In this document: in pieces, positions 1 through 64,000 of the stretch
Position numbering within the stretch: the stretch's first letter is position 1
Layout: the number at the start of each line of letters is the position of its first letter
NCBI RefSeq assembly: GCF_012044895.1
Contig: NZ_CP050695.1
Coordinates: forward strand, 1,704,501 to 1,768,500
DNA: 64,000 bases
Reading direction: 5' to 3'
Source of the DNA: Aquisalimonas sp. 2447
Lineage (GTDB): Bacteria > Pseudomonadota > Gammaproteobacteria > Nitrococcales > Aquisalimonadaceae
Notes under the pieces: model-generated
What the model saw: the letters and a program-made list of their open reading frames with translations, nothing else
Database searches by the model: none
Told to the model about the DNA's origin: nothing
Made by a program: the position numbers and the translations under genes

Positions 1-2
1 GC

Positions 3-953
3 CTGAGTGTCCGGGATCCATTGGGGCACCAGGTGGGCGTACAGAGCCAGTGCAGCAAATTCCATGGCCGCGCCGATCAGGATCGCCGCGGCAGCCAGTG
101 CCGGCTCCGGCAGAAGCAATGCGAATGGTAAGGCCACCAGCGCATTGCGCGCCGTCAGGCTGAAGATCAGTGTGCGGGTGGCAACCGGGCTGAGGCGGGC
201 GGCGCGACCGGCAATCCAGCCGAGTGCCGGTGTCAGCAGCAGGAACACACCGAATCCGAGTAGCGGCCATGCCAGCAAGGTCCCGTGACCGATCCACTCC
301 CGCCCGTGGGTCGCGGAGAGCAGGAAGATCAGAGCGACTCCCAATGGAGTGCTGAGCCGCGGTGCAGACCGGTTCAACGACCGCAGTGCCGGGAAGGCGT
401 CGCTCAGGCGGTCCAGTATCATCGCGAGGGCCATGGGCGCGAGCACCAGAGCTGCGAGAACGACCACCACCCTGTCCAGTGCGAAGGCGGCGGGAACGGT
501 CGCTGGCGCCATGGCCAACAGCCACGCCGGTACCAGGACCAGCTGACCGGCAAGAAGCACCGGTGTGGCCAGGGATGCCTGGTGGACGCTGCCACGGCCC
601 AGGTGCGTGAAAGTTACGACCCAGTACGTGGACGGCGCCAGCAGCACCAGTAGCAGGCTCAGTTGCAGCGTCGGATTCGGCGGCAGGGGCAGCAGGAGTA
701 ACGCGACCAGCAGCGGCAGGGTCACCGCCTGCATCAGGGCCATGGTGCGCAGGAACCGGCGGCCGTCGTCGGCAACCTGCACGTCCCGCCAGTGGATCCG
801 CGCACACATGGTGAACATCAGCAGCGCGATCAGGGGCCAGGTCGCGGCTTCGAAACGTGCCGCCTGTTGCGGCAGCAGCAGACTGATGGCCGTGCCACCG
901 GCTAGAGCCGCTGCCGTCGTACCGCAGTATTGCCGGACCGTTGCCACGTCCAT
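3..953 (-). CDS. SBF-like permease (ACR3 arsenite / bile-acid symporter superfamily), 3' end cut by window edge
   Basis: Integral inner-membrane permease. The frame is open to the left edge, so 317 codons are visible and the stop is outside the window. Long hydrophobic stretches run through the whole protein (for example residues 38-50, 75-112, 130-150 and 185-215). Short motifs resemble SBF/ACR3 proteins: APSTYW at about residue 106 and TARNAL around residue 269, where the family keeps a polar Asn in a core helix. I place it in the SBF superfamily by motif resemblance; arsenite, bile acid or another anion as substrate cannot be decided. The ATG at 953 lies 23 bp after the mltB stop, so the two genes probably share a transcript. 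No ars genes are visible nearby. Confidence 0.6.
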   Translation of the reverse strand, partial: MDVATVRQYCGTTAAALAGGTAISLLLPQQAARFEAATWPLIALLMFTMCARIHWRDVQVADDGRRFLRTMALMQAVTLPLLVALLLLPLPPNPTLQLSLLLVLLAPSTYWVVTFTHLGRGSVHQASLATPVLLAGQLVLVPAWLLAMAPATVPAAFALDRVVVVLAALVLAPMALAMILDRLSDAFPALRSLNRSAPRLSTPLGVALIFLLSATHGREWIGHGTLLAWPLLGFGVFLLLTPALGWIAGRAARLSPVATRTLIFSLTARNALVALPFALLLPEPALAAAAILIGAAMEFAALALYAHLVPQWIPDTQ

Positions 954-976
954 GTCATTGCCCTGTCATCGACGCT

Positions 977-2173
977 TCAACTTTCGCCGCTGGCCTCGCG
1001 CAGCGCTTCCAGCAGTCCGTGGTTCGGGTGACCGTCCGCAGGCTGGCCGACGTCCTGCTGGAAAGAGCGGATCGCTGCCCGTGTTTTCGGCCCGGGCAAC
1101 CCGTCGGGTTCGCCGCTGTCGTGCCCCAGGGCGTTGAGCCGCTCCTGGATCTCCTCGACCTGATCGATGCTGAGCGCCTCTTCTTCCCAGTCCGCCTGCA
1201 ACCTGCCCAGGCCGGCAATACGGTCCGCCAGGTGGCCAACGGCGATGGCGTAGGATACGGAACGGTTCCAGCGCATGATCACGCGGAAGTTGTCATAGAC
1301 CAGGAAGGCGGGGCCATCGTGACCGGCCGGGAGAACGATGCTGCCTTCCATGTCCGCCTGCGGCAGCGGATTGCCCGCTGCGGTGCGCACGCCGTGTCCG
1401 GCCCACTCGGCCAGCGGCTTGCGCGTATCCATGGAAGCAAGACCGTAGTCGAAACCATCGGGCAGTTGGACCTCACGCCCCCAGCGCTGGCCCGGCTGCC
1501 AGCCAATGTCCCGCAGGTAGTTGCCCGCAGAGCCGAAGGCGTCCTCCAGGCTGTTCCAGACATCGGTGCGACCGGAACCATCGTAGTCCACGGCATGGGC
1601 CGTGAATGTCGACGGCATGAACTGCATGTGGCCCATGGCGCCGGCCCAGGAGCCGCGCATGTCCTCGGCGGTCATGTCGCCGGCGTCCACGATGCGCAGG
1701 GCGTTCAGGAACTCGCTGGTGAAGAAACGGGAACGCCGCTCGTCACAGGCCAGTGTTGCCAGCGCATCCAGCACCGGTACCCGGCCGAAATAGCTGCCGA
1801 AATTGGTTTCCATTCCCCAGAAGGCGAGCACATAAGCAGGCGGGACGCCAAAGTCCCCATGCACTCGGGCGAGGAGATCCTCGTGCTCCTCGAGCAGTTC
1901 GCGACCGCGTTCCACGCGACCGCGGGTGACGCGCTGATCCAGATAGTCCTGAAAGGTCTGCACGAACTCCGGCTGACTGCGGTCGAGTTCAATGATCCGT
2001 TCGCGATGTTCCACGCCGGCGATGGCCGCCATGGCCGAGGAGGAGGTGATGCCCGCATCGCGGGCCTCCGCTTCCAGGCGATCACGACAGGCATCGAAGC
2101 TGGCTTCGGCCGCGCCGGTGGCTATCAGCAGGACGGCGGGGAAGAAGGAACCAAAAGTGCGGGGGTACGCCAT
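977..2173 (-). CDS. mltB: Lytic murein transglycosylase B with peptidoglycan-binding domain
   Basis: Cleaves the MurNAc-GlcNAc glycosidic bond of peptidoglycan with formation of 1,6-anhydroMurNAc; acts in the periplasm. The 398-residue product starts with a hydrophobic signal (residues 5-24). The SLT_2 catalytic domain follows, with the signature WGMETNFGSYFG giving the catalytic acid Glu122, and AGAMGHMQFMPSTF further on. A C-terminal PG_binding_1 repeat occupies roughly residues 330-395 (LNALGHDSGEPDGLPGPKTR). The mature N-terminus (AEASFDAC) carries no clear lipobox, so unlike E. coli MltB it may be soluble in the periplasm. It precedes the SBF permease by 23 bp on the same strand. Confidence 0.92.
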   Translation of the reverse strand: MAYPRTFGSFFPAVLLIATGAAEASFDACRDRLEAEARDAGITSSSAMAAIAGVEHRERIIELDRSQPEFVQTFQDYLDQRVTRGRVERGRELLEEHEDLLARVHGDFGVPPAYVLAFWGMETNFGSYFGRVPVLDALATLACDERRSRFFTSEFLNALRIVDAGDMTAEDMRGSWAGAMGHMQFMPSTFTAHAVDYDGSGRTDVWNSLEDAFGSAGNYLRDIGWQPGQRWGREVQLPDGFDYGLASMDTRKPLAEWAGHGVRTAAGNPLPQADMEGSIVLPAGHDGPAFLVYDNFRVIMRWNRSVSYAIAVGHLADRIAGLGRLQADWEEEALSIDQVEEIQERLNALGHDSGEPDGLPGPKTRAAIRSFQQDVGQPADGHPNHGLLEALREASGES

Positions 2174-2375
2174 GGGCGCCTGTCTCCGAAATGAAAGTGG
2201 TGTATTTCTTGCTGCTCACCTGTTCGTGGACCGGCTTCGCGGCCCGGTGTTCCGGTTCGCGCCGGGGGATCGCACCGCCGCTGTGCGCCATGATAAGTCG
2301 CGGGGCAACTCTGGTGCACAGGGTTACCGCCGTGGACCGTCCCACCGAACGTCACCATCAGGCAATGGAGCAGAC

Positions 2376-2708
2376 ATGGATGAGCATACCGAGTTTTCTT
2401 TCGAGGTGCGGCTGGTTATTGCGCGACTTGCCCGGCTGGTGTGCAAGTTCGACGGGACCCGAACGGCCCTGTCGGACCAGGACGATGTTCTGCAACTGGT
2501 GAACCATGCGCTCCAGCACACACGTCCCGAGGTGCAGTCCATTGTCGACGAACTGCTCTACCTGATGACAGCCGAGGAACTCGCGTTTCTCTCGCAGCAG
2601 GGTGTCAGCCTTCCGGAAGCCTATGCTGCCCTGCTGCCCGGGGCCAAGCGCAGTGCCCTGGCCGGTCGACCGAAGCGGGTCTACAGGGGGCAGATCATCG
2701 AGGAGTGA
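2376..2708 (+). CDS. Small acidic conserved-looking protein of unknown function (110 aa)
   Basis: I do not recognise this family. The ATG at 2376 is preceded by GGAG at 2367-2370. The product is acidic and largely helical in appearance, with Leu-rich amphipathic stretches (VRLVIARLARLVCKF, IVDELLYLMTAEELAFL) and no signal peptide or membrane segment. A basic C-terminus (GRPKRVYRGQ) could contact nucleic acid or another protein, which is a guess. It stands alone, divergent from mltB and 119 bp before the TRAP genes. The open frame extends upstream to 1992 but that part overlaps mltB antisense and lacks coding character. Confidence 0.6.
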   Translation: MDEHTEFSFEVRLVIARLARLVCKFDGTRTALSDQDDVLQLVNHALQHTRPEVQSIVDELLYLMTAEELAFLSQQGVSLPEAYAALLPGAKRSALAGRPKRVYRGQIIEE

Positions 2709-2827
2709 TGGGCGACGGCGCACGCCCATATGCAGCCGGGTGACGTAAAAACCGGTCAAATCTGGCAATACCTGCAATAACGTTAGTATGATCCCCGCTC
2801 CGCAAACACACACGTCCGGGGGTGGGG

Positions 2828-3409
2828 ATGCGTGTCCTGGTGCTCATTGCACGGGTCATCGACGGGGTGAACGGTGTTATTGGCCGTGCCATGGGCTGGG
2901 TCGCCCTGCTCATGGTCACCATTGGCGTGATCAACGTTGTTGGGCGCTACCTGGGTGCCCAGATCGGCATGCAGCTCAGCAGCAATGCCCTGCTGGAGGC
3001 GCAGACCTACGCCTATTCCATGATCTTCCTGCTGGCGGCGGCCCACGTCCTGTGCGGCAACGGACACATCCGCGTCGACATCATCTACGCCGGCCGGAGC
3101 CAGCGCACACGTGCGTGGATTGACATTTTCGGCACTCTGATCTTCCTGCTCCCCTTCTGCATCTTCGCGCTCTACTTCAGCGTGGGTTACGTCGAGCGGT
3201 CCTGGAACGTGCTGGAGTCCAGTCCCAATCCCGGCGGATTGCCGCGGTACCCCATCAAGACCGTCATTCTGATCGGTTTTGCCATGTTGCTGCTGCAGGG
3301 GGGCAGTGAGCTGATCAAGCGTATCGCCTGGTTGCGGGGTGTGCCGGGCGTGCCGGGACCGGGCGATGCGGACGCCAGGCGTGTCGCTGCCCAGGCAGGG
3401 GAGGCCTGA
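2828..3409 (+). CDS. dctQ: TRAP transporter small permease (DctQ/TakQ type)
   Basis: Small membrane subunit of a tripartite ATP-independent periplasmic (TRAP) transporter, which couples the Na+ gradient to uptake of an organic acid captured by the periplasmic receptor. The 193-residue product shows four hydrophobic segments (about residues 20-45, 60-80, 100-125, 148-168), the usual DctQ topology. A GTG at 2822 is an alternative start two codons upstream; ATG 2828 follows a purine-rich GGGGGTGGGG. The stop overlaps the dctM start by one base (TGATG), so the two subunits are translationally coupled. A TATGAT element at 2787-2792 could be the -10 box but no good -35 is present. Confidence 0.88.
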   Translation: MRVLVLIARVIDGVNGVIGRAMGWVALLMVTIGVINVVGRYLGAQIGMQLSSNALLEAQTYAYSMIFLLAAAHVLCGNGHIRVDIIYAGRSQRTRAWIDIFGTLIFLLPFCIFALYFSVGYVERSWNVLESSPNPGGLPRYPIKTVILIGFAMLLLQGGSELIKRIAWLRGVPGVPGPGDADARRVAAQAGEA

Positions 3410-4779
3410 TGGAGTTCCTTGCCTTCTGGATGTTCGCCGTCCTGCTGTGTTTTCTGCTGCTGGGTTATCCCGTGGCCTTCGCCCTCGGCGGCACCGCCGT
3501 CCTGTTCACGCTCCTGTTCAGCGATCTGCTACCAAACCTGGGTGTGCTCGAATGGCCCTGGGATCCGGCGTTCGGGGCCCGGCGCCTGAATATCCTGCCA
3601 CAGCGCATCTTCGGCTCGATCATGGACAACTACACCCTGGTCGCCGTGCCGTTTTTCGTCTTCATGGGTGTGATGCTGGAGCGCTCGGGGCTGGCCGAAG
3701 ATCTGCTGCAGACCATGGGCCGCCTGTTCGGGAAAATGCGCGGCGGCCTGGCGATCTCGGTGGTCGCCGTGGGCGCGCTGCTGGCGGCATCCACCGGGGT
3801 GGTCGGCGCCTCGGTGGTCACCATGACGGTGCTGGCCCTCCCGGTGATGCTCAAGTACGGCTATGACCGCGGTCTGGCCAGCGGCACCATCGCCGCGAGC
3901 GGGACGCTGGGGCAGATCATCCCGCCGAGCATCGTGCTCATCATTCTGGGGGACCAGATGACCCGGGTGAACGTGGGTGACCTGTTCATGGGAGCGCTCA
4001 TTCCCGGGCTGTTGCTTGCCGGGCTGTATATGCTCTGGATCGCCCTTTACGCCTTCATCCGGCGGGATAAAGCCCCGGCCATGCCGGCGGTGGCCGAGGA
4101 ATTCGCCATCGCCAACCTCTGGCTCGCCGTGGCGCGCAGCCTGCTGCCACCGCTGGTCCTGGTGGCCGTGGTGCTGGGGACCATTTTCTGGGGGGTGGCA
4201 ACACCCACGGAGGCAGGCGCCATGGGTGCCTTCGGCGCCACCGTGCTGGCATTCCTCAATGGCCGCCTGAATCTGCGGAATGTCATGGCGGTGAACGAGG
4301 CTACCGTCAGGCTCACCAGTATGGTGTTCATCATTCTGGTGGGGGCGACGGCGTTTGCCATGGTGTTCAGTGCCCTGGGCGGTCACTGGATGGTGGAGGA
4401 CTTCCTCGCCGACTTGCCGGGCGGGGAGTGGGGTTTCCTGGTCCTGGTGATGCTCACCATCTTTATCCTGGGCTTCTTCCTGGACTTCATCGAGATCACT
4501 TTCATCGTCGTCCCGCTGGTGGCGCCGGTGGCTGTGACCCTGGGTTTCGATCCAGTGTGGTTCGCCGTGCTCATCGCCATGAACCTGCAGGCGTCGTTCC
4601 TGACGCCGCCGTTCGGTTTTGCGTTGTTCTACCTGCGTGGTGCGGCGCCGCCCAGCGTGACGACGCGTGATATCTACCGTGGCATCGTGCCGTTCATCAT
4701 CATCCAGCTCATCATGCTGGGTATCATCGTGGCATTTCCGCAACTGGTGCTGTGGCTGCCCGAGGTGGCTCGCACCTGA
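3409..4779 (+). CDS. dctM: TRAP transporter large permease (DctM/TakM type)
   Basis: Transport channel subunit of the TRAP system. The 456-residue product is hydrophobic throughout, with twelve or so predicted membrane spans and the DctM signatures ASTGVVGASVVTM and GTLGQIIPPSIVLI around residues 125-180, and a second half-repeat NLQASFLTPPFGFALFY near residue 395. The extended loop after the first helices (FGARRLNILPQRIFGSIMDNYTLVAVPFFVFMG, given in pieces elsewhere) is typical of the TakM or mannitol/chloroaromatic branch and not of the short C4-dicarboxylate branch. Translation is coupled to dctQ. The receptor gene dctP lies just downstream on the opposite strand. Confidence 0.92.
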   Translation: MEFLAFWMFAVLLCFLLLGYPVAFALGGTAVLFTLLFSDLLPNLGVLEWPWDPAFGARRLNILPQRIFGSIMDNYTLVAVPFFVFMGVMLERSGLAEDLLQTMGRLFGKMRGGLAISVVAVGALLAASTGVVGASVVTMTVLALPVMLKYGYDRGLASGTIAASGTLGQIIPPSIVLIILGDQMTRVNVGDLFMGALIPGLLLAGLYMLWIALYAFIRRDKAPAMPAVAEEFAIANLWLAVARSLLPPLVLVAVVLGTIFWGVATPTEAGAMGAFGATVLAFLNGRLNLRNVMAVNEATVRLTSMVFIILVGATAFAMVFSALGGHWMVEDFLADLPGGEWGFLVLVMLTIFILGFFLDFIEITFIVVPLVAPVAVTLGFDPVWFAVLIAMNLQASFLTPPFGFALFYLRGAAPPSVTTRDIYRGIVPFIIIQLIMLGIIVAFPQLVLWLPEVART

Positions 4780-4827
4780 GGAATGTCGATGGGCGCCGCG
4801 GATTGACGGGGGTCGGGGTGGGAGACA

Positions 4828-4854
4828 CGCGGGCGAGGCCATGCCCCGCCCGCG
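4828..4854. terminator. GC-rich hairpin between convergent dctM and dctP
   Basis: CGCGGGCG at 4828-4835 pairs perfectly with CGCCCGCG at 4847-4854 across an 11-base loop. It sits in the 84-bp gap between the two convergent stops. No T-run follows on either strand, so this is a candidate bidirectional terminator or simply an end-protecting stem. Confidence 0.45.
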
Positions 4855-4863
4855 GACTGCTGA

Positions 4864-5943
4864 TCAACGGTTGAAGATGTACTGCTGATACTGGAACGTG
4901 GTGCGCTCGTTCCAGCCGCGAATCTGGCGACGGAAAGCGTCCCACTCTTCGTAGATCCTGGCGTATGTCTCGTCTTCCATGTCTTCTTCGTGGACTTCCC
5001 GGGCACCCTCCCAGAAGGCGTCGATGACCGATTCAGGGAAATCCAGCACCTCGATGCCGTGTTCCTCCTGCAGCGTCGCCAGCGCCTGGGGATTGGTCTT
5101 GAGATACTGGGCGGCCATCCAGCTGTTGGCCTCGGCACAGCAGGCCCGGATCTGCGCCTGGATGTCGGCGGGGAACTCGTCCCAGGTCTCAAGATTGAAG
5201 TAGAAGCCGAGCATGGCGCTGGGTTCCGCCCAGCTTGGCATGTAGTAGTATTGGGCCACTTCGTGCATGGCCAGGGTCATGTCGTCCGCCGGGCCAACCC
5301 ACTCGGCGGCGTCCAGGGCGCCACGGTCCATGGCGGTATAGACTTCGCCTCCGGGCAGTTGCTGGATGTTGACCCCGGCCTTGGCCATGACGCGGCCCCC
5401 GTGCCCGGGGAAGCGCATGCGTAGCCCGCGCAGGTCATCGGGCCCTTCGATACGCTTGTTGAACCAGCCGCCCGTCTGGGCGCTGGTGTTGCCACCCGGG
5501 AAGGCGATCATGTTGTCCCGGGCGTTGAGCTCGTCCCACAGCTCCTGACCGCCGCCGGCATACATCCAGGCGTTCTGCTCATCCAGGGTGAGGCCAAAGG
5601 GGATGGCGGTGTAGAAACCGTGGGCCGGGGACTGGCCGATGTAGTAATAGGGTGCGGTGTGGCAGCACGGGAAGGCGCCGCTGGAAACCGCGTCGTAGAC
5701 CTCCAGCGGCCCGATCTGATCGCCGCCGGGATAGGTGCGCACCTCCACGTCACCGTCGGTCATCTCGTTGATGCGGCGGGCAAAGTATTCCGCCGTTCCA
5801 TAGAGGTTCTCCAGCGCTGCTGGCCAGGAGGTGGGCATTTCCAGGCGGAAGCGCCGGTTACTGGCAATGACATTGGGTGAATAAACGGTGCTAGCGGCCA
5901 CGGCGGCGGCGCCGGTGGCGGTCAGAAAATTGCGGCGTTTCAT
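4864..5943 (-). CDS. dctP: TRAP transporter periplasmic substrate-binding protein (DctP/TakP type)
   Basis: Periplasmic receptor that captures the solute and delivers it to DctQM. The 359-residue product begins with a twin-arginine type signal (KRRNFLT, then a hydrophobic core ending near residue 28). The DctP fold is visible: EMPTSWP at the mature start, the ligand loop [17 protein letters not shown] and GAEVYTAM-like [18 protein letters not shown]. These match the TakP branch that binds 2-oxo acids and related monocarboxylates, so a keto- or hydroxy-acid substrate is inferred. ATG 5943 has GAGGGGGAAG upstream; the longer open frame to 6669 is antisense to gloA. Placement convergent with, not upstream of, dctQM means it has its own promoter. 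Confidence 0.9.
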
Positions 5944-6108
5944 CGCGACTTCCCCCTCAGGTCTTTTGTCGTTGTGGGTCAGTGGGAACCCCATAACAAT
6001 AACGCGAGAGCGTGGGTGACGCGAGAGCGAGCGCCCTTCGGGCTTTTGGCGGTGTTCCCGGAGCCGGGGTATCGTGGCTGTCTCACGCGACACGCAACGG
6101 AGGTTCTC

Positions 6109-6645
6109 ATGTCCCGGCACTTTGACGCTGCCCCCGGCCTGTGCGAGCAGCCCGATCCCCAGACCCAGCAGTTCGTTTTCAACCAGACCATGCTGCGCAT
6201 CAAGGACCCGGAGCGCACGCTTGACTTCTACACCCGTGTGCTGGGCATGCGGCTGCTGCGCAAGCTGGAGTTCCCCGCCATGGAGTTCACCTTGTACTTC
6301 CTCGCGGTTGTCCCCGACGACCAGGCGGACAGTGTGCCGGCGGATGACGGCGAGCGCACGTGCTGGACCTTCGGCCGCGAGGCGGTGCTGGAGCTGACCC
6401 ACAACTGGGGAACGGAGAACGATCCGGAGTTCCGCGTGCACAGCGGCAACGAGGAACCCAAGGGATTCGGTCACATCGGTTTCGCCGTTCCGGACGTGTA
6501 CGCCGCCTGCGAGCGCTTCGAGTCTTTGGGGGTGGAGTTCGTCAAACGGCCCGACGACGGCAAGATGCAGGGTCTCGCCTTCATCAAGGATCCGGACGGA
6601 TACTGGATTGAGATCTTCGAGGCCGGCCGCATGGGTGCCCTTTGA
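6109..6645 (+). CDS. gloA: Glyoxalase I (lactoylglutathione lyase), long zinc-type
   Basis: Isomerises the methylglyoxal-glutathione hemithioacetal to S-D-lactoylglutathione in the cytoplasm. The 178-residue product is close to the eukaryote/Pseudomonas long form: [40 protein letters not shown] and [20 protein letters not shown]. The four metal ligands are Gln26, Glu95, His122 and Glu168; the Gln in first position and the inserted length mark the Zn-dependent class and not the Ni class of E. coli. The ATG at 6109 has GGAGG at 6099-6103. It reads divergently from dctP. No glyoxalase II gene is nearby. Confidence 0.95.
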
Positions 6646-6738
6646 ACGAATGTTGACCGTGCCGGGCACGCGTCCATGGCGTTCGCCGCCGCCGGTATGA
6701 TACTAAGGGGAGCGGGCAGAAGAGAGTCGCCCGAAAAG

Positions 6739-6757
6739 CCGGCGCTTTCGGCGCCGG
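6739..6757 (+). other. Hairpin in the leader of the DUF3015 gene
   Basis: CCGGCGC (6739-6745) and GCGCCGG (6751-6757) enclose TTTCG, 45 bp before the start codon at 6802. It may stabilise the 5' leader; there is no T-run, so it is not a convincing terminator for gloA. Confidence 0.35.
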
Positions 6758-6801
6758 ACGCCTTAAGGGAATTTCTATACTTCAAGAAAGGAGCCATCCT
6801 G

Positions 6802-7281
6802 ATGAAAAAGAAATTGATTGCGGCAGCACTGCTGGGCACCGTGTACGCGACCTCCGCTCATGCCGACAGCACTGGTTGTGGTCTGGGCTCCATGGTCTGG
6901 GACGGCCAGCAGGGCATTGCTCCGCAGGTGCTCGCTGTAACCACCAATGGCACCTCGGGCAACCAGACCTTCGGCATCACCTCCGGGACCCTGGGCTGCG
7001 AACAGGACGGCGTTATCCAGTCCTCTGCTCAGTTGGGCATGTACACCGGCTCCAACATGGATGCGCTGGCCCGCGACATGTCCACCGGCTCCGGTGAGTC
7101 CCTGCATGGTCTGGCCGACATCCTCGAGGTCTCCGCTGAGGATCGTGGCCGTTTCTTCGCAGCCCTGCAGGAGAACTACGCCTCCATTTTCTCCTCCAGT
7201 GACGTGACGGCCGAGGACGTGGTCCAGGGCGTCAACGAAACGCTGAAGAGCGACGCTGAACTGGCCGGCTACTCGGTCTGA
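6802..7281 (+). CDS. DUF3015 family exported protein
   Basis: Periplasmic protein of unknown function. The 159-residue product has a clean Sec signal (MKKKLIAAALLGTVYATSAHA, cleavage after residue 21). The mature part starts STGCGLGSMVWDGQ and contains the DUF3015 pattern: two cysteines (GCGLG, LGCEQD), repeated NGTSGNQTFGITSGTLGC, and a C-terminal helical part. AAAGGAG nine bases before ATG 6802 fixes the start and suggests strong translation. It is followed by a strong hairpin at 7298, so it is probably a single-gene transcript. Codon use looks highly biased to G/C-ending, compatible with good expression. Confidence 0.82.
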   Translation: MKKKLIAAALLGTVYATSAHADSTGCGLGSMVWDGQQGIAPQVLAVTTNGTSGNQTFGITSGTLGCEQDGVIQSSAQLGMYTGSNMDALARDMSTGSGESLHGLADILEVSAEDRGRFFAALQENYASIFSSSDVTAEDVVQGVNETLKSDAELAGYSV

Positions 7282-7297
7282 TCCCGGGAGTCATGCC

Positions 7298-7327
7298 CTG
7301 CGGCTGCCCCAGCGGGGGCAGCCGCAG
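7298..7327 (+). terminator. Terminator hairpin after DUF3015 gene
   Basis: CTGCGGCTGCCCC (7298-7310) pairs perfectly with GGGGCAGCCGCAG (7315-7327) around an AGCG loop, 17 bp after the DUF3015 stop. The 13-bp stem is strong; the following TTCGT gives only a weak U tract. Confidence 0.7.
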
Positions 7328-7392
7328 TTCGTCCCTGACCCGAGCGATGCCGATGAGGTGTCGCCCCCGCCGGCGAACATGACGGTCACTCC

Positions 7393-9330
7393 TTGAAACT
7401 CCTATTGCGCATGTTGCTGCGGCTGCCCGTACTCCTCGCGGCGCTGGGTGTCGCAGTCTACCTGATGAGCTCGGACGCAGCGGCCGACACAGCCCCGGAC
7501 GAGTTGCGCGAGCTGCTCGAACGGGCCGAGGCGGACGGCGCAGCGGACACGCGGGAATGGCAGAACCTGCTGCAATACCGCGAGCGGCGCTTTCTTCCCG
7601 GGCGGCGCAGCGGCACGCGGGATCCAGCGTTCTTCCTCGCCGACGAGGGTTGGCGGGATCCACAGGCGGAGATTCGGGCGACCCTGCGCGCATTCTTCCA
7701 GGATCCGGCCAGCGTCCCGGAGGACGAGCAGCATCCCCAATGCCGTTTCCCCGCCCGGCGCGCGTGGTTGCTGGAGCGGCTGGGTGCCGATGTCAGCTGG
7801 CTTCCGGAGGTGGACTGCCCGCGTTTCCAGGAGTGGTATCAGGGGATCGATCCGCACGAAGTGACCCTGGTCTTCGCCGCCGCCTACCTGGGCAACCCCG
7901 CCTCCATGTACGGACACACCCTGCTGCGGGTGGACCCGCCGGAGCAGGATGACGATAGTCGGCTGCTCTCCTACGTCATCAATCACGCCGCTGCCACCGA
8001 CGAGACCAGCGGCTTCGTATTCGCGGTGCGCGGCCTCACCGGTGGTTATGCCGGTATGTTCTCCATCATGCCGTATTACGAGAAGGTGCGGGAGTACAAC
8101 AGCCTGGAGAGTCGGGATCTGTGGGAGTACCGGCTCAACCTGGAACCCCACGAGGTGGAGCAGCTCATGCGCCACACCTGGGAGCTGCGGGGTACAGGGT
8201 TTCCGTACTATTTTCTCTACCAGAACTGCTCCTACCGGCTGCTGGAACTGCTGGACGTGGCCCGCCCGGGGATGAACCTTGCGGACCAGTTCTCCTGGTG
8301 GGCGATCCCCACGGATACGGTGCGCACGGTGCTGGCCGAGGAGGACATGCTCAGGGAGGTGGTCTACCGCCCTGCGGAGCGCACGCGACTGGACCATCAG
8401 ATCGACATGCTGTCGCCCGAGTTGCTGGACTTGACGCTGGCACTGGCGGAAGGCGAGCGCGACCCCGGCAGCGTCAACGATGAGATAAATCAGCAGGATC
8501 GCGCCCTGGTGCTGGAGACGGCCTACGATTACCTCAATTTCCGGCAGAAGTCGGGTGACGGGGAACAGGACCAGCGGGAGCGCATGCGGGAACTGCTGGT
8601 GGCCCGGAGCCAGGTAACCGGCGTTGACGGCGCCGATGCCCCGGACAGACCGGAGACGCGACCGGACGAAGGCCACGGCACGTTGCGCCTGGGCCTGGGG
8701 GGCGGCGAACGTGGCGGCGATGCCTTCGCCAGCCTGCACTGGCGCCCGGCCTACCACGACGGGCTGGATCCGGCGGAGGGCTATATTCCGGGTGCGCACA
8801 TCAGCTACGGCGACGTGGAAATCCGGTTCGACGACGGCCGTGACCGGCTCGAGCTGGAGCGCCTGATGTTCGTCGATATCGAATCCCTGAATCCCCGGGA
8901 CCGGCTGTTTCCGAGCTGGTCCTGGAACATCCGCGGCGGAGCCGAGCAGCGGCTGCGGCCCGCCGGCGGCCGGTCGCTCATGGCGGGCGTTGACGGCGGC
9001 GGGGGTGGCACCTGGCAGGCAGGCGATACGCCCCTGTGGGCCTATGCCGGCCTGCAGGCGAGTGCCTGGGGTTCGGAGCGCCTGGATGGCGGTGTTCGCG
9101 CGCTGGCCGGGCCGCGGCTCGATCTGCGCTGGCAGGGCAGTCGCGTGCGCGGCCATCTCCGTGGTGAGGGCTTCTGGTCTACGGACGCCTCAGCTCCGGG
9201 GTGGCGTGTCGGCGTCGAGCAGGCGCTCATCGCCTCGCGCAATGCATCTCTTCGGCTCGGCGTCTCCCGGGAGCAGGATTTCGGGATCCACGAAACATCG
9301 GTGCAGGCCGTGCTCTATGGCTACTTCTGA
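7393..9330 (+). CDS. DUF4105 (Lnb N-terminal-like) envelope protein
   Basis: Probable periplasmic or outer-membrane associated protein of the DUF4105 family; function unknown. The 645-residue product has an N-terminal hydrophobic segment (about residues 8-27) as signal or anchor. The DUF4105 core spans about residues 150-300 with ASMYGHTLLRV and FYLYQNCSYRLLELL-like YYFLYQNCSYRLLEL; the His and Cys in these are typical family-conserved residues and could be catalytic. The C-terminal 250 residues are Gly- and aromatic-rich with alternating pattern (ending AVLYGYF), suggesting beta structure. The start is a TTG at 7393 giving KLLLRM; ATG 7411 is the alternative. The end overlaps the next gene by 14 bp. 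Confidence 0.78.
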   Translation: MKLLLRMLLRLPVLLAALGVAVYLMSSDAAADTAPDELRELLERAEADGAADTREWQNLLQYRERRFLPGRRSGTRDPAFFLADEGWRDPQAEIRATLRAFFQDPASVPEDEQHPQCRFPARRAWLLERLGADVSWLPEVDCPRFQEWYQGIDPHEVTLVFAAAYLGNPASMYGHTLLRVDPPEQDDDSRLLSYVINHAAATDETSGFVFAVRGLTGGYAGMFSIMPYYEKVREYNSLESRDLWEYRLNLEPHEVEQLMRHTWELRGTGFPYYFLYQNCSYRLLELLDVARPGMNLADQFSWWAIPTDTVRTVLAEEDMLREVVYRPAERTRLDHQIDMLSPELLDLTLALAEGERDPGSVNDEINQQDRALVLETAYDYLNFRQKSGDGEQDQRERMRELLVARSQVTGVDGADAPDRPETRPDEGHGTLRLGLGGGERGGDAFASLHWRPAYHDGLDPAEGYIPGAHISYGDVEIRFDDGRDRLELERLMFVDIESLNPRDRLFPSWSWNIRGGAEQRLRPAGGRSLMAGVDGGGGGTWQAGDTPLWAYAGLQASAWGSERLDGGVRALAGPRLDLRWQGSRVRGHLRGEGFWSTDASAPGWRVGVEQALIASRNASLRLGVSREQDFGIHETSVQAVLYGYF

Positions 9331-10183
9331 TTGCACCTCGTCCCTGCCGGGACGGTGGCTGCGGTTGATCCTGCTGCTGGCGGTTGCTGTCATGCTGGCG
9401 GGCTGCAGCCGGCTGTTCTTTCTGCCGGAGTCCGGGCATCGCTGGGATCCGGCCACAGTGGGCATCGAGTATGAGGATGTCTGGTTCCAGGCGGAGGATG
9501 GTACCCGGTTGCACGGTTGGTTCCTGCCCGCGGAAGAGCCCCGCGGAACCATCGTGTTCCTGCATGGGAACGCCGAGAACATCAGCACCCACATCGGTGC
9601 CGTCCACTGGCTGCCGGATCGCGGCTACAACGTCTTCCTGCCGGACTATCGCGGCTTCGGCCTGTCCGAGGGGCGCCCGGACTTTCAGGGTGTCCACCTG
9701 GATGCGCGGGCGGCTCTGGAGCACGTTGCCGGCCGGGATGACGTGGAGGAGGGCACCCTGGTGGTGTTGGGGCAGAGCCTGGGTGGCTCGGTGGCTATCA
9801 CCACCGTTGCCCGCGAGGGCGAGGCCCACGGCGTCCAGGCGCTGATCGCTGACAGCGCATTCAGCAGCTATCGCGGCATCGCCCGGGAGAAATTCGGCGA
9901 AATCTGGCTGACCTGGCCGTTCCAGTGGCCGTTGAGCCTGGGTATCAGTGACCGGTTTGCTCCGGTGGACCACGTGCGTGATGTCAGTCCCATTCCCTTG
10001 TTGCTGATCGCGGGCGAGGAGGATGTCATCGTTCCGCCCCACCACAGCAGGGATCTCTACACTGCTGCCAGACCGCCGGTGGAGCTGTGGCGATTCCGCG
10101 ACGTTGGACACACCCAGGCATTCGCCCGGGCGGACGTGCGTGATGGCGTTGTCGCCTGGCTGGACGATACCCTCGACTTTTGA
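9317..10183 (+). CDS. Alpha/beta-hydrolase lipoprotein (YfhR/BEM46-like)
   Basis: Predicted membrane-anchored serine hydrolase of unknown substrate. The 288-residue product carries a lipoprotein signal with lipobox LAGC and lipidated Cys30. The hydrolase fold follows: oxyanion region FLHGNAEN, nucleophile elbow GQSLGG, acid in GEEDVIVPP and catalytic His in DVGHTQ. That is the full Ser-Asp-His set of the BEM46/YfhR group. ATG 9317 lies inside the end of the DUF4105 gene (14-bp overlap), so the two are co-translated and both act in the envelope. An Asp after the lipobox Cys is absent, favouring sorting to the outer membrane. Confidence 0.82.
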   Translation: MATSDCTSSLPGRWLRLILLLAVAVMLAGCSRLFFLPESGHRWDPATVGIEYEDVWFQAEDGTRLHGWFLPAEEPRGTIVFLHGNAENISTHIGAVHWLPDRGYNVFLPDYRGFGLSEGRPDFQGVHLDARAALEHVAGRDDVEEGTLVVLGQSLGGSVAITTVAREGEAHGVQALIADSAFSSYRGIAREKFGEIWLTWPFQWPLSLGISDRFAPVDHVRDVSPIPLLLIAGEEDVIVPPHHSRDLYTAARPPVELWRFRDVGHTQAFARADVRDGVVAWLDDTLDF

Positions 10184-10251
10184 CCCCCCGCCCGGTCTGG
10201 GTTTCAATGCGCACTTCCCGACACGCGAGTCACTGAAAAAGGACACTGGGC

Positions 10252-11076
10252 ATGTCTGCGCTGGGCCCGAGAGAGGTGGAGCCGGATGCCTGGAGCGAGT
10301 GGGTCCGGGAGGCGGTGCGATTGCTGCTGGGTCAGGCCGCCTGGACCGGTGCAGTGCTCGCCCTGGTGCTGCTGGTGTTCTATGCAGTGCACCAGCTGGA
10401 GTGGATGCCAGTGCGCCGCTTCAGCATGCTGCTGTGCCTGCCGCTGGCGTTGATGGTATTCATCCGTCTGGCATGGTTTGCCGACCATGGCCGCCGCGCG
10501 CGGGTGCATCAGCTCTTTCCCGGGAATACGGAGCTGCTGCTGGCGGTGGGATGTGCGGCGACGGTCATGGCCCTGCACGGGGGGCTGGCAACCATCCTGG
10601 ACCCACTGGCCGGCGGTTTCCGTGAGCTCGTGGAGCAGACCGGCCTGTGGAGTCCCGTGCGGGCGGATGGACTCCCGGCGGAGCCGCCCCTGCGGCAGAC
10701 GCTGCTCGGGCCGATCCTGATCCCGGGGGGGATTTTCGGCACCGCGCTCATGGCCATGCTGCTGGTCCTGCTGGCCTTCGGTCAGTGGTTTCTGCTGCCC
10801 ATGACGGTGCTGCACCATCCACCGCTGCCCCCGGCCATGGGCATGGGTCCCAGGGCCTACGCCATGAACCCCGTCCCCATGCTGGGAGTGACGGGTCTGC
10901 TGATGATCGCTGCGGGGCTGCTCGCCGCCAGCGCCGGGTGGTTATTCATCCTGTTTGTCCCGTTCTTCGGGGCGCTAATGTACGTGTCCTATCGCGATGT
11001 GTTCCTGGGCAGGGAATCCGATGCCCCGGAGCCCGTGGAAGCAGAGGAGGAAGTTGGCGAAGAATGGCAGACGTGA
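10252..11076 (+). CDS. Polytopic membrane protein of unknown function (274 aa)
   Basis: I do not recognise the family. The product has a short cytosolic-looking N-terminus, then about five to six hydrophobic segments (residues about 28-48, 58-76, 95-112, 155-190, 205-250) and an acidic C-tail (EPVEAEEEVGEEW). A Pro/Met-rich loop (HHPPLPPAMGMGPRAYAMNPVPM) sits between the last helices. The gene is 68 bp after the hydrolase gene and its 3' end overlaps rsmF by 13 bp, so it lies within an operon of envelope genes ending in an rRNA methyltransferase. No catalytic motif was seen. Confidence 0.6.
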   Translation: MSALGPREVEPDAWSEWVREAVRLLLGQAAWTGAVLALVLLVFYAVHQLEWMPVRRFSMLLCLPLALMVFIRLAWFADHGRRARVHQLFPGNTELLLAVGCAATVMALHGGLATILDPLAGGFRELVEQTGLWSPVRADGLPAEPPLRQTLLGPILIPGGIFGTALMAMLLVLLAFGQWFLLPMTVLHHPPLPPAMGMGPRAYAMNPVPMLGVTGLLMIAAGLLAASAGWLFILFVPFFGALMYVSYRDVFLGRESDAPEPVEAEEEVGEEWQT

Positions 11077-12554
11077 CGACTCCCTGTGCGACGCTGCAAC
11101 CCGACCGGGAAACCCTGGCCCGGCGCCTGTGCGAGCGCTATGCCAGCATCGTGGATGACCCCGAGGCGCTGATCGCTGCGCTGCTGCGGCCGCTGCCGTC
11201 CACTCTCTGGGCCAATCCCCGGCGTCTGTCCCGGGAGGAGTTGCAGGCCATTCTGGCGGCGGACGGGATTGCGTCGACGCCGCTGCCATGGTCCAGCCAC
11301 GGCCTGCGCCTGTCGGAAGGTGCGCGCCCCGGGCGCCACTGGGGCTTCCTTGCCGGGTTGTTCCAGGTGCAGGAAGAAGCCTCCATGCTGCCGGTGGAGT
11401 TCCTGGACCCGCATCCCGGTGAACGCGTGCTGGATCTCTGCGCGGCACCGGGGAACAAGACTGCGCAGATCGCCCTGGCCATGGCCAACCGCGGCACCGT
11501 CATGGCCAACGATCTCAAGAAGGGGCGCCTCGCCGCCCTGCGCCAGACCATCAAGCGCCTGGGGCTGCTGAACGTGGCCATCACCTGCCAGGACGGTCAG
11601 GCCATCGGTGCCCGCGCCGGTGGCTTCGACCGGGTGCTGGTGGATGCGCCCTGCACCTGCGAAGGGACCTTTCGCAAAGTGACCCAGCCCACCATCAGCG
11701 ACGCGGGGTTCCGCAGCCGGCGCGCGGCGGTCCAGCTCAGGCTGCTGGAGCGCGCCCTGCGCCTCACCCGGCCGGGCGGTCGCATCGTTTACTCCACCTG
11801 TACCCTGGCGCCGGAGGAGAACGAAGCCGTGGTGGATACGCTGCTGCACCGCTACCCGGGCGATGTGCGCCTGCTGCCGGCACGCCTGCCCGGGCTGGAC
11901 GGGGCGGCCGGGTTGACCGGATGGCAGGGGCGAACATTCGATCCGTCCCTGGCGGACACCCTGCGCCTGTGGCCGCACCACAACGACACCGGTGGCTTCT
12001 TCGTTGCCGTGCTGGAACGCTCGGCCGGCGCCCCTGTCATCCGCGACCCGGCCTGGTTCCGGCCTCCGGAGGAGGCGCGGGAGTGGCTGCAACCGCTCAC
12101 CGATCGCTTCGGCATTGCCGCTTCCGCGTTCCAGGGGGTGGTTCCGGTGAAGCGCGGCAACAAGCACCTGCATCTGGCACCGGAGGATCACCGTTACCCC
12201 GAGGCACCCGCTCCGGTCATGCTCGGTCTGCCCGCGGTCCGCCGGCGCAGCCTGCCGGTGAAGCCCACCACCGCGGCAGCCATGCTGTACGGGCACGCTG
12301 CGGTGCGCAACTGCCTGGGCCTGGACACCGCCCAGGCGCAGGCCCATCTGGATCGGGAGGTCATTTTTCCCCGGCGCGAACAGCTCGGCGATTGCACTGG
12401 GCCGGGGTATGTGGTGCTGCGCTATCGCGGCTACACCCTGGGCCTGGGCCAGTTGATCTACGACCGGGAGACCGGCAAGCCCAGAATCTTGAGTCTGATG
12501 CCCAAGGCCTGGGCTAAGGACGCCGCCACACTCACTCCTGAAGAAGGTGGGTGA
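11064..12554 (+). CDS. rsmF: 16S rRNA m5C methyltransferase (RsmF/NOL1-NOP2-Sun family)
   Basis: S-adenosylmethionine-dependent RNA cytosine-C5 methyltransferase; by length (496 aa) and C-terminal domain it fits RsmF, which methylates C1407 of 16S rRNA. Visible are the SAM motif VLDLCAAPGNKTAQIA (near residue 128), the nucleophile region DAPCTCEGT and the general motif YSTCTLAPEENEAVV. The second half contains a PUA-like tail (GYTLGLGQLIYDRE). The DAPCTCEG sequence differs from the DAPCSGEG of E. coli RsmF by having two cysteines. ATG 11064 overlaps the upstream membrane-protein gene. A fixed RsmF assignment over another Sun-family member is likely but not certain. Confidence 0.78.
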   Translation: MADVTTPCATLQPDRETLARRLCERYASIVDDPEALIAALLRPLPSTLWANPRRLSREELQAILAADGIASTPLPWSSHGLRLSEGARPGRHWGFLAGLFQVQEEASMLPVEFLDPHPGERVLDLCAAPGNKTAQIALAMANRGTVMANDLKKGRLAALRQTIKRLGLLNVAITCQDGQAIGARAGGFDRVLVDAPCTCEGTFRKVTQPTISDAGFRSRRAAVQLRLLERALRLTRPGGRIVYSTCTLAPEENEAVVDTLLHRYPGDVRLLPARLPGLDGAAGLTGWQGRTFDPSLADTLRLWPHHNDTGGFFVAVLERSAGAPVIRDPAWFRPPEEAREWLQPLTDRFGIAASAFQGVVPVKRGNKHLHLAPEDHRYPEAPAPVMLGLPAVRRRSLPVKPTTAAAMLYGHAAVRNCLGLDTAQAQAHLDREVIFPRREQLGDCTGPGYVVLRYRGYTLGLGQLIYDRETGKPRILSLMPKAWAKDAATLTPEEGG

Positions 12555-12741
12555 TGGGGCGCTCATGAACTCCAGGTGCCCACCCGACGCATGGCTCCCC
12601 ATTCGTGGCGGCGCCTATTCGTCAGAGTGGTTGTCGCCTGTTGCTGCTCCGGCATTGGGGCGTACGTTATCAATCCTGCACCCGTTCTCCTACGGCACCG
12701 TTCACAATTCCCGGCAGGCTCCGGGCGTGGGCGGGGGAGGC
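12555..12741. other. Gene-free spacer before the leader promoter
   Basis: About 190 bp between the rsmF stop and the promoter-like boxes of the leader. I see no coding frame with support, no terminator for rsmF with a T-run, and no repeat. Confidence 0.4.
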
Positions 12742-12770
12742 TTGCGCGCGGGTGGCGCGGGTGCTAGTTT
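12742..12770 (+). promoter_or_regulatory. Candidate sigma70-type promoter producing a leaderless leader-peptide mRNA
   Basis: TTGCGC at 12742-12747, a 17-bp spacer and TAGTTT at 12765-12770. The match to consensus is moderate (3 of 6 in each box), but the spacing is ideal and transcription starting 7 bp after the -10 box would begin on the A of the leader ATG at 12777. No Shine-Dalgarno precedes that ATG, consistent with a leaderless mRNA. Confidence 0.4.
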
Positions 12771-12776
12771 GCGACC

Positions 12777-12875
12777 ATGAAGACGTACGGCCATCACTCC
12801 TATTGGCGCGCCGACTGGCGATTTAGCGGCCCGGGTCTCGTGGACCGCTCCGGGAGGGATGTGCCCCTGTGTTGA
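12777..12875 (+). CDS. Aromatic/His-rich leader peptide (32 aa), putative attenuator peptide
   Basis: The short frame reads MKTYGHHSYWRADWRF, then SGPGLVDRSGRDVPLC and a TGA at 12873. Within residues 4-16 it has Tyr4, His6, His7, Tyr9, Trp10, Trp14 and Phe16, a density of aromatic and His codons typical of attenuator leader peptides such as TrpL, PheL and HisL. The stop is 32 bp before a perfect intrinsic terminator (12908-12942), and the pheS-like gene begins 35 bp after that. Bases 12830-12840, just past the aromatic codons, can pair with 12923-12933 in the terminator, giving an antiterminator. Ribosome stalling at Trp or Tyr codons would leave this segment free. Which amino acid is sensed is unresolved. 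Confidence 0.6.
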   Translation: MKTYGHHSYWRADWRFSGPGLVDRSGRDVPLC

Positions 12876-12907
12876 TGCCAACCATCTGAACAGGTGATTG
12901 CCACCAG

Positions 12908-12942
12908 AAACGCCCCCGGAGCCGAGGCCCGGGGGCGTTTTT
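12908..12942 (+). terminator. Intrinsic terminator in the leader (attenuator)
   Basis: AAACGCCCCCGG (12908-12919) pairs perfectly with CCGGGGGCGTTT (12929-12940) around a nine-base loop, and the T-run continues to 12942. A competing pairing between 12830-12840 (CCCGGGTCTCG) and 12923-12933 (CGAGGCCCGGG), ten Watson-Crick pairs and one G-U, would disrupt it. The position between a short leader ORF and a structural gene is the classic attenuator layout. Confidence 0.8.
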
Positions 12943-12977
12943 CGTTGGTGGCGGCAGTAACGGAAGAGAACAGACGT

Positions 12978-13622
12978 ATGAGTGACGACGGACAACGAAC
13001 GGAGGCCCTGCGCACGTTGCTGGAGCGCCGTGACCTGACGGACCCGGCCCAGGGGAGACACTCCATGCAGGAGCTGGTGGCACGCCTTTGCAACGCGGTG
13101 GACGGACGCCGACACCGGTCTCTGCGCACCCCGCCTTTGGTGCCGGCGGCCCAGGGCTGGAAAGCGCGGCACGCCACCACGGAGACGGTGCTGGCAGCCC
13201 TGCCGGACCTGGTCGCGGAAGAGCAGGATGGACTGCTGCTGAGCTGTGCCGGGGTGGTGTGCGGCAATCGTCAGCAGGACGCAACCGTGCTGGTGGCCCA
13301 TCAGCTGGACTGCTGGATCCTTGGTGAGCGTGCATCCACCGTGCTCTCGGGCGCAGTGGGCGGTGCCATGGCCGCGGCATTGCCGGGAGTGTCCTACCGC
13401 CTGCTACCGCAGCGTGACAGTCGCATCGGCCCGGGTTTCCGGGTGGACGTCCTGACTGACGGGCAGTGGCAGGAAGTGGGCCTTTGCGGCTTGCTGGAAG
13501 ACGAGGCCGCGGTTGCCGCCGGCTTCAGTCTGATGCTGGAGCCGTTGCTGGCCGTGGCGCCCTGGGTCGATTACGCACCGGCGGCCGGGATGACGCAGAC
13601 GGTGACCTCTTCACGGTCGTGA
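12978..13622 (+). CDS. Degenerate class II aminoacyl-tRNA synthetase-like protein (PheRS-alpha-like pseudo-enzyme)
   Basis: The 214-residue product follows the order of motifs of the PheRS alpha catalytic core. LSCAGVVCGNRQQDATVLVA then HQLD matches the motif 2 region (GRVYRxDxxDATHxxxFHQ) but both motif 2 arginines are lost (to Val and Gly). LPGVSYRLLPQ and FRVDV match LEVRFRPS and AEVDV; WQEVGLCGLL matches WLEVLGCGMV; AAGFSLMLEPL matches the motif 3 region (GFAFGMGxERL) with the catalytic Arg replaced by Pro. It has no N-terminal coiled coil and is shorter than PheS (about 330). Aminoacylation is therefore unlikely; a tRNA- or amino-acid-binding role is inferred. It sits behind an attenuator-like leader and its 3' end overlaps rlmM antisense by 52 bp. 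Confidence 0.65.
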   Translation: MSDDGQRTEALRTLLERRDLTDPAQGRHSMQELVARLCNAVDGRRHRSLRTPPLVPAAQGWKARHATTETVLAALPDLVAEEQDGLLLSCAGVVCGNRQQDATVLVAHQLDCWILGERASTVLSGAVGGAMAAALPGVSYRLLPQRDSRIGPGFRVDVLTDGQWQEVGLCGLLEDEAAVAAGFSLMLEPLLAVAPWVDYAPAAGMTQTVTSSRS

Positions 13623-14659
13623 TAGAGCTGCTTGCAGCGGACGTCCATGGCCCGGTCGGCCCGCATCAGTTCGTTGCGCAGCCGCTCCAGACCGTCCCGC
13701 ACCGTGGCATAGCGCTGTTTCATGGGCAGTTTCAGGTTGAACACCGCCTGGCGGCAGTCACCGCGGGCCAGCCAGCGCCCCATGAGCGGCAGAATGCGCG
13801 ACGGCTGCTCCACCATGTCACAGACCAGCCAGTCCACCGGTGTCTCCGGGCGAAAGCGGAAGCCGTCCTCGCGGCGATGCTCCACCAGGTCCGAGTGCAT
13901 CAGATCAGCGTCCATGGGGCCATTGTCCACGGCGGTGACGTGCATGCCCCGGCGCACCAGCTGCCATGTCCAGCCGCCGGGGGCGGCACCCAGATCCACC
14001 GCGGTACCGCCGGGGCGCAGGAGGCGTTCCCGCTCGCGCTCGTCCAGCAGCGTCACTAGCGCCTCCTCCAGCTTGAGAGTGGAGCGGCTGGGCGCCTGCC
14101 CGGGCATGCGCAGCCGCGGGATGCCGAGATGCCAGGGCGAGCTGTTGGCCACCGGGGTGATGCCCGGGAAGACAGTGGCGGAATCGGTGAACAGCAAGTG
14201 CAGGCGATGTCCGGCATCGGGCCGCAGGGCACCGGTCCGGTCCAGCGCGGCCTCCAGGGTACGGCCGAACCCCCGGCAGAACCGCGATAGCGCCTTGCCC
14301 TCGTTGGTATCGGGATACTCCAGCATCACGTCGGCGAACGGCCCCTGATCGGGCAGCGCGTCCAGCAACGGGGCCAGTCGGTCTTCCGGGGGCAGGTCAC
14401 GCAGCCAGCCACTGCCGGCCAGCCACTGGCGCACGAACATCAGCGCCTTGAACTCCAGTCGCAGCAGGAGCGGCCACAGGGGCGTCCCGTCGGCGCTGTG
14501 GAGTTCCACCAGACCGGTGCCGGCATGGGTGCGGCAGTAACCTGCCAGGCCTGCCTCGGCAGTGCGCTCGGTGAGCTCCGCCGCGGCGTCGTTTTCGAAG
14601 CCGGTGCGGGTATAGGCCAGCAGGGCGGCGCTCTGGTCCCAAGGGTGGATGGTTGGCAT
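13571..14659 (-). CDS. rlmM: 23S rRNA 2'-O-ribose methyltransferase RlmM (C2498)
   Basis: Methylates the 2'-hydroxyl of C2498 of 23S rRNA using SAM. The 362-residue product (E. coli RlmM 366) has the N-terminal THUMP-like part and a Rossmann methyltransferase domain from about residue 205: VDLGAAPGGWTWQL (SAM binding), then VDWLVCDMVEQPSR with the catalytic Asp, and VFNLKLPMKQRY with the catalytic Lys. The ATG at 14659 gives MPTIHPWDQSAALL; the open frame continues upstream antisense to the slipin but without coding character. It is convergent with the pheS-like gene and overlaps it by 52 bp. Confidence 0.95.
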   Translation of the reverse strand: MPTIHPWDQSAALLAYTRTGFENDAAAELTERTAEAGLAGYCRTHAGTGLVELHSADGTPLWPLLLRLEFKALMFVRQWLAGSGWLRDLPPEDRLAPLLDALPDQGPFADVMLEYPDTNEGKALSRFCRGFGRTLEAALDRTGALRPDAGHRLHLLFTDSATVFPGITPVANSSPWHLGIPRLRMPGQAPSRSTLKLEEALVTLLDERERERLLRPGGTAVDLGAAPGGWTWQLVRRGMHVTAVDNGPMDADLMHSDLVEHRREDGFRFRPETPVDWLVCDMVEQPSRILPLMGRWLARGDCRQAVFNLKLPMKQRYATVRDGLERLRNELMRADRAMDVRCKQLYHDREEVTVCVIPAAGA

Positions 14660-14807
14660 AGCGGCATTGTACGCACCTCGCCCCGCAGTCGCAGGGTGTT
14701 TCTGACAGGCGTCGGAAGCAGCTATGCTGAACCTTGTGCGTATCGAGATGCCCATAGAGGGGCGTCGCCTTGAGAACACGAACCCGCGAATCAGCAAGGA
14801 GAAGTTT

Positions 14808-15617
14808 ATGGAGACCATTCTACTTATTGTCGGCGCGGCGCTGGTCGCGTTGGTGGCCTCGGCCATCCGCGTCCTGCGCGAGTACGAGCGTGGCGTCATT
14901 TTCCAGCTCGGGCGCTTCTGGAGCGTCAAGGGGCCGGGTCTGATCCTGGTCATCCCCCTGATCCAGCAGATGGTCCGGGTCGACCTGCGCACGGTGGTCA
15001 TGGACGTCCCCAGCCAGGACGTGATTTCCAAGGATAACGTGTCTGTCGGCGTCAATGCCGTTATCTATTTCCGCGTGGTGGACCCGCAGCGGTCGGTGAT
15101 CAACGTCGAGGACTTCTTCGCGGCCACCAGTCAGCTGGCACAGACGACGCTGCGCTCGGTGCTGGGTAAGCATGATCTGGACGAGATGCTCCAGGAACGT
15201 GACCGGCTTAACCAGGACATCCAGGAGATCCTGGACGAGCACACCGACGCCTGGGGCGTGAAGGTGGCCAACGTCGAGATCAAGCACGTGGACGTGGACG
15301 AGAGCATGATCCGCGCCATTGCCCAGCAGGCGGAGGCGGAGCGCAGTCGGCGTGCGAAGATCATTCACGCCGAGGGCGAAATGCAGGCGGCGCAGAAGCT
15401 CCAGGATGCCGCTAACATCCTCTCCCAGAACTCCCAGGCCATCCAGTTGCGCTATCTGCAGACGCTGCAGAGCATTGGCCAGGATCAGAACTCCACGGTG
15501 GTCTTCCCGGTACCGCTGGATATGCTGAACTCCATGGGGGATTTCCTGAAGAAGAGCACCGAGAAGGCGGCCGAGGGCACCAGCGGCAATGGTGGCGGTA
15601 CCGGAACCGGCGGCTGA
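14808..15617 (+). CDS. Slipin / SPFH (band 7) membrane protein
   Basis: Stomatin-family membrane scaffold. The 269-residue product has one N-terminal membrane segment (residues 4-22) followed directly by the band-7 domain: [34 protein letters not shown]-type [18 protein letters not shown], and a coiled-coil region with [18 protein letters not shown]. The C-tail is Gly/Thr-rich. AAGGAG precedes ATG 14808. Slipins usually pair with an NfeD protein; none is adjacent here. The stop lies 29 bp inside xerD, so translation of xerD is probably coupled to it. Confidence 0.9.
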
Positions 15618-16509
15618 GCCTGCGGGGGCGGGGCGCATCGAGGCCTTCCTCGATGCGCTCTGGCTCGAGCGTGGTCTCAGCGAGAGCACGCTGCGGGCCT
15701 ATCGCACCGACTTGCTTGCCTTCGCCGCATGGCAGGAGCGTCGGGGCGGTGCACTGGAGGCCGCCGATCGTGCCGCCGTGCTGGGTTATCTGGCCGAGCG
15801 CGTCCAGGCTGGAGCGCGGCCGCGCAGCACCGCCCGTCTGCTCTCCAGTCTGCGCCGCTTCTACGGCTGGTTGCTGCGCGAGGGCGGTATCAGCAGTGAC
15901 CCCACGGCGGACGTGCAGTCGCCGCGAACCGGGCAGTCCCTGCCTGCGGCGCTCACCGAGTCCGACGTGGAGGCGTTGCTGGCGGCGCCGGAAATCGATG
16001 ATCCCGTGGGGCTGCGCGACCGTGCCATGCTGGAGGTGCTCTATGCCTCTGGCCTGCGTGTATCCGAACTTGTTGCGTTGACCCTGTCTCAGGTCAACAC
16101 CCGCCAGGGTGTCGTGCGCATCGTGGGCAAGGGCAATCGTGAGCGCCTGGTGCCGCTGGGGGAGACCGCCCTGGACTGGATGGAGCGCTACCAACGCGAG
16201 GCGCGCCCCGTGCTGCTCCGCCGCCGCCTGTGCGACACCGTGTTCCTCACGGCGCGGGGAGCGGGCATGACCCGCCAGGCCTTCTGGTACCGCATACGTC
16301 GCCACGCCGTCACCGCCGGCATCACCAAGCCGTTGTCCCCGCACACCCTGCGGCACTCGTTCGCCACCCACTTGCTGAACCATGGCGCTGACCTGCGCGT
16401 GGTACAGTTGTTACTCGGCCATAGCGACCTGTCCACGACGCAGATCTACACCCATGTGGCGCGACAGCGGCTGCAGGACTTGCATGCCGCACATCATCCC
16501 CGTGGTTGA
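15589..16509 (+). CDS. xerD: Tyrosine recombinase XerD
   Basis: Site-specific recombinase that, with XerC, resolves chromosome dimers at dif under FtsK control. The 306-residue product has a SAM-like N-terminal core-binding domain (residues 15-105) and a catalytic domain with the full residue set: Arg157 (GLRVSE), Lys181 (GKGNRE), His252 and Arg255 (HTLRHSF), His278 ([10 protein letters not shown]) and the nucleophile Tyr287 (IYTHV). The sequence fits XerD better than XerC. ATG 15589 lies within the slipin 3' end. dsbC follows 41 bp later with its own ribosome binding site, an order xerD-dsbC also seen in other gammaproteobacteria. Confidence 0.93.
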
Positions 16510-16550
16510 GGTAGCCGATCCGATCACCAGGAAACAAAGGAGCTCCGCGT

Positions 16551-17279
16551 TTGTCTCGTCTCATCGTGTTGACCGTCATGCTTGCCCTTGCCAGCGCCTT
16601 TCAAGGTGCCGTTGCCGATGACCTGGATGCGGTCACCGAGCGCATCACCGAACGCCTGCAGACCATGGACCCGGACCTGGTGCCGGATCGCGTCGAGGAG
16701 ACGCCGCTGGACGGCATCTATCTCATCGTCGTCCAGGGGCAGGTGGCGTACATGTCCGCCGATGGGCGCTACCTGATCCAGGGCGATGTCATGGACCTGG
16801 ATAGCCGCCGCGCGCTCTCCGATGCGGTACAGGGCGACATGCGCCGGGATCAGCTCGAGGAGCACGGCGAAGGCAACATGGTCGTGTATTCGCCGGAGGG
16901 TGACGTGCGCCACTCGGTGACCGTGTTCACCGATATTGATTGCCCGTATTGCCGGCAGATGCATGCCCGCATGGATGAGTATCTGGATAAGGGCATCGAG
17001 ATTCGCTACGTGCAGATGCCCAGGGCCGGTGTCGATACCGGCTCATACCGCAAGGCCGTCAGCGTATGGTGTGCCGACGACCGCAACGCCGCCATGGATC
17101 GCGCCAAGGCGGGCGAAAGCATGGAACAGCGCGAGTGCGACAATCCCGTTGCCGACCAGCTGGATCTCGCCCGTTCGTTGGGAATCAATGCAACACCGAC
17201 CATCGTCGCGGAAGACGGCACGGTGTTTCAGGGCATGGTGTCACCGGATGACCTACAGGGGCGGCTGGAGGACCTGTGA
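16551..17279 (+). CDS. dsbC: Thiol:disulfide interchange protein DsbC
   Basis: Periplasmic disulfide isomerase that reshuffles wrong disulfides and is kept reduced by DsbD. The 242-residue product has a Sec signal (cleavage near residue 22, GAVADD), an N-terminal dimerisation domain to about residue 90, and a thioredoxin-fold domain with the active site FTDIDCPYCRQMH (Cys131, Cys134). A structural pair Cys174 (VWC) and Cys196 (REC) matches E. coli DsbC. The cis-Pro loop is ATPTIV. The start is TTG at 16551, supported by AAAGGAG eight bases upstream. It is last in the slipin-xerD-dsbC group. Confidence 0.94.
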   Translation: MSRLIVLTVMLALASAFQGAVADDLDAVTERITERLQTMDPDLVPDRVEETPLDGIYLIVVQGQVAYMSADGRYLIQGDVMDLDSRRALSDAVQGDMRRDQLEEHGEGNMVVYSPEGDVRHSVTVFTDIDCPYCRQMHARMDEYLDKGIEIRYVQMPRAGVDTGSYRKAVSVWCADDRNAAMDRAKAGESMEQRECDNPVADQLDLARSLGINATPTIVAEDGTVFQGMVSPDDLQGRLEDL

Positions 17280-17298
17280 GGACGCACGGGTGTCAGCA

Positions 17299-17396
17299 GG
17301 CGTAGGGCGGGTCTTCAGGTCCGCCATTGCCGCCTCGTTCAAGCCGCCTTGGCCCGCAGAGCACAGACGGCGGACCTGAAGGTCCGCCCTACGCCT
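17299..17396. repeat. Inverted-repeat element, copy A (GGACCTTCAGGTCC family)
   Basis: Two 28-bp arms, 17299-17326 and 17369-17396, are inverted copies matching at 26 of 28 positions, separated by 42-43 bp. Each arm carries GTAGGGCGG next to TTCAGGTCCGCC. The same sequence recurs at 43237-43331 and 45695-45730. It lies between dsbC and convergent fdxA and may act as a terminator-like or REP-type element. Confidence 0.85.
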
Positions 17397-17467
17397 GGCC
17401 TGCCGCGGTTTATCGCCGGATCCGTGCTGAGCAGCCTCTTGTTGTGGTTGTGGCCTTGTGACGCGTA

Positions 17468-17791
17468 TCAGCGCTCCAGGAGTTCCAGCTTGCCCGGCTT
17501 GCCGTCCCACTCGTCGGCGTCCTCCGGAGGATCTTTCTGTTCGGTGATCACCGGCCATTTCTGCGAGAGCTCGGCGTTGAGCTCCAGGTAGTGGCTCATT
17601 TCGTCCGGCAGGTCATCCTCGGAGTAGATGGCCTCGGGCGGGCATTCCGGCTCGCACAGAGTGCAGTCGATGCACTCGTCCGGGTCGATGACCAGGAAAT
17701 TCGGCCCTTCGTGGAAGCAGTCCACGGGGCAGACCTCCACGCAATCCGTGTACTTGCACTTGATGCAGTTTTCCGTGACGACAAAGGTCAT
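17468..17791 (-). CDS. fdxA: 7Fe ferredoxin FdxA
   Basis: Low-potential electron carrier with one 3Fe-4S and one 4Fe-4S cluster. The 107-residue product starts [23 protein letters not shown], giving the Cys pattern of the first cluster (Cys9, Cys17 with a further Cys in the second motif), then [18 protein letters not shown]. The acidic C-terminal extension (about residues 60-107) is typical of the Azotobacter FdI/FdxA type. It is monocistronic and convergent with dsbC. The partner enzyme is not evident from context. Confidence 0.94.
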
Positions 17792-17885
17792 GGGAGACTC
17801 CGTTGCACATGATCAGTCCGTCACGGCGCAGCGGCCACGTTGAACGGGACAGACTGGATGACAGGTTGACGTTCGGGGGTTGCCT

Positions 17886-17922
17886 AGTGTCCCGTCCCCG
17901 ACGTCGTCGGGGACGGGACACT
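17886..17922. repeat. 37-bp perfect palindrome upstream of fdxA and downstream of mutS
   Basis: AGTGTCCCGTCCCCGACG (17886-17903) is the exact reverse complement of 17905-17922, with a single central T. It sits 17 bp after the mutS stop (minus strand) and 95 bp before fdxA. It may terminate mutS transcription, although no T-run follows on that strand, or be a mobile palindromic repeat. Confidence 0.85.
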
Positions 17923-17939
17923 GGCGCCGGCGCGATAGT

Positions 17940-20528
17940 TTAGCGCTTTTGCCCGGTGTCCACGAGCCTCTTGAGTTCGTAGAGCAGATCCAGGGCCTGG
18001 CGCGGCGTGATGTCGTCCGGCTCCAGCTCCTGAAGGCGCGTTTCGGCCGGCCCTGGTTCGGGCGTCGCCGGGAAGAGTTGCAACTGGTCCGCAGGATCCC
18101 CGCGCCGTCGGGTCTCCCGTTCCAGTTCCTCCAGCTTGCCTCGGGCGGCGTCGATCACCGCACGGGGCACACCCGCCAGGGCAGCCACCTGCAGGCCGTA
18201 GCTCTGGTTCGCGGGCCCATCCTTGACCGTATGCAGGAAGACGATGCGCTCACCGTGCTCGACGGCGTCCAGATGGATGTTGCGCACCACGGCTTGCTGC
18301 TCCGCCAGCGTGGTCATTTCGAAATAGTGGGTGGCGAACAGGGTGAACGCGCCCAGCCGCTCCGCCAGACACTCCGCGGCGGCCCAGGCCAGCGAGAGGC
18401 CGTCGAAGGTGCTGGTGCCGCGCCCGATTTCGTCCAGCAGCACCAGGCTTTGCGGTGTGGCATTGTTGAGAATATTGGCCGTCTCGGTCATCTCCACCAT
18501 GAAGGTGGAGCGGCCGCTGGCAAGATCATCCGACGCGCCGATGCGGGTGAAGATCCGGTCCACCGGTCCCAGCATGGCGCTGCGCGCTGGTACGAAACTG
18601 CCCACATGGGCCAGCAGAGTGATCAGCGCCACCTGGCGCATGTACGTTGACTTGCCGCCCATGTTGGGCCCTGTGATCACAAGCATGCGCCGGTCATCGC
18701 TGAAGTGAACGTCGTTGGGCACGAAAGCGGTGTCCAGCACCTGCTCCACCACCGGGTGACGGCCATGTTCAATGGTCAGGCCGGGTTCCTGGCTCAGCTG
18801 CGGACGGCTGTAGTCCAGGGTGTCGGCGCGCTCTGCCAGGCAGGCCAGGGCATCCAGCTCGGCCAGTGCGTCGGCGGCGGTCTGCAGGCCTGTCAGCGAC
18901 TCACCCAGCAGCTCCAGTAGGTCATCGTAGAGCGCCTTCTCCCGGGCCAGCGCCCGTTCACGGGCACTGAGCACCTTCTCCTCGAACTCCTTGAGTTCCG
19001 GCGTGATGTAGCGCTCGGTGCCCTTGAGGGTCTGGCGGCGGGTGTAGCGCTCAGGGATCGCCTCGGCATTGGCCCGGGTGACCTCGATGTAGTAGCCGTG
19101 CACACGGTTGTAGCTCACCTTCAGCGTGCCGATGCCGGTGGCCTCGCGCTCCTGCGCCTCCAGATCCACCAGGAACTGGTTGGCGTTGTTGCTGAGTGCG
19201 CGCAGTTCGTCCAATTCGCTGTCATAACCGGCCGCGATCATGCCGCCGTCCCGGGTCAGCACCGGCGGATTCTCCACCATTGCGCGGGTAAGGAGGTCCA
19301 CCGTGTCGGGATGGGGTGCAAGGGCTTCCATGAGTCCATAGAGCAACTCGCTGCTGACCCCGGTCAAGGCCTCCTGCAGTCTCGGCAGTCTTTCCAGCGC
19401 ATGGCGCAGGGCCTCCAGGTCCCGCGGACGTGCGGACCGCAGCGCCACCCGCGCCAGGATTCGTTCGGCGTCACCGGTGGCGTGGAGGATGTCGCGGACG
19501 GTGTCGTACCGGCGCTGCTCCAGCAGGGATTCCAGGGCGTCATGGCGCGCTTGCAGACGCGCCTGGTCCCGCAGTGGCCGGTGCAGCCAGCGGCGCAGGA
19601 GCCGGCTGCCCATGGCCGTGCGGGTGGTATCCAGCACACTGGTCAGGGTGTTGTCGGTGCCACCGCCCAGGTTGGTCTCGATCTCCAGGTTCCGGCGGCT
19701 GGCTGCGTCGATGATGATGCCCTCATCCCGCCGCTCCACACCCAGCGCGGTAACGTGGGGCAGGGCGGAACGCTGCGTGTCGGTGACGTACTGGAGCAGG
19801 GCGCCCGCGGCACGCACGGCCAGCCCCAGTTCTTCGCAGCCAAAACCAGTGAGGTCGCGGGTGCCGAACTGGCGTGTGAGCAATCGACGGCAGCTATCTT
19901 CCTCAAAATGCCATGGAGGGCGGCGAGTTACACCTTTCTTTTCAAGCAGTGTCTCAGGAAGGGGTTGATCTTCGTCGTAGAGAATTTCTGCCGGCCCCAG
20001 CCGCTCGATCTCCGCCAACAGACCGTCGGCATCCTCGACTTCCTGAGTGGTGAAGCGTCCGCTGGAGAGCTCCAGCGCCGCCACGCCGTAGCGCTCGCCG
20101 GCCTGACTGATGGCGGCCAGCAGGTTGCTGCGGCGATCCTCCAGCAAGGCGTCATCGGTGAGCGTGCCCGGTGTGACAACGCGGGTGACTTGCCGCTCCA
20201 CGGGGCCCTTACTGGTGGCGGGGTCGCCGATCTGCTCGCAGATGGCCACCGATTCGCCGCGCCGTACCAACCGAGCCAGGTAGTTCTCCACGGCGTGTAC
20301 AGGCACGCCGGCCATGGGAATGGACTCGCCGGCGGACTGTCCGCGCGCGGTGAGCGTGATATCCAGGATTTCGGCGGCGCGGCGTGCGTCGTCGTAGAAC
20401 AGTTCGTAGAAATCGCCCATGCGGTAGAACACCAGGATATCCGGGTGCTCCGCCTTGATGCGCAGGTACTGCTGCATCATGGGCGTGTGTTGTAACGTCT
20501 TGTTTTCGCGCTGGGTATTAGCCGCCAC
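17940..20528 (-). CDS. mutS: DNA mismatch repair protein MutS
   Basis: Recognises base mismatches and small loops and recruits MutL. With a GTG start at 20528 the product has 862 residues, close to the usual 855. The mismatch-binding domain I has [12 protein letters not shown] and the wedge Phe-x-Glu in GDFYELF; the lever and clamp domains follow; the ATPase has Walker [14 protein letters not shown], Walker [17 protein letters not shown] and ATHYFE. The C-terminal helix-turn-helix is present ([10 protein letters not shown]). ATG 20483 (MMQQYL) is an alternative but would remove part of the conserved N-terminus; the frame reaches 20609 without support. Confidence 0.95.
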
Positions 20529-20840
20529 TGTCGAGTGCCCGCCCTCTAGGATCCATAACTCGTCCCTCTCGCGCGTGCAGTCTCCTGACGCGGAGGCATA
20601 AAAAACCACACCGTTAATGCTGGCGCGAGTGGGCGCGCGGGCGAACAGGTGGCCCGCGCCGTGTTGGCGTCGATGCTACCACCCAGCCCTGGATCGATGT
20701 GAGGGCAGAGGACCCTCTGCCTGTTGTGCGCGGTCAGTACGTGTTCGCAATCAACCCGCCGGCAGTGTTCCCGGGGCGCGTCCGATGCGGAATGAGCTGT
20801 GCTAGAGTCTGCCCACACCCTCGCAAACGTAGCTGGAGCA
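20529..20840. other. Divergent spacer between mutS and pncC
   Basis: 312 bp carrying the promoters of both directions. For the pncC side, TGTGCTAGAGT at about 20800-20810 resembles an extended -10 box. A short hairpin (GGCAGAG / CTCTGCC, 20704-20721) is present. No coding frame or LexA-box was found. Confidence 0.45.
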
Positions 20841-21359
20841 ATGGATTACACGGACACCCGCAGCGCACCTGACGACGTCCGCCTGGAACAACTCGCACAT
20901 GCCGTTGGTAATGCCCTGGGGCGACGCGGCCAGCGCCTGACGGCGGCGGAATCGTGTACCGGAGGCTGGATCGCCAAGGCGTTAACGGATGTGGCCGGCA
21001 GTTCCGGCTGGTTCGATCGCTCCGTGGTGACCTACTCGAATGCTGCCAAGGAGGAGTTGCTGGGTATCGATCCCCGGTTGCTGGAACGTCACGGCGCGGT
21101 GAGCGAAGACGTCGTGCGCGCCATGGCCGAGGCGGCCCTCGAACGCAGCGGCGCGGATGTGGCCCTTGCCGTCAGTGGTGTTGCCGGCCCGGATGGCGGG
21201 TCGCCGAGCAAACCGGTGGGGCTGGTCTGGTTCGGGTGGGCGTTGCGCTCCGGCTTCCTGATCTCTCGCCCCGAGCGCTTCCCCGGAAACCGGGATGCAG
21301 TCCGTCGTGCCGCTGTCGGTACGTCGCTGGAAGGAGTGCTGCGCCAGTTGGGAGACTGA
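20841..21359 (+). CDS. pncC: Nicotinamide-nucleotide amidase (CinA C-terminal domain protein)
   Basis: Deamidates nicotinamide mononucleotide in the NAD recycling pathway. The 172-residue product is a stand-alone CinA C-terminal domain: LTAAESCTGGWIAKALTDVAGSSGWFDRSVVTYSNAAKEELLG (in pieces: AAESCTGG, GSSGWF, TYSNAAK), then ALAVSGVAGPDGGSPSKPVGLVW-type SGVAGPDGG. ATG 20841 has GGAG close upstream; longer frames start at 20799. It precedes recA as in many gammaproteobacteria, where pncC/ygaD is the upstream neighbour of recA. Here thpR is inserted between them. Confidence 0.92.
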   Translation: MDYTDTRSAPDDVRLEQLAHAVGNALGRRGQRLTAAESCTGGWIAKALTDVAGSSGWFDRSVVTYSNAAKEELLGIDPRLLERHGAVSEDVVRAMAEAALERSGADVALAVSGVAGPDGGSPSKPVGLVWFGWALRSGFLISRPERFPGNRDAVRRAAVGTSLEGVLRQLGD

Positions 21360-21362
21360 AGC

Positions 21363-21884
21363 GTGGCACGCCTGTTTTTTGCCCTGCAGCCATCCAGCGA
21401 CGATCTGGACCAGCTTGCCCGGGCCATGCCGGAAAATCCGGGTGCGGGGCGCGTGATTCCAAGGGAGAATCTGCACGTCACGCTGGCGTTTCTGGGCGAA
21501 CTTGGTGCGGAGAAGGCCGCCGCCGCCAGAGAGGCGGCCGATGGCGTGCAGGCACCACCCGTCACGCTGTGCTTCACGGCGCTTGCCTACTGGCCGGGAC
21601 CCCGCACCCGGGTGCTCGTCCCGGAGGAGGTCACCGCTGCCGCGCAGACGCTGCGCGGCGAACTTGCGCGCCGACTGCGGGAGAGGAATGTGCCGTTCGA
21701 CGCCCGGATCTGGCGGCCGCATTTGACCGTGGCGCGGAAGGCTCGCCCGGCAGAGGAGGTGCGTCTGGAGCCGCTATTGCTCGGTTTCAAGGAATTCGTT
21801 CTGGTGCACTCCCGTACTGAGCCCGCCGGAGCCCACTACGAGTCCATCGGCCGCTGGCCGCTGCATGAACATCGGTCGGTCTGA
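21363..21884 (+). CDS. thpR: RNA 2',3'-cyclic phosphodiesterase
   Basis: 2H-phosphoesterase that opens 2',3'-cyclic phosphates of RNA ends. The 173-residue product has the two signature tetrapeptides HVTL (His38) and HLTV (His120), which form the catalytic pair, and RLFFALQP at the N-terminus. The start is GTG at 21363, four bases after the pncC stop, so the genes are co-translated. The C-terminal strand FVLVHSRTEPAGAHYESIGRW-type (VLVHSRT, YESIGRW) is typical. No partner RNA-repair genes are nearby. Confidence 0.92.
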   Translation: MARLFFALQPSSDDLDQLARAMPENPGAGRVIPRENLHVTLAFLGELGAEKAAAAREAADGVQAPPVTLCFTALAYWPGPRTRVLVPEEVTAAAQTLRGELARRLRERNVPFDARIWRPHLTVARKARPAEEVRLEPLLLGFKEFVLVHSRTEPAGAHYESIGRWPLHEHRSV

Positions 21885-21998
21885 CCGGCGGACAGGGGGT
21901 GGGAGGGGGTCGGTGAGTATGGAATAATGCTCCGCCATGGGTACCGGCGCGGAGCGCTTGGTTACCCCGGCGTGCCTGAACAAGCCAGAGGTTGAAGA

Positions 21999-23039
<1,041 letters not shown>

Positions 23040-23053
23040 CCCGGTGACGTCTT

Positions 23054-23524
23054 ATGGATGCCGAGCCCGGGGCAGAGGATTTTGACGCGGCCTATGAGGC
23101 TGGCGTGCGGTTCCTGGCCCGTCGCGAGCACGCCAGGCGCGAGCTGCAGCGCAAGTTGAGGGCACGGGGGTTCAGCGACGCGGTGGTCGGGCAGGTTCTG
23201 GACCGCTTGGTCCAAGAGCGGTATCTTAGCGATGACCGTTTCACTGAGGCTTTCGTGCGCCAGCGTTGTGAGCAGGGCCAGGGGCCGCTGAAGATCATCG
23301 CCGCGCTCGGTGAGCGAGGTATTGACGAGAGCCTGGCGCGCCACCACCTGTCGCAGCAGGAGGTGGACTGGCTCGCGCAGGCGCGGGAAGCGCGGCGCCG
23401 ACGCTTCGGTGAGGCACTGCCGGCCGACCGCAGGGAATGGGCGCGCCAGGCGCGCTTCCTGGCAAGCCGCGGCTTCAGCTCCGAGGAGGTCTACCGCGTG
23501 TTGGACGAGAGCGCTCACGAATAA
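23054..23524 (+). CDS. recX: RecA regulatory protein RecX
   Basis: Binds RecA filaments and limits their activity. The 156-residue product is rich in Arg and Glu, with the RecX tandem three-helix repeats: FLARREHARRELQRKLRARGF (in part), VVGQVLDRLVQERYLSDDRFTEAFVRQR and the C-terminal QARFLASRGFSSEEVYRVL. Only 14 bp separates it from recA, so it is made by read-through from the recA promoter. Length and position agree with other gammaproteobacteria. Confidence 0.93.
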   Translation: MDAEPGAEDFDAAYEAGVRFLARREHARRELQRKLRARGFSDAVVGQVLDRLVQERYLSDDRFTEAFVRQRCEQGQGPLKIIAALGERGIDESLARHHLSQQEVDWLAQAREARRRRFGEALPADRREWARQARFLASRGFSSEEVYRVLDESAHE

Positions 23525-23577
23525 ACGGGAACCCCGCGGCGGAGGCTGCGGCTTTGCAAAGGCAGGTTTGACCAACC

Positions 23578-26181
<2,604 letters not shown>

Positions 26182-26239
26182 GGCCGACAAGCCATGGTGT
26201 GCACCTCCGGGTGCCACCCGTGAACAGGTAAAGGGACTG

Positions 26240-27484
26240 ATGCCTTTAATCGTGCAGAAATACGGCGGCACATCCGTGGGCTCTCCCGAGCGCATCGAGG
26301 AAGTCGCGCGCAGGGTGATCAAGACGAAGGACGCGGGGAATTCGGTGGTGGTGGTGGTGTCCGCCATGAGCGGAGAAACCAATCGCCTCACCGAACTCGC
26401 CAAGCAGATCAATCCCGAGCCGCCGGCGCGGGAAATGGACATGATTCTCTCCACCGGCGAGCAGGTCACCATCGGCCTTCTGGCCATGGCGCTGGAAAAG
26501 CAGGGGCATCCGGCCCGCTGCTACACCGGAGCCCAGGTGAAGATCCTCACGGACAGCGCCCACAGCAAGGCGCGTATCCAGGAGATCGATGCCAAGGTGG
26601 TGACGCAGGATCTCAAGGAGGGGCGTATTGTCGTCGTCGCCGGGTTTCAGGGTGTGGATTCCACCGGAGCGATTACCACCCTCGGCCGAGGCGGCTCCGA
26701 CACCACTGCGGTGGCCCTGGCGGCAGCGCTTGGCGCGGATGAGTGCGAGATCTACACCGACGTGGACGGTGTCTACACCACGGATCCGCGTGTGGTCCCC
26801 AAAGCCAGGCGGCTGGAGCGCATCACCTTCGAGGAGATGCTGGAGATGGCCAGCCTTGGCTCCAAGATCCTCCAGATTCGCGCCGTTGAATTCGCCGGCA
26901 AATACCATGTACCGCTGCGGGTGCGTTCCAGCTTCGACGACGGCCCAGGCACGCTGATTACGTATGAGGACGAGAACATGGAAGAACCGCTGATCTCCGG
27001 AATCGCGTTCCAGCGCGACGAGGCCAAACTCACCGTTCTGGGGGTGCCGGATCAGCCGGGGATCGCCGCGCGCATCCTGGGGCCGGTGTCCGAAGCCAAC
27101 ATCGAAGTGGACATGATCGTGCAGAACATCAGCCAGAGCGGGCTGACGGACTTCACCTTCACGGTCCACAGGAACGATTACGAGAAGACGCTGAAGATCC
27201 TCCAGGGTATCAGCGATGAACTCGGCGCCCGCGAGGTTTACGGTGACACCAAGATCGTCAAGCTCTCCCTGGTCGGGGTTGGCATGCGCTCGCATGCAGG
27301 TGTGGCGAGCACGATGTTTGACTCTTTGGCAGGGGAGGGGATTAACATCCAGATGATATCCACGTCGGAAATCAAGATTTCCGTGGTGATCGACGAAAAG
27401 TACCTCGAGCTTGGGGTGCGCGCGCTGCACACGGCGTTCGAGCTGGACGACGAAGCAAGCGCCCGCATCGAGGGCAAGGACTGA
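26240..27484 (+). CDS. lysC: Aspartate kinase (aspartokinase, LysC type)
   Basis: Phosphorylates L-aspartate, the first step to lysine, threonine and methionine. The 414-residue monofunctional product has the kinase domain with [42 protein letters not shown] and the [12 protein letters not shown] loop, then two ACT domains from about residue 265 ([42 protein letters not shown]), which bind the feedback inhibitor. It is placed between alaS and csrA, as in Pseudomonas and many Chromatiales. Start ATG 26240 is preceded by AAAGGGA. Confidence 0.96.
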
Positions 27485-27777
27485 CCCCGATTGCCGGTGG
27501 GTGAAAGGTCTCGCGAAGGCAGCCGGCAGGGCTGCCGGATCGGGAATGAGGTGACAGACACTGCGTAACAGTGTTTCCGGAACTGTTGTAAAACAATGGC
27601 TGAAGGTGGCGGTGAAGCTGGAGGCAAGCCGTTGAACTCGATAGGGATACCGCGAGTCCACGCTTTACAGGGAAAGGGTGGCCGCCTTGAGGTGGGTGCC
27701 TGAAAGGGTGCGTGAACGTGGAGACGCCTGGTGTGAGCCGGCGTTGCGGATGCCAGTGGAAATTGGGAGTAAGGCAT
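27485..27777 (+). promoter_or_regulatory. csrA 5' leader region
   Basis: 293 bp between lysC and csrA without a coding frame. An inverted repeat GGCAGCC / GGCTGCC occurs near 27519-27538. The leader contains many GGA triplets (for example CTGGAGG, ACAGGGAAAG, TGGAGACG) and the ribosome binding site itself is GGGAGTAAGG. GGA is the core of CsrA targets, so autoregulation by CsrA is plausible but not shown. Confidence 0.45.
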
Positions 27778-27975
27778 ATGCTGATTCTGACCAGGCGGGT
27801 CGGTGAGACGCTGATGATCGGTGACGAGGTGACCGTGACAGTGCTCGGAGTCAAGGGAAACCAGGTACGTATCGGGGTGAATGCGCCCAAGAACGTCTCG
27901 GTTCACCGTGAAGAGATCTACGAGCGCATTCAGCACGAAGGTGACGAGGACGAAAGCGCTCCCGGCACCGGCTGA
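27778..27975 (+). CDS. csrA: Carbon storage regulator CsrA/RsmA
   Basis: RNA-binding post-transcriptional regulator that blocks or stabilises mRNAs at GGA motifs. The 65-residue product begins [20 protein letters not shown] and keeps the RNA-contact residues at both ends (Leu4-Arg6-Arg7 region; [16 protein letters not shown] with Arg44). The acidic C-tail ([12 protein letters not shown]) is variable in the family. The ATG at 27778 follows GGGAGTAAGG. It is followed by a hairpin and tRNA-Ser, the usual csrA-serine-tRNA order. Confidence 0.96.
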
Positions 27976-28040
27976 GGTTCGAGCACGGGTGCGGCCGCAC
28001 GGGTTTACCCGGGCGGTCAAATCCCTTACTCTACCGCGCT

Positions 28041-28071
28041 CCGGTGATGGGGATAACGTCTCCATCACCGG
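28041..28071 (+). terminator. Hairpin after csrA
   Basis: CCGGTGATGG (28041-28050) pairs perfectly with CCATCACCGG (28062-28071); the 11-base loop reads GGATAACGTCT. It lies 66 bp after the csrA stop and 11 bp before tRNA-Ser. There is no T-run, and the GGA in the loop would also suit CsrA binding. Confidence 0.5.
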
Positions 28072-28081
28072 GCAGAAGCAA

Positions 28082-28170
28082 GGAGAGGTGGCCGAGTGGC
28101 TGAAGGCGCTCCCCTGCTAAGGGAGTATGGGTACTGCCCATCGAGGGTTCGAATCCCTCCCTCTCCGCCA
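28082..28170 (+). tRNA. tRNA-Ser (anticodon GCT)
   Basis: 89 nt with acceptor GGAGAGG/CCTCTCC, D arm TGGCCGAGTGGCTGAAGG, anticodon stem CTCCC/GGGAG around CTGCTAA, a long variable arm (GTATGGGTACTGCCCATC) typical of class II tRNAs, T arm GGTTCGAATCC and encoded CCA. It reads AGC/AGU serine codons. Its last 19-20 bases are repeated at 28338. Confidence 0.97.
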
Positions 28171-28450
28171 TCTTCCCTGAGTGGTGCCGCAGGCACTGCT
28201 CAGGGAAGATGCGACAGAAGCAGCAAATTTGAACCCTCGGCGATTAACCATCAGGGTTCGACCGCGGAGCGTAGCGGAGCAGTGCGTTGCCGCAAGGCGG
28301 CAACGACCCGAAGGGCAAGGCGCGCGAGCGCCGTAGCAATCCCTCCCTCTCCGCCATTACCTTCCCCAGGTAGTGGCATTACTCACTGTTCCTGCGCCTG
28401 ATTGTTCCGAATTCGAACCCTCGATCATCAATGATCCGGGTTCGAGCAGC
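28152..28450 (+). repeat. Degraded direct repeat of the tRNA-Ser(GCT) 3' end and its downstream hairpin
   Basis: The last 19 bases of tRNA-Ser plus a T (28152-28171) recur exactly at 28338-28357. Downstream of each lies a similar hairpin of about 37-40 bp with arms GAACCC and GGGTTCGA (28226-28262 and 28411-28447). The first unit also has a 12-bp inverted repeat (28170-28181 with 28199-28210, ATCTTCCCTGAG). This 357-bp gene-free stretch therefore looks like a decayed tandem duplication, or a scar between two att-like sites; no integrase is present. Confidence 0.75.
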
Positions 28451-28527
28451 TCCTCTTTCTCCTTCCGTATTGACCGTCCCTCGATGGCGCCCATACTGGT
28501 GCCCTGCACATGGCAAGGAGCACCCCT

Positions 28528-29136
28528 ATGTCAGCAAACCAGTATCAGCAGGCACTGGAGCGGATCGATGCTCTCCATGCGGAAGACCCGAGGGCGGTTG
28601 CTGTGGACGGCGTGGAGTTGCCCAAGGAGCTCTGGCACGCCCGGCGAATGAGCGCATGGCTGGAGCGGATCCAGGAGACACCGGACGAGCTCACCCGGCT
28701 GGCGGTACGCGCGCAGCACCTGCAACGCTGGAAAATTCCCCGAACCGAGTATCCACAAGGGCGGCGCGGTTACCTGGCCTGGCGTCGTGAACAGGGGCGC
28801 CGCGCCGGCGAGACAACCGCCGCGGTCATGGAAGAGAGTGGCTACCGGCCCGAGGACGCCAGCCGGGTGGCAACCATGGTCCGCAAGGAAGGGCTGGGGC
28901 GCGATGACGCCGTTCAGGCAGTGGAAGACTGCGCCTGCCTCGTGTTTCTGGAAAACTACTTCGCCGATTTCCTGCACAAGGTCGAGCACGACCACATGGT
29001 CCGGATTGTCCGCAAGACCTGGCGCAAGATGTCAGCGCGGGCCCGGGAGCTGGCGATGACGATTCCGCTCACGCAGGAGGCGCAGCGAATCGTCGCTGAC
29101 GCCCTGGAACTTGACTCCGGACAAACCGAATCCTGA
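28528..29136 (+). CDS. DUF4202 family protein
   Basis: Uncharacterised family. The 202-residue product is helical and contains the DUF4202 core: LWHARRMSAWLERI, AQHLQRWKIPRTEYPQGRRGYLAWR, and DCACLVFLENYFADF. The ordered His residues (LWH, AQH) with the later Asp-Cys suggest an HD-like metal site; I infer this from pattern only. ATG 28528 follows AAGGAG with 7-base spacing; ATG 28510 is an alternative without a site. It stands alone between tRNA genes and is convergent with tRNA-Arg. Confidence 0.82.
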   Translation: MSANQYQQALERIDALHAEDPRAVAVDGVELPKELWHARRMSAWLERIQETPDELTRLAVRAQHLQRWKIPRTEYPQGRRGYLAWRREQGRRAGETTAAVMEESGYRPEDASRVATMVRKEGLGRDDAVQAVEDCACLVFLENYFADFLHKVEHDHMVRIVRKTWRKMSARARELAMTIPLTQEAQRIVADALELDSGQTES

Positions 29137-29148
29137 CGGTATACATAG

Positions 29149-29179
29149 AAAAAGGGGGCACCCTATGGGTACCCCCTTT
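29149..29179. terminator. Bidirectional terminator between DUF4202 gene and tRNA-Arg
   Basis: AAAAAGGGGGCACCC (29149-29163) faces GGGTACCCCCTTT (29168-29179) with a short ATA-type loop and one mismatch pair. On the minus strand the stem is followed by TTTTTC, a proper T-run for tRNA-Arg; on the plus strand it serves the DUF4202 gene. Confidence 0.82.
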
Positions 29180-29188
29180 CCATTTGTA

Positions 29189-29265
29189 TGGCGCGCCCGG
29201 AAGGATTCGAACCTCCGACCGCCTGGTTCGTAGCCAGGTGCTCTATCCAGCTGAGCTACGGGCGC
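29189..29265 (-). tRNA. tRNA-Arg (anticodon ACG)
   Basis: 77 nt: acceptor GCGCCCG/CGGGCGC, D arm AGCTCAGCTGGATAGAGC, anticodon stem-loop CCTGGCTACGAACCAGG with ACG (read as ICG after A34 deamination), T arm GGTTCGAATCC, discriminator G and encoded CCA. It covers CGU, CGC and CGA codons. Confidence 0.97.
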
Positions 29266-29369
29266 TTTGTGCTTTGTTAAGAGGCGCAGATTATGGCCGA
29301 CGGCCCTGTCTGCGTCAATGCACCTTCGGGTGCGCAGCCGAAGCAGTGCATGTGCACCGCTCGGGGAAG

Positions 29370-29459
<90 letters not shown>

Positions 29460-29686
29460 GGAAGCCTTCAGTGATGCCCGATCCACTGAAGGCGGGAAGG
29501 TTAAACCACAACGCCGACCGGTGCAATGCATGTTCCGGCGGCAACAACCGGCGATGTTGCCAAGAACCTCGGCAGGCGTCCGCCCCCGGGTTGTGTGACA
29601 TGTTTCGCTGTCCCGGCAGGCTTGATCCGTAACACTGTTTTCGGATGCGTCGGAGCCTGGCAGTATTACCGAGAAGCTGAGCAAGC

Positions 29687-30754
29687 GTGGAGGAAATGGC
29701 GGTTTTGAGCCCAATGGTTGGTGATGACGCCATAACGGCATTGGTGCGGTGTTTCGGCGAGTCATCGGCCTTCGCCGTGGGCCTGGATGCTTGTCTGGAC
29801 GCCCTGTGGGACCGGACCGTGTTCGACGCCATGGCGCTTTTCCGGCTGTCGGCCGACGGTCGTGATCTCGAGCTGGTCAGCAGTCGCGGCTTCAGTGACC
29901 GTGCGCTCCGGGCCGGGGAGCAGCTGCCGGTCGATTGCAGTCTGACTGGCATCGCCGTGCGAACGCGCCATATTGTTAGCAGCCAGGCGGTTGCTGACGA
30001 TGATCGCATCCATCCGACGGTACGTGCCGAGATGCAGCGCCTGGAAAACAAGATGATCATTTCCGTCCCCCTGATTCTGTATCAGCGGCCAGTGGGTGCG
30101 ATCAATCTGGTCTGGAATGACCGCCATGAGCTGAGCCCCGCTGAGCAGAGCTGTCTGCTGCAGCTCGGCTACATCATGGGCGTGGCCATGGAACACACGC
30201 AGCGTGAACGGGAATCTCGCCATGATGGACTGACGGGCCTGCTCAACCGGCGGGAATTCGACCGCCTGGTACGCGAGCAGGCAGCGCGGTGCGATCGTTA
30301 CGCGTCGACCGTCTCCCTACTGATGCTGGACCTGGACGATTTCAAGCAGCAGAACGATACCCATGGCCATGCCGTCGGGGATGAGATCCTGAAGGGGCTG
30401 GCCCGGCTGCTCGGTGACCGTCTGCGTGCAACCGACTTCTGTTGCCGTGTCGGCGGCGAGGAATTCGCGTGCCTGTTGCCGGAAACCGACCTGGAAGCTG
30501 CTCGTCTGGTCGCCGAAGATCTCCTGTTGAGTCTCCGCGCATTGCGGTTCCGCGGCCGCGATGACGAAGCCATCCGCTGCGCGGCCAGTATCGGCGTGTG
30601 TGAATATGCCGGTGACGGCCCCGAGGAGTTCGTCTGTCGCGCGGATAACCTGTTGTATGCGGCCAAGGAAGCCGGCCGCGACCGGGTCATGGGGGCGGCC
30701 GAAGCAGCAGACGACACTGAGGTCGCGGGCAAGGAAGGTGGCGGCGGGCATTGA
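29687..30754 (+). CDS. Diguanylate cyclase with GAF sensor domain
   Basis: Makes cyclic di-GMP from two GTP. The product has about 355 residues: a GAF domain at about 20-170 (VFDAMALFRLSADGRDLELV, SLTGIAV, MIISVPLI) and a GGDEF domain at about 185-335 starting HDGLTGLLNRREFDRL. The catalytic signature is GGEEF at residues 256-260 and is preceded by the product-inhibition I-site RATD five residues upstream, so both catalysis and feedback should work. Start is GTG 29687 or ATG 29696. No membrane segment: a cytosolic sensor, ligand unknown. Confidence 0.92.
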   Translation: MEEMAVLSPMVGDDAITALVRCFGESSAFAVGLDACLDALWDRTVFDAMALFRLSADGRDLELVSSRGFSDRALRAGEQLPVDCSLTGIAVRTRHIVSSQAVADDDRIHPTVRAEMQRLENKMIISVPLILYQRPVGAINLVWNDRHELSPAEQSCLLQLGYIMGVAMEHTQRERESRHDGLTGLLNRREFDRLVREQAARCDRYASTVSLLMLDLDDFKQQNDTHGHAVGDEILKGLARLLGDRLRATDFCCRVGGEEFACLLPETDLEAARLVAEDLLLSLRALRFRGRDDEAIRCAASIGVCEYAGDGPEEFVCRADNLLYAAKEAGRDRVMGAAEAADDTEVAGKEGGGGH

Positions 30755-30784
30755 GCCCGCCGCCACCGGCTCCGGGCTGCCGGG

Positions 30785-31240
30785 TCAGGGGCAGCTGCCT
30801 TCCTGGTAGAAGTCCTCGCCGGTTTCCGCCAGTGTCACGGTGTTGAAGGTGTTCCACAGGCCGAGGTCGTCCCCGGAGCCCTCGGCATAAGCGATGCCGC
30901 CGTTCTGGTAGGCACGTCCTGCGTCGACGTGGGCGTAAGTGCTGCCGGTGGTCTCGGTGCAGGTGAAGTCGTCGCCATTGCCGTTGTCATCGTCGTCATC
31001 CCCGTTGCCGGGATCCTCCGGAGTGTCACCGTCGACGCGACGGTTGTTGGCGAAGAAGTAGGTTGCGAGGTAGTGGGGGTAGTCAATGCTGTTGGCGGTG
31101 ATGTAGCTGCCACCCGTGCCGGCTCCCGCCGGCCAGTTGTGGCCGAGCCCGCCGTTCTGGATGAGCGACACCCGCGAACCTTCTGCGTTGGTCTCTAGAA
31201 CAGGAGAAAAGCCATGAATGATACATGACGCAACCGTCAC
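30785..31240 (-). pseudogene. Truncated extracellular PHB depolymerase-like remnant (C-terminal part)
   Basis: The frame contains SRVSLIQNGGLGHNWPAG, the catalytic-His region and end of the short-chain polyhydroxyalkanoate depolymerase domain, then YLATYFFANNRRVDGD, an Asp/Gly-rich linker (GDDDDDNGNGDD) and a C-terminal domain (CTETTGSTYAHVDAGRAYQ, LGLWNTFNTVTLAETGEDFY) like those of secreted esterases. The upstream two thirds with signal peptide, Ser nucleophile (GxSxG) and Asp are missing; sequence before about 31200 has no related frame. I read it as a deletion remnant; the GTG at 31240 is not a credible start. Homology is by motif recognition only. Confidence 0.65.
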
Positions 31241-31402
31241 TTAAGATCAAAGGGCGCGTCCTGTCAAACTCGTTTGCTTTTGGAATCAGTTTGTTGCGGT
31301 GCGGCATCAAGGTCGCCGGAGGGGGCGGGGCGCTGTGGCAGCAACCGGCCTGCGCGAGGTGTTACACTTCGCATCCAGCGATTATCAACGACGAGCCGGT
31401 CC

Positions 31403-33217
31403 ATGAGCTACCAGGTCTTGGCGCGCAAATACAGGCCGCGGACGTTCGCCAGCATGGCGGGGCAGGAACATGTCCTGCAGGCGCTGGTGAATGGTCTGGA
31501 TAATGACCGACTCCACCATGCCTATCTGTTCACCGGCACGCGCGGCGTCGGCAAGACCACCGTTGCCCGGGTTCTCGCCAAGTGCCTGAACTGCGAGCAG
31601 GGCGTCGGCAGCGAGGCGTGCGGGGAGTGTGGTGCCTGCCGGGCCATTGATGAGGGGCGTTTCGTCGATCTCATCGAGGTGGACGCCGCGTCCCGCACCC
31701 GGGTCGAGGATACCCGGGAACTGCTGGACAACGTCCAGTATGCGCCGACACAGGGCCGCTACAAGATCTATCTGGTGGACGAGGTCCACATGCTCTCGGC
31801 GCATAGCTTCAACGCACTGCTGAAAACGCTGGAAGAGCCGCCGCCGCACGTGAAGTTCCTCCTCGCCACCACCGACCCGCAGAAGGTTCCGGTCACGATC
31901 CTGTCCCGCTGTCTGCAGTTCAATCTCAAGCGGCTGCCGGCGAACCTGATCGGTGAGTACCTGGGAGGCATTCTCGAGCAGGAGGGCATCGAATCCGAAC
32001 AGCAGGCGCTGGCACGGTTGGCACGCGCGGCGGATGGCAGTATGCGTGATGCCCTGAGCCTCACCGACCAGGCCCTGGCCTTCGGCGGCGGTGCCGTGAG
32101 GGACGACGACGTCCGCGGCATGCTCGGCAGCATCGAGGACCATAGTGTTCTGGAGATACTGGAGGCCTTGGCAGCCCGCGATGGCGGCGAACTCATGGCG
32201 GTGGTGGAGCGGCTGGCTGAGCGCACCCCTGATTTCGGTGACGTTCTGGCAGCGATACTGACGCAGCTCCACGGCCTGAGTCTGCTGCAGACGGTACCGG
32301 AAGCGGGTGACCCGGAGCACCCAGATCGCGAGCGGCTCCAGGCCCTTGCGGACGCCTTGGAGCCGGAAGACGTGCAACTGTTCTACCAGATCGGTCTCAA
32401 CGGTCGACGTGATCTGCCGCTGGCGCCGGAACCGCGCATGGGGTTCGAGATGGTGCTGCTGCGGATGCTGGCGTTCCGCCCGGACGACGCAGGGTCCGGC
32501 GGCCGCGCGGGTGGCGGAGGGGCGGTCTCGCCGCGTCCTGCATCCGCCCCGCCAGCCGGCCCGCCGGCAACTACACCGACTCCGGCCACCACCGGTGCGT
32601 CGTCCTCCCTCGCCGACCAGGCGTCGCCCTCGGCATCGGCTTCCGCGTCGGCGCAGGCGCCCACGGAAGCTCCCGTGGAAGCGGATCCTCCGCCTGCCCC
32701 GGAGCTGAGCACCGCCAGTCCACGGAACATGGACGCAGCCACGGCACCAGCGCCCGGGGAAAGCGAGACCCTGCCGGCGGATGGCGTGAAAGAGCCGTTG
32801 CCGTCCAGCGACGTGGAAGTCAACAGGGATATGCCGCCGTGGCATGAACTGGTGGACGTCCTTGAGCTCACCGGAGTCGCGCGCGCCCTGGCCATGCAGT
32901 GCAGCTGGGGTGGTCTGGCAGATGGCGTGGTGACGCTGCGCTTGCCTGGTCAGCACGCATCGTTGCGGAACAAGCCCCTTGAGCAGCGGATCGAATCCGC
33001 ATTGGCGACGCACCTCGGTGGCGTCGTGCAGCTTCGCATTGTCATCGACGAAACCCCGGTAGCGGCAGCCGAGACGCCGGCGGGGCGTATCGAAGAGGCG
33101 CGCCGGCAACGCCAGGAGGCGGCGGAGCTTGCCATTCAGGAGGACCCGACAGTGGCGGAACTGCAGCACCGATTTGGTGCCGAGGTTCTGCCGGATTCCA
33201 TTCAGCCCGCGGAGTGA
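31403..33217 (+). CDS. dnaX: DNA polymerase III subunits gamma/tau
   Basis: Clamp-loader ATPase and organiser of the replisome. The 604-residue product starts SYQVLARKYRPRTFASMAGQ; it has Walker A GTRGVGKTT, the four-Cys zinc site (CLNCEQGVGSEACGECGAC), the DEVHMLS Walker B and the sensor LLATTDPQKVP. A long Pro/Ala/Ser-rich linker (about residues 370-480) leads to the C-terminal tau domain that binds DnaB and the alpha subunit. I saw no A-rich slippery site for the E. coli type gamma frameshift. Start ATG 31403; the frame from 31274 is unsupported. ybaB and recR follow closely. Confidence 0.96.
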   Translation: MSYQVLARKYRPRTFASMAGQEHVLQALVNGLDNDRLHHAYLFTGTRGVGKTTVARVLAKCLNCEQGVGSEACGECGACRAIDEGRFVDLIEVDAASRTRVEDTRELLDNVQYAPTQGRYKIYLVDEVHMLSAHSFNALLKTLEEPPPHVKFLLATTDPQKVPVTILSRCLQFNLKRLPANLIGEYLGGILEQEGIESEQQALARLARAADGSMRDALSLTDQALAFGGGAVRDDDVRGMLGSIEDHSVLEILEALAARDGGELMAVVERLAERTPDFGDVLAAILTQLHGLSLLQTVPEAGDPEHPDRERLQALADALEPEDVQLFYQIGLNGRRDLPLAPEPRMGFEMVLLRMLAFRPDDAGSGGRAGGGGAVSPRPASAPPAGPPATTPTPATTGASSSLADQASPSASASASAQAPTEAPVEADPPPAPELSTASPRNMDAATAPAPGESETLPADGVKEPLPSSDVEVNRDMPPWHELVDVLELTGVARALAMQCSWGGLADGVVTLRLPGQHASLRNKPLEQRIESALATHLGGVVQLRIVIDETPVAAAETPAGRIEEARRQRQEAAELAIQEDPTVAELQHRFGAEVLPDSIQPAE

Positions 33218-33249
33218 CCGTGGTGCGAGCGTAACGAGAGGATGACGTC

Positions 33250-33579
33250 ATGAAAGGTGGCATGGGCAATTTGATGAAGCAGGCCCAGAAGATGCAGGAG
33301 GACATGCAGAAGGCGCAGGAAGAGCTTGCGCACATGGAAGTCACCGGCCAGGCCGGTGGAGGTATGGTCTCCGTGGTGCTCAACGGCAAGCACGAATGCA
33401 AGCGGGTCGAGATCGATCCCAGCCTGTTCGGCGATGATGATGACCGGGACATGATCGCCGACCTGGTGGCGGCCGCCTTCAACGACGCGGTGCGCAAGGT
33501 GCAGGATGCGACCCAGGAGCGGATGCAGGGCATGACCGAAGGCCTGGGGCTGCCCCCGGGCATGAAACTTCCGTTCTGA
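33250..33579 (+). CDS. ybaB: YbaB/EbfC nucleoid-associated protein
   Basis: Small DNA-binding, nucleoid-associated protein. The 109-residue product has the long N-terminal amphipathic helix ([20 protein letters not shown]), the strands [31 protein letters not shown] (in part), and the C-terminal [12 protein letters not shown], all standard for the family. It lies between dnaX and recR with gaps of 32 and 18 bp, the conserved dnaX-ybaB-recR operon. Confidence 0.96.
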
Positions 33580-33597
33580 TTCCGGCGATACGCTTAC

Positions 33598-34197
33598 ATG
33601 GCCTATTCGCCGCTGATAGAACAGCTCATCAGTAGCCTGCGCAGCCTCCCCGGCGTCGGCCCCAAAAGCGCCCAGCGCATGGCATTCCACCTGCTGTTGC
33701 GGGACCGGCGTGCCGGGGCTGGTCTCGCCCAGGTGCTGGGAGCCGCCATGGAGCGCGTGGGCGAGTGTCGTGATTGCCGTCTGCCGACGGAGGACGAGCG
33801 CTGTCCGATCTGTCAGAGTGAGCAGCGTGATCCCGCGATCCTCTGCCTGGTGGAAAGCCCGGCGGATGTGTTCGCGCTGGATCAGGCCACGGATTTCGGC
33901 GGTCGGTATTTTGTCCTCGGCGGACGCCTGTCACCGCTGGACGGCATCGGCCCCGAGGATCTTGGCCTGGATCGTCTGGAGGTGCGTCTGCGCGACGGTG
34001 AGGTGCGGGAAGTGATTCTCGCCACCAGCCCTACGGTGGAAGGCGAGGCCACGGCCCAGTACGTGGCGGAACTGGCCCGGGAGCATGGCGCGACCTGCAG
34101 CCGCATCGCCCACGGCGTCCCCATGGGTGGAGAGCTAGAGACCGTGGATAGCGGCACCCTCTCTCACGCTTTTGCGGGGCGGCGCTCCTACGAGTAA
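33598..34197 (+). CDS. recR: Recombination protein RecR
   Basis: Acts with RecO and RecF to load RecA on gapped DNA. The 199-residue product has the helix-hairpin-helix ([20 protein letters not shown]), the zinc finger [16 protein letters not shown], and the Toprim domain ([32 protein letters not shown]). Length equals the E. coli protein (201). Last gene of the dnaX operon; rsgA is convergent, 3 bp after the stop. Confidence 0.97.
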
Positions 34198-34200
34198 TGG

Positions 34201-35082
34201 CTACTGTCCTGCCGCCTGGTGACGTTCCCTGAGCAGCTCGTGAAACCCCTTGAGACGTTCAGGGTGAATCAGCCCCTGCTCCACCGCGGGGCGCACCGCG
34301 CAGCCGGGTTCGTCGTCGTGCTCGCAGTCACGGAACTCGCAGTCCTCCGCCTGTCGGGCGATCTCGCTAAACCCGCTCTCGATCTCCTGGCGTGACAGGT
34401 GTCCAAGCCGCAGGATGCGTACTCCCGGGGAATCGACCAGCTCGCCGCCCGACGGCAACGGATAGAGCGTTGTCTCCGTGGTGGTATGACGCCCCTGACC
34501 GCTGGCCTCGGAGATGGCCTGGGTGCGTGCCTGGCGGTCCGGCACCAGGGCGTTGATCAACGAGGATTTGCCGACCCCGGACTGGCCCACCAGGAGTGTC
34601 CTGTTGCCGGCCAGGTAGCGGGTGAGGATGTCCAGGCCGTCGCCAGTGCTCGCACTGACGTGGAGAACCTGGCAGTGCTGCTGCCGGCTCGCCTCTTGCA
34701 ATGGCTCGGGAAGCCGGGTGGCGTCCAGGTCGCTCTTGTTCATGGCGAGCAACGGGCGCAGCCCCATACTCGCAGCGAGGACCAGGTACCGGTCCACAAG
34801 ACGGGCGTCGGGTGATGGTTCCCCCGCGCAGACGATAAGCAGCTGATCCAGGTTGGCCGCCAGGGGCTTGTGCCGACCACGGTAATCCGTTCGTACCAGG
34901 GTGTTGCGGCGGGGGTGAATGGTGTCGATCACGTGTTGTCCCGCCAACCCGCTGCAGTCCACGGAGTCACCGCAGACGGCTCGCCCGGTGCGGCGACGGG
35001 TGGTGCACCGGAGCATTTCACCGGTGCTGGTCGTGACCAGACACTCGGATCTGAAACTGACGATGACGTGCCCCTGCTTCAT
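34201..35082 (-). CDS. rsgA: Ribosome small-subunit-dependent GTPase RsgA
   Basis: Late-stage 30S assembly GTPase. The 293-residue product has an N-terminal OB-fold, then the circularly permuted G domain: G4 MNKSDL precedes G1 GQSGVGKSSLIN and G3 DSPGVR. The C-terminal zinc site is CEFRDCEHDDEPGCAV. ATG 35082 has AGGGA upstream. It is divergent from orn, as in E. coli where rsgA and orn are also divergent neighbours. The longer frame to 35313 would run antisense into orn and is not used. Confidence 0.95.
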   Translation of the reverse strand: MKQGHVIVSFRSECLVTTSTGEMLRCTTRRRTGRAVCGDSVDCSGLAGQHVIDTIHPRRNTLVRTDYRGRHKPLAANLDQLLIVCAGEPSPDARLVDRYLVLAASMGLRPLLAMNKSDLDATRLPEPLQEASRQQHCQVLHVSASTGDGLDILTRYLAGNRTLLVGQSGVGKSSLINALVPDRQARTQAISEASGQGRHTTTETTLYPLPSGGELVDSPGVRILRLGHLSRQEIESGFSEIARQAEDCEFRDCEHDDEPGCAVRPAVEQGLIHPERLKGFHELLRERHQAAGQ

Positions 35083-35170
35083 GTCCCTGATTCGCTTGAC
35101 TGACGGCAGGGGAGCATAGCCTCTGGTAGAATCGGCAGCAATATTTGCCCCACGAAGGAAATTCCCCCCG

Positions 35171-35725
35171 ATGCCGCACAGTGCCCACAATCTCATCTGG
35201 ATCGATCTTGAAATGACCGGTCTGGACACAGACCGCGATCGCATCATCGAAATCGCCACCGTGGTCACCGACACCAATCTGACCATTCTTGCCGAAGGTC
35301 CCATGATCGCCATCCATCAGCCGGACCAGGTCCTGCAGGCCATGGATGAATGGAATACCCGCCAGCACGGCCAGAGTGGTCTGGTGGATCGCGTGCGGCG
35401 GAGCACCTACGACGAGGCGGCGGCGGAGGCGGAGACGCTGGCGTTCCTGGAGCAGTGGGTCCCCGCCGGGCAGTCACCCATGTGCGGCAACAGCATCTGC
35501 CAGGACCGCCGTTTTCTGCATCGGAGCATGCCGCGGCTGGAGAGTTATTTCCACTACCGCCATCTGGACGTGAGCACGCTCAAGGAACTCGCGAAGCGCT
35601 GGAACCCGGATCTTGCCAAGGAATTCAAGAAATCCGGCGCCCACCTGGCCATGGACGACGTCAAGGAGTCCATCCGCGAGCTGCGTTTCTATCGCGATCG
35701 CTTTCTCAGCCTGCCGGCAAGCTGA
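35171..35725 (+). CDS. orn: Oligoribonuclease
   Basis: 3'-5' exonuclease that finishes RNA decay by hydrolysing dinucleotides, including pGpG from c-di-GMP breakdown. The 184-residue product has the DEDDh residues: Asp and Glu in WIDLEMTGL, Asp in [11 protein letters not shown], His and Asp in [14 protein letters not shown]. In a window with several c-di-GMP proteins it would close that pathway. Start ATG 35171 with GAAGGAAA upstream. Confidence 0.97.
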
Positions 35726-35780
35726 GTCGCAACCCCGGCACTGTCGCCGCCGGGCAGCAATGGCGAGGTGATGCCGTAGT

Positions 35781-36617
35781 TCAGCGCCGGGGGCCTGTCT
35801 CCACCGGCGCCTCGGGGTCATTCCCCCATTCTGACCAGGAACCGGCATAGCCCCTGACCCGCTCGTAACCGAGTGCACGCAGCATCACATAGGTGAGCGA
35901 CGACCGGTGGTGAGTCTGGCAATGGGTCACCACCTCCTGGTCCGGGCGGATGCCGCGCTCCGCCAGCATGGCCTGCAGGGTCTCTGCCGGGAGCAGGCGC
36001 AGGTTGCGTTCGCGATCCAGGGCTCGTGTCCACTCGAGGTTGACGGCACCGGGAATGTGGCCGCCGCGGGCCGAGCGCACATCGCTGCCGTCGTATTCAC
36101 CGGGCGAGCGCGCATCGAGAATCGCCACACCGTCGTCATCCAGATGGCGCAGGATCCATTCCTTGTCCGCCAGGGGCGCGGGACGCTCCGGCAGCGAAAC
36201 CGTATAATTGCTCGGCGCGGGGCGGTTGACCCCGGTCTCCACCGGATGGCCCTCGTTGAACCAGGCGTGACTGCCACCGTTGAGCAGGGACCACTGCCGG
36301 TGGCCGCAGACATCCAGGGTCCACAACAGGCGTCCGGCGCGGCCGTTGCCTTCGTTGTCATAGGCGACTACATGGTGCTCCGGCGTCAGGCCGATCTCCG
36401 AGAGCACGTCGGAGAGGGCCTTCTCGTCGGGCAGCAGCCCCAGCGCCGGCGGTGTCTTGCGCACCAGCCACGCGTAGGTCAAGTGCACCGCACCGGGGAT
36501 ATGGCCCTGGCTGTAGGTGCCCTCGTCGCTCAGGTCGACGATCAGCAGGCGTGGATCGTCCAGCTTCTCGCGCAGCTGTTCCGGTTCCGCCAGCAGGGGG
36601 AGCAGCGATTGAGTCAT
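35781..36617 (-). CDS. rhdA: Rhodanese-type sulfurtransferase (RhdA-like)
   Basis: Transfers sulfane sulfur, for example from thiosulfate, to an acceptor. The 278-residue product has two rhodanese domains; the second holds the active-site loop HCQTHHRSS. That Cys-Gln-Thr-His-His-Arg loop is the known signature of Azotobacter vinelandii RhdA and differs from both the thiosulfate (CRxGx) and mercaptopyruvate (CGSGVTA) types. The first domain has Asp in place of the catalytic Cys (VVAYDNEGNGRAGR), as usual. Its ATG overlaps the glcF stop by four bases, so it is the last gene of the glc operon. Confidence 0.92.
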   Translation of the reverse strand: MTQSLLPLLAEPEQLREKLDDPRLLIVDLSDEGTYSQGHIPGAVHLTYAWLVRKTPPALGLLPDEKALSDVLSEIGLTPEHHVVAYDNEGNGRAGRLLWTLDVCGHRQWSLLNGGSHAWFNEGHPVETGVNRPAPSNYTVSLPERPAPLADKEWILRHLDDDGVAILDARSPGEYDGSDVRSARGGHIPGAVNLEWTRALDRERNLRLLPAETLQAMLAERGIRPDQEVVTHCQTHHRSSLTYVMLRALGYERVRGYAGSWSEWGNDPEAPVETGPRR

Positions 36618-37840
36618 TGCGTGGTTCCTTTCGCGTCGAGGAGTTCCAGCCAGTGGCGCACGGGCACGTCCGAGGTCTCGTTGAGGTGCGTCAGGCAGCC
36701 GATATTGGCGGTGGCGATGAGGTCCGGTCTGCCGGTACCCAGTGTCTTCAACTTATTGCTGCGCAGTTCCTTGGCCATCTCCGGCTGCAACACGGAGTAG
36801 GTGCCCGCTGAACCGCAGCACAGGTGGGCGTCGGGGACCGGGGTGAGCTCGAACCCGAGCCTGCGCAACAGCGCCTCGACGCGGCCACCGAGTTTCTGCC
36901 CGTGCTGCAGCGTGCACGGCGACTGGAAGGCGATCTTGCGCGGTGCGGCGTCTGCAGGGCAGAGCCGCTCTTCCTCGTTGAGCAACAGTTCCACCGGGTC
37001 CAGGGTGAGCTCCGCCACCCGCTGCGCCTTCTCGGCATAGTCCGGGTCGTCCCGCAGGATGTGTCCGTAGTCCTTCACCTGCACGCCGCAGCCACTGGCG
37101 TTGACAATGATGGCCTCGGCACCCGCCTCGATATGAGGCCACCAGGCGTCGATGTTGGCGCGCACGTGTTCGGCCGCCTTGCCCGGGTGCCCCAGATGCT
37201 GATCGATGGCACCGCAGCACACGCTGTCGGGGGTGCGGAGCACCTCGATGCCCAGGGCGTCCAGCAGCCGTGCGGTGTTCGGGTTGATGGAGGGTTCCAG
37301 CGCCGGCTGGACGCAGCCCTCGAGCATGAGCACGCGGCGCTGTCGCGAGCGTACCTGCGGCCAAGCGGGCGCCTGCCGACGCGGGGGGATCTTGCTCCGC
37401 AGGCTGCGGGGGACCAGCGGGCGGAACGTCTGCCCGGCGCGAATCAGCGCGCTGAACAGGCCTCGCCGGGGCAGCACGACCCGCAAGAAGCGACGCATCA
37501 GGGCGGTCTGGCCCGAGCGCGGGACCTGCTCCTCCACCAGCGAGCGGCCGATGTCCACCAGCCGCCCGTACTCCACGCCGGAAGGGCAGGTGGACTCGCA
37601 GTTGCGACAGGTGAGGCAGCGGTCCAGGTGCATCTGGGTGGTTTCGGTGGCGGCCTGCCCCTCCAGAACCTGCTTCATGAGGTAGATGCGACCCCGCGGG
37701 CTGTCCAGCTCGTTGCCCACCAGTTGGTAGGTGGGGCAGGTGGCCAGGCAGAAGCCGCAGTGGGTGCACTTGCGCAGGATGCGGTCGGCTTCCTGCCCCT
37801 CGGGGGTGTTCTTGATCTCGTCGGTCAGCCAGGTCTGCAT
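36614..37840 (-). CDS. glcF: Glycolate oxidase iron-sulfur subunit GlcF
   Basis: Electron-transfer subunit of membrane-associated glycolate dehydrogenase. The 408-residue product carries two 4Fe-4S motifs (CTHCGFCLATCPTY near residue 26 and CLTCRNCESTCPSG near residue 76) and two CCG domains (SVCCGAIDQHLGH and LCCGSAGTYS). It follows glcE after 39 bp and is translationally coupled to rhdA. Together the three glc subunits pass electrons from glycolate to the quinone pool. Confidence 0.95.
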   Translation of the reverse strand: MQTWLTDEIKNTPEGQEADRILRKCTHCGFCLATCPTYQLVGNELDSPRGRIYLMKQVLEGQAATETTQMHLDRCLTCRNCESTCPSGVEYGRLVDIGRSLVEEQVPRSGQTALMRRFLRVVLPRRGLFSALIRAGQTFRPLVPRSLRSKIPPRRQAPAWPQVRSRQRRVLMLEGCVQPALEPSINPNTARLLDALGIEVLRTPDSVCCGAIDQHLGHPGKAAEHVRANIDAWWPHIEAGAEAIIVNASGCGVQVKDYGHILRDDPDYAEKAQRVAELTLDPVELLLNEEERLCPADAAPRKIAFQSPCTLQHGQKLGGRVEALLRRLGFELTPVPDAHLCCGSAGTYSVLQPEMAKELRSNKLKTLGTGRPDLIATANIGCLTHLNETSDVPVRHWLELLDAKGTTQ

Positions 37841-37879
37841 TGGGAAGTCCGGATCGCTCGCTGTCGGTGCGCGTGAGAG

Positions 37880-38947
37880 TCAGAGACCGGCGTATAGCCG
37901 CCCCGGGTTGAGAATGCCGGCGGGGTCGAAGGCCTGTTTGAGGCGTTCGTGCAGCCGCCGGACCGCCGGGTCCAGGGGCTGGAAGACATCGCTGCCGCCG
38001 TCGCCGCCACGGAACAGCGTGGCGTGGCCCCCCAGGCGTTTCGCCTCGGTGAAGACGGTTTCCGCGTCCGCCTCCGTGCGCAGCCACTGCTGCTGCCCCG
38101 CCCAGTCCGCCAGGCGTGGGCCGGGGAGTTCCGGAGTGCCGGCGAGCAGCGGCAGGGACAGCCGCCACAGGGGCGGGCCGTCGTCGGTGAAAAAGGGCAG
38201 CGTATGGTCCCGGAGAGCGTTCCAGAAGGTGCCGGGGTCGTTGTCCCGTTCACCGCCGAGGCGCTCGAGGCCCGCGTCCACGGCGAGCTTCGTGCCGGAC
38301 AGGCGCAGGTACAGCTGCTCTCCGTCATGGGCGGCCCCGCTGACGGGCACGCCCGCGCGATAGGCGTCTTCCACGGTGGCAAACCCCCGCGCTTCGTCCT
38401 GATCGAGCCGGATGGCTTCTTCGGCCTCCGGCAAGGGCAGCACCTTCATGGAGACTTCCGTGAGCACGCCGAGGGTGCCGTGGCTGCCGGTGACCACCCG
38501 GGAGACGTCGTAGCCGGCGACGTTCTTCATGACCTCGCCGCCGAAACGGATGTGTTCGCCGCGGCCGTTGATCAGCCGCGTGCCCAGCACCAGGTCGCGG
38601 GCGGCGCCGGCCCAGGGGCGGCGGGGACCGGACAGGCCGGTGGCGATCGCCCCGCCCAGAGTGGCACCAGGGCCGAAGCGCGGTGGCTCGAAGGGCATCA
38701 TCTGGCCCTGCTCGGTGAGCGTGGCCTCGAGTTCGTCCAGCGGCGTGCCGGCCCGGGCAGTCATCACCAGCTCGGTGGGCTCGTAATTGACGATGCCGCG
38801 GTGTCCGCTGACATCGAGAGTCTGCCCGTCAACGGGACGGCCGAGAAAGCCCCGGGTGCCGGCGCCGCGAATGCGCACGGCGGTGCCCGCCTCGGCGGCC
38901 TCGGCGACCTGCTGCGCCAGTTGCTCGGCTTGGTCTTGATCGCTCAT
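37880..38947 (-). CDS. glcE: Glycolate oxidase FAD-binding subunit GlcE
   Basis: FAD subunit paralogous to GlcD. The 355-residue product has an FAD_binding_4 (PCMH) domain: VRIRGAGTRGFLGRP, VMTARAGTPLDELEATL, GATLGGAIATGLSGPRR and MKNVAGYDVSRVVTGSHGTLGVLTEVSMKVLP (in pieces). The C-terminal FAD-oxidase part ends LNPGRLYAGL. It starts at 38947 (SDQDQAEQL), 21 bp after glcD. Order glcD-glcE-glcF matches E. coli. Confidence 0.95.
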   Translation of the reverse strand: MSDQDQAEQLAQQVAEAAEAGTAVRIRGAGTRGFLGRPVDGQTLDVSGHRGIVNYEPTELVMTARAGTPLDELEATLTEQGQMMPFEPPRFGPGATLGGAIATGLSGPRRPWAGAARDLVLGTRLINGRGEHIRFGGEVMKNVAGYDVSRVVTGSHGTLGVLTEVSMKVLPLPEAEEAIRLDQDEARGFATVEDAYRAGVPVSGAAHDGEQLYLRLSGTKLAVDAGLERLGGERDNDPGTFWNALRDHTLPFFTDDGPPLWRLSLPLLAGTPELPGPRLADWAGQQQWLRTEADAETVFTEAKRLGGHATLFRGGDGGSDVFQPLDPAVRRLHERLKQAFDPAGILNPGRLYAGL

Positions 38948-38968
38948 TGGGCTCCGAATCCGATGTGG

Positions 38969-40462
38969 TCAGTAACGGGGGATGTCGGGGTGCGGTAGTT
39001 CCCCGTGGTGAACGTGCATGGCGCCGAATTCGGCGCAGCGGTTCAGTGTCGGGATCGCCTTGCCCGGGTTCAGGAGCCCCTGTGGGTCGAAGGCGTGCTT
39101 GAGCGCCCGGAACTGGTTCAGCGCCGGCGTGTTGAACTGCACGCACATCTGGTTGATCTTCTCCATGCCCACACCGTGCTCGCCGGTGACGGTGCCGCCG
39201 ACTTCCACGCATAGTTCGAGAATGCGCCCACCGAGCTCTTCGGTGCGCTCGAACTCCCCGGGCACGTTGCCGTCGTAGAGCACCAGCGGGTGCAGGTTGC
39301 CGTCGCCGGCGTGGAAGACGTTCACCACCCGCTGGCCGTACTCGTCGCTGAGCTCCTGCATGCGGTTCAGCACATGGGCGAGATGCTTGCGCGGAATGGT
39401 GCCGTCGATGCAGTAGTAGTCCGGCGAAATCCGGCCCACGGCGGGGAAAGCGGCCTTGCGGCCGGCCCAGAAGCGGGCACGCTCGTCGTCGTCCCTGGCC
39501 ACCCGGATCTCCGCGGCGCCGGCTTCTTCCAGCAGGGCGCAGACGCGCTCGCGCTGGGCCTGGACGTCGTCGGCGTTGCCGTCGAGCTCGCAGATGAGGA
39601 TGGCTGCGACGTCCGTGGGGTAGCCGGCGTGGACGAAATCCTCCGCCGCCTGGATGGCCGGGCCGTCCATCATTTCCAGTCCGCCGGGCAGAATGCCCGC
39701 GGCGATGATGCCGGCCACCGCGTTACCGGCGGTTTCCACATCGTTGAACGATGCCAGCAGCACGTCCTTCATGGGCGGCTGAGGCAGCAGCTTGACCTTG
39801 ATCTCCACGAGAACGCCAAGCATGCCCTCGGAGCCGGTCACAGCGGCCATCAGGTCGTAGCCGGCCGAGTCCAGTGCCTCGGAACCGAGGGTGACCAGTT
39901 CCCCGTCCATGGTCACCATGGTGACTTCCAGGATGTTGTGGACGGTGAGGCCGTACTTCAGGCAGTGCACGCCGCCGGCGTTCTCCGCCACGTTGCCGCC
40001 GATGGAGCAGGCGATCTGGGAGGAGGGGTCCGGTGCGTAGTAGAGGCCGTAGGGGGCTGCCGCCTCGGAGATGGCGAGATTGCGCACGCCGGGCTGCAGC
40101 CGCGCCATGCGCCGGTCGGCGTCAATGTCGAGAATTTGATTGAACTTGGCCAGGCTCAGCAGCACGCCCTGGGGATGGGGCAGGGCACCGGCGGACAGGC
40201 TGGTGCCGGCGCCGCGGGCGACCACTGGGACGCCCATCTCCGAGCATACCTGCAGCACGTGACGGACCTGCTCGATGGTTTCCGGGATGCACACCACCTG
40301 GGGCATCTGCCGGTAGCCGGAGAGACCGTCGCACTCGTAGGGGCGCATGGCCTCGTCTTCGACCAGCAGGCTGTCCTTCTGGAGTGCCTCTCCCAGGCGC
40401 TGTATCAGGGCCTCCCTGTCCACTGTGAACTCGCAGTCTTCCGTCCGGTAGACCGAGGCCAT
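38969..40462 (-). CDS. glcD: Glycolate oxidase subunit GlcD
   Basis: FAD-linked catalytic subunit oxidising glycolate to glyoxylate (and often D-lactate). The 497-residue product has the PCMH FAD-binding domain (PVVARGAGTSLSAGALP, IGGNVAENAGGVHCLKYGLT, AVTGSEGMLGVLVEI) and the C-terminal substrate domain with VVNVFHAGDGNLHPL and TVTGEHGVGMEKI. ATG 40462 has GGAGGAG six bases upstream and is preferred over TTG 40486. First gene of glcDEF-rhdA; no glcC-like regulator is adjacent. Confidence 0.95.
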   Translation of the reverse strand: MASVYRTEDCEFTVDREALIQRLGEALQKDSLLVEDEAMRPYECDGLSGYRQMPQVVCIPETIEQVRHVLQVCSEMGVPVVARGAGTSLSAGALPHPQGVLLSLAKFNQILDIDADRRMARLQPGVRNLAISEAAAPYGLYYAPDPSSQIACSIGGNVAENAGGVHCLKYGLTVHNILEVTMVTMDGELVTLGSEALDSAGYDLMAAVTGSEGMLGVLVEIKVKLLPQPPMKDVLLASFNDVETAGNAVAGIIAAGILPGGLEMMDGPAIQAAEDFVHAGYPTDVAAILICELDGNADDVQAQRERVCALLEEAGAAEIRVARDDDERARFWAGRKAAFPAVGRISPDYYCIDGTIPRKHLAHVLNRMQELSDEYGQRVVNVFHAGDGNLHPLVLYDGNVPGEFERTEELGGRILELCVEVGGTVTGEHGVGMEKINQMCVQFNTPALNQFRALKHAFDPQGLLNPGKAIPTLNRCAEFGAMHVHHGELPHPDIPRY

Positions 40463-40593
40463 GGCTGCTCCTCCGGGCGTTGGCAAACCGAGTGCAACTC
40501 TGCGGCGCGCACGCCTAACCGCCGCAACGCTGCAAATCCACGGCTCAGATTAGCAGAAGCGAAGCGGCCCGTCCCTGCAGGCCGCTGCCCGAT

Positions 40594-42975
40594 TCAGCCC
40601 TTGCCGACCTCCTGGCCGGCCAGGTAGAGCCAGGTCTCCACCACCGTGTCGGGGTTGAGGGAGACGCTCTCTATGCCTTCGTCCATGAGCCAGCGTGCAA
40701 GTTCCGGGTGATCCGAGGGTCCCTGGCCGCAGATGCCCACGTACTTGCCCTGGCGCCGGCACGCCTGGATGGCCATGTGCAGCAGGGACTTCACGGCGTC
40801 ATCGCGCTCGTCGAACAGATGGGCAATGAGCCCGGAGTCGCGGTCCAGCCCCAGCGTGAGCTGAGTGAGATCGTTTGAGCCGATGGAGAAGCCATCGAAG
40901 TGCTCCAGGAACTGGTCCGCCAGCAGGGCATTGGATGGCAGCTCGCACATCATGATCAGCTTCAGGTCATCGCGGCCCCGTTCCAGGCCGTTCTCGGCCA
41001 GGAGCTTGACCACGGCTTCTGCCTCCGAGGGCGTGCGCACGAAGGGAATCATTACCCAGGCGTTGGTCAGGCCCATCTCGTTGCGGACCTTCTTCAGCGC
41101 CTTCACTTCCAGCTCGAAGCAGTCACGGAAGTTGTCGGAGATGTAGCGCGCCGCGCCGCGGAAGCCCAGCATGGGGTTCTCTTCGTCCGGCTCGTACTCG
41201 GCGCCGCCGATGAGGTTGGCGTACTCGTTGGACTTGAAGTCCGACATGCGCACGATGACCGGTTTGGGGTAGAACGCCGCCGCCAGGGTGGAGATGCCCT
41301 CGGCCAGTCGGTCGATGTAGAACTGCACCGGATCCTCGTAGCCCGCGGTCTGGGTACGAATGATGGTCTGCAGCTCCTCCGGCTGGGCGTCGAAGTTCAG
41401 CAGAGCCTTGGGGTGGATGCCGATCATCCGGTTGATGATGAACTCCAGCCGCGCCAGGCCAACGCCGGCGTTGGGCAGGTTGGCGAAGTCGAAGGCACGG
41501 TCCGGGTTGCCCACGTTCATCATCAGCTTAAAGGGCAGCTCCGGCATGTTCTCCAGGCTGATCTCGCGGACCTCGAAGTCCTGCTTGCCGCCGTAGATAT
41601 AGCCCGTGTCGCCCTCGGCGCAGGAGACGGTGACCTCGGCGCCGTCCTTGACCAGCTCCGTGGCATTGCCACAGCCGACCACCGCCGGAATCCCCAGCTC
41701 ACGGGCAATGATGGCAGCGTGGCAGGTACGCCCGCCGCGGTTGGTGACGATGGCCGAGGCGCGTTTCATGATTGGTTCCCAGTCCGGGTCCGTCATGTCG
41801 GTGATCAGCACGTCGCCGGCCTCGATACGGTTCATCTCGTCCAGTCCGCCCACGACCCGGGCCTTGCCGGCGCCGATGCGCTGCCCGATGGCGCGGCCGG
41901 TAACCACGACCTCACCGCGCCCCTGCAGATGGTAGCGCTGCAGGGTCTGGGTGCTGTCGCGGCTCTTCACCGTCTCAGGACGCGCCTGGAGGATGTACAG
42001 CTTGCCGTCCTGGCCGTCCTTGCCCCATTCGATGTCCATGGGCCGGCCGTAGTGCTTCTCGATGATCAGAGCCTGGCGTGCGAGGTCCTCCACCTCGGCG
42101 TCGGTGAGGGAGAAGCGCAGGCTGTCGGCCTGTTCGACATCCACCGTGCGTACCGACTTGCCGTGGCCCTGTTCGTCGCTGTAGACCATCTTGATGGCCT
42201 TGCTGCCCAGGGTGCGGCGCAGGACCGCAGGGCGCCCGGCTTCCAGCGTGGGTTTGTGTACATAGAACTCGTCCGGGTTCACCGATCCCTGGACCACCGT
42301 CTCGCCCAGGCCGTAGCCGGAGGTGATGAACACCACCTCGCGGAAGCCGGACTCGGTGTCCATGGTAAACATCACCCCGGCGGCGCCGACGTCGGAACGC
42401 ACCATGCGCTGAATGCCCGCAGAAAGCGCAACCTGACCGTGCTCAAAGCCCTGGTGGACCCGGTAGGAGATGGCGCGGTCATTGTAGAGCGATGCGAAGA
42501 CATGCTTGACGGCAAGGAGGACGTTGTCCAGCCCGCGCACGTTCAGGAAGGTCTCCTGCTGGCCGGCAAAGGAGGCGTCCGGCAGGTCTTCCGCGGTGGC
42601 AGAGGAGCGGATGGCGAACGAGGCCTCACCGGGGGTTTCGTCCTCCAGTTTCTGGTAGGAGGTGACGATCTCGTTGTACAGACGCTCCGTGAACGGCGTG
42701 TCGATCACCATCTGGCGGATTTCCGCACCCGTCCTGGTCAGCGCGTCCACGTCATCCACATCCAGCCCCTCCAGGGCCTTCTCGATGCGCTGGCGCAGGC
42801 CGCTTTCGTCCAGGAAGTCCCAGTAGGCGGCTGCGGTGGTGGCGAAACCGCCGGGCACCTGCACCCCGGCCGCGGCCAGATTGCTGATCATCTCGCCGAG
42901 GGAGGCGTTCTTGCCGCCCACCCGGTCGACGTCGTTCATGCCGAGTGATTCGAACCAGAGTACGTAGTCCTGCAA
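40594..42975 (-). CDS. ppsA: Phosphoenolpyruvate synthase
   Basis: Converts pyruvate, ATP and water to PEP, AMP and phosphate for gluconeogenesis. With the TTG start at 42975 (GGGGGA eight bases upstream; product [25 protein letters not shown] in part) it has 793 residues, like E. coli PpsA (792). Domains: N-terminal nucleotide-binding ([12 protein letters not shown]), the swivelling phosphohistidine domain with [21 protein letters not shown] (catalytic His), and the C-terminal TIM barrel with [10 protein letters not shown] and [15 protein letters not shown]. It is divergent from its regulator ppsR. Confidence 0.96.
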
Positions 42976-43399
42976 GATGGTTATCCCCCTGTTGCTCGCT
43001 GCGCGGTCCCGATCCACCTCCACCCGGAGGCGCCGGCGCGGCATCGCAAAACGTGGCGTATCCTACGAAAACCTGGCCGTCAGCGTAACCCCTTAATTTG
43101 CCGGATTTCCCGCGAAGTCCCGGGACGCCTGGCCTGCAGGCTGCTACCATCGCCGGACAGCTTTCAGGAAGCAACACCATGACGCACCCTGCGGGGCCAC
43201 GCAGGGCGGACCCGGCGATGAACCGCGCAGCCCGGGAGTGGGGCGGACCTTCAGGTCCGCTGTCCCCGCTCTGCAGGGCAGGGCGGCCTGGCCGAGGCTG
43301 GAACGGTGGACCTGAAGGTCCACCCTACGGCTGCTGATCGGCCAGAGGCGCGCGCCCTGATTGTGTCAGCGTTTCCTTAACGGAGTGTCAACTGGCGCC
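42976..43399. other. Divergent ppsA/ppsR spacer
   Basis: 424 bp without a supported coding frame. It must hold the promoters of both genes and contains repeat copy B (43237-43331). Short frames seen here on either strand have no homology or ribosome binding site. Confidence 0.5.
43237..43331. repeat. Inverted-repeat element, copy B (GGACCTTCAGGTCC family)
   Basis: Left arm GGGCGGACCTTCAGGTCCGC (43241-43260) and right arm GGTGGACCTGAAGGTCCACC (43306-43325) followed by CTACGG. The right arm matches copy C and the left arm matches copy A. The two arms flank 45 bp. It lies in the ppsA/ppsR spacer. Confidence 0.85.
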
Positions 43400-44221
43400 A
43401 TGAGCGAGAAACGCACCGTCTTCTTCATTTCGGACCGCACCGGCATCACCGCCGAAACCCTGGGTCACAGCCTGCTGACCCAGTTTGACGTGGAGCTGGA
43501 TCAGGTGACGCTTCCCTTCGTGGATGACGTACAGCGGGCCCAGAAAGCCGTGGAACAGATCAACCAGGTGGCCACGGAAACCGGCAACCGCCCGATCGTG
43601 TTCAGCACGGTGGTGAAGTCGGACGTGCGCGACCACCTGCGGCAGTGCCACGCCACGTTTTTCGACTTCTTCGACACCTTCGTTGCGCCGCTGGAGCGCG
43701 AACTCGGCGTGCCGTCCAGCCACACCATCGGCCAGGCCCATGGCCGTGGAGATGACCGCCTTTACGATGTTCGCATCGATGCCATGAACTTTGCCTTGAA
43801 TAATGACGATGGGGGCGCCACGCGCCAGTACCACAAGGCGGACGTCGTCATTGTTGGCGTCTCGCGCACGGGCAAGACACCAGTGTCCATTTACCTGGCC
43901 CTTCAGTATGGCATCTATGCCGCGAATTATCCGCTCACCGACGACGACCTCCTGGAGGGGCGACTGCCCCGGGTACTGCGTGACCACCGTCGCAAGCTCT
44001 ACGGCCTCAGCATCAAGGCCGACCGGCTCCGGGAGATCCGCCAGGAGCGACGGCCGAATACTGCCTACTCCTCGCTGCAGCAATGCCAGATGGAGGTTGC
44101 CCGGGCGGAAGGACTGTTCCGCCGGGAATCGATTCCCTTCGTGAACACCACCTCCATCTCCATCGAGGAAATCGCCACCACCATGATCCACGAGACTCGG
44201 CTGAAGCGGCGGCTGTACTAG
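43400..44221 (+). CDS. ppsR: PEP synthetase regulatory protein (DUF299 kinase/pyrophosphorylase)
   Basis: Bifunctional enzyme that inactivates PpsA by ADP-dependent phosphorylation of a Thr and reactivates it by phosphorolysis. The 273-residue product begins SEKRTVFFISDRTGITAETLG and has the P-loop GVSRTGKTPVSIYLA near residue 150 and the C-terminal VNTTSISIEEIATTMI. ATG 43400 is chosen over the in-frame 43361 codon because conservation starts at SEKRTVFF. Divergent from ppsA. Confidence 0.95.
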   Translation: MSEKRTVFFISDRTGITAETLGHSLLTQFDVELDQVTLPFVDDVQRAQKAVEQINQVATETGNRPIVFSTVVKSDVRDHLRQCHATFFDFFDTFVAPLERELGVPSSHTIGQAHGRGDDRLYDVRIDAMNFALNNDDGGATRQYHKADVVIVGVSRTGKTPVSIYLALQYGIYAANYPLTDDDLLEGRLPRVLRDHRRKLYGLSIKADRLREIRQERRPNTAYSSLQQCQMEVARAEGLFRRESIPFVNTTSISIEEIATTMIHETRLKRRLY

Positions 44222-44350
44222 TACGTCGTGGAGCCGCAAGCTTCCGCGGGGCGCCGGTAGACCGGCTGCTGAGAGCGGGCATCCAGCAGTGAGATCCGGG
44301 GAGTGCGGGCCGCTGGCAAGGCCGGGCCGGCGCTATGTTATGCTCCGCCA

Positions 44351-44830
44351 ATGTTCCAGGATGCGCGCCAGTACAGCCTTCTCGATACGGTTCCGTCGCG
44401 GAGTTTCGCGACGCTCATGGAGCTGTACGAGAACAACTACATCCTACTGCGGCGACTGGCGCCCGAGTTGCATGCGATGGAAGGCTCCCATGTCTCCCGT
44501 GTGCCCGGCGGGGTTGATCTGCATCTGCATGTACTGGAGCAGACGCCGTACACCACGTCGGCCTCGCTGACCCACTACTTCCGACGCCCGGATCCACGCT
44601 CCGCACAGCCGGACTTGCGTCTGCGGGTCTATCACGATGCCCGTGCCGGCGAGGTTCTGCCGGACACCGATGTCGCTGAATTCAACCTCTGGGGCGGCGG
44701 CCGGCCGCCGTTCAAGGGGCTGGAATGGCGCTGGGAACTGAACCGGTTTCTGAACCGCTGGCTGCGTTACTGCCTCAGCGAGGGGCATGCCTTTACTGCC
44801 ATTTGTCCGCAGGCTGCTTCAGGCTCCTGA
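44351..44830 (+). CDS. DUF1249 family protein (YqiB-like)
   Basis: Uncharacterised cytosolic protein found in many gammaproteobacteria. The 159-residue product has the family pattern: FATLMELYENNYILLRRLAPEL, DLHLHVLEQTPYTTSASLTHYF, DLRLRVYHDARAGEV and NRFLNRWLRYCLSEGH. ATG 44351 is used; the frame extends to 44303 without support. In E. coli yqiB lies near cpdA and parE; here it follows ppsR by 129 bp. Confidence 0.88.
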   Translation: MFQDARQYSLLDTVPSRSFATLMELYENNYILLRRLAPELHAMEGSHVSRVPGGVDLHLHVLEQTPYTTSASLTHYFRRPDPRSAQPDLRLRVYHDARAGEVLPDTDVAEFNLWGGGRPPFKGLEWRWELNRFLNRWLRYCLSEGHAFTAICPQAASGS

Positions 44831-44838
44831 GGGGGTGT

Positions 44839-45576
44839 TCAAAGCGCCAGTTCGGTCCGCAGTTCCTGCGGCGCCATGGTTTCCAGCCAGGTTACACCCT
44901 GACGCATGAGCGCCCGCGCCTGTTCCCCGGTCTCGACCTCGTATGCTGCCCACGCCCAGGACCCGACGGGTAGCGCTGTTGGTTCTGCGGGGAAGCGCAG
45001 CCGGTCGCAGAACAGGTAATCCGGCTTCAGGGCGCGGGCCCGCTCGATGGTGGCCCTGTCGAACGCCGGCAGCACCCAGCCGATGGTGCAATCCGCCCGG
45101 GACCGGACGGTCTGCAGCGCGCCGTCGTTGTAGGAAATGATCACCCGACGCGAGCCGAGCGGGGCGCTGGCCTCAAGCACAGCCGGGATGCTGAGATGCG
45201 GCGGACGGCGGGTCAGGCTCTCCGGCTTGACCTCGATGAAGACCTGGAGAGAGGTTGCTCCGGCCAGCTCGGTGCAGGCCTTGCTGAGGGAAGGGATGTT
45301 TTCGCCGAGGAAACGGTCCCCGAAGCGTTGCGGCTCGTGGGCGCTGATAGCGGCCAGCTCATCGGCCGTGTAAGTGCCTATGTTACCGCAACCATCGGTG
45401 GTGCGCTCCAGCATGGTGTCGTGCATTACCATGGGTACACCGTCACTGCTGAACTGGACATCCAGCTCCACCGCGTCGGCACCGGCCTGCTCTGCGGCAA
45501 GCAGGGCCGCGAGCGTGTTTTCGGGGTAATGCCGTGCAACGCCACGGTGGGCGATAAAGCGCGCTTGCGTCGACAT
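44839..45576 (-). CDS. Glycerophosphodiester phosphodiesterase (cytosolic UgpQ-like)
   Basis: Hydrolyses glycerophosphodiesters to glycerol-3-phosphate and an alcohol. The 245-residue product has no signal peptide. The TIM-barrel GDPD motifs are clear: FIAHRGVARHYPENTLAALL (catalytic His-Arg and Glu), DAVELDVQFSSDGVPMVMHD (metal ligands and second catalytic His) and VFIEVKPE. The size fits UgpQ rather than periplasmic GlpQ. ATG 45576 (STQARF) is used; the upstream frame has no support. Convergent with the DUF1249 gene. Confidence 0.92.
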   Translation of the reverse strand: MSTQARFIAHRGVARHYPENTLAALLAAEQAGADAVELDVQFSSDGVPMVMHDTMLERTTDGCGNIGTYTADELAAISAHEPQRFGDRFLGENIPSLSKACTELAGATSLQVFIEVKPESLTRRPPHLSIPAVLEASAPLGSRRVIISYNDGALQTVRSRADCTIGWVLPAFDRATIERARALKPDYLFCDRLRFPAEPTALPVGSWAWAAYEVETGEQARALMRQGVTWLETMAPQELRTELAL

Positions 45577-45661
45577 CGGACCCCCTTCGCCGTTTCCGTG
45601 CAGGCTAGCGCGCACCGGGGCAGTTGCCAAACGCCGCCGTGACGCGGCCCCGTGGCGTGGG

Positions 45662-45772
45662 TGCACTTCGATGCACCATGATGGCCTCGGATCCAGGCGT
45701 AGGGTGGACCTTCAGGTCCACCCTACGCCTACACCTGAGGGCTGTAGGGCTTTGCATGGTGCATCAAGGTGC
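45662..45772. repeat. Nested inverted-repeat element, copy C
   Basis: An inner perfect hairpin, AGGCGTAGGGTGGACC (45695-45710) with its complement at 45715-45730 around TTCA, is the same family as copies A and B. It is enclosed by an outer inverted repeat: 45662-45680 and 45754-45772 (TGCACTTCGATGCACCATG against TGCACCTTGATGCACCATG, two mismatches). The right outer arm forms the last codons of the transglutaminase gene. Confidence 0.85.
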
Positions 45773-47749
45773 AGCCGACGGGCGGGGCATGTGCCTGACC
45801 GCGTGGCGTAGGGCCCGTATGTCGTTGCTCCCATCAGAGGTGCGACCGTACCGAAGCGCCTGGTAGCGCTCTGCAATAGCCTGGATGGTGGCCGCGTGTT
45901 CGGGCCACTGCCGGGCTGCCCGTTGCGCGTAATCCCGCGGCCCCTCGTCCTGGCGGCGCGGTAGTCCTGCCTTGGCGAGGCGGTGACAGAAGCGCTGCCA
46001 CTCCCGGGCAGCCGGCTCTGGGGCCGGGTCGCGGTTACGTAGGAGGAGCAGCGCCACCACCAGCCCCAGGCTCAGCGCCATGGCGCCGAGCAGGGCCAGC
46101 GCCATGCGCTGCCAGGAATCCAGCTTCAGCCGGTCCATGAGTTCCTGCTGCAGATTCGGGCCGTAGGCCAGCACCCAGCGGTTCCAGTACGCATTGACCG
46201 CGTCCCAGCGCAGGGCCAGGTTCTGCAGGAACCCGTCACCGCCGAAGGCACCGTCGGGGACGGGATCGGTGTCGGGAACCGCGCCCGCAAGGCCGCTTTC
46301 CACCCGTTCCGGTGCCACATAGCCGGTGGGATCGACGCGGCGCCAACCCTCGTCGTCGAGCCAGACTTCCACCCAGGCGTGGGCGTCGGACTGGCGCACG
46401 ATCATGTAATCGCCCGCCGGGTTCATCTGTCCTCCCAGATAGCCGGTGACCACCCGGGCGGGAATGTCGGCGGCGCGCATGAGGACGGTGAATGCCGCCG
46501 CATAGTGTTCACAGAAACCAGCCTGGGTGTCGAAGAGGAATTCGTCGATGCTGTCCTCATCCAGCCGCGGTGGCTGCAGTGTGTAGCTGAACGGTTCACG
46601 CCGGAAGTGGCCCAGGCCGTGTTCCACCAGTTCGGAGTCGTCAGCGGTGTCGTCACGCCACTCCCGGGCCAGGCTGCGCGCCTGAGGGTGGGTGTCGTCC
46701 GGCAGGTGGGTGTAATGCCGGCGAGCGGCGTCGTCGAGGCGCGCCCCCAGGCGGTACTGCAGGCTGGAGCGTGCCGCGTAGCGCACGCGCTCGCGCAGTG
46801 CGTTGTCCTGCCTCAACTGATGCGCGGCGTCAAAGGAGGCATCCCGGTCCACACCGGTGGCAAGATCCAGCGCCAGCAGCCAGCGTTCGTCGTGGGGCTC
46901 CAGGGTGACGGTGTAACGCAACGGTTCGCCCAGGGGCTGGACCTCCGGCGGTTCTCGGTCCGTGTCGTCGTCTGCCTGGCGCCAGGTGGTGCCGTCGTAG
47001 CTGGAGAACACCGGTCCGCGCCAGTAGCGCTGCGGGTAGGCCGGGGGGCCGTTGTCGAATTCCGCGCGAAAGGCGACTTCATCCGACTGGCTCAGTTCGC
47101 TGATGGAGCCGGGAGACATTTCGTCGCTCAGCCCCGTGGTCGCCCCGCCGCCTTCCTCCGGCATGCTCCAGAGGGGGCCCGGTACCCGGGGGAAGAGCAG
47201 GAACAGGATCACCATGATGGGCAGTGCCTGCGCCAGCATGGTGGCCGCCAGGCGGGTGTGCGTCTGCGGGCGCCCGCGGTGCGTTGGCTGCTGTGTGGTG
47301 ATCAGCAGGGTGGTCAGCCCCCAGACTGCCGCCAGCATGTAGGCCGCGGTGAACAGGCTCTGGTCGTAGAGGAAGTGGGTGACCAGAAGAAAGTAGCCGA
47401 GGAGCAGCGTGACCATCACGTCCCGCCGTGATCGCAGTTCCAGCACCTTGAAACCGGCCATCAGGCAGAGCATGGCAACGCCGGCATCCAGCCCGAAGAT
47501 GGTGCCGTAGCTCAGGTAAATTCCCGTGGTCGCGGCCACGACGGCGAGGACGCGCACCGTGCGCCCCGGTAAACGCTCGCCGCGGTGGGCCAGCACCATG
47601 CGCAGCGTGCCGGAGGCGACCACCGCCGCGCTCAACCATAAAGGAACCTGCAGCGTATGCGGAGCGATCACGAAGGCCATGACCGCCAGGAGCCAGGCCA
47701 GGCTGTCCACCGGAATGTGCTCTTCGGGGTGGATGCTGCGGAGGCTCAT
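45764..47749 (-). CDS. tgpA: Transglutaminase TgpA family membrane protein (DUF3488 + transglutaminase core)
   Basis: Membrane protein with a periplasmic transglutaminase domain, as in Pseudomonas TgpA. The 661-residue product has six to seven N-terminal membrane segments (residues about 15-190), the transglutaminase domain with Cys in GFCEHYAAAFTVLMRAADIPARVV, His in DAHAWVEVW and Asp in VDPTGYV, then one more membrane span (ALALLGAMALSLGLVVALLLL) and a DUF4129-like tail. ATG 47749 overlaps the DUF58 stop (ATGA). Third gene of moxR-DUF58-tgpA. Its C-terminus is supplied by a repeat element. Confidence 0.92.
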   Translation of the reverse strand: MSLRSIHPEEHIPVDSLAWLLAVMAFVIAPHTLQVPLWLSAAVVASGTLRMVLAHRGERLPGRTVRVLAVVAATTGIYLSYGTIFGLDAGVAMLCLMAGFKVLELRSRRDVMVTLLLGYFLLVTHFLYDQSLFTAAYMLAAVWGLTTLLITTQQPTHRGRPQTHTRLAATMLAQALPIMVILFLLFPRVPGPLWSMPEEGGGATTGLSDEMSPGSISELSQSDEVAFRAEFDNGPPAYPQRYWRGPVFSSYDGTTWRQADDDTDREPPEVQPLGEPLRYTVTLEPHDERWLLALDLATGVDRDASFDAAHQLRQDNALRERVRYAARSSLQYRLGARLDDAARRHYTHLPDDTHPQARSLAREWRDDTADDSELVEHGLGHFRREPFSYTLQPPRLDEDSIDEFLFDTQAGFCEHYAAAFTVLMRAADIPARVVTGYLGGQMNPAGDYMIVRQSDAHAWVEVWLDDEGWRRVDPTGYVAPERVESGLAGAVPDTDPVPDGAFGGDGFLQNLALRWDAVNAYWNRWVLAYGPNLQQELMDRLKLDSWQRMALALLGAMALSLGLVVALLLLRNRDPAPEPAAREWQRFCHRLAKAGLPRRQDEGPRDYAQRAARQWPEHAATIQAIAERYQALRYGRTSDGSNDIRALRHAVRHMPRPSAAP

Positions 47750-48702
47750 GCGGGGAACCTTGCCAGTGCGTCCAGACACCGGTCCGCGTGTCCCGGCCCC
47801 GATGCCGGCGGGATGGACTGCCCGGGCAGCGCAAGGCCGTACGGGCGACCTTCCGTCTCGGCGTCGAGGATCCAGCGGCACAGACGTGACAGCCGGGCTT
47901 CCGGCGGCAGGTGGTGGGTGGCTTCGTAGTCCAGCCACACCCGCCCCGGGCCTTCACCGGTGAACTGCTTGGTCTGGAGTTCCTGCTCCTGGGCCAGGGT
48001 GCGCCAGGCGATGCGCTTCAGGGAGTCGGCCGGCTGATAGGTGCGCAGGCCGGAGAAGTCGTCATCCCCCTGGCGCGCGGACCCGGCCCGGCCGGATTCA
48101 TGTTCGCTGACGGGTTCCGGAACCTGCCCGGATTCCGGTGCGGGACGAACCAGACACTCGACCTCCAGGGAAACCCGGGCCCAGGCACGGAACAGCCCCC
48201 CCGGGAAGCGGGTTTCCACCTCCACCACCGGGAGCTTCAGGGGGCCACGTTGGGAGGTGCCGACCACCAGATGGGCCTCGCGTTCACCGCCGGCCGGAAT
48301 GTCGGTGGCGGTGGTCGGGTTGTCTCCGGGGGTCAGGGTGATGGCCTGGTGGCCGCGAGGCGCCGGATTGGCCAAACGCACGGGAAAGTATGCGTCGGCG
48401 CCCGCGAAAACCGCGGTGGGGCGGCCGGCGGTGATTTGCAGGCCGAGAAGGTTGCGGAACGCATGCACCATTGCCACCAGACTGAACCCCACCAGCAGGA
48501 AGCACAGTAGGAACGCCATGTTGTTGCTGTAATTCACTGCGCCAATCCAGATGGCCAGCGCCATGGCGGCAAACAGCAGGCCGCCACGGGTAGGCAGGAT
48601 GAAGATCTGGCGGTAGCCCAGCCGCACACTGCGGCCGCGACGCGCCCGGCGATCCATCCAGCGGCGGATCATGCGGCCCGTGCGTGGTGCGAGGACGATC
48701 AC
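47746..48702 (-). CDS. DUF58 domain protein
   Basis: Partner of MoxR-type ATPases; VWA-like fold. The 318-residue product has two N-terminal membrane segments (LLFAAMALAIWIG and MAFLLCFLLVGFSLVAMV) and the DUF58 signature GDDFSGLRTYQPADSLKRIAWRTLAQ near residue 222. The start is GTG 48702, whose GTGA overlaps the moxR stop, so translation is coupled on both sides. Likely works with MoxR on an envelope complex including the transglutaminase. Confidence 0.9.
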   Translation of the reverse strand: MIVLAPRTGRMIRRWMDRRARRGRSVRLGYRQIFILPTRGGLLFAAMALAIWIGAVNYSNNMAFLLCFLLVGFSLVAMVHAFRNLLGLQITAGRPTAVFAGADAYFPVRLANPAPRGHQAITLTPGDNPTTATDIPAGGEREAHLVVGTSQRGPLKLPVVEVETRFPGGLFRAWARVSLEVECLVRPAPESGQVPEPVSEHESGRAGSARQGDDDFSGLRTYQPADSLKRIAWRTLAQEQELQTKQFTGEGPGRVWLDYEATHHLPPEARLSRLCRWILDAETEGRPYGLALPGQSIPPASGPGHADRCLDALARFPA

Positions 48703-49637
48703 GGGATCGGGATGTTTGCCAGAAGTGCTTCCGGATCCGCCCCGTGGCTGGCGTGCTCACGGCCTTGCAGCCGGTGCCCGGCGACGGCGGGGAAAACCGC
48801 CTGTACGTCTTCGGGCAGAACGGCGTCACGGCCTTCCAGCAGGGCCCAGGCGCGGGCGGCGCGTAACAGTGCCTGGCCCGCCCGCGGTGACAGTCCATGG
48901 CGCAGATCGGCGTCGTTGCGGGTGTGGCTGAGAATGGCCTGCACATACGCCACCAGGGCGTCGGCGACATGGACGGCGTCCACGCGCTGTTGCAGTGAAT
49001 GCAGCTCGTTCTGAGTCACAGCCGGCTGCAGGCTGCGGATCATCAGGCGCCGGTCGCGGCCGGCCAGGAGTTCGCGCTCGGCGTCCCGGTCCGGATATCC
49101 CAGGTGGATACGCATGAGAAAGCGATCCAGCTGTGACTCCGGCAGGGGAAAGGTGCCGAGTTGAGTGTCCGGGTTCTGGGTGGCGATCACGAAGAACGGC
49201 TCCGGCAGCTGCCGGGTTGCCCCTTCAACAGTCACTTGCCGCTCTTCCATGGCCTCGAGTAGCGCGCTCTGGGTCTTGGGCGTGGCGCGATTGACCTCGT
49301 CGGCCAGTACCAGCTGGCTGAAAACCGGGCCGGAATGAAAACTGAAGCTGCCACTGTTGCGATCGTAAATGCTGGCACCCACGACGTCGGCGGGCAGCAT
49401 GTCGCTGGTGAACTGGATGCGCCGGAACTCCAGGCCGAACAGTTGCGCCAGGACCAGGGCGAGGGTGGTCTTACCGACGCCGGGGAGGTCTTCGATGAGC
49501 AGGTGTCCCCGGGCCAACAGGCACGCAACCGCCAGGCGAATGGGGCGGGATTTACCGAGAATCACCTCCTCGGCCGCCTCGACAATGCGGTCTGTGGCGT
49601 CGGTGTCATTGCCCCGCAAGCGTGCATGAAGCGCCAT
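48699..49637 (-). CDS. MoxR family AAA+ ATPase
   Basis: Chaperone-like AAA+ ATPase. The 312-residue product has Walker A EDLPGVGKTTLAL, Walker B VLADEVNRATPKTQSALLEAMEE, sensor 1 FFVIATQNP, and the C-terminal lid (LSPRAGQALLRAARAWALLEGRD). ATG 49637 (ALHARLRG) is chosen; the frame reaches 49724 without support. First gene of the operon, 10 bp after a response-regulator gene on the same strand. Confidence 0.93.
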   Translation of the reverse strand: MALHARLRGNDTDATDRIVEAAEEVILGKSRPIRLAVACLLARGHLLIEDLPGVGKTTLALVLAQLFGLEFRRIQFTSDMLPADVVGASIYDRNSGSFSFHSGPVFSQLVLADEVNRATPKTQSALLEAMEERQVTVEGATRQLPEPFFVIATQNPDTQLGTFPLPESQLDRFLMRIHLGYPDRDAERELLAGRDRRLMIRSLQPAVTQNELHSLQQRVDAVHVADALVAYVQAILSHTRNDADLRHGLSPRAGQALLRAARAWALLEGRDAVLPEDVQAVFPAVAGHRLQGREHASHGADPEALLANIPIP

Positions 49638-49647
49638 GATGCCTCCG

Positions 49648-50505
49648 TCAGCCGTCGATGAGTCGCGCGAGATGTTCCCGCACCGTATCCATGTTGAAGG
49701 GCTTGTCGCACAGGGCGGAGACACCGGCCTTGCGCACGTTGGCGAGGCGGGCGGCGTCCTGTTCGCAGGTCACCATCAGAATCGGCACGTTGGCGTGGGT
49801 GCCACCCTGGCGGATGTGTTCCACCAGTGCCTGCCCGTCCATCTCCGGCATGTTGTAGTCGGTGACGATCAGGTCGAAATCCCGATCACCAAGTTGTGCA
49901 ACTGCTTCCGTTCCGGTTGCGGCTTCGGCGATGGACTCCAGGCCCATTTGCGCAAACGTGGTCCGCAGAAAGCGCCGGGACAGGGCGCTATCATCGACGA
50001 TGAGCACCTTCAGTTCCTCCACGTCGCTGAAGGTCAGTTCCAGCGGCCGTGGCTCCACCAGCCCCACAGTGTTTTCCAGGGCCGTGCGCAGGGCATCGAC
50101 GTGGAACGGCTTCGGCAGGATCGCGATGACGCCGGCCTGACGCACCGGCTCCAGGTTGTGCGGATGCTGTTCGCTGGAAACCAGCATGAACGGAATATCA
50201 GCCAGGCTCTCCAGCCCGCGCATGCGGGTGACCAGTTCCGAGCCAGTCATGTCGTCGAAATACATGGCGCTGGCCACCAGGTCCGGTGGGTGGCGCTCCA
50301 TGTGAGTGAGTGCCTCCTCGCCGGTGGCGACGCCGTCCACCTTGTCGATCCCCATGGCCTCGAGATGGTTGATGATGATGCGCCGCTGGGCGGCGGAAGG
50401 TTCCACCAGCAGGATTGTCAGGTCTTCGATACTGATGCCCTGGTCCAACGTTCTCTTCCCGTGGCTGCCTGAACACGCGTGTACTGTGCCGAAAGCTCGC
50501 GCCAT
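49648..50505 (-). CDS. Response regulator with two receiver domains, the first degenerate
   Basis: No output domain; 285 residues. The first receiver (about 28-150) has lost the acidic pocket (ILLVEPS instead of ILxVDD) and carries Ala80 where the phospho-acceptor Asp should be (DLVASAMYFDDMTG). The second (about 165-285) is intact: VLIVDDSALSRR, Asp216 in DLIVTDYNMPEMDG and Lys in LCDKPFN. It resembles stand-alone PilG/CheY-type regulators. It lies directly upstream of moxR, so may be co-transcribed. ATG 50505 is the likely start. Confidence 0.88.
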   Translation of the reverse strand: MARAFGTVHACSGSHGKRTLDQGISIEDLTILLVEPSAAQRRIIINHLEAMGIDKVDGVATGEEALTHMERHPPDLVASAMYFDDMTGSELVTRMRGLESLADIPFMLVSSEQHPHNLEPVRQAGVIAILPKPFHVDALRTALENTVGLVEPRPLELTFSDVEELKVLIVDDSALSRRFLRTTFAQMGLESIAEAATGTEAVAQLGDRDFDLIVTDYNMPEMDGQALVEHIRQGGTHANVPILMVTCEQDAARLANVRKAGVSALCDKPFNMDTVREHLARLIDG

Positions 50506-50719
50506 TGATGCACTCCGCTGGGACGGATTGCGCGCCGGCGGCGCGAACGTTTGGTACAGACCGCAGGCACTGTAACCGATACCGCAGGTCGGGAATGAGA
50601 ACGGGTTGGCGTCTCTCCGGGCTTTTGTGGATTACCCTCTCAGTCAATATGATCAACGGTACTTCGCAACCGGGCAGGGATGGGCCGGAAAACAGCGTGT
50701 GAATCAGGATCGAGGCCTG

Positions 50720-51661
50720 ATGAGACAGAAGTTTACGGTCACCATTACAGATTTCAGGGGTTCGCGGCAGTATTCGCTGCACCAGTTGGTGCGCACCTTC
50801 GCCCTGGTTTTCGTATTGGCGCTGGTGCTCGTGCTCGGTGCCGGCTCCTCTCTCATCGTGTGGCTTCACCAGGAGGCCAGTGCGCTGGAGGAGCGGCGGG
50901 ATACTGCCATGCAGGAATATGCCCGCCTCCAGGAAGTCAACGGTGCGCTGATCGAGACCGTCGAACAGAAGAACGATCAGCTGGATTACGTCACCACCGA
51001 ACTCGGCGAAATCGAGAGCTTGATCGGCCTGCAGCCGGGGGGTGACGAAGCGATTGCCGCCCGCCTGGATACCGCCAGTCATACCGCGTTGGAGCGGACC
51101 ACCTTCCTGCAGAACGTGCCCAGCGGTTACCCCATGCGCGATCGCGGCGTCACCAGCGACTATGGCTGGCGCACGCACCCGGTCCACGGGGAGCGGCGCT
51201 TCCACCCGGGGATTGATCTCCGTGCGCCGGTGGGCACGCCGGTGATTTCCACCGCGGACGGGGTCATCGAATACGCTGGTTACCACGGTGACAGCGGCTA
51301 CGGCAACCTGGTCATCGTTAACCACAATTTCGGCTTCCGCACCTACTATGCGCACCTGGATGAGTTCGAGGTGGAGCCCGGGGATTTCGTCCGCAAAGGG
51401 GAAGTGATCGCCAGCAGCGGCGAGAGCGGTGTCACTGATGGGCCGCATCTGCACTACGAGATCTGGCATATCCAGCGCCGTCTCGACCCCACCGCGTTCC
51501 TGGACTGGAGCCTCAGCGACTACGAGAGCATCTTCGAGGAGAAGGGGCGGGTGAAATGGGACGAGTTGCTCAACGCCGTTCGCATGCGGCTCAACGCGCC
51601 GGTGCATCGGCTGACCATGCGTGACAGCCAGATCCGCAGCACGGCGGACGCCGCGGACTGA
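50720..51661 (+). CDS. M23 family metallopeptidase (LytM/NlpD-type)
   Basis: Zinc endopeptidase acting on peptidoglycan cross-links, membrane-anchored in the periplasm. The 313-residue product has a cytosolic N-terminus, one membrane span (residues about 24-48), a coiled-coil stalk (about 55-105), and an M23 domain with the zinc ligands in RFHPGIDLRAP (His-x3-Asp) and GPHLHYEIW (HxH). All are present, so it should be catalytic. ATG 50720 follows GAGG; upstream in-frame codons from 50606 are unsupported. Divergent from the response regulator, convergent with parA (3-bp gap). Confidence 0.92.
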   Translation: MRQKFTVTITDFRGSRQYSLHQLVRTFALVFVLALVLVLGAGSSLIVWLHQEASALEERRDTAMQEYARLQEVNGALIETVEQKNDQLDYVTTELGEIESLIGLQPGGDEAIAARLDTASHTALERTTFLQNVPSGYPMRDRGVTSDYGWRTHPVHGERRFHPGIDLRAPVGTPVISTADGVIEYAGYHGDSGYGNLVIVNHNFGFRTYYAHLDEFEVEPGDFVRKGEVIASSGESGVTDGPHLHYEIWHIQRRLDPTAFLDWSLSDYESIFEEKGRVKWDELLNAVRMRLNAPVHRLTMRDSQIRSTADAAD

Positions 51662-51664
51662 GTG

Positions 51665-52462
51665 TCAGCTCCGTTGCGACCCGCTATCGATGGGACCACC
51701 TTCGAGCCATTCCAGCAATCCCTGCCATGATTTCAGCTCCCGCTCCACGGCGCGGTTGTGGGTGCGCAGTTCCCGGATGCCAAGCCCCTGTTCGGCGGCG
51801 TGCAGGTAGCTCTGCGTATCCCGGAGGCGTGCCACCACAGGAATGTGCAGCGTCTGCAGGAACCGCTCCAGGGACTGCAGGGCCACGGTGTGCTCCTTGA
51901 TGCGGTTGGCGATGATGCCAACGCGCGCGCCACGATGGTCCCGCCGGATCTTGGCCTTGAGCAGTAGATCCCTGATGAAGTCCGCGCCGGCCTCGATGTC
52001 GATGGACGATGGCAGCACCGGGATGAGAATGACATCCGCCCCTTCGACGTGATCGGCAATCTCCAGCCCGGCCACACCGGCGGGGGTGTCGTTGATGATG
52101 CGACGCGTCTCATGGGGAACGCGAAGGTGCCAGCTACGGGTCACACCCAGGCTCTGGCGCTCCTGCAGGGACACCCCGTGAATCGGCGGTGCTGCCTGTG
52201 ATCGCGCGTTCAGCCAGCGGCTGCTGGAGGTCTGTGGATCGTGGTCGAACAGGGCGGGGTGGTAGCCGGCATGGGCGTACCACACCGCCAGGTTCGTGGA
52301 CACGGTGGTCTTGCCGCACCCGCCCTTGCCGTTGATCACGACAATCTTGCGCGTTCGCTGCGGGGAGACCGGGGACGTCGCGCTCGTCCCGCCGGGATCG
52401 TACCCCGGTTCGCCCGTGCGGCCCTCTGTGGTGTTGTCGTTGTACATAGGCGTCACGAGCAT
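51665..52462 (-). CDS. Orphan ParA/MinD-like ATPase
   Basis: Deviant-Walker P-loop ATPase. The 265-residue product has an unusual N-terminal extension (about 35 residues, Gly/Pro/Thr-rich), the deviant Walker A INGKGGCGKTTVSTNLA, the FDHDPQTSSSRWL switch and VILIPVLPSSIDIEAGADF. No parB, parS or partner is adjacent, so it is not an ordinary partition gene; similar orphans position chemosensory or other clusters, which would fit the neighbouring cheB-cheR fusion but is conjecture. ATG 52462 or 52447 are both possible. Confidence 0.85.
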   Translation of the reverse strand: MLVTPMYNDNTTEGRTGEPGYDPGGTSATSPVSPQRTRKIVVINGKGGCGKTTVSTNLAVWYAHAGYHPALFDHDPQTSSSRWLNARSQAAPPIHGVSLQERQSLGVTRSWHLRVPHETRRIINDTPAGVAGLEIADHVEGADVILIPVLPSSIDIEAGADFIRDLLLKAKIRRDHRGARVGIIANRIKEHTVALQSLERFLQTLHIPVVARLRDTQSYLHAAEQGLGIRELRTHNRAVERELKSWQGLLEWLEGGPIDSGSQRS

Positions 52463-52626
52463 ATCGTCGATACGACGCGGGGAAAAGTCGATGCCCGGCG
52501 TCCTCTTCCCGTGGTTACCCTCACCTGACCCGCTTGGTGCGGCTCTGTGGGATAGCGTACAGATGCCTGAAAGCCTGACCTCTACCGTCGTTTCATACTG
52601 TGACGGGCTTTGCAGGGGCGGGATGA

Positions 52627-52890
52627 ATGCTAGCGCGGCGCGTGCTGATCGAGGGGCATACCGACAGTGTCGGCAATGCACAGTCCAATCAGCGGCTTTC
52701 CGAGCGCCGGGCGGACTCGGTGCGCTCCTACCTGACCCGCCAGGGCATTTCACCGGATCGGCTGTCCACGTCCGGTATGGGTGAGGCTCGACCAATCGCC
52801 ACCAACGAGGATGCATCCGGCCGGCAACAGAACCGCCGCGTGGAAGTGATCATCGAGAACGCGCCAGACCGTTCGGTGGGCGGCTCTTAA
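52627..52890 (+). pseudogene. Truncated OmpA C-terminal domain fragment
   Basis: 87 codons reading VLIEGHTDSVGNAQSNQRLS, ERRADSVRSYLTRQGI, GMGEARPIATN and QNRRVEVII, i.e. the last two thirds of an OmpA/MotB peptidoglycan-binding domain. The first strand and helix, and any signal or beta-barrel, are absent; an in-frame TGA directly precedes the ATG. Without export it could not bind peptidoglycan. I call it a remnant. Confidence 0.7.
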
Positions 52891-52903
52891 GAAACCCGCC
52901 AGG

Positions 52904-52933
52904 GCATGAGGGCCGGTTCGTCAGCCCTCATGC
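52904..52933. terminator. Bidirectional hairpin between the OmpA fragment and the Crp/Fnr gene
   Basis: GCATGAGGGC (52904-52913) pairs perfectly with GCCCTCATGC (52924-52933) across a ten-base loop, between convergent reading frames. No T-run on either side. Confidence 0.55.
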
Positions 52934-52972
52934 GGCCACAAACGTTGCCCTCGTGTCCTTGGGGGCAGTGTC

Positions 52973-53758
52973 CTATTGCGCCTCGCTGTGCGGCAACAGC
53001 CGGTCATACTCCCGTTTGACCACCTCGTAGCACTCGCAGGTGCGATGTTCCAGGCCCTGTCTGTCCAGGACTTCGATATGCCCGCGGTAGTAGTGGATCA
53101 GGCCGGCCTTCTGCAGCTTGCCCGCCGCTTCGGTGACACCCTCGCGGCGCACGCCCAGCATGTTGGCGATCAGCTCCTGGGTCATGAGGAGGTGATTATT
53201 GCCCAGCCGATCGATGCTCAGGAGCAGCCAGCGACAGAGCTGCTGATCCAGGGAGTGATGCCGGTTGCAGACAACCGTCTGCGCCATCTGCGTCAACAGC
53301 GCCTGGGTGTAACGCAGCAGGAGCCGTTGCATTGGGCCCGCCCGGTAGAACGCTTCCTTGAGCAAACTGCCCTTGAGGCGGAAGGCGTGCCCGCCCGCCT
53401 GCACCACGGCACGGCTGGGGGTGGTTTCACCACCCATGAACAGGGAAACCCCGACAATGCCTTCGTTGCCGACCACGGAAATCTCCGCCGAGCCACCGTT
53501 TTCCATGATGCCAAGAAGGGACACGATGCAATCCAGGGGGAAGTACACGTATTTCATCTCGAAGTACGCTTCACACAGGGTCTCATCCAGGGGCAGCGCC
53601 ACCAGTTCCAGGTGCGGCAGGATGCGGTCGTACTCCTCCGGCGGCAGCGCCCCCAGGAGGTGGTTGAGTTTCGGGTCCGGCGACGTGGGCGCGGGCTGGT
53701 GGCTAGTCCCTGTCCCCGTCGCAGCTTGTGCATTCCGGTTACGGGAATGGTCCATCAT
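52973..53758 (-). CDS. Crp/Fnr family transcriptional regulator
   Basis: The 261-residue product has a disordered N-terminus, a cyclic-nucleotide-binding-type beta-roll (about 45-165; PLDETLCEAYFEMKYVYFPLDCIVSLL) and a C-terminal winged helix-turn-helix (LLMTQELIANMLGVRREGVTEAAGKLQ). The residues that bind cAMP in Crp are not preserved and there are no Fnr-type N-terminal cysteines, so the signal is unknown. It belongs to the branch often found beside stress genes. ATG 53758 or 53755 is the start. Divergent from the GGDEF-EAL gene; two palindromes lie in the shared spacer. Confidence 0.9.
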   Translation of the reverse strand: MMDHSRNRNAQAATGTGTSHQPAPTSPDPKLNHLLGALPPEEYDRILPHLELVALPLDETLCEAYFEMKYVYFPLDCIVSLLGIMENGGSAEISVVGNEGIVGVSLFMGGETTPSRAVVQAGGHAFRLKGSLLKEAFYRAGPMQRLLLRYTQALLTQMAQTVVCNRHHSLDQQLCRWLLLSIDRLGNNHLLMTQELIANMLGVRREGVTEAAGKLQKAGLIHYYRGHIEVLDRQGLEHRTCECYEVVKREYDRLLPHSEAQ

Positions 53759-53851
53759 GGTGAGTACCTGTCCCCTCTGGCTGTTCAATGCAGTCTAGAT
53801 GAATACGCGACGACTCGCCGGGATTGTCGGCAACACCGTCGCCGTCCGTAC

Positions 53852-53865
53852 GTGCGGTTCCGCAC
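53852..53865. promoter_or_regulatory. Palindromic motif GTRCGG-N2-YCGYAC, site 1
   Basis: GTGCGGTTCCGCAC, perfect six-base arms around TT, in the 253-bp spacer between the Crp/Fnr gene and the GGDEF-EAL gene. Related sites are at 59347, 59505 and 61608. Probable operator or promoter element. Confidence 0.55.
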
Positions 53866-53882
53866 ATAGAACGCCCCCGTCC

Positions 53883-53901
53883 ACGTCTACCGTACAGACG
53901 T
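53883..53901. promoter_or_regulatory. Second palindrome in the crp/GGDEF spacer (ACGTCT-N7-AGACGT)
   Basis: ACGTCTACCGTACAGACGT has perfect six-base arms and includes CGTACAGAC, the half-site plus tail seen at 61616-61624. It sits 18 bp from site 1. Confidence 0.45.
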
Positions 53902-54011
53902 ATCCGCTGCTCCGGCGACACTATCGTAGCTTGATCATGACAGGACGTGTTCGCTGTAACGCGATGCGGCGTTCGTGTCGGCACAGTGGCAAGGCGCTAG
54001 GAGGAGCATTG

Positions 54012-56141
54012 ATGGAGCGAAGAAGCGTAGGGGGCACCTGGGCGAAACACCAGCCGGAGACCCCCGCACAGCTTGTGTCTCCAGTGTCGATACTTCTGAT
54101 CGAGCCTGCAAGCGCCAAGGCAGCCGCGGTCCGGGATGTACTGGCGGCGTGTTTCGGTGGGCCGTTGCGCATGCAGCACGTGACCACATTGTCCGGCGCA
54201 TGTACCTACCTGGTCAGCCGTGAAGTGGACGTGGTGCTGTGCAATCGGGCCGTATCAGACCAGGCCGGCGACGCACTCGAGCGAACACGCCTGGCTGCCG
54301 CCGGCGCGCTGATGCTGCCTATCGACGAGACGGGGCTGGAGCAAAGCGACTGGCTGACCGCCGCATTGGCCTACGTGGCCCAGCGGAAAGTCGCCGAGGC
54401 AAAGGTGCGGGTATTCGAGGAGGCCCTGTACGAGGAGAAAGAGCGCGCACAGGTGACGCTGAACTCCATCGGCGATGCGGTGCTGGTGACCGATACCCGG
54501 GGCCGGGTGACGTACCTGAACCGCGTGGCGGAGACCATGACCGGCTGGTCACGCGACGAGGCGTTGGGAGAACCACTCTCCCAGGTCTTCAATATCGTCA
54601 ATGGCCCCACGGGAGAGGCTGCGGCCAATCCGGCCCTCGCCGCCATGACCGAGGACCGGACGGTTGGTCTGGTGGACAACTGTGTCCTCTTCCGGCGCGA
54701 CGGCAGCGGTGTCGGCATCGAGGACTCTGCGGCGCCCATCCATGATCGCAACGGACAGGTTGCCGGCGCCGTCATTGTCTTCCGGGACGTGAGCCAGTCC
54801 CGGGGCATGATCCGCAAGATGGCCTACCTGGCGCACCATGACACCCTGACCGGCCTGCCCAACAGGGCGCTCCTGACAGAGCGCCTGAACCAGGCGATCG
54901 GGCTTGCGCAGCGTCACCGCAAGCAGGTAGCGCTGCTCTTCCTGGACCTGGATCACTTCAAGGAGATCAATGATTCCCTGGGGCACACCATCGGTGACCA
55001 GGTGCTGCGCAAGGTCGCCGACCGCCTCGCGGCCGGCGTGCGCGTCTCCGATACCGTCTGCCGGCTCGGGGGGGACGAGTTCGTCATCCTGCTCTCGGAG
55101 ATCGATGAGCCGGAGGATGCGGAGCACATCGCCGAGAAACTGTTGGCAGCGGCCACCATGCCCCTGCGTATCAACGGACACACGCTGCAGGTGTCTGCCA
55201 GCGTGGGCATCAGCATTCATCCCGATGACGGGAATGATGCCGAGAGCATCATCGAACACGCCGACACGGCGATGTACCAGGCGAAGGCCAACGGGCGGGA
55301 TGGCTATGGTTACTGCAGTGCCAGTATGAAGGGTCGGGCGGGGTTGCGGCGGTCCGCCAACGGTGATCCGGGCTGTGCCCTCGACGAGACGGAGCTTCGG
55401 CTGCACTACCAGCCCCAGTTCCATGTCGCCACCGGCCGCATTGTCGGCGTGGAGGCACTGGTGCGTTGGGATAACCCGACGCAGGGGCTCATAAGGCCGG
55501 GCGATTTTCTGCGGTACGCGGAGCAGGGCGGGCTGAGCATGCGCATCGGCCAGTGGGTGCTCTCGGAGGCATGTCGCCAGAGCCGCAAATGGCAGGAATC
55601 GGGCCTGACCCCGTTACCCATCGCGGTCAATATCTCCGCGGCGCAGCTCAGAAATCCCGGTCTGGCCGGTCGCGTGGCCGAGATCCTGGCGGAAAACGGA
55701 GTCGATCCGGCCACCGTGACCCTGGAGGTGCCCGAAGAGGTGCTGGTGCAGGATGCCGATGTCGCCGCCATGACGCTCTCGGAGCTCAAGAGCACGGGGG
55801 TGCAGATTGCGGTGGACCACTTCGGAGCAGGGCGCCTGAGCCTGCATCACCTGCGGCGCTTCCCGCTGGATGTCCTCAAGATCGACGGGTCGTTCATGCG
55901 GGACATGAGCGCTGACAACGATGCAGCCAGCATGATCGACATGGTCGCCGGGCTGGGGACGATTCTGACCCGTCGCGTTGTCGGTTGTGGCGTGGAGACG
56001 GTGGAGCAACTCACGTTTCTCCGCGAACACGGCTGCGACACGGCTCAGGGCTATTACTTGAGCCACCCGTTGCCCGCGGAGGATTGCGCGCTGCTCCTGG
56101 CGAGCAAGCATTTGCCGGCGGCACTGCCGAAAGGCGTATGA
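54012..56141 (+). CDS. GGDEF-EAL protein with receiver-like and PAS domains; EAL site damaged
   Basis: 709 residues. An N-terminal receiver-like region (about 20-120) lacks acidic pocket residues; a PAS domain follows (about 140-260, TLNSIGDAVLVTDTRGRVTYLN). The GGDEF domain has GGDEF at 353-357 and an I-site RVSD before it, so cyclase activity is expected. The EAL domain (about 455-695) keeps Glu481 (EALVRW) and LKID, but DDFGTG reads DHFGAG (His603 for the second Asp) and AEGVET reads GCGVET (Cys659 for Glu). Those residues bind the catalytic metals, so phosphodiesterase activity is probably lost. ATG 54012 follows AGGAGGAG. Confidence 0.92.
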   Translation: MERRSVGGTWAKHQPETPAQLVSPVSILLIEPASAKAAAVRDVLAACFGGPLRMQHVTTLSGACTYLVSREVDVVLCNRAVSDQAGDALERTRLAAAGALMLPIDETGLEQSDWLTAALAYVAQRKVAEAKVRVFEEALYEEKERAQVTLNSIGDAVLVTDTRGRVTYLNRVAETMTGWSRDEALGEPLSQVFNIVNGPTGEAAANPALAAMTEDRTVGLVDNCVLFRRDGSGVGIEDSAAPIHDRNGQVAGAVIVFRDVSQSRGMIRKMAYLAHHDTLTGLPNRALLTERLNQAIGLAQRHRKQVALLFLDLDHFKEINDSLGHTIGDQVLRKVADRLAAGVRVSDTVCRLGGDEFVILLSEIDEPEDAEHIAEKLLAAATMPLRINGHTLQVSASVGISIHPDDGNDAESIIEHADTAMYQAKANGRDGYGYCSASMKGRAGLRRSANGDPGCALDETELRLHYQPQFHVATGRIVGVEALVRWDNPTQGLIRPGDFLRYAEQGGLSMRIGQWVLSEACRQSRKWQESGLTPLPIAVNISAAQLRNPGLAGRVAEILAENGVDPATVTLEVPEEVLVQDADVAAMTLSELKSTGVQIAVDHFGAGRLSLHHLRRFPLDVLKIDGSFMRDMSADNDAASMIDMVAGLGTILTRRVVGCGVETVEQLTFLREHGCDTAQGYYLSHPLPAEDCALLLASKHLPAALPKGV

Positions 56142-56175
56142 TGGGGCGCAGAATGGAAGCACCATCGGAGGGCGT

Positions 56176-56772
56176 ATGACGTCCAGAGAGTTCGAGCAAG
56201 AAGCACGGCTGCGCCTCGAGGCCGAGAATCGGCTCAAGTCCGGAACGGCCCCGGCGGTGCCCGATAGCTGGACGGTGGGCCCTGACGCCCTGGGGATGCT
56301 CTACCAGCTCGCCAGTTCCCGGGACAGCGCCGCTGATGCGCTCAAGCTGCTCCACGAGCTCCAGGTTCACCAGGTCGAGCTGGGCCTGCAACACGAGCAA
56401 ATGGTAATGGCGGAACAGGAGATGGCGGCGAGCCTGGAGCAATGTCGCGATCTCTTCGAGTGGGCCCCGCTTGGCTATTTCATGGTAGCCTTGGACGGTG
56501 CCGTCATGGACGTCAATCGCGCCGGCGTCAGTTTGCTCGGCGTCGGTCGGCAGGCTGCGGTGGGTCGCAACTTTGCCTGGTTCCTCAGCAACAAGAGCCG
56601 AACGGCGATACGGGATCTGTTCGATGCGCTACCTGGCCATGACGAACGCGCCAGCTGCCAGGTCCGCTTCAACCACAGCGGCCTGGTGGCCCACATTGCC
56701 GCTTCGGTGCCCCCAAGCCGCGATGTGGTGCTGTTGATCGTCTCGGAACAGCAGGGTTCCGGCGAGGCTTGA
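56176..56772 (+). CDS. PAS-domain protein
   Basis: 198 residues: a helical N-terminus (EFEQEARLRLEAENRL), the segment LLHELQVHQVELGLQHEQM found before many PAS sensors, and a PAS domain from about residue 90 (LFEWAPLGYFMVALDGAVMDVN). No catalytic output. The gene lies 34 bp after the GGDEF-EAL gene and runs directly into the cheB-cheR fusion, so it may be a separate sensor subunit of that complex. Ligand unknown. Confidence 0.85.
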   Translation: MTSREFEQEARLRLEAENRLKSGTAPAVPDSWTVGPDALGMLYQLASSRDSAADALKLLHELQVHQVELGLQHEQMVMAEQEMAASLEQCRDLFEWAPLGYFMVALDGAVMDVNRAGVSLLGVGRQAAVGRNFAWFLSNKSRTAIRDLFDALPGHDERASCQVRFNHSGLVAHIAASVPPSRDVVLLIVSEQQGSGEA

Positions 56773-56786
56773 CGGGGCCCGATGCC

Positions 56787-59321
56787 ATGACCACGCCCCG
56801 AATCGTGGGTCTGGGCGCCTCGGCGGGTGGGTTGTCCGCGCTGGAAGCCTTTCTTGCGCACGTCCGGCCTGACAGTGGCCTGGCCTATGTCGTGGTCCAG
56901 CACCTGGATCCCACCCAGAAGGCGTTGCTGCCCGAGCTCCTGCAGCGGGTCACCACCATGCCCGTGCATGAGGCGGAGCAGGGCATGGCGGTGGCCCGCG
57001 ACACCGTGTACGTCATTCCGCCCAATACCGAACTGAGTCTGGCGGCCGGCACACTGCAGCTGGCGAGGCCCATCGAGCCGCGCGGCATGCGTCTGCCCAT
57101 CAACGTGTTCTTCTCGTCCCTGGCGCGGACGCTCGGGGGACGCGCCATCGCCGTGATCCTGTCCGGCATGGGCGCGGACGGCACCCTGGGCATGCAGGCG
57201 GTCAAGGCGGTGGGTGGCCTGACCCTGGTCCAGCAACCGGAGTCGGCCCAGTTCGACGCCATGCCGCAAAGCGCGATTGCGGCCGGGTGCGCCGACATCG
57301 TTGCCGTGCCCGAGGAGTTGGCGGCGCGCATCCAGGCCCATGTGGACAGGGTCCCGGAGCCCGTGGCCGCGGTGGACGACGCCGGGCGCAGCGCGGGACC
57401 GACGGAGCCGGTGGAACGTATCCTCCGTTCCTTGCGGCAACACACCCGGCATGACTTCTCCCTGTACAAACCCAGCACCCTGCATCGCCGCATCGAGCGT
57501 CGCATGACCATCCACGGGATCGACACGTTGTCGCTCTATGCCGACCTGCTGGAGCAAAGCAAGCAGGAAGTCGATCTGCTGTTCAAGGAGCTGCTGATCG
57601 GCGTCACCAGTTTCTTTCGTGACCCGGATTTCTGGGCGTACCTGGTCGAGACGGCACTGCCGGATCTGCTCGTGCAACGCCCGAAGTCCGAGCCGTTGCG
57701 GGCCTGGGTGGTGGGGTGCTCCACCGGAGAAGAGGCCTATTCACTGGCCATGGCGTTCTGTGAAGCGGCGGATGCCGTCGCCCAACCCGCGCCGACGCAC
57801 ATGCAGATCTTTGCCTCGGACCTGAGCCCGGACGCCATCGCCACCGCGCGTCGCGGTGAGTATCCGCTGTCCGTTGGCGATCAGCTCTCGCCGGAGCGCC
57901 TGGCCCGGTTTTTTACCCGCCACGAGAACCATTACCAGGTGAACATCGGGATTCGCGACATGGTGCTGTTTGCCCAGCACGATGTGGTGCTGGATCCGCC
58001 CTTCACCAAGCTCGATGTGGTGGCATGCCGCAATCTGCTCATCTACTTTGATGGGGCGCTCCAGCGCAGGCTGATTCCGCTGTTCCACTATTGTCTGCGC
58101 CCCGACGGGTTGCTGCTGCTGGGCAGTTCCGAGACCGTGGGCCGACAGACACACCTGTTCACGCCGTTACGGTCGCCCCTGCGCATCTATTCACGGCAGG
58201 AGACCCCGGCCATTGAAGGCCCCGAGTTCCTGTTAAAATCCTTTCCCCCGTTGTCCCGGGCGACCAGGGAGCATGCCGTGCCGACTCCAGACTTTCCCGA
58301 CGACAAGGCCGACAACGTCCAGGCGGCCGCCGATCATGTGCTGCTCCAGGTGTACGCACCGGCTGCCGTTCTGCTCAACAGCGAAGGCGATATCGTCTAC
58401 ATCAGCGGACGCACCGGCAAGTATCTGGAGCCCGCGGCGGGCAAGGCCAACTGGAACATCCACGCCATGGCCCGTCCGGGGCTGCGCGCTCCCATCGTCC
58501 AGACGCTCAAGCAGGCCCGTGAGCAGGCGGAGCCCGTCCATCTCCACGGCCTGAAAATGACGGAGGAACACGCCGGGCAGACCGTCGATGTCACAGTGCA
58601 GGCCCTGCATGAACCCGCCGCCCTGCGCGGCATGACCATGGTGGTCTTCCGGGATGTTGCCCGGGCACCCAGGCGGCGGGGGAAAGGGGGCCAGAGCGCC
58701 CTGGAAGCGGCCCACGAGGCCGAAATCCAGCAGTATCGGGACGAGATCATCGCCCTGCGCGAAGAGGCGCGGGTCTCGCGGGAAGAGCTTCAGTCATCGA
58801 ACGAGGAACTGCAGTCCACCAACGAGGAGCTGCAATCCACCAACGAGGAACTCACCACCTCGAAGGAGGAGATGCAGTCCATGAACGAGGAACTGCAGAC
58901 CATCAACAACGAACTGCACGCGAAGCTGGACGATCTGGCCCTCGCCCAGAGCGACATGCAGAACGTTCTCAACAGCATCGAAATCGCCATCGTGTTTCTC
59001 GATCAGAGCCTCAATGTCCGGCGCTACACGGAGCGCGCAGCCGGTGTCTTCAATCTGCGGGAAAGCGACATGGGCCGCCCGCTGAGTGACCTGACCACGA
59101 CCCTGGAATACCCCCACCTGAATGACGATGCGGCTGAAACCCTGCGCACCCTGGTGCCGACGGAGAAACAGATCATGGCCGGCGACGAGCGCTGGTTCTC
59201 CGTGCGCATCATGCCCTACCGCAGGCTGGACAACGTGATCGACGGTGTTGTCATCACCCTGTTCGACATCACCGATACGAAAACGCTGGAGGCGAGGCTG
59301 CGCCAGGATCCGCAGTCCTGA
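56787..59321 (+). CDS. CheB-CheR-PAS fusion protein
   Basis: 844 residues. CheB methylesterase domain (1-190) with Ser12 (GLGASAGG), His39 (VVQHLDP) and Asp in GMGADGT; CheR N-terminal and SAM-methyltransferase domains (about 210-480; LLIGVTSFFRDPDFW, VGCSTGEEAYSLAM, DVVACRNLLIYF); a long heptad coiled coil (SSNEELQSTNEEL, repeated); and a C-terminal PAS domain. Unlike many relatives it ends without a histidine kinase. No receiver precedes CheB. ATG 56787 is preferred; TTG 56769 overlaps the PAS gene stop. The adjacent PAS gene probably works with it. Confidence 0.92.
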   Translation: MTTPRIVGLGASAGGLSALEAFLAHVRPDSGLAYVVVQHLDPTQKALLPELLQRVTTMPVHEAEQGMAVARDTVYVIPPNTELSLAAGTLQLARPIEPRGMRLPINVFFSSLARTLGGRAIAVILSGMGADGTLGMQAVKAVGGLTLVQQPESAQFDAMPQSAIAAGCADIVAVPEELAARIQAHVDRVPEPVAAVDDAGRSAGPTEPVERILRSLRQHTRHDFSLYKPSTLHRRIERRMTIHGIDTLSLYADLLEQSKQEVDLLFKELLIGVTSFFRDPDFWAYLVETALPDLLVQRPKSEPLRAWVVGCSTGEEAYSLAMAFCEAADAVAQPAPTHMQIFASDLSPDAIATARRGEYPLSVGDQLSPERLARFFTRHENHYQVNIGIRDMVLFAQHDVVLDPPFTKLDVVACRNLLIYFDGALQRRLIPLFHYCLRPDGLLLLGSSETVGRQTHLFTPLRSPLRIYSRQETPAIEGPEFLLKSFPPLSRATREHAVPTPDFPDDKADNVQAAADHVLLQVYAPAAVLLNSEGDIVYISGRTGKYLEPAAGKANWNIHAMARPGLRAPIVQTLKQAREQAEPVHLHGLKMTEEHAGQTVDVTVQALHEPAALRGMTMVVFRDVARAPRRRGKGGQSALEAAHEAEIQQYRDEIIALREEARVSREELQSSNEELQSTNEELQSTNEELTTSKEEMQSMNEELQTINNELHAKLDDLALAQSDMQNVLNSIEIAIVFLDQSLNVRRYTERAAGVFNLRESDMGRPLSDLTTTLEYPHLNDDAAETLRTLVPTEKQIMAGDERWFSVRIMPYRRLDNVIDGVVITLFDITDTKTLEARLRQDPQS

Positions 59322-59346
59322 ACGTCGGCACCTCGGCGCCTCCTTG

Positions 59347-59360
59347 GTGCGGTATCGCAC
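59347..59360. promoter_or_regulatory. Palindromic motif GTRCGG-N2-YCGYAC, site 2
   Basis: GTGCGGTATCGCAC (one arm mismatch), followed by AGACTCC, 25 bp after the cheB-cheR stop. The tail ACAGAC is shared with site 4. Confidence 0.5.
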
Positions 59361-59451
59361 AGACTCCATAGACCCCGGCCGCTTATCGGGGAATGACTCC
59401 TGTCATGACTCCGGTGACCAGCGGGTAGAAAGACGATCAGGCTGAAGGAGG

Positions 59452-59476
59452 GCGGGCCCTGCGGGGCCCGCTTTTT
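59452..59476 (+). terminator. Intrinsic terminator after the cheB-cheR gene
   Basis: GCGGGCCC (59452-59459) pairs with GGGCCCGC (59464-59471) around TGCG, followed by TTTTT at 59472-59476. Strong Rho-independent terminator. Confidence 0.9.
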
Positions 59477-59504
59477 CCGCGTCATGATGGCTGCAGAGGC
59501 CTGC

Positions 59505-59518
59505 GTACGGAATCGCAC
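59505..59518. promoter_or_regulatory. Palindromic motif GTRCGG-N2-YCGYAC, site 3
   Basis: GTACGGAATCGCAC followed by CGACTTAA, 114 bp before the start of the HAF-repeat gene. It may act as that gene's promoter element or operator. Confidence 0.5.
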
Positions 59519-59632
59519 CGACTTAATGCAGCGCCGGGGGTTAATGTCGACAGGCGTCAGCGTGGATCGTGCCGTCGCCTTGGCGGAGGGGGCAGCGGCG
59601 TTACGTCCGTGACACACGACATGGAAGTCCAG

Positions 59633-60859
59633 ATGACCAATGCAGGACTGTCTGCCGCTGCGGGTGTTGTCGCCGCTGCGGCGATTGCGCTGGCGGGCTG
59701 CATTGATGGCAGCGGCGGTGGCGGTGGCAACGGGAACAGTAGGGGGGATGACATGATCGACGAGAGTGATCGCGCCCCTCTGCCGGATGGTGACACGGCA
59801 AACGGCGACGGTAACGACGTCGGCGGGTCCCGGGGAGATGGCCCCTTTACCATCACCGTTCTCGGCAATCTTCCGTTCCTGTCAGGCCCTCCCTTCGAAG
59901 ATCATCCGGTGACGACGCACGCCACGGACATCAACAACGCCGGCCAGGTGGTTGGCTGGAGTACATCGGGATGGGGCCAGGGTGATGGTCACGGAGTCCT
60001 GTGGACTGATGGCAATGTGCTGAATATCCAGCATTCTCAGTGGACCTCCCTGCACGGTATCAACGAGCAGGGACAAATTGTCGGCAGCGCAGGCAGCAGC
60101 GCGACAGTTTCGTTGAAAGCGTTCCTGTGGCAGCACGGGAGCATCATGGACATCGGTGATGTGCCCGCGTACGGAGGGAATGTCAGTTCAGCCCTGGCCA
60201 TTAACAGCAAGTCACAGGTGGTGGGCTGGGCTGTTGACGACCCTTGGGCATCAAGCCGATCCCGACGCGCGTTCCTGTGGCAGAACGGCCATCTGGTGGA
60301 CCTCGGCAGCCTGCCCGGAGGCGAAGATACAAGTTCGGCCCATGCGATCAATGCGCAGGGTCAGGTGGTCGGCGCGAGTTCCGTCGCGTTTCCGGGCTTC
60401 ATTCCCACGGCTGATGCCAGTCGCGCTTTCCTGTGGGAAAACGACGAGATGATCGACCTGGGCCTGGCAACGGGCCATGCCGTGGACATCAACGATCGGG
60501 GTCAAATCGTCGGGACGGGGAAGCTCGACGGCGAGCAGCGCGCATTCCTCTGGCGCGAGGGGGAGGTGGTCAATCTTGGCACCTTGCCCGGAGGCCATTC
60601 CAGCAGAGCCTCCGCAATCAACGAGGCAGGTCAGGTGGTGGGCGTTTCCGAGTCAGAGTCGGGCCCACGCGCCTTCCTGTGGGAGCAGGGGGGCGGTATG
60701 CGCGACCTGAACGATTTGATCCACCCCGGTGACCCCCATCACGGCGCTTTCGTCTTCGAAAAGGCACCGGCCATCAACGATCAAGGTCAAATCGTCACCG
60801 TTGGGCGCATCGACGGGGATGAGCACGCTCTGGTGCTGACTCCGGTGGAGCCCGACTAG
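59633..60859 (+). CDS. HAF-repeat lipoprotein
   Basis: Probable surface or periplasmic lipoprotein with a beta-propeller-like repeat fold; function unknown. The 408-residue product has a lipobox ALAGC with Cys23, a Gly/Asp-rich linker (about 25-70), and at least six repeats of the HAF type: DINNAGQVVGW, GINEQGQIVGS, AINSKSQVVGWA, AINAQGQVVGAS, DINDRGQIVGTG and AINEAGQVVGVS, each followed by AFLW and often DLGxLPGG. The signal lacks the usual Lys/Arg near the N-terminus. ATG 59633 is preferred over GTG 59609 and ATG 59621. Confidence 0.85.
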   Translation: MTNAGLSAAAGVVAAAAIALAGCIDGSGGGGGNGNSRGDDMIDESDRAPLPDGDTANGDGNDVGGSRGDGPFTITVLGNLPFLSGPPFEDHPVTTHATDINNAGQVVGWSTSGWGQGDGHGVLWTDGNVLNIQHSQWTSLHGINEQGQIVGSAGSSATVSLKAFLWQHGSIMDIGDVPAYGGNVSSALAINSKSQVVGWAVDDPWASSRSRRAFLWQNGHLVDLGSLPGGEDTSSAHAINAQGQVVGASSVAFPGFIPTADASRAFLWENDEMIDLGLATGHAVDINDRGQIVGTGKLDGEQRAFLWREGEVVNLGTLPGGHSSRASAINEAGQVVGVSESESGPRAFLWEQGGGMRDLNDLIHPGDPHHGAFVFEKAPAINDQGQIVTVGRIDGDEHALVLTPVEPD

Positions 60860-61130
60860 CCCGGGCGGGGGTGCCGGTAGGGCCGGCAGGACTCAGGCGG
60901 TGTTGCTCCGCCATCGACAGCAGTAGCCGGTCCAGAGCCTCCGCGGCCATTCCCGGTCATTCAGCCCTCCCTTCCAGCAAAAGTTTTTCTGCGCCGGTGC
61001 ATCCGGAATCGGATCCGGCCCGTATACCTCATGTAAGGCGCTACTGACGCCCTGGCCTGTTCATCAACGGCGAACGGGATGAGCCAGCGCCTTCGATAAT
61101 CAACCACGACATCCTTGAAGGAGTTTCACC
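60860..61130. other. Spacer before the small exported protein gene
   Basis: 271 bp; no coding frame with support. GAAGGAG at 61116-61123 is the ribosome binding site of the next gene. I could not recognise a confident promoter. Confidence 0.4.
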
Positions 61131-61502
61131 ATGATGATGCGCAACCTGATCACCACCGTCGCTCTTGCCGGCTTCGCAACCAGTGCGGCCGCCCTCGACA
61201 GCACCGAGCAGCGCCTGATCGACTACGGTTTCATGCCGGACGCTGTCCACCCCTCGCAGATCGTCAACACCGTCGACGTCTCCCACGGTAGCGTCGGCAT
61301 GGACAAGGCGGCCGAGCTTGGTTTCATACCCGCAGCCACCGAGGCACAGTCCTCCGGGCGGTACGAGGAGCAGTCCACCACCGAGGTGACCGGAACCGAA
61401 GCACGCCTCCAGGATCTGGGCTTTTTAGCGACGCAGCTGAACTTCCGGGTCGTTTCGTCCAGCGTCGAGGGCGAGGAGGTCGCCAGCAGCAACATCCGCT
61501 AA
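61131..61502 (+). CDS. Small exported protein of unknown function (123 aa)
   Basis: Not a family I recognise. Signal peptide MMMRNLITTVALAGFATSAAA (cleavage near residue 21), then a mature part of about 100 residues, acidic and Ser/Thr/Val-rich. It contains loosely repeated pieces, EQRLIDYGFMP, KAAELGFIPA and EARLQDLGFLA, which may be three helical repeats of about 40 residues. The strong AAGGAG site suggests good expression. It lies between the HAF lipoprotein and the site-4 palindrome. No cysteine in the mature part. Confidence 0.65.
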   Translation: MMMRNLITTVALAGFATSAAALDSTEQRLIDYGFMPDAVHPSQIVNTVDVSHGSVGMDKAAELGFIPAATEAQSSGRYEEQSTTEVTGTEARLQDLGFLATQLNFRVVSSSVEGEEVASSNIR

Positions 61503-61607
61503 CGGCCGCGGGGTGCCGACGCCAACGTCGTCGACACCCCACCGCACACGTTCCCGAAGCCCGGCGCCACGAAAGAGAGCACAGAACCGCGGGGGCGGCA
61601 ATACTGC

Positions 61608-61621
61608 GTACGGTTCCGTAC
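61608..61621. promoter_or_regulatory. Palindromic motif GTRCGG-N2-YCGYAC, site 4
   Basis: GTACGGTTCCGTAC, perfect arms, followed by AGACCCACC. It lies 106 bp after the small exported gene and 90 bp before a strong intrinsic terminator, so if it marks a promoter it would drive a short RNA. Confidence 0.55.
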
Positions 61622-61748
61622 AGACCCACCCGCCCCATGGCGTTACCGTTGTCGTGCGCTTTCCCAGCGTGGTTTGTAACTCAGCGTGGCGACCTCCCAG
61701 GTCGCATTGGGCCCCGGCCTCTCCCCCCGAGTGCTGGGGCATTTTTTT
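61622..61748 (+). ncRNA. Candidate small RNA between palindromic site 4 and a strong terminator
   Basis: About 120 nt with two consecutive stems: GCGACCT (61689-61695)/AGGTCGC (61699-61705) and the terminator stem GCCCCGG (61711-61717)/CTGGGGC (61734-61740), the latter with a 16-base loop reading CCTCTCCCCCCGAGTG. Unpaired CCTCTCCCCCC could pair with Shine-Dalgarno sequences, as in C-rich-loop small RNAs. No ORF with a start and ribosome site fits. The 5' end is guessed from the motif. Confidence 0.45.
61711..61748 (+). terminator. Intrinsic terminator with T7 run
   Basis: GCCCCGG/CTGGGGC stem (one G-U) followed by A and TTTTTTT at 61742-61748. It is 209 bp after the nearest upstream stop codon, too far to be the simple end of the small exported gene. 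Confidence 0.85.
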
Positions 61749-61934
61749 GCGCATTACACATGGATCGGACCTGGGGGACCTGGCAGCCGCGCCGGACTCC
61801 GCGTCACAAACGACCACTCGACAGCCTTGGAGAAACGCCGAGGACTCCAGAAACTCACGGCCTTCGCCTTCCGCGACCAGCCCTCGCTGCACCAGGAGCA
61901 TCTCGCACCGCCTCCACCCGATCAGAGTGTCGGG

Positions 61935-61962
61935 TTGCGGCGACGTCCGCGCTCGCTATAAT
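61935..61962 (+). promoter_or_regulatory. Sigma70-type promoter of the LuxR-type gene
   Basis: TTGCGG (61935-61940), 16-bp spacer, perfect TATAAT (61957-61962). Expected start near 61969, 24 bp before the ATG at 61993. Confidence 0.7.
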
Positions 61963-61992
61963 TTTTGATAACACGACATCGGGGCATCCGGA

Positions 61993-63136
61993 ATGGATGG
62001 ACGGCGGCTTGCTGCGCTGGGCGGCGTCATCGAGACCTTCTACGCGCGGGCGGCAGAGGGCGGGCCGTGGGATATTGATGCGCTTCGCGGGTATCTCGGG
62101 ACCGACTTCTGTCACGTCCTCTACATGAACGATCAGGGCATCATCCTCCAGGGCGTGTCGTCGGGGATCAGTGATGCGGAGCTCCACCATTACCTCACAC
62201 GCTGGGCCGGGCGCGATGAGATCGGCCCCAGCCTTTTTGCACGCTCACCGCGCAACGCCGTCACCAACGAGATGCTGATGAGCCGGGCGGAGTTCGAGGG
62301 CAGCGAGGTCTACGAGGGCTTCTACGAACCGGGTCGTGTCGTGCACTTCGCCGTCGGGTATCTGCCGGTGGATCGCGGCTTGAATTGCGGCGTCAGCGTG
62401 CAGAACGCCCGGGAGTCCGGCCCCATTCGGCCCGAGACACTCCAGGACATCGATGTTGTCATCCCGCATCTGCGACGTGCCATGCAAATCGCTCGCGCGG
62501 TCGAGGCCACGCGCAGGCAAGCCGACGCCGTCAACGGGCTTCTCGCCCACTGGGGGCTTGGACTCATTCAGTGTGATCGCCAAGGCACCATCCTGGCGCT
62601 TCAGGGGGAAGCGGAGTCGATGCTTCGGAAGGCCCGGGGCCTCGTTTGCTCCAGGGGAGGGCGCCTTCGCCTCGCTGATGAGGGGGCCGACCGGCGGTTT
62701 GCTACGTTGCTGCTAAACCCCGGTGACGCCCTGATGCACTCGGGCACGACGCTCTACCTGGATGACCCGAGAGACGGCAGTGGTCTTGAGCTGACTGTCC
62801 TGCCGTTTGAAGGCAATGGCGTGCCGGACGAGCAGCGCCTGGTACTTTGCCGTCGCGCCGGGCAGCCGGGCAGCATTGATCGGCGTTACCTGCGCCAGCG
62901 CTATAAACTCACGCCGGCGGAGGCCGACGTCATGGCACATTTGCTGGTGGGCCGGACGCTCGTGGATATCGCCACCACTAGGGGCTCGAGGATCGAGACC
63001 ATCCGAGGGTATGTGAAGCAGCTCCCTGCAAAAGCTGAACTGCTCGAACCAGGCGCAGCTTGTCTCCATCGGCTGGCAGGCTATTGGACTGCACCGCCCG
63101 GGCGCGCCGGGACGGTCGCTGGAGGCCACGGGTTAA
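61993..63136 (+). pseudogene. LuxR-type transcriptional regulator, frameshifted near the end of the HTH
   Basis: Regulator with an N-terminal sensor region of unknown type (about 300 residues) and a C-terminal LuxR helix-turn-helix: YKLTPAEADVMAHLLVGRTLVDIATT, then IETIRGYVKQLPAKAEL. In the starting frame the conserved end of the domain is lost after 63031-63050, but the +1 frame reads NQAQLVSIGWQAIGLH and stops at TAA 63134-63136, matching the family's RQAQLVxL ending. The total of 1144 bases is one more than a whole number of codons, so a single extra base explains it. The unshifted frame instead runs to 63357, into ssrA. Either a real recent mutation or a sequencing error. Confidence 0.72.
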
Positions 63137-63220
63137 GATGTGCTGGTGCCGCCTGGCCAGATCCGGGGGACGCTGCCTGTCCGACACCGTTACTGAGTCA
63201 GGGCCATTGGACCGGACCGG

Positions 63221-63249
63221 AAAAGAAAACCCCGCATGGTGCGGGGTTT
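63221..63249 (-). terminator. Terminator of ssrA (minus strand)
   Basis: AAACCCCGC (63227-63235) and GCGGGGTTT (63241-63249) around a five-base loop. On the minus strand the stem is followed by TTCTTTT, a T-rich tail. It also faces the LuxR-type gene from the other side. Confidence 0.85.
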
Positions 63250-63292
63250 GGAGGGTTCACTGGAAGTTGGTGGACTTCGTGGAACCAATATT

Positions 63293-63656
63293 TGGTGGAG
63301 GTGGGGGGATTCGAACCCCCGTCCGCGGGAGATCCACCGTCGGATCTACATGCTTAGCCCGCCTATTGCATTCGCCGAGCGCTTCCCGGCAGGCAGCGGA
63401 ACACGCTCAACTAGCCTGATTGATTTAACAGCGTGGGGTGCAGGCGGAACCCCCTCGCTGCGGTCCTGTGAGCTACGACCCCCGAGTCGGAAGCACAGGC
63501 ACTTGCCGGTCGGGGGCTAGCGGGATTTAGGCCGCTAGAGCGTAGTTTTCGTCGTTGGCAACTATTTTAAGTTGGCCATCATGTTTTACGAGGTGAGATG
63601 ACGTCCTCGGCATGCACCTCAGGTTTCACGACCCACGTCGAGACCATGACACCCCC
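63293..63656 (-). ncRNA. ssrA: Transfer-messenger RNA (tmRNA)
   Basis: 364 nt one-piece tmRNA that with SmpB rescues stalled ribosomes. The 5' GGGGGTG pairs with 3' CACCTCC; the T arm is GGTTCGAATCC and CCA is encoded. The tag frame starts at GCC 63557-63559 and stops at TAA 63527-63529, encoding ANDENYALAA, the usual gammaproteobacterial type ending in ALAA. Pseudoknot-rich regions flank it. smpB is the upstream neighbour on the same strand. Confidence 0.97.
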
Positions 63657-63730
63657 GAAGCGAATCGTTACCTACTGACTAGGTAAGGGCAGTATACCGT
63701 AATTCAAGGCCGCTGTGAGCCTGCACGTCG

Positions 63731-64000
63731 TCAGACTTTGTGCTTGAGCAGGCGTTCCTTCTGGCGCTGCCAGTCCTGCTGCTTCTTGGTCTCGCGTTTG
63801 TCCTGCTTCTGCTTGCCCTTGGCCAGCCCGATTTCGAGTTTCGCCAGACCGCGTTTCCAGTACAGCTTCAGCGGCACCAGGGTGTAACCCTGGCGTTCCG
63901 TGGCGCCGATAAGCCGTGCCAGCTCACGCCGGTGCAGCAGCAGCTTGCGCGTCCGCGTTGGGTCCGGCTTGACATGGGTGGACGCCGAGGGCAACGGCGG
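63731..64000 (-). CDS. smpB: SsrA-binding protein SmpB, 5' end cut by window edge
   Basis: Binds tmRNA and delivers it to stalled ribosomes. The visible 90 codons are the C-terminal half: [46 protein letters not shown] and the basic tail [24 protein letters not shown] (in part) that enters the mRNA channel. The frame is open to the right edge, so the start lies outside. The stop is 75 bp before ssrA on the same strand, the classic smpB-ssrA pair. Confidence 0.96.

Follow-up and report, generated by a model that had tools for sequence, protein, structure and literature searches.

We analysed a 64,000-nt stretch of DNA (the window) and describe within it what is probably a ribosome-mediated transcription attenuator, which would turn on a gene of the SrmL type when charged tRNA-Phe runs short; where SrmL is full-length, the protein would be a standby enzyme for tRNA-Phe. 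This reading draws on comparison of sequences, predicted RNA pairing and structural models. It is carried by a leader open reading frame (ORF) whose putatively sensed codon stands just before the first of four pairing regions, by mutually exclusive and conserved antiterminator and terminator pairings, and by a gene product that is almost devoid of the amino acid in question.

The leader and its gene in the window

An earlier note, made from the sequence of the window, had proposed an attenuator-like leader ahead of a degenerate pheS paralogue, and the ORF, the exclusive pairings and the terminator on which it built are indeed present and conserved. The features are as follows, regions 1 to 4 being supported by duplex energies, region 1 also by the pairing comparisons and regions 3 and 4 also by covariation.

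Ending at 12554, upstream of the leader: rsmF-like methyltransferase gene
12742–12770, plus strand: predicted promoter, TTGCGC (12742–12747), 17-bp spacer, TAGTTT (12765–12770)
12777–12875, plus strand: leader ORF of 32 codons, ATG at 12777, TGA at 12873–12875, peptide MKTYGHHSYWRADWRFSGPGLVDRSGRDVPLC
12819–12824, plus strand: CGA-TTT (Arg-Phe), conserved candidate sensing codons, from leader comparison
12830–12840, plus strand: region 1, beginning 5 nt past the Phe codon and including the Pro codon 12831–12833
12847–12854, plus strand: region 2, antiterminator strand and partner of region 3
12908–12922, plus strand: region 3, containing the 5' arm of the terminator (12908–12919)
12923–12942, plus strand: region 4, containing the 3' arm of the terminator (12929–12940) and the T-run
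12978–13622, plus strand: controlled gene, a truncated SrmL-like PheS paralogue of 214 aa (NF051887, AlphaFold, dN/dS)
Downstream of the controlled gene, minus strand: rlmM (Pfam)

Reading and translating the leader ORF bore out its aromatic and His-rich character, with Y4, H6, H7, Y9, W10, W14 and F16 falling within a span of 13 codons. From its sequence, the predicted promoter would place the transcription start at or adjoining the leader ATG, i.e. the leader mRNA would be leaderless; a consensus scan that requires 9 of 12 matches called no promoter here. This leader holds the only copy of the motif CGATTTA-N4-CCC-N-GG in the 3.97-Mb genome. None of the five leader peptides searched was matched by an NCBIfam model, and Rfam, T-box and other families included, reported at gathering score only the tmRNA and tRNAs of the window and left the leader unmatched. 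These RNA genes lie at 63293–63656 on the minus strand (tmRNA, RF00023) and at 28082–28167, 29192–29265 and 29374–29459 (tRNAs). Weak Rfam matches in the window, the best being ctRNA_p42d at 25.8 bits against a threshold of 50, are probably hairpin look-alikes.

The terminator was found as described, a perfect 12-bp stem (12908–12919/12929–12940) that starts 32 nt past the leader stop and runs into TTTTT at 12938–12942, and the whole element (12908–12942) precedes the controlled gene. The alternative pairing put forward with it also holds, 12830–12840 (CCCGGGTCTCG) matching 12923–12933 (CGAGGCCCGGG) in 11 pairs including one G-U. A further alternative pairing, absent from that description, joins 12847–12854 (GCTCCGGG) to 12915–12922 (CCCGGAGC), giving a four-region layout in which 1:2 and 3:4 stand against 2:3, with 1:4 possible too. 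The respective duplex energies are −12.3 (1:2), −21.4 (2:3), −27.4 (1:4) and −27.8 kcal/mol (3:4). In equilibrium folding, 3:4 was present in all three states tried as soon as region 4 exists, and in a free RNA ending after region 3 the 2:3 pairing already forms because 1:2 is weaker; control must therefore be kinetic. A consensus terminator scan reported the window hairpin on the minus strand only, the plus-strand omission probably being due to its loop of 9 nt against an allowed maximum of 8.

The controlled gene, which a mechanical ORF list starts at GTG 12894 instead of 12978, proved to be a degenerate PheS paralogue as had been claimed, by a family match together with missing catalytic motifs. 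Its product matches the NCBIfam model NF051887 ('PheS-related mystery ligase SrmL') with an E-value of 1.7e-17 and 63.6 bits, below the cut-off of 300, and is barely detected by Pfam PF01409 (E 0.12). An AlphaFold model has an ordered core (pLDDT 80) whose best matches in the PDB are PheRS alpha chains (E 3e-9) and PylRS (E 2e-8). Among the class II motifs (alignment A3), RRD and the motif-3 Arg are absent and HQLD is kept.

The missing RRD and motif-3 Arg, the score of 63.6 bits against 300 and a frame that ends within the 3' end of rlmM would suit a decaying pseudogene in the window's order, with the leader as its relic. We consider this unlikely, as dN/dS of the window gene against three congeners is 0.21, 0.27 and 0.36 and that of three other pairs of the order 0.26–0.39 (dS exceeds 1 in five of the six pairs, all but the closest), the reading frame is open in all 14 homologues, and the modelled core is ordered. 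Moreover, the leaders of the window and of a congener (G002) differ at 4 of 96 nucleotides while synonymous sites of the gene differ by 26% (pS = 0.258). Judged by these substitution patterns, the gene is under purifying selection with its catalytic motifs lost and does not look dead; it is the eroded end of the SrmL family and no isolated oddity. Our guess is that the present role of the fragment is binding, of tRNA-Phe, phenylalanine or PheRS, without catalysis.

The final part of the gene (13571–13622) and the 3' end of rlmM, which is read from the opposite strand, occupy the same DNA; the protein tail encoded there, ...TQTVTSSRS, is common to the congeners and antisense to the rlmM C-terminus. 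This overlap may be the route by which the fragment lost its C-terminal domain. On the upstream side, the notion that the terminator merely ends an upstream transcript is refuted by a congener locus (L011), in which a minus-strand ORF (842–1201) separates the rsmF-like gene from the leader. This small ORF, which by eye we take to be a VOC-fold type protein, lies between these two elements in congeners; none was seen there in the window.

Leaders within and beyond the order

Of the order's 54 genomes, 14 carry the SrmL-like gene, with NF051887 matching all 14 members of the order's alignment, and in each case a short ORF starts 168–209 nt upstream of the gene (with GTG in L016 and TTG in L021). 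Counted by eye, W-R-F occurs in eight of these leaders and W-F in two. We built a covariance model (R1) from 19 leaders, which included eight of the 14 gene-bearing genomes of the order and left out six. Full-length matches with E-values up to 5.3e-5 came from exactly the 14 of 54 genomes with the gene; the best full-length match among the 40 gene-less genomes had an E-value of 0.0038. With E-values up to 0.1, 37 of the 54 genomes gave some match, beyond the 14 mostly to the terminator end only, and the partial matches include G022 (positions 64–132, E 4.6e-5) and G044 (positions 18–132, E 0.0018). A 100% complete genome of the same genus (G003) lacks both gene and leader and gave one fragment match (E 0.09).

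In the 10-pair terminator helix of R1, 92.6% of cells are paired and 14 double changes occur. The covariation score of the helix was reached by none of 500 shuffles, a test that favours the helix because it was taken from the same alignment; for pairs changed on both sides the result is less clear (34 of 500 shuffles). In the comparative alignment that the earlier note had proposed as a check, both the leader and the alternative pairing are conserved. Very likely, in our judgement, this leader is of the attenuator type and belongs to the srmL-like gene.

For a wider view, 51 SrmL loci were collected by searching named genomes once with a longer relative as query; by their record titles they come from Gammaproteobacteria, Myxococcota and Actinomycetota, plus single records labelled otherwise. 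A strict script, which asked for Arg-Phe-x-x-Pro within an ORF of at most 45 codons no more than 300 nt upstream, found such a leader at 42 of the 51 loci; for the other ORFs of 150 aa or longer, which include many shadow frames, it did so in 6 of 996 cases. In a set of 64 leaders located by a Phe two or three codons before a Pro, with Arg before Phe preferred, the counts of Phe and Pro hold partly by construction: Pro stands three codons past Phe in 60, and the codon preceding Phe is CGA in 50 and any Arg codon in 55. Phe itself is encoded by TTT in 61 and by TTC in three. Six leaders of this set (L020, L021, L026, L052, L055 and L072) were placed by eye.

In view of this construction, we applied a promoter-spacing rule that is blind to content, requiring TANNNT to end 6 or 7 nt before an ATG or GTG that opens a frame of 10–45 codons closed ahead of the gene. 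Across 92 upstream regions (the 64 and 28 from a second set fetched later) the rule gave exactly one ORF in 62 and none in 30. All 62 ORFs contain Phe, 58 contain F-x-x-P and 50 have a single Phe, while Trp occurs in 28, Tyr in 20 and His in 37. With near-copies removed, Phe is found in 34 of 34 and F-x-x-P in 31 of 34; on the reverse strand, used as control, the rule gave three ORFs, none with F-x-x-P. The mixed Trp, Tyr and His content described in the earlier note is a feature of this order, whereas the codon common to the leaders before srmL in gammaproteobacteria, myxobacteria and actinobacteria is that for Phe. The rule also gave the L051 leader as MEQSSRLQFRQPRPFGGAASACAD, the frame of which had been misread in the 64-leader set.

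Among the loci, L013 has the sequence of L023, and L050, L053, L054 and L056 are near copies. L053 and L054, from records labelled Acidithiobacillus marinus and Pseudomonas indoloxydans, are identical over the upstream 300 nt and the leader, perhaps by recent transfer or a mixed assembly. The leader peptide of L111 is the same as that of L061, possibly from the same organism.

The Arg before Phe is not universal. In the second set a script found F-x-x-P in 23 of 29 and R-F-x-x-P in 3 of 29, counts that include a chance match in L107; most of that set has R-W-F or R-L-F. By eye, L104, L107, L108 and L109 have R-F with S or L replacing P, and L134 reads R-L-F-I-R-P-R.

The same spacing, a TANNNT ending 6 or 7 nt ahead of the nearest start, is seen in 51 of a set of 90 leaders that includes many close relatives, and each other offset from 0 to 59 occurs at most four times; the leader ORF is therefore probably leaderless. 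Pairing is likewise widespread. When the downstream segment was exchanged for dinucleotide shuffles of itself, no more than 5 of 100 paired as well with the stretch following the Phe codon in 49 of 64 leaders. Among 32 de-duplicated leaders, own partners averaged −22.3 against −17.2 for swapped ones, a difference reached by none of 10,000 permutations; taken singly, however, only 6 or 10 of the 32 leaders have their own partner as the outright best. A ribosome stalled at the Phe codon would need just such a constant spacing to region 1. No clear T-run is seen in several leaders from actinobacteria and myxobacteria (L065, L069, L071, L028 and L044), where termination may thus not be of the classical kind. 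By eye, region 4 could in such leaders pair just downstream, for example GGUCGAGGGA...UUCCCGACC in L065. Rfam, run at gathering score over 14 of the 51 loci, returned tmRNA and tRNAs only, with no T-box or other family.

Could the leader and terminator work without sensing an amino acid, the RNA structure alone being conserved and the peptide incidental? Pairing does constrain the sequence past the Phe codon, and regions 1 and 2 overlap the ORF. Yet the ORFs found blind to content all carry Phe, with the F-x-x-P spacing in 58 of 62; the preference for TTT in the motif-located leaders (61 of 64) departs from the usage of the 51 SrmL genes themselves, in which Phe is encoded five times by TTT and 14 times by TTC; and the gene product is nearly Phe-free. 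We hold this alternative to be quite improbable. Sensing of a Phe-tRNA shortage through the Phe codon, on this comparative evidence, is likely.

The SrmL family and its avoidance of phenylalanine

Full-length SrmL has a PheS core (8 of 8 proteins searched) and a C-terminal FDX-ACB domain (7 of 8, four of these above the Pfam cut-off). Seven of eight proteins from other loci score 480–511 bits with NF051887, and L023 scores 219.9, below 300. With NF051887 as query, 369 gammaproteobacterial genomes returned mostly apparent ordinary PheS, two of the 369 lying above the cut-off. In an alignment of 17 SrmL sequences (A4), LR-T-T, RRD, HQ/HQLD and the motif-3 GLGLDR are invariant or nearly so. For one member a structure was predicted at pLDDT 93, and it aligns along its full length with human mitochondrial PheRS (E 4e-29). 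SrmL thus resembles that single-chain enzyme in whole-length fold and in domain order, PheS core followed by FDX-ACB, but differs from it in sequence (23–24% identity over the model), in being nearly free of Phe and in its pocket, where the mitochondrial motif FPFT becomes HPYT. Given this pocket, the amino acid activated by SrmL may not be Phe.

PheT was found above cut-off in all 10 SrmL genomes tested, drawn from the 51 loci, i.e. an ordinary PheRS stands beside SrmL, which is therefore a second enzyme. A standby tRNA-Phe ligase is the role we favour, on balance, for full-length SrmL. SrmL occurs sporadically: the order that includes the L050 genome has it in 4 of 194 genomes and the class that includes the L058 genome in 25 of 345, both counts taking in the centre genome. 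Its neighbours vary, the largest cluster that is neither SrmL nor apparent shadow frames of it covering 6 of 51 loci, all actinobacterial.

Such sporadic occurrence without a widely common neighbour, the altered pocket motif and the conserved peptide motif could also fit a drug-stalled leader or an arrest peptide (R-F-x-x-P-R) of the type known from erm leaders. SrmL would then be a second PheRS of the resistance type, and its inducer would be an inhibitor and not Phe-tRNA shortage as such. However, base pairing explains the residues past the Phe codon, and the Arg is replaceable or shifted. Since inhibition of PheRS would in turn deplete Phe-tRNA, this alternative, to which we assign a low probability, differs from the attenuator reading mainly in the cause of the shortage.

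The composition of SrmL is consistent with sensing of Phe-tRNA. The 51 SrmL proteins contain 19 Phe in 19,156 residues and 38 of them none at all, where the composition of 238 other ORFs from these loci, four of them without Phe, would predict about 550. In L038 all five Phe lie within the first 23 residues, possibly ahead of the true start. No other residue is as depleted, Lys being next at 0.47 of expected. Met and Tyr in the SrmL proteins L023–L073 stand at 1.70 and 1.46 of expected, above the other ORFs. The second set gave 2 Phe in 10,588 residues of 29 proteins; with L105, a wrong 86-residue reading at a contig end, dropped, 26 of 28 are Phe-free and 2 Phe remain in 10,502 residues. Ordinary PheS, presumed as such from the next-best matches of the NF051887 query, has 536 Phe in 8,607 aa (6.2%) and never less than 5% (26 of 28 loci). 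The homologues from the window's order have 28 Phe among 3,392 residues (0.8%), and the window protein has two; Phe is low there but its avoidance is relaxed. The simplest account would be that SrmL must be made when Phe-tRNA is unavailable, the same shortage that the leader appears to sense.

Proposed mechanism and related systems

We infer promoter use, stalling, the direction of control, enzyme activity and the role of the fragment from the features above. RNA polymerase would start at or beside the leader ATG, with a ribosome translating the 32-codon leader close behind. If charged tRNA-Phe is short, the ribosome would wait at CGA-UUU or at the preceding UGG and cover the start of region 1; in the window's lineage a shortage of Trp or Tyr is perhaps sensed too. 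With the stalled ribosome on region 1, region 2 would be free to pair with region 3, 3:4 would come too late and the gene would be transcribed. When Phe is plentiful, the ribosome would reach the stop codon, 1:2 would reform and 3:4 would terminate transcription. In other bacteria srmL would encode a near-Phe-free single-chain ligase that can be made while Phe-tRNA is scarce and charges tRNA-Phe as a standby. In the window's order this enzyme appears eroded, the window copy being a fragment without catalytic motifs that would keep the same switch upstream.

A bolder form of this proposal, in which we place little confidence as a whole, makes SrmL an emergency device. Once Phe-tRNA is exhausted, the one Phe codon of a leaderless leader would release a Phe-free single-chain synthetase, and tRNA-Phe would be charged anew, possibly with another aromatic amino acid in place of Phe (the pocket reads HPYT); ribosomes would keep moving over Phe codons, and SrmL itself would come out free of errors. 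The window's lineage would have kept the switch longer than the enzyme, and the switch would now drive a non-catalytic fragment.

In E. coli, pheST is controlled by a ribosome-mediated attenuator with a leader of Phe codons, PheM, and a terminator; PheM is Phe-rich and controls the housekeeping two-subunit PheRS. The element described here is alike in placing an attenuator, with a Phe codon in the leader and a terminator, ahead of a PheRS-type gene. It differs in having one constant Phe codon, usually as CGA-UUU, and a stand-alone paralogue, the likeness being one of layout. Compared with the Phe-rich leaders of E. coli a single Phe codon is a weak sensor, and slow decoding of CGA could sharpen its sensitivity.

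Streptomyces coelicolor reportedly has an auxiliary, indolmycin-resistant TrpRS under ribosome-mediated attenuation; this too would be a second synthetase under attenuation, unlike ours in being a Trp system. The excerpted text of PMC8079986 describes several Streptomyces leaders as leaderless, among them trpL2-trpS of Streptomyces lividans, with a single sensed codon, a monocistronic synthetase gene and hairpins without a T-run. The srmL leaders share the leaderless start, the one sensed codon, the synthetase-type gene and, in part, hairpins without a T-run, but concern Phe where that system concerns Trp; no word beginning with 'phenylalan' occurs in the main text of that paper.

The pheST attenuator of E. 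coli is mentioned in the excerpted text of PMC1262725. Among the matches listed in a literature consisting mostly of non-subscription papers, none deals with SrmL, with such a bacterial PheS paralogue or with a single-Phe leader. In the same full-text literature 'mystery ligase' occurs in no paper and 'PheS-related' in one, on a Streptococcus suis selection marker. Low cognate bias has been described for amino-acid biosynthetic enzymes (PMC4209129, excerpted text), and SrmL looks like an extreme case of it, here in a synthetase-like protein.

NCBI labels the SrmL family a mystery ligase, and its regulation and composition now point to a role, the amino acid that SrmL avoids being the one that its leader appears to sense. 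An orphan gene from several phyla would thereby allow one to test directly whether bacteria maintain a reserve synthetase suited to being made while the main enzyme fails.
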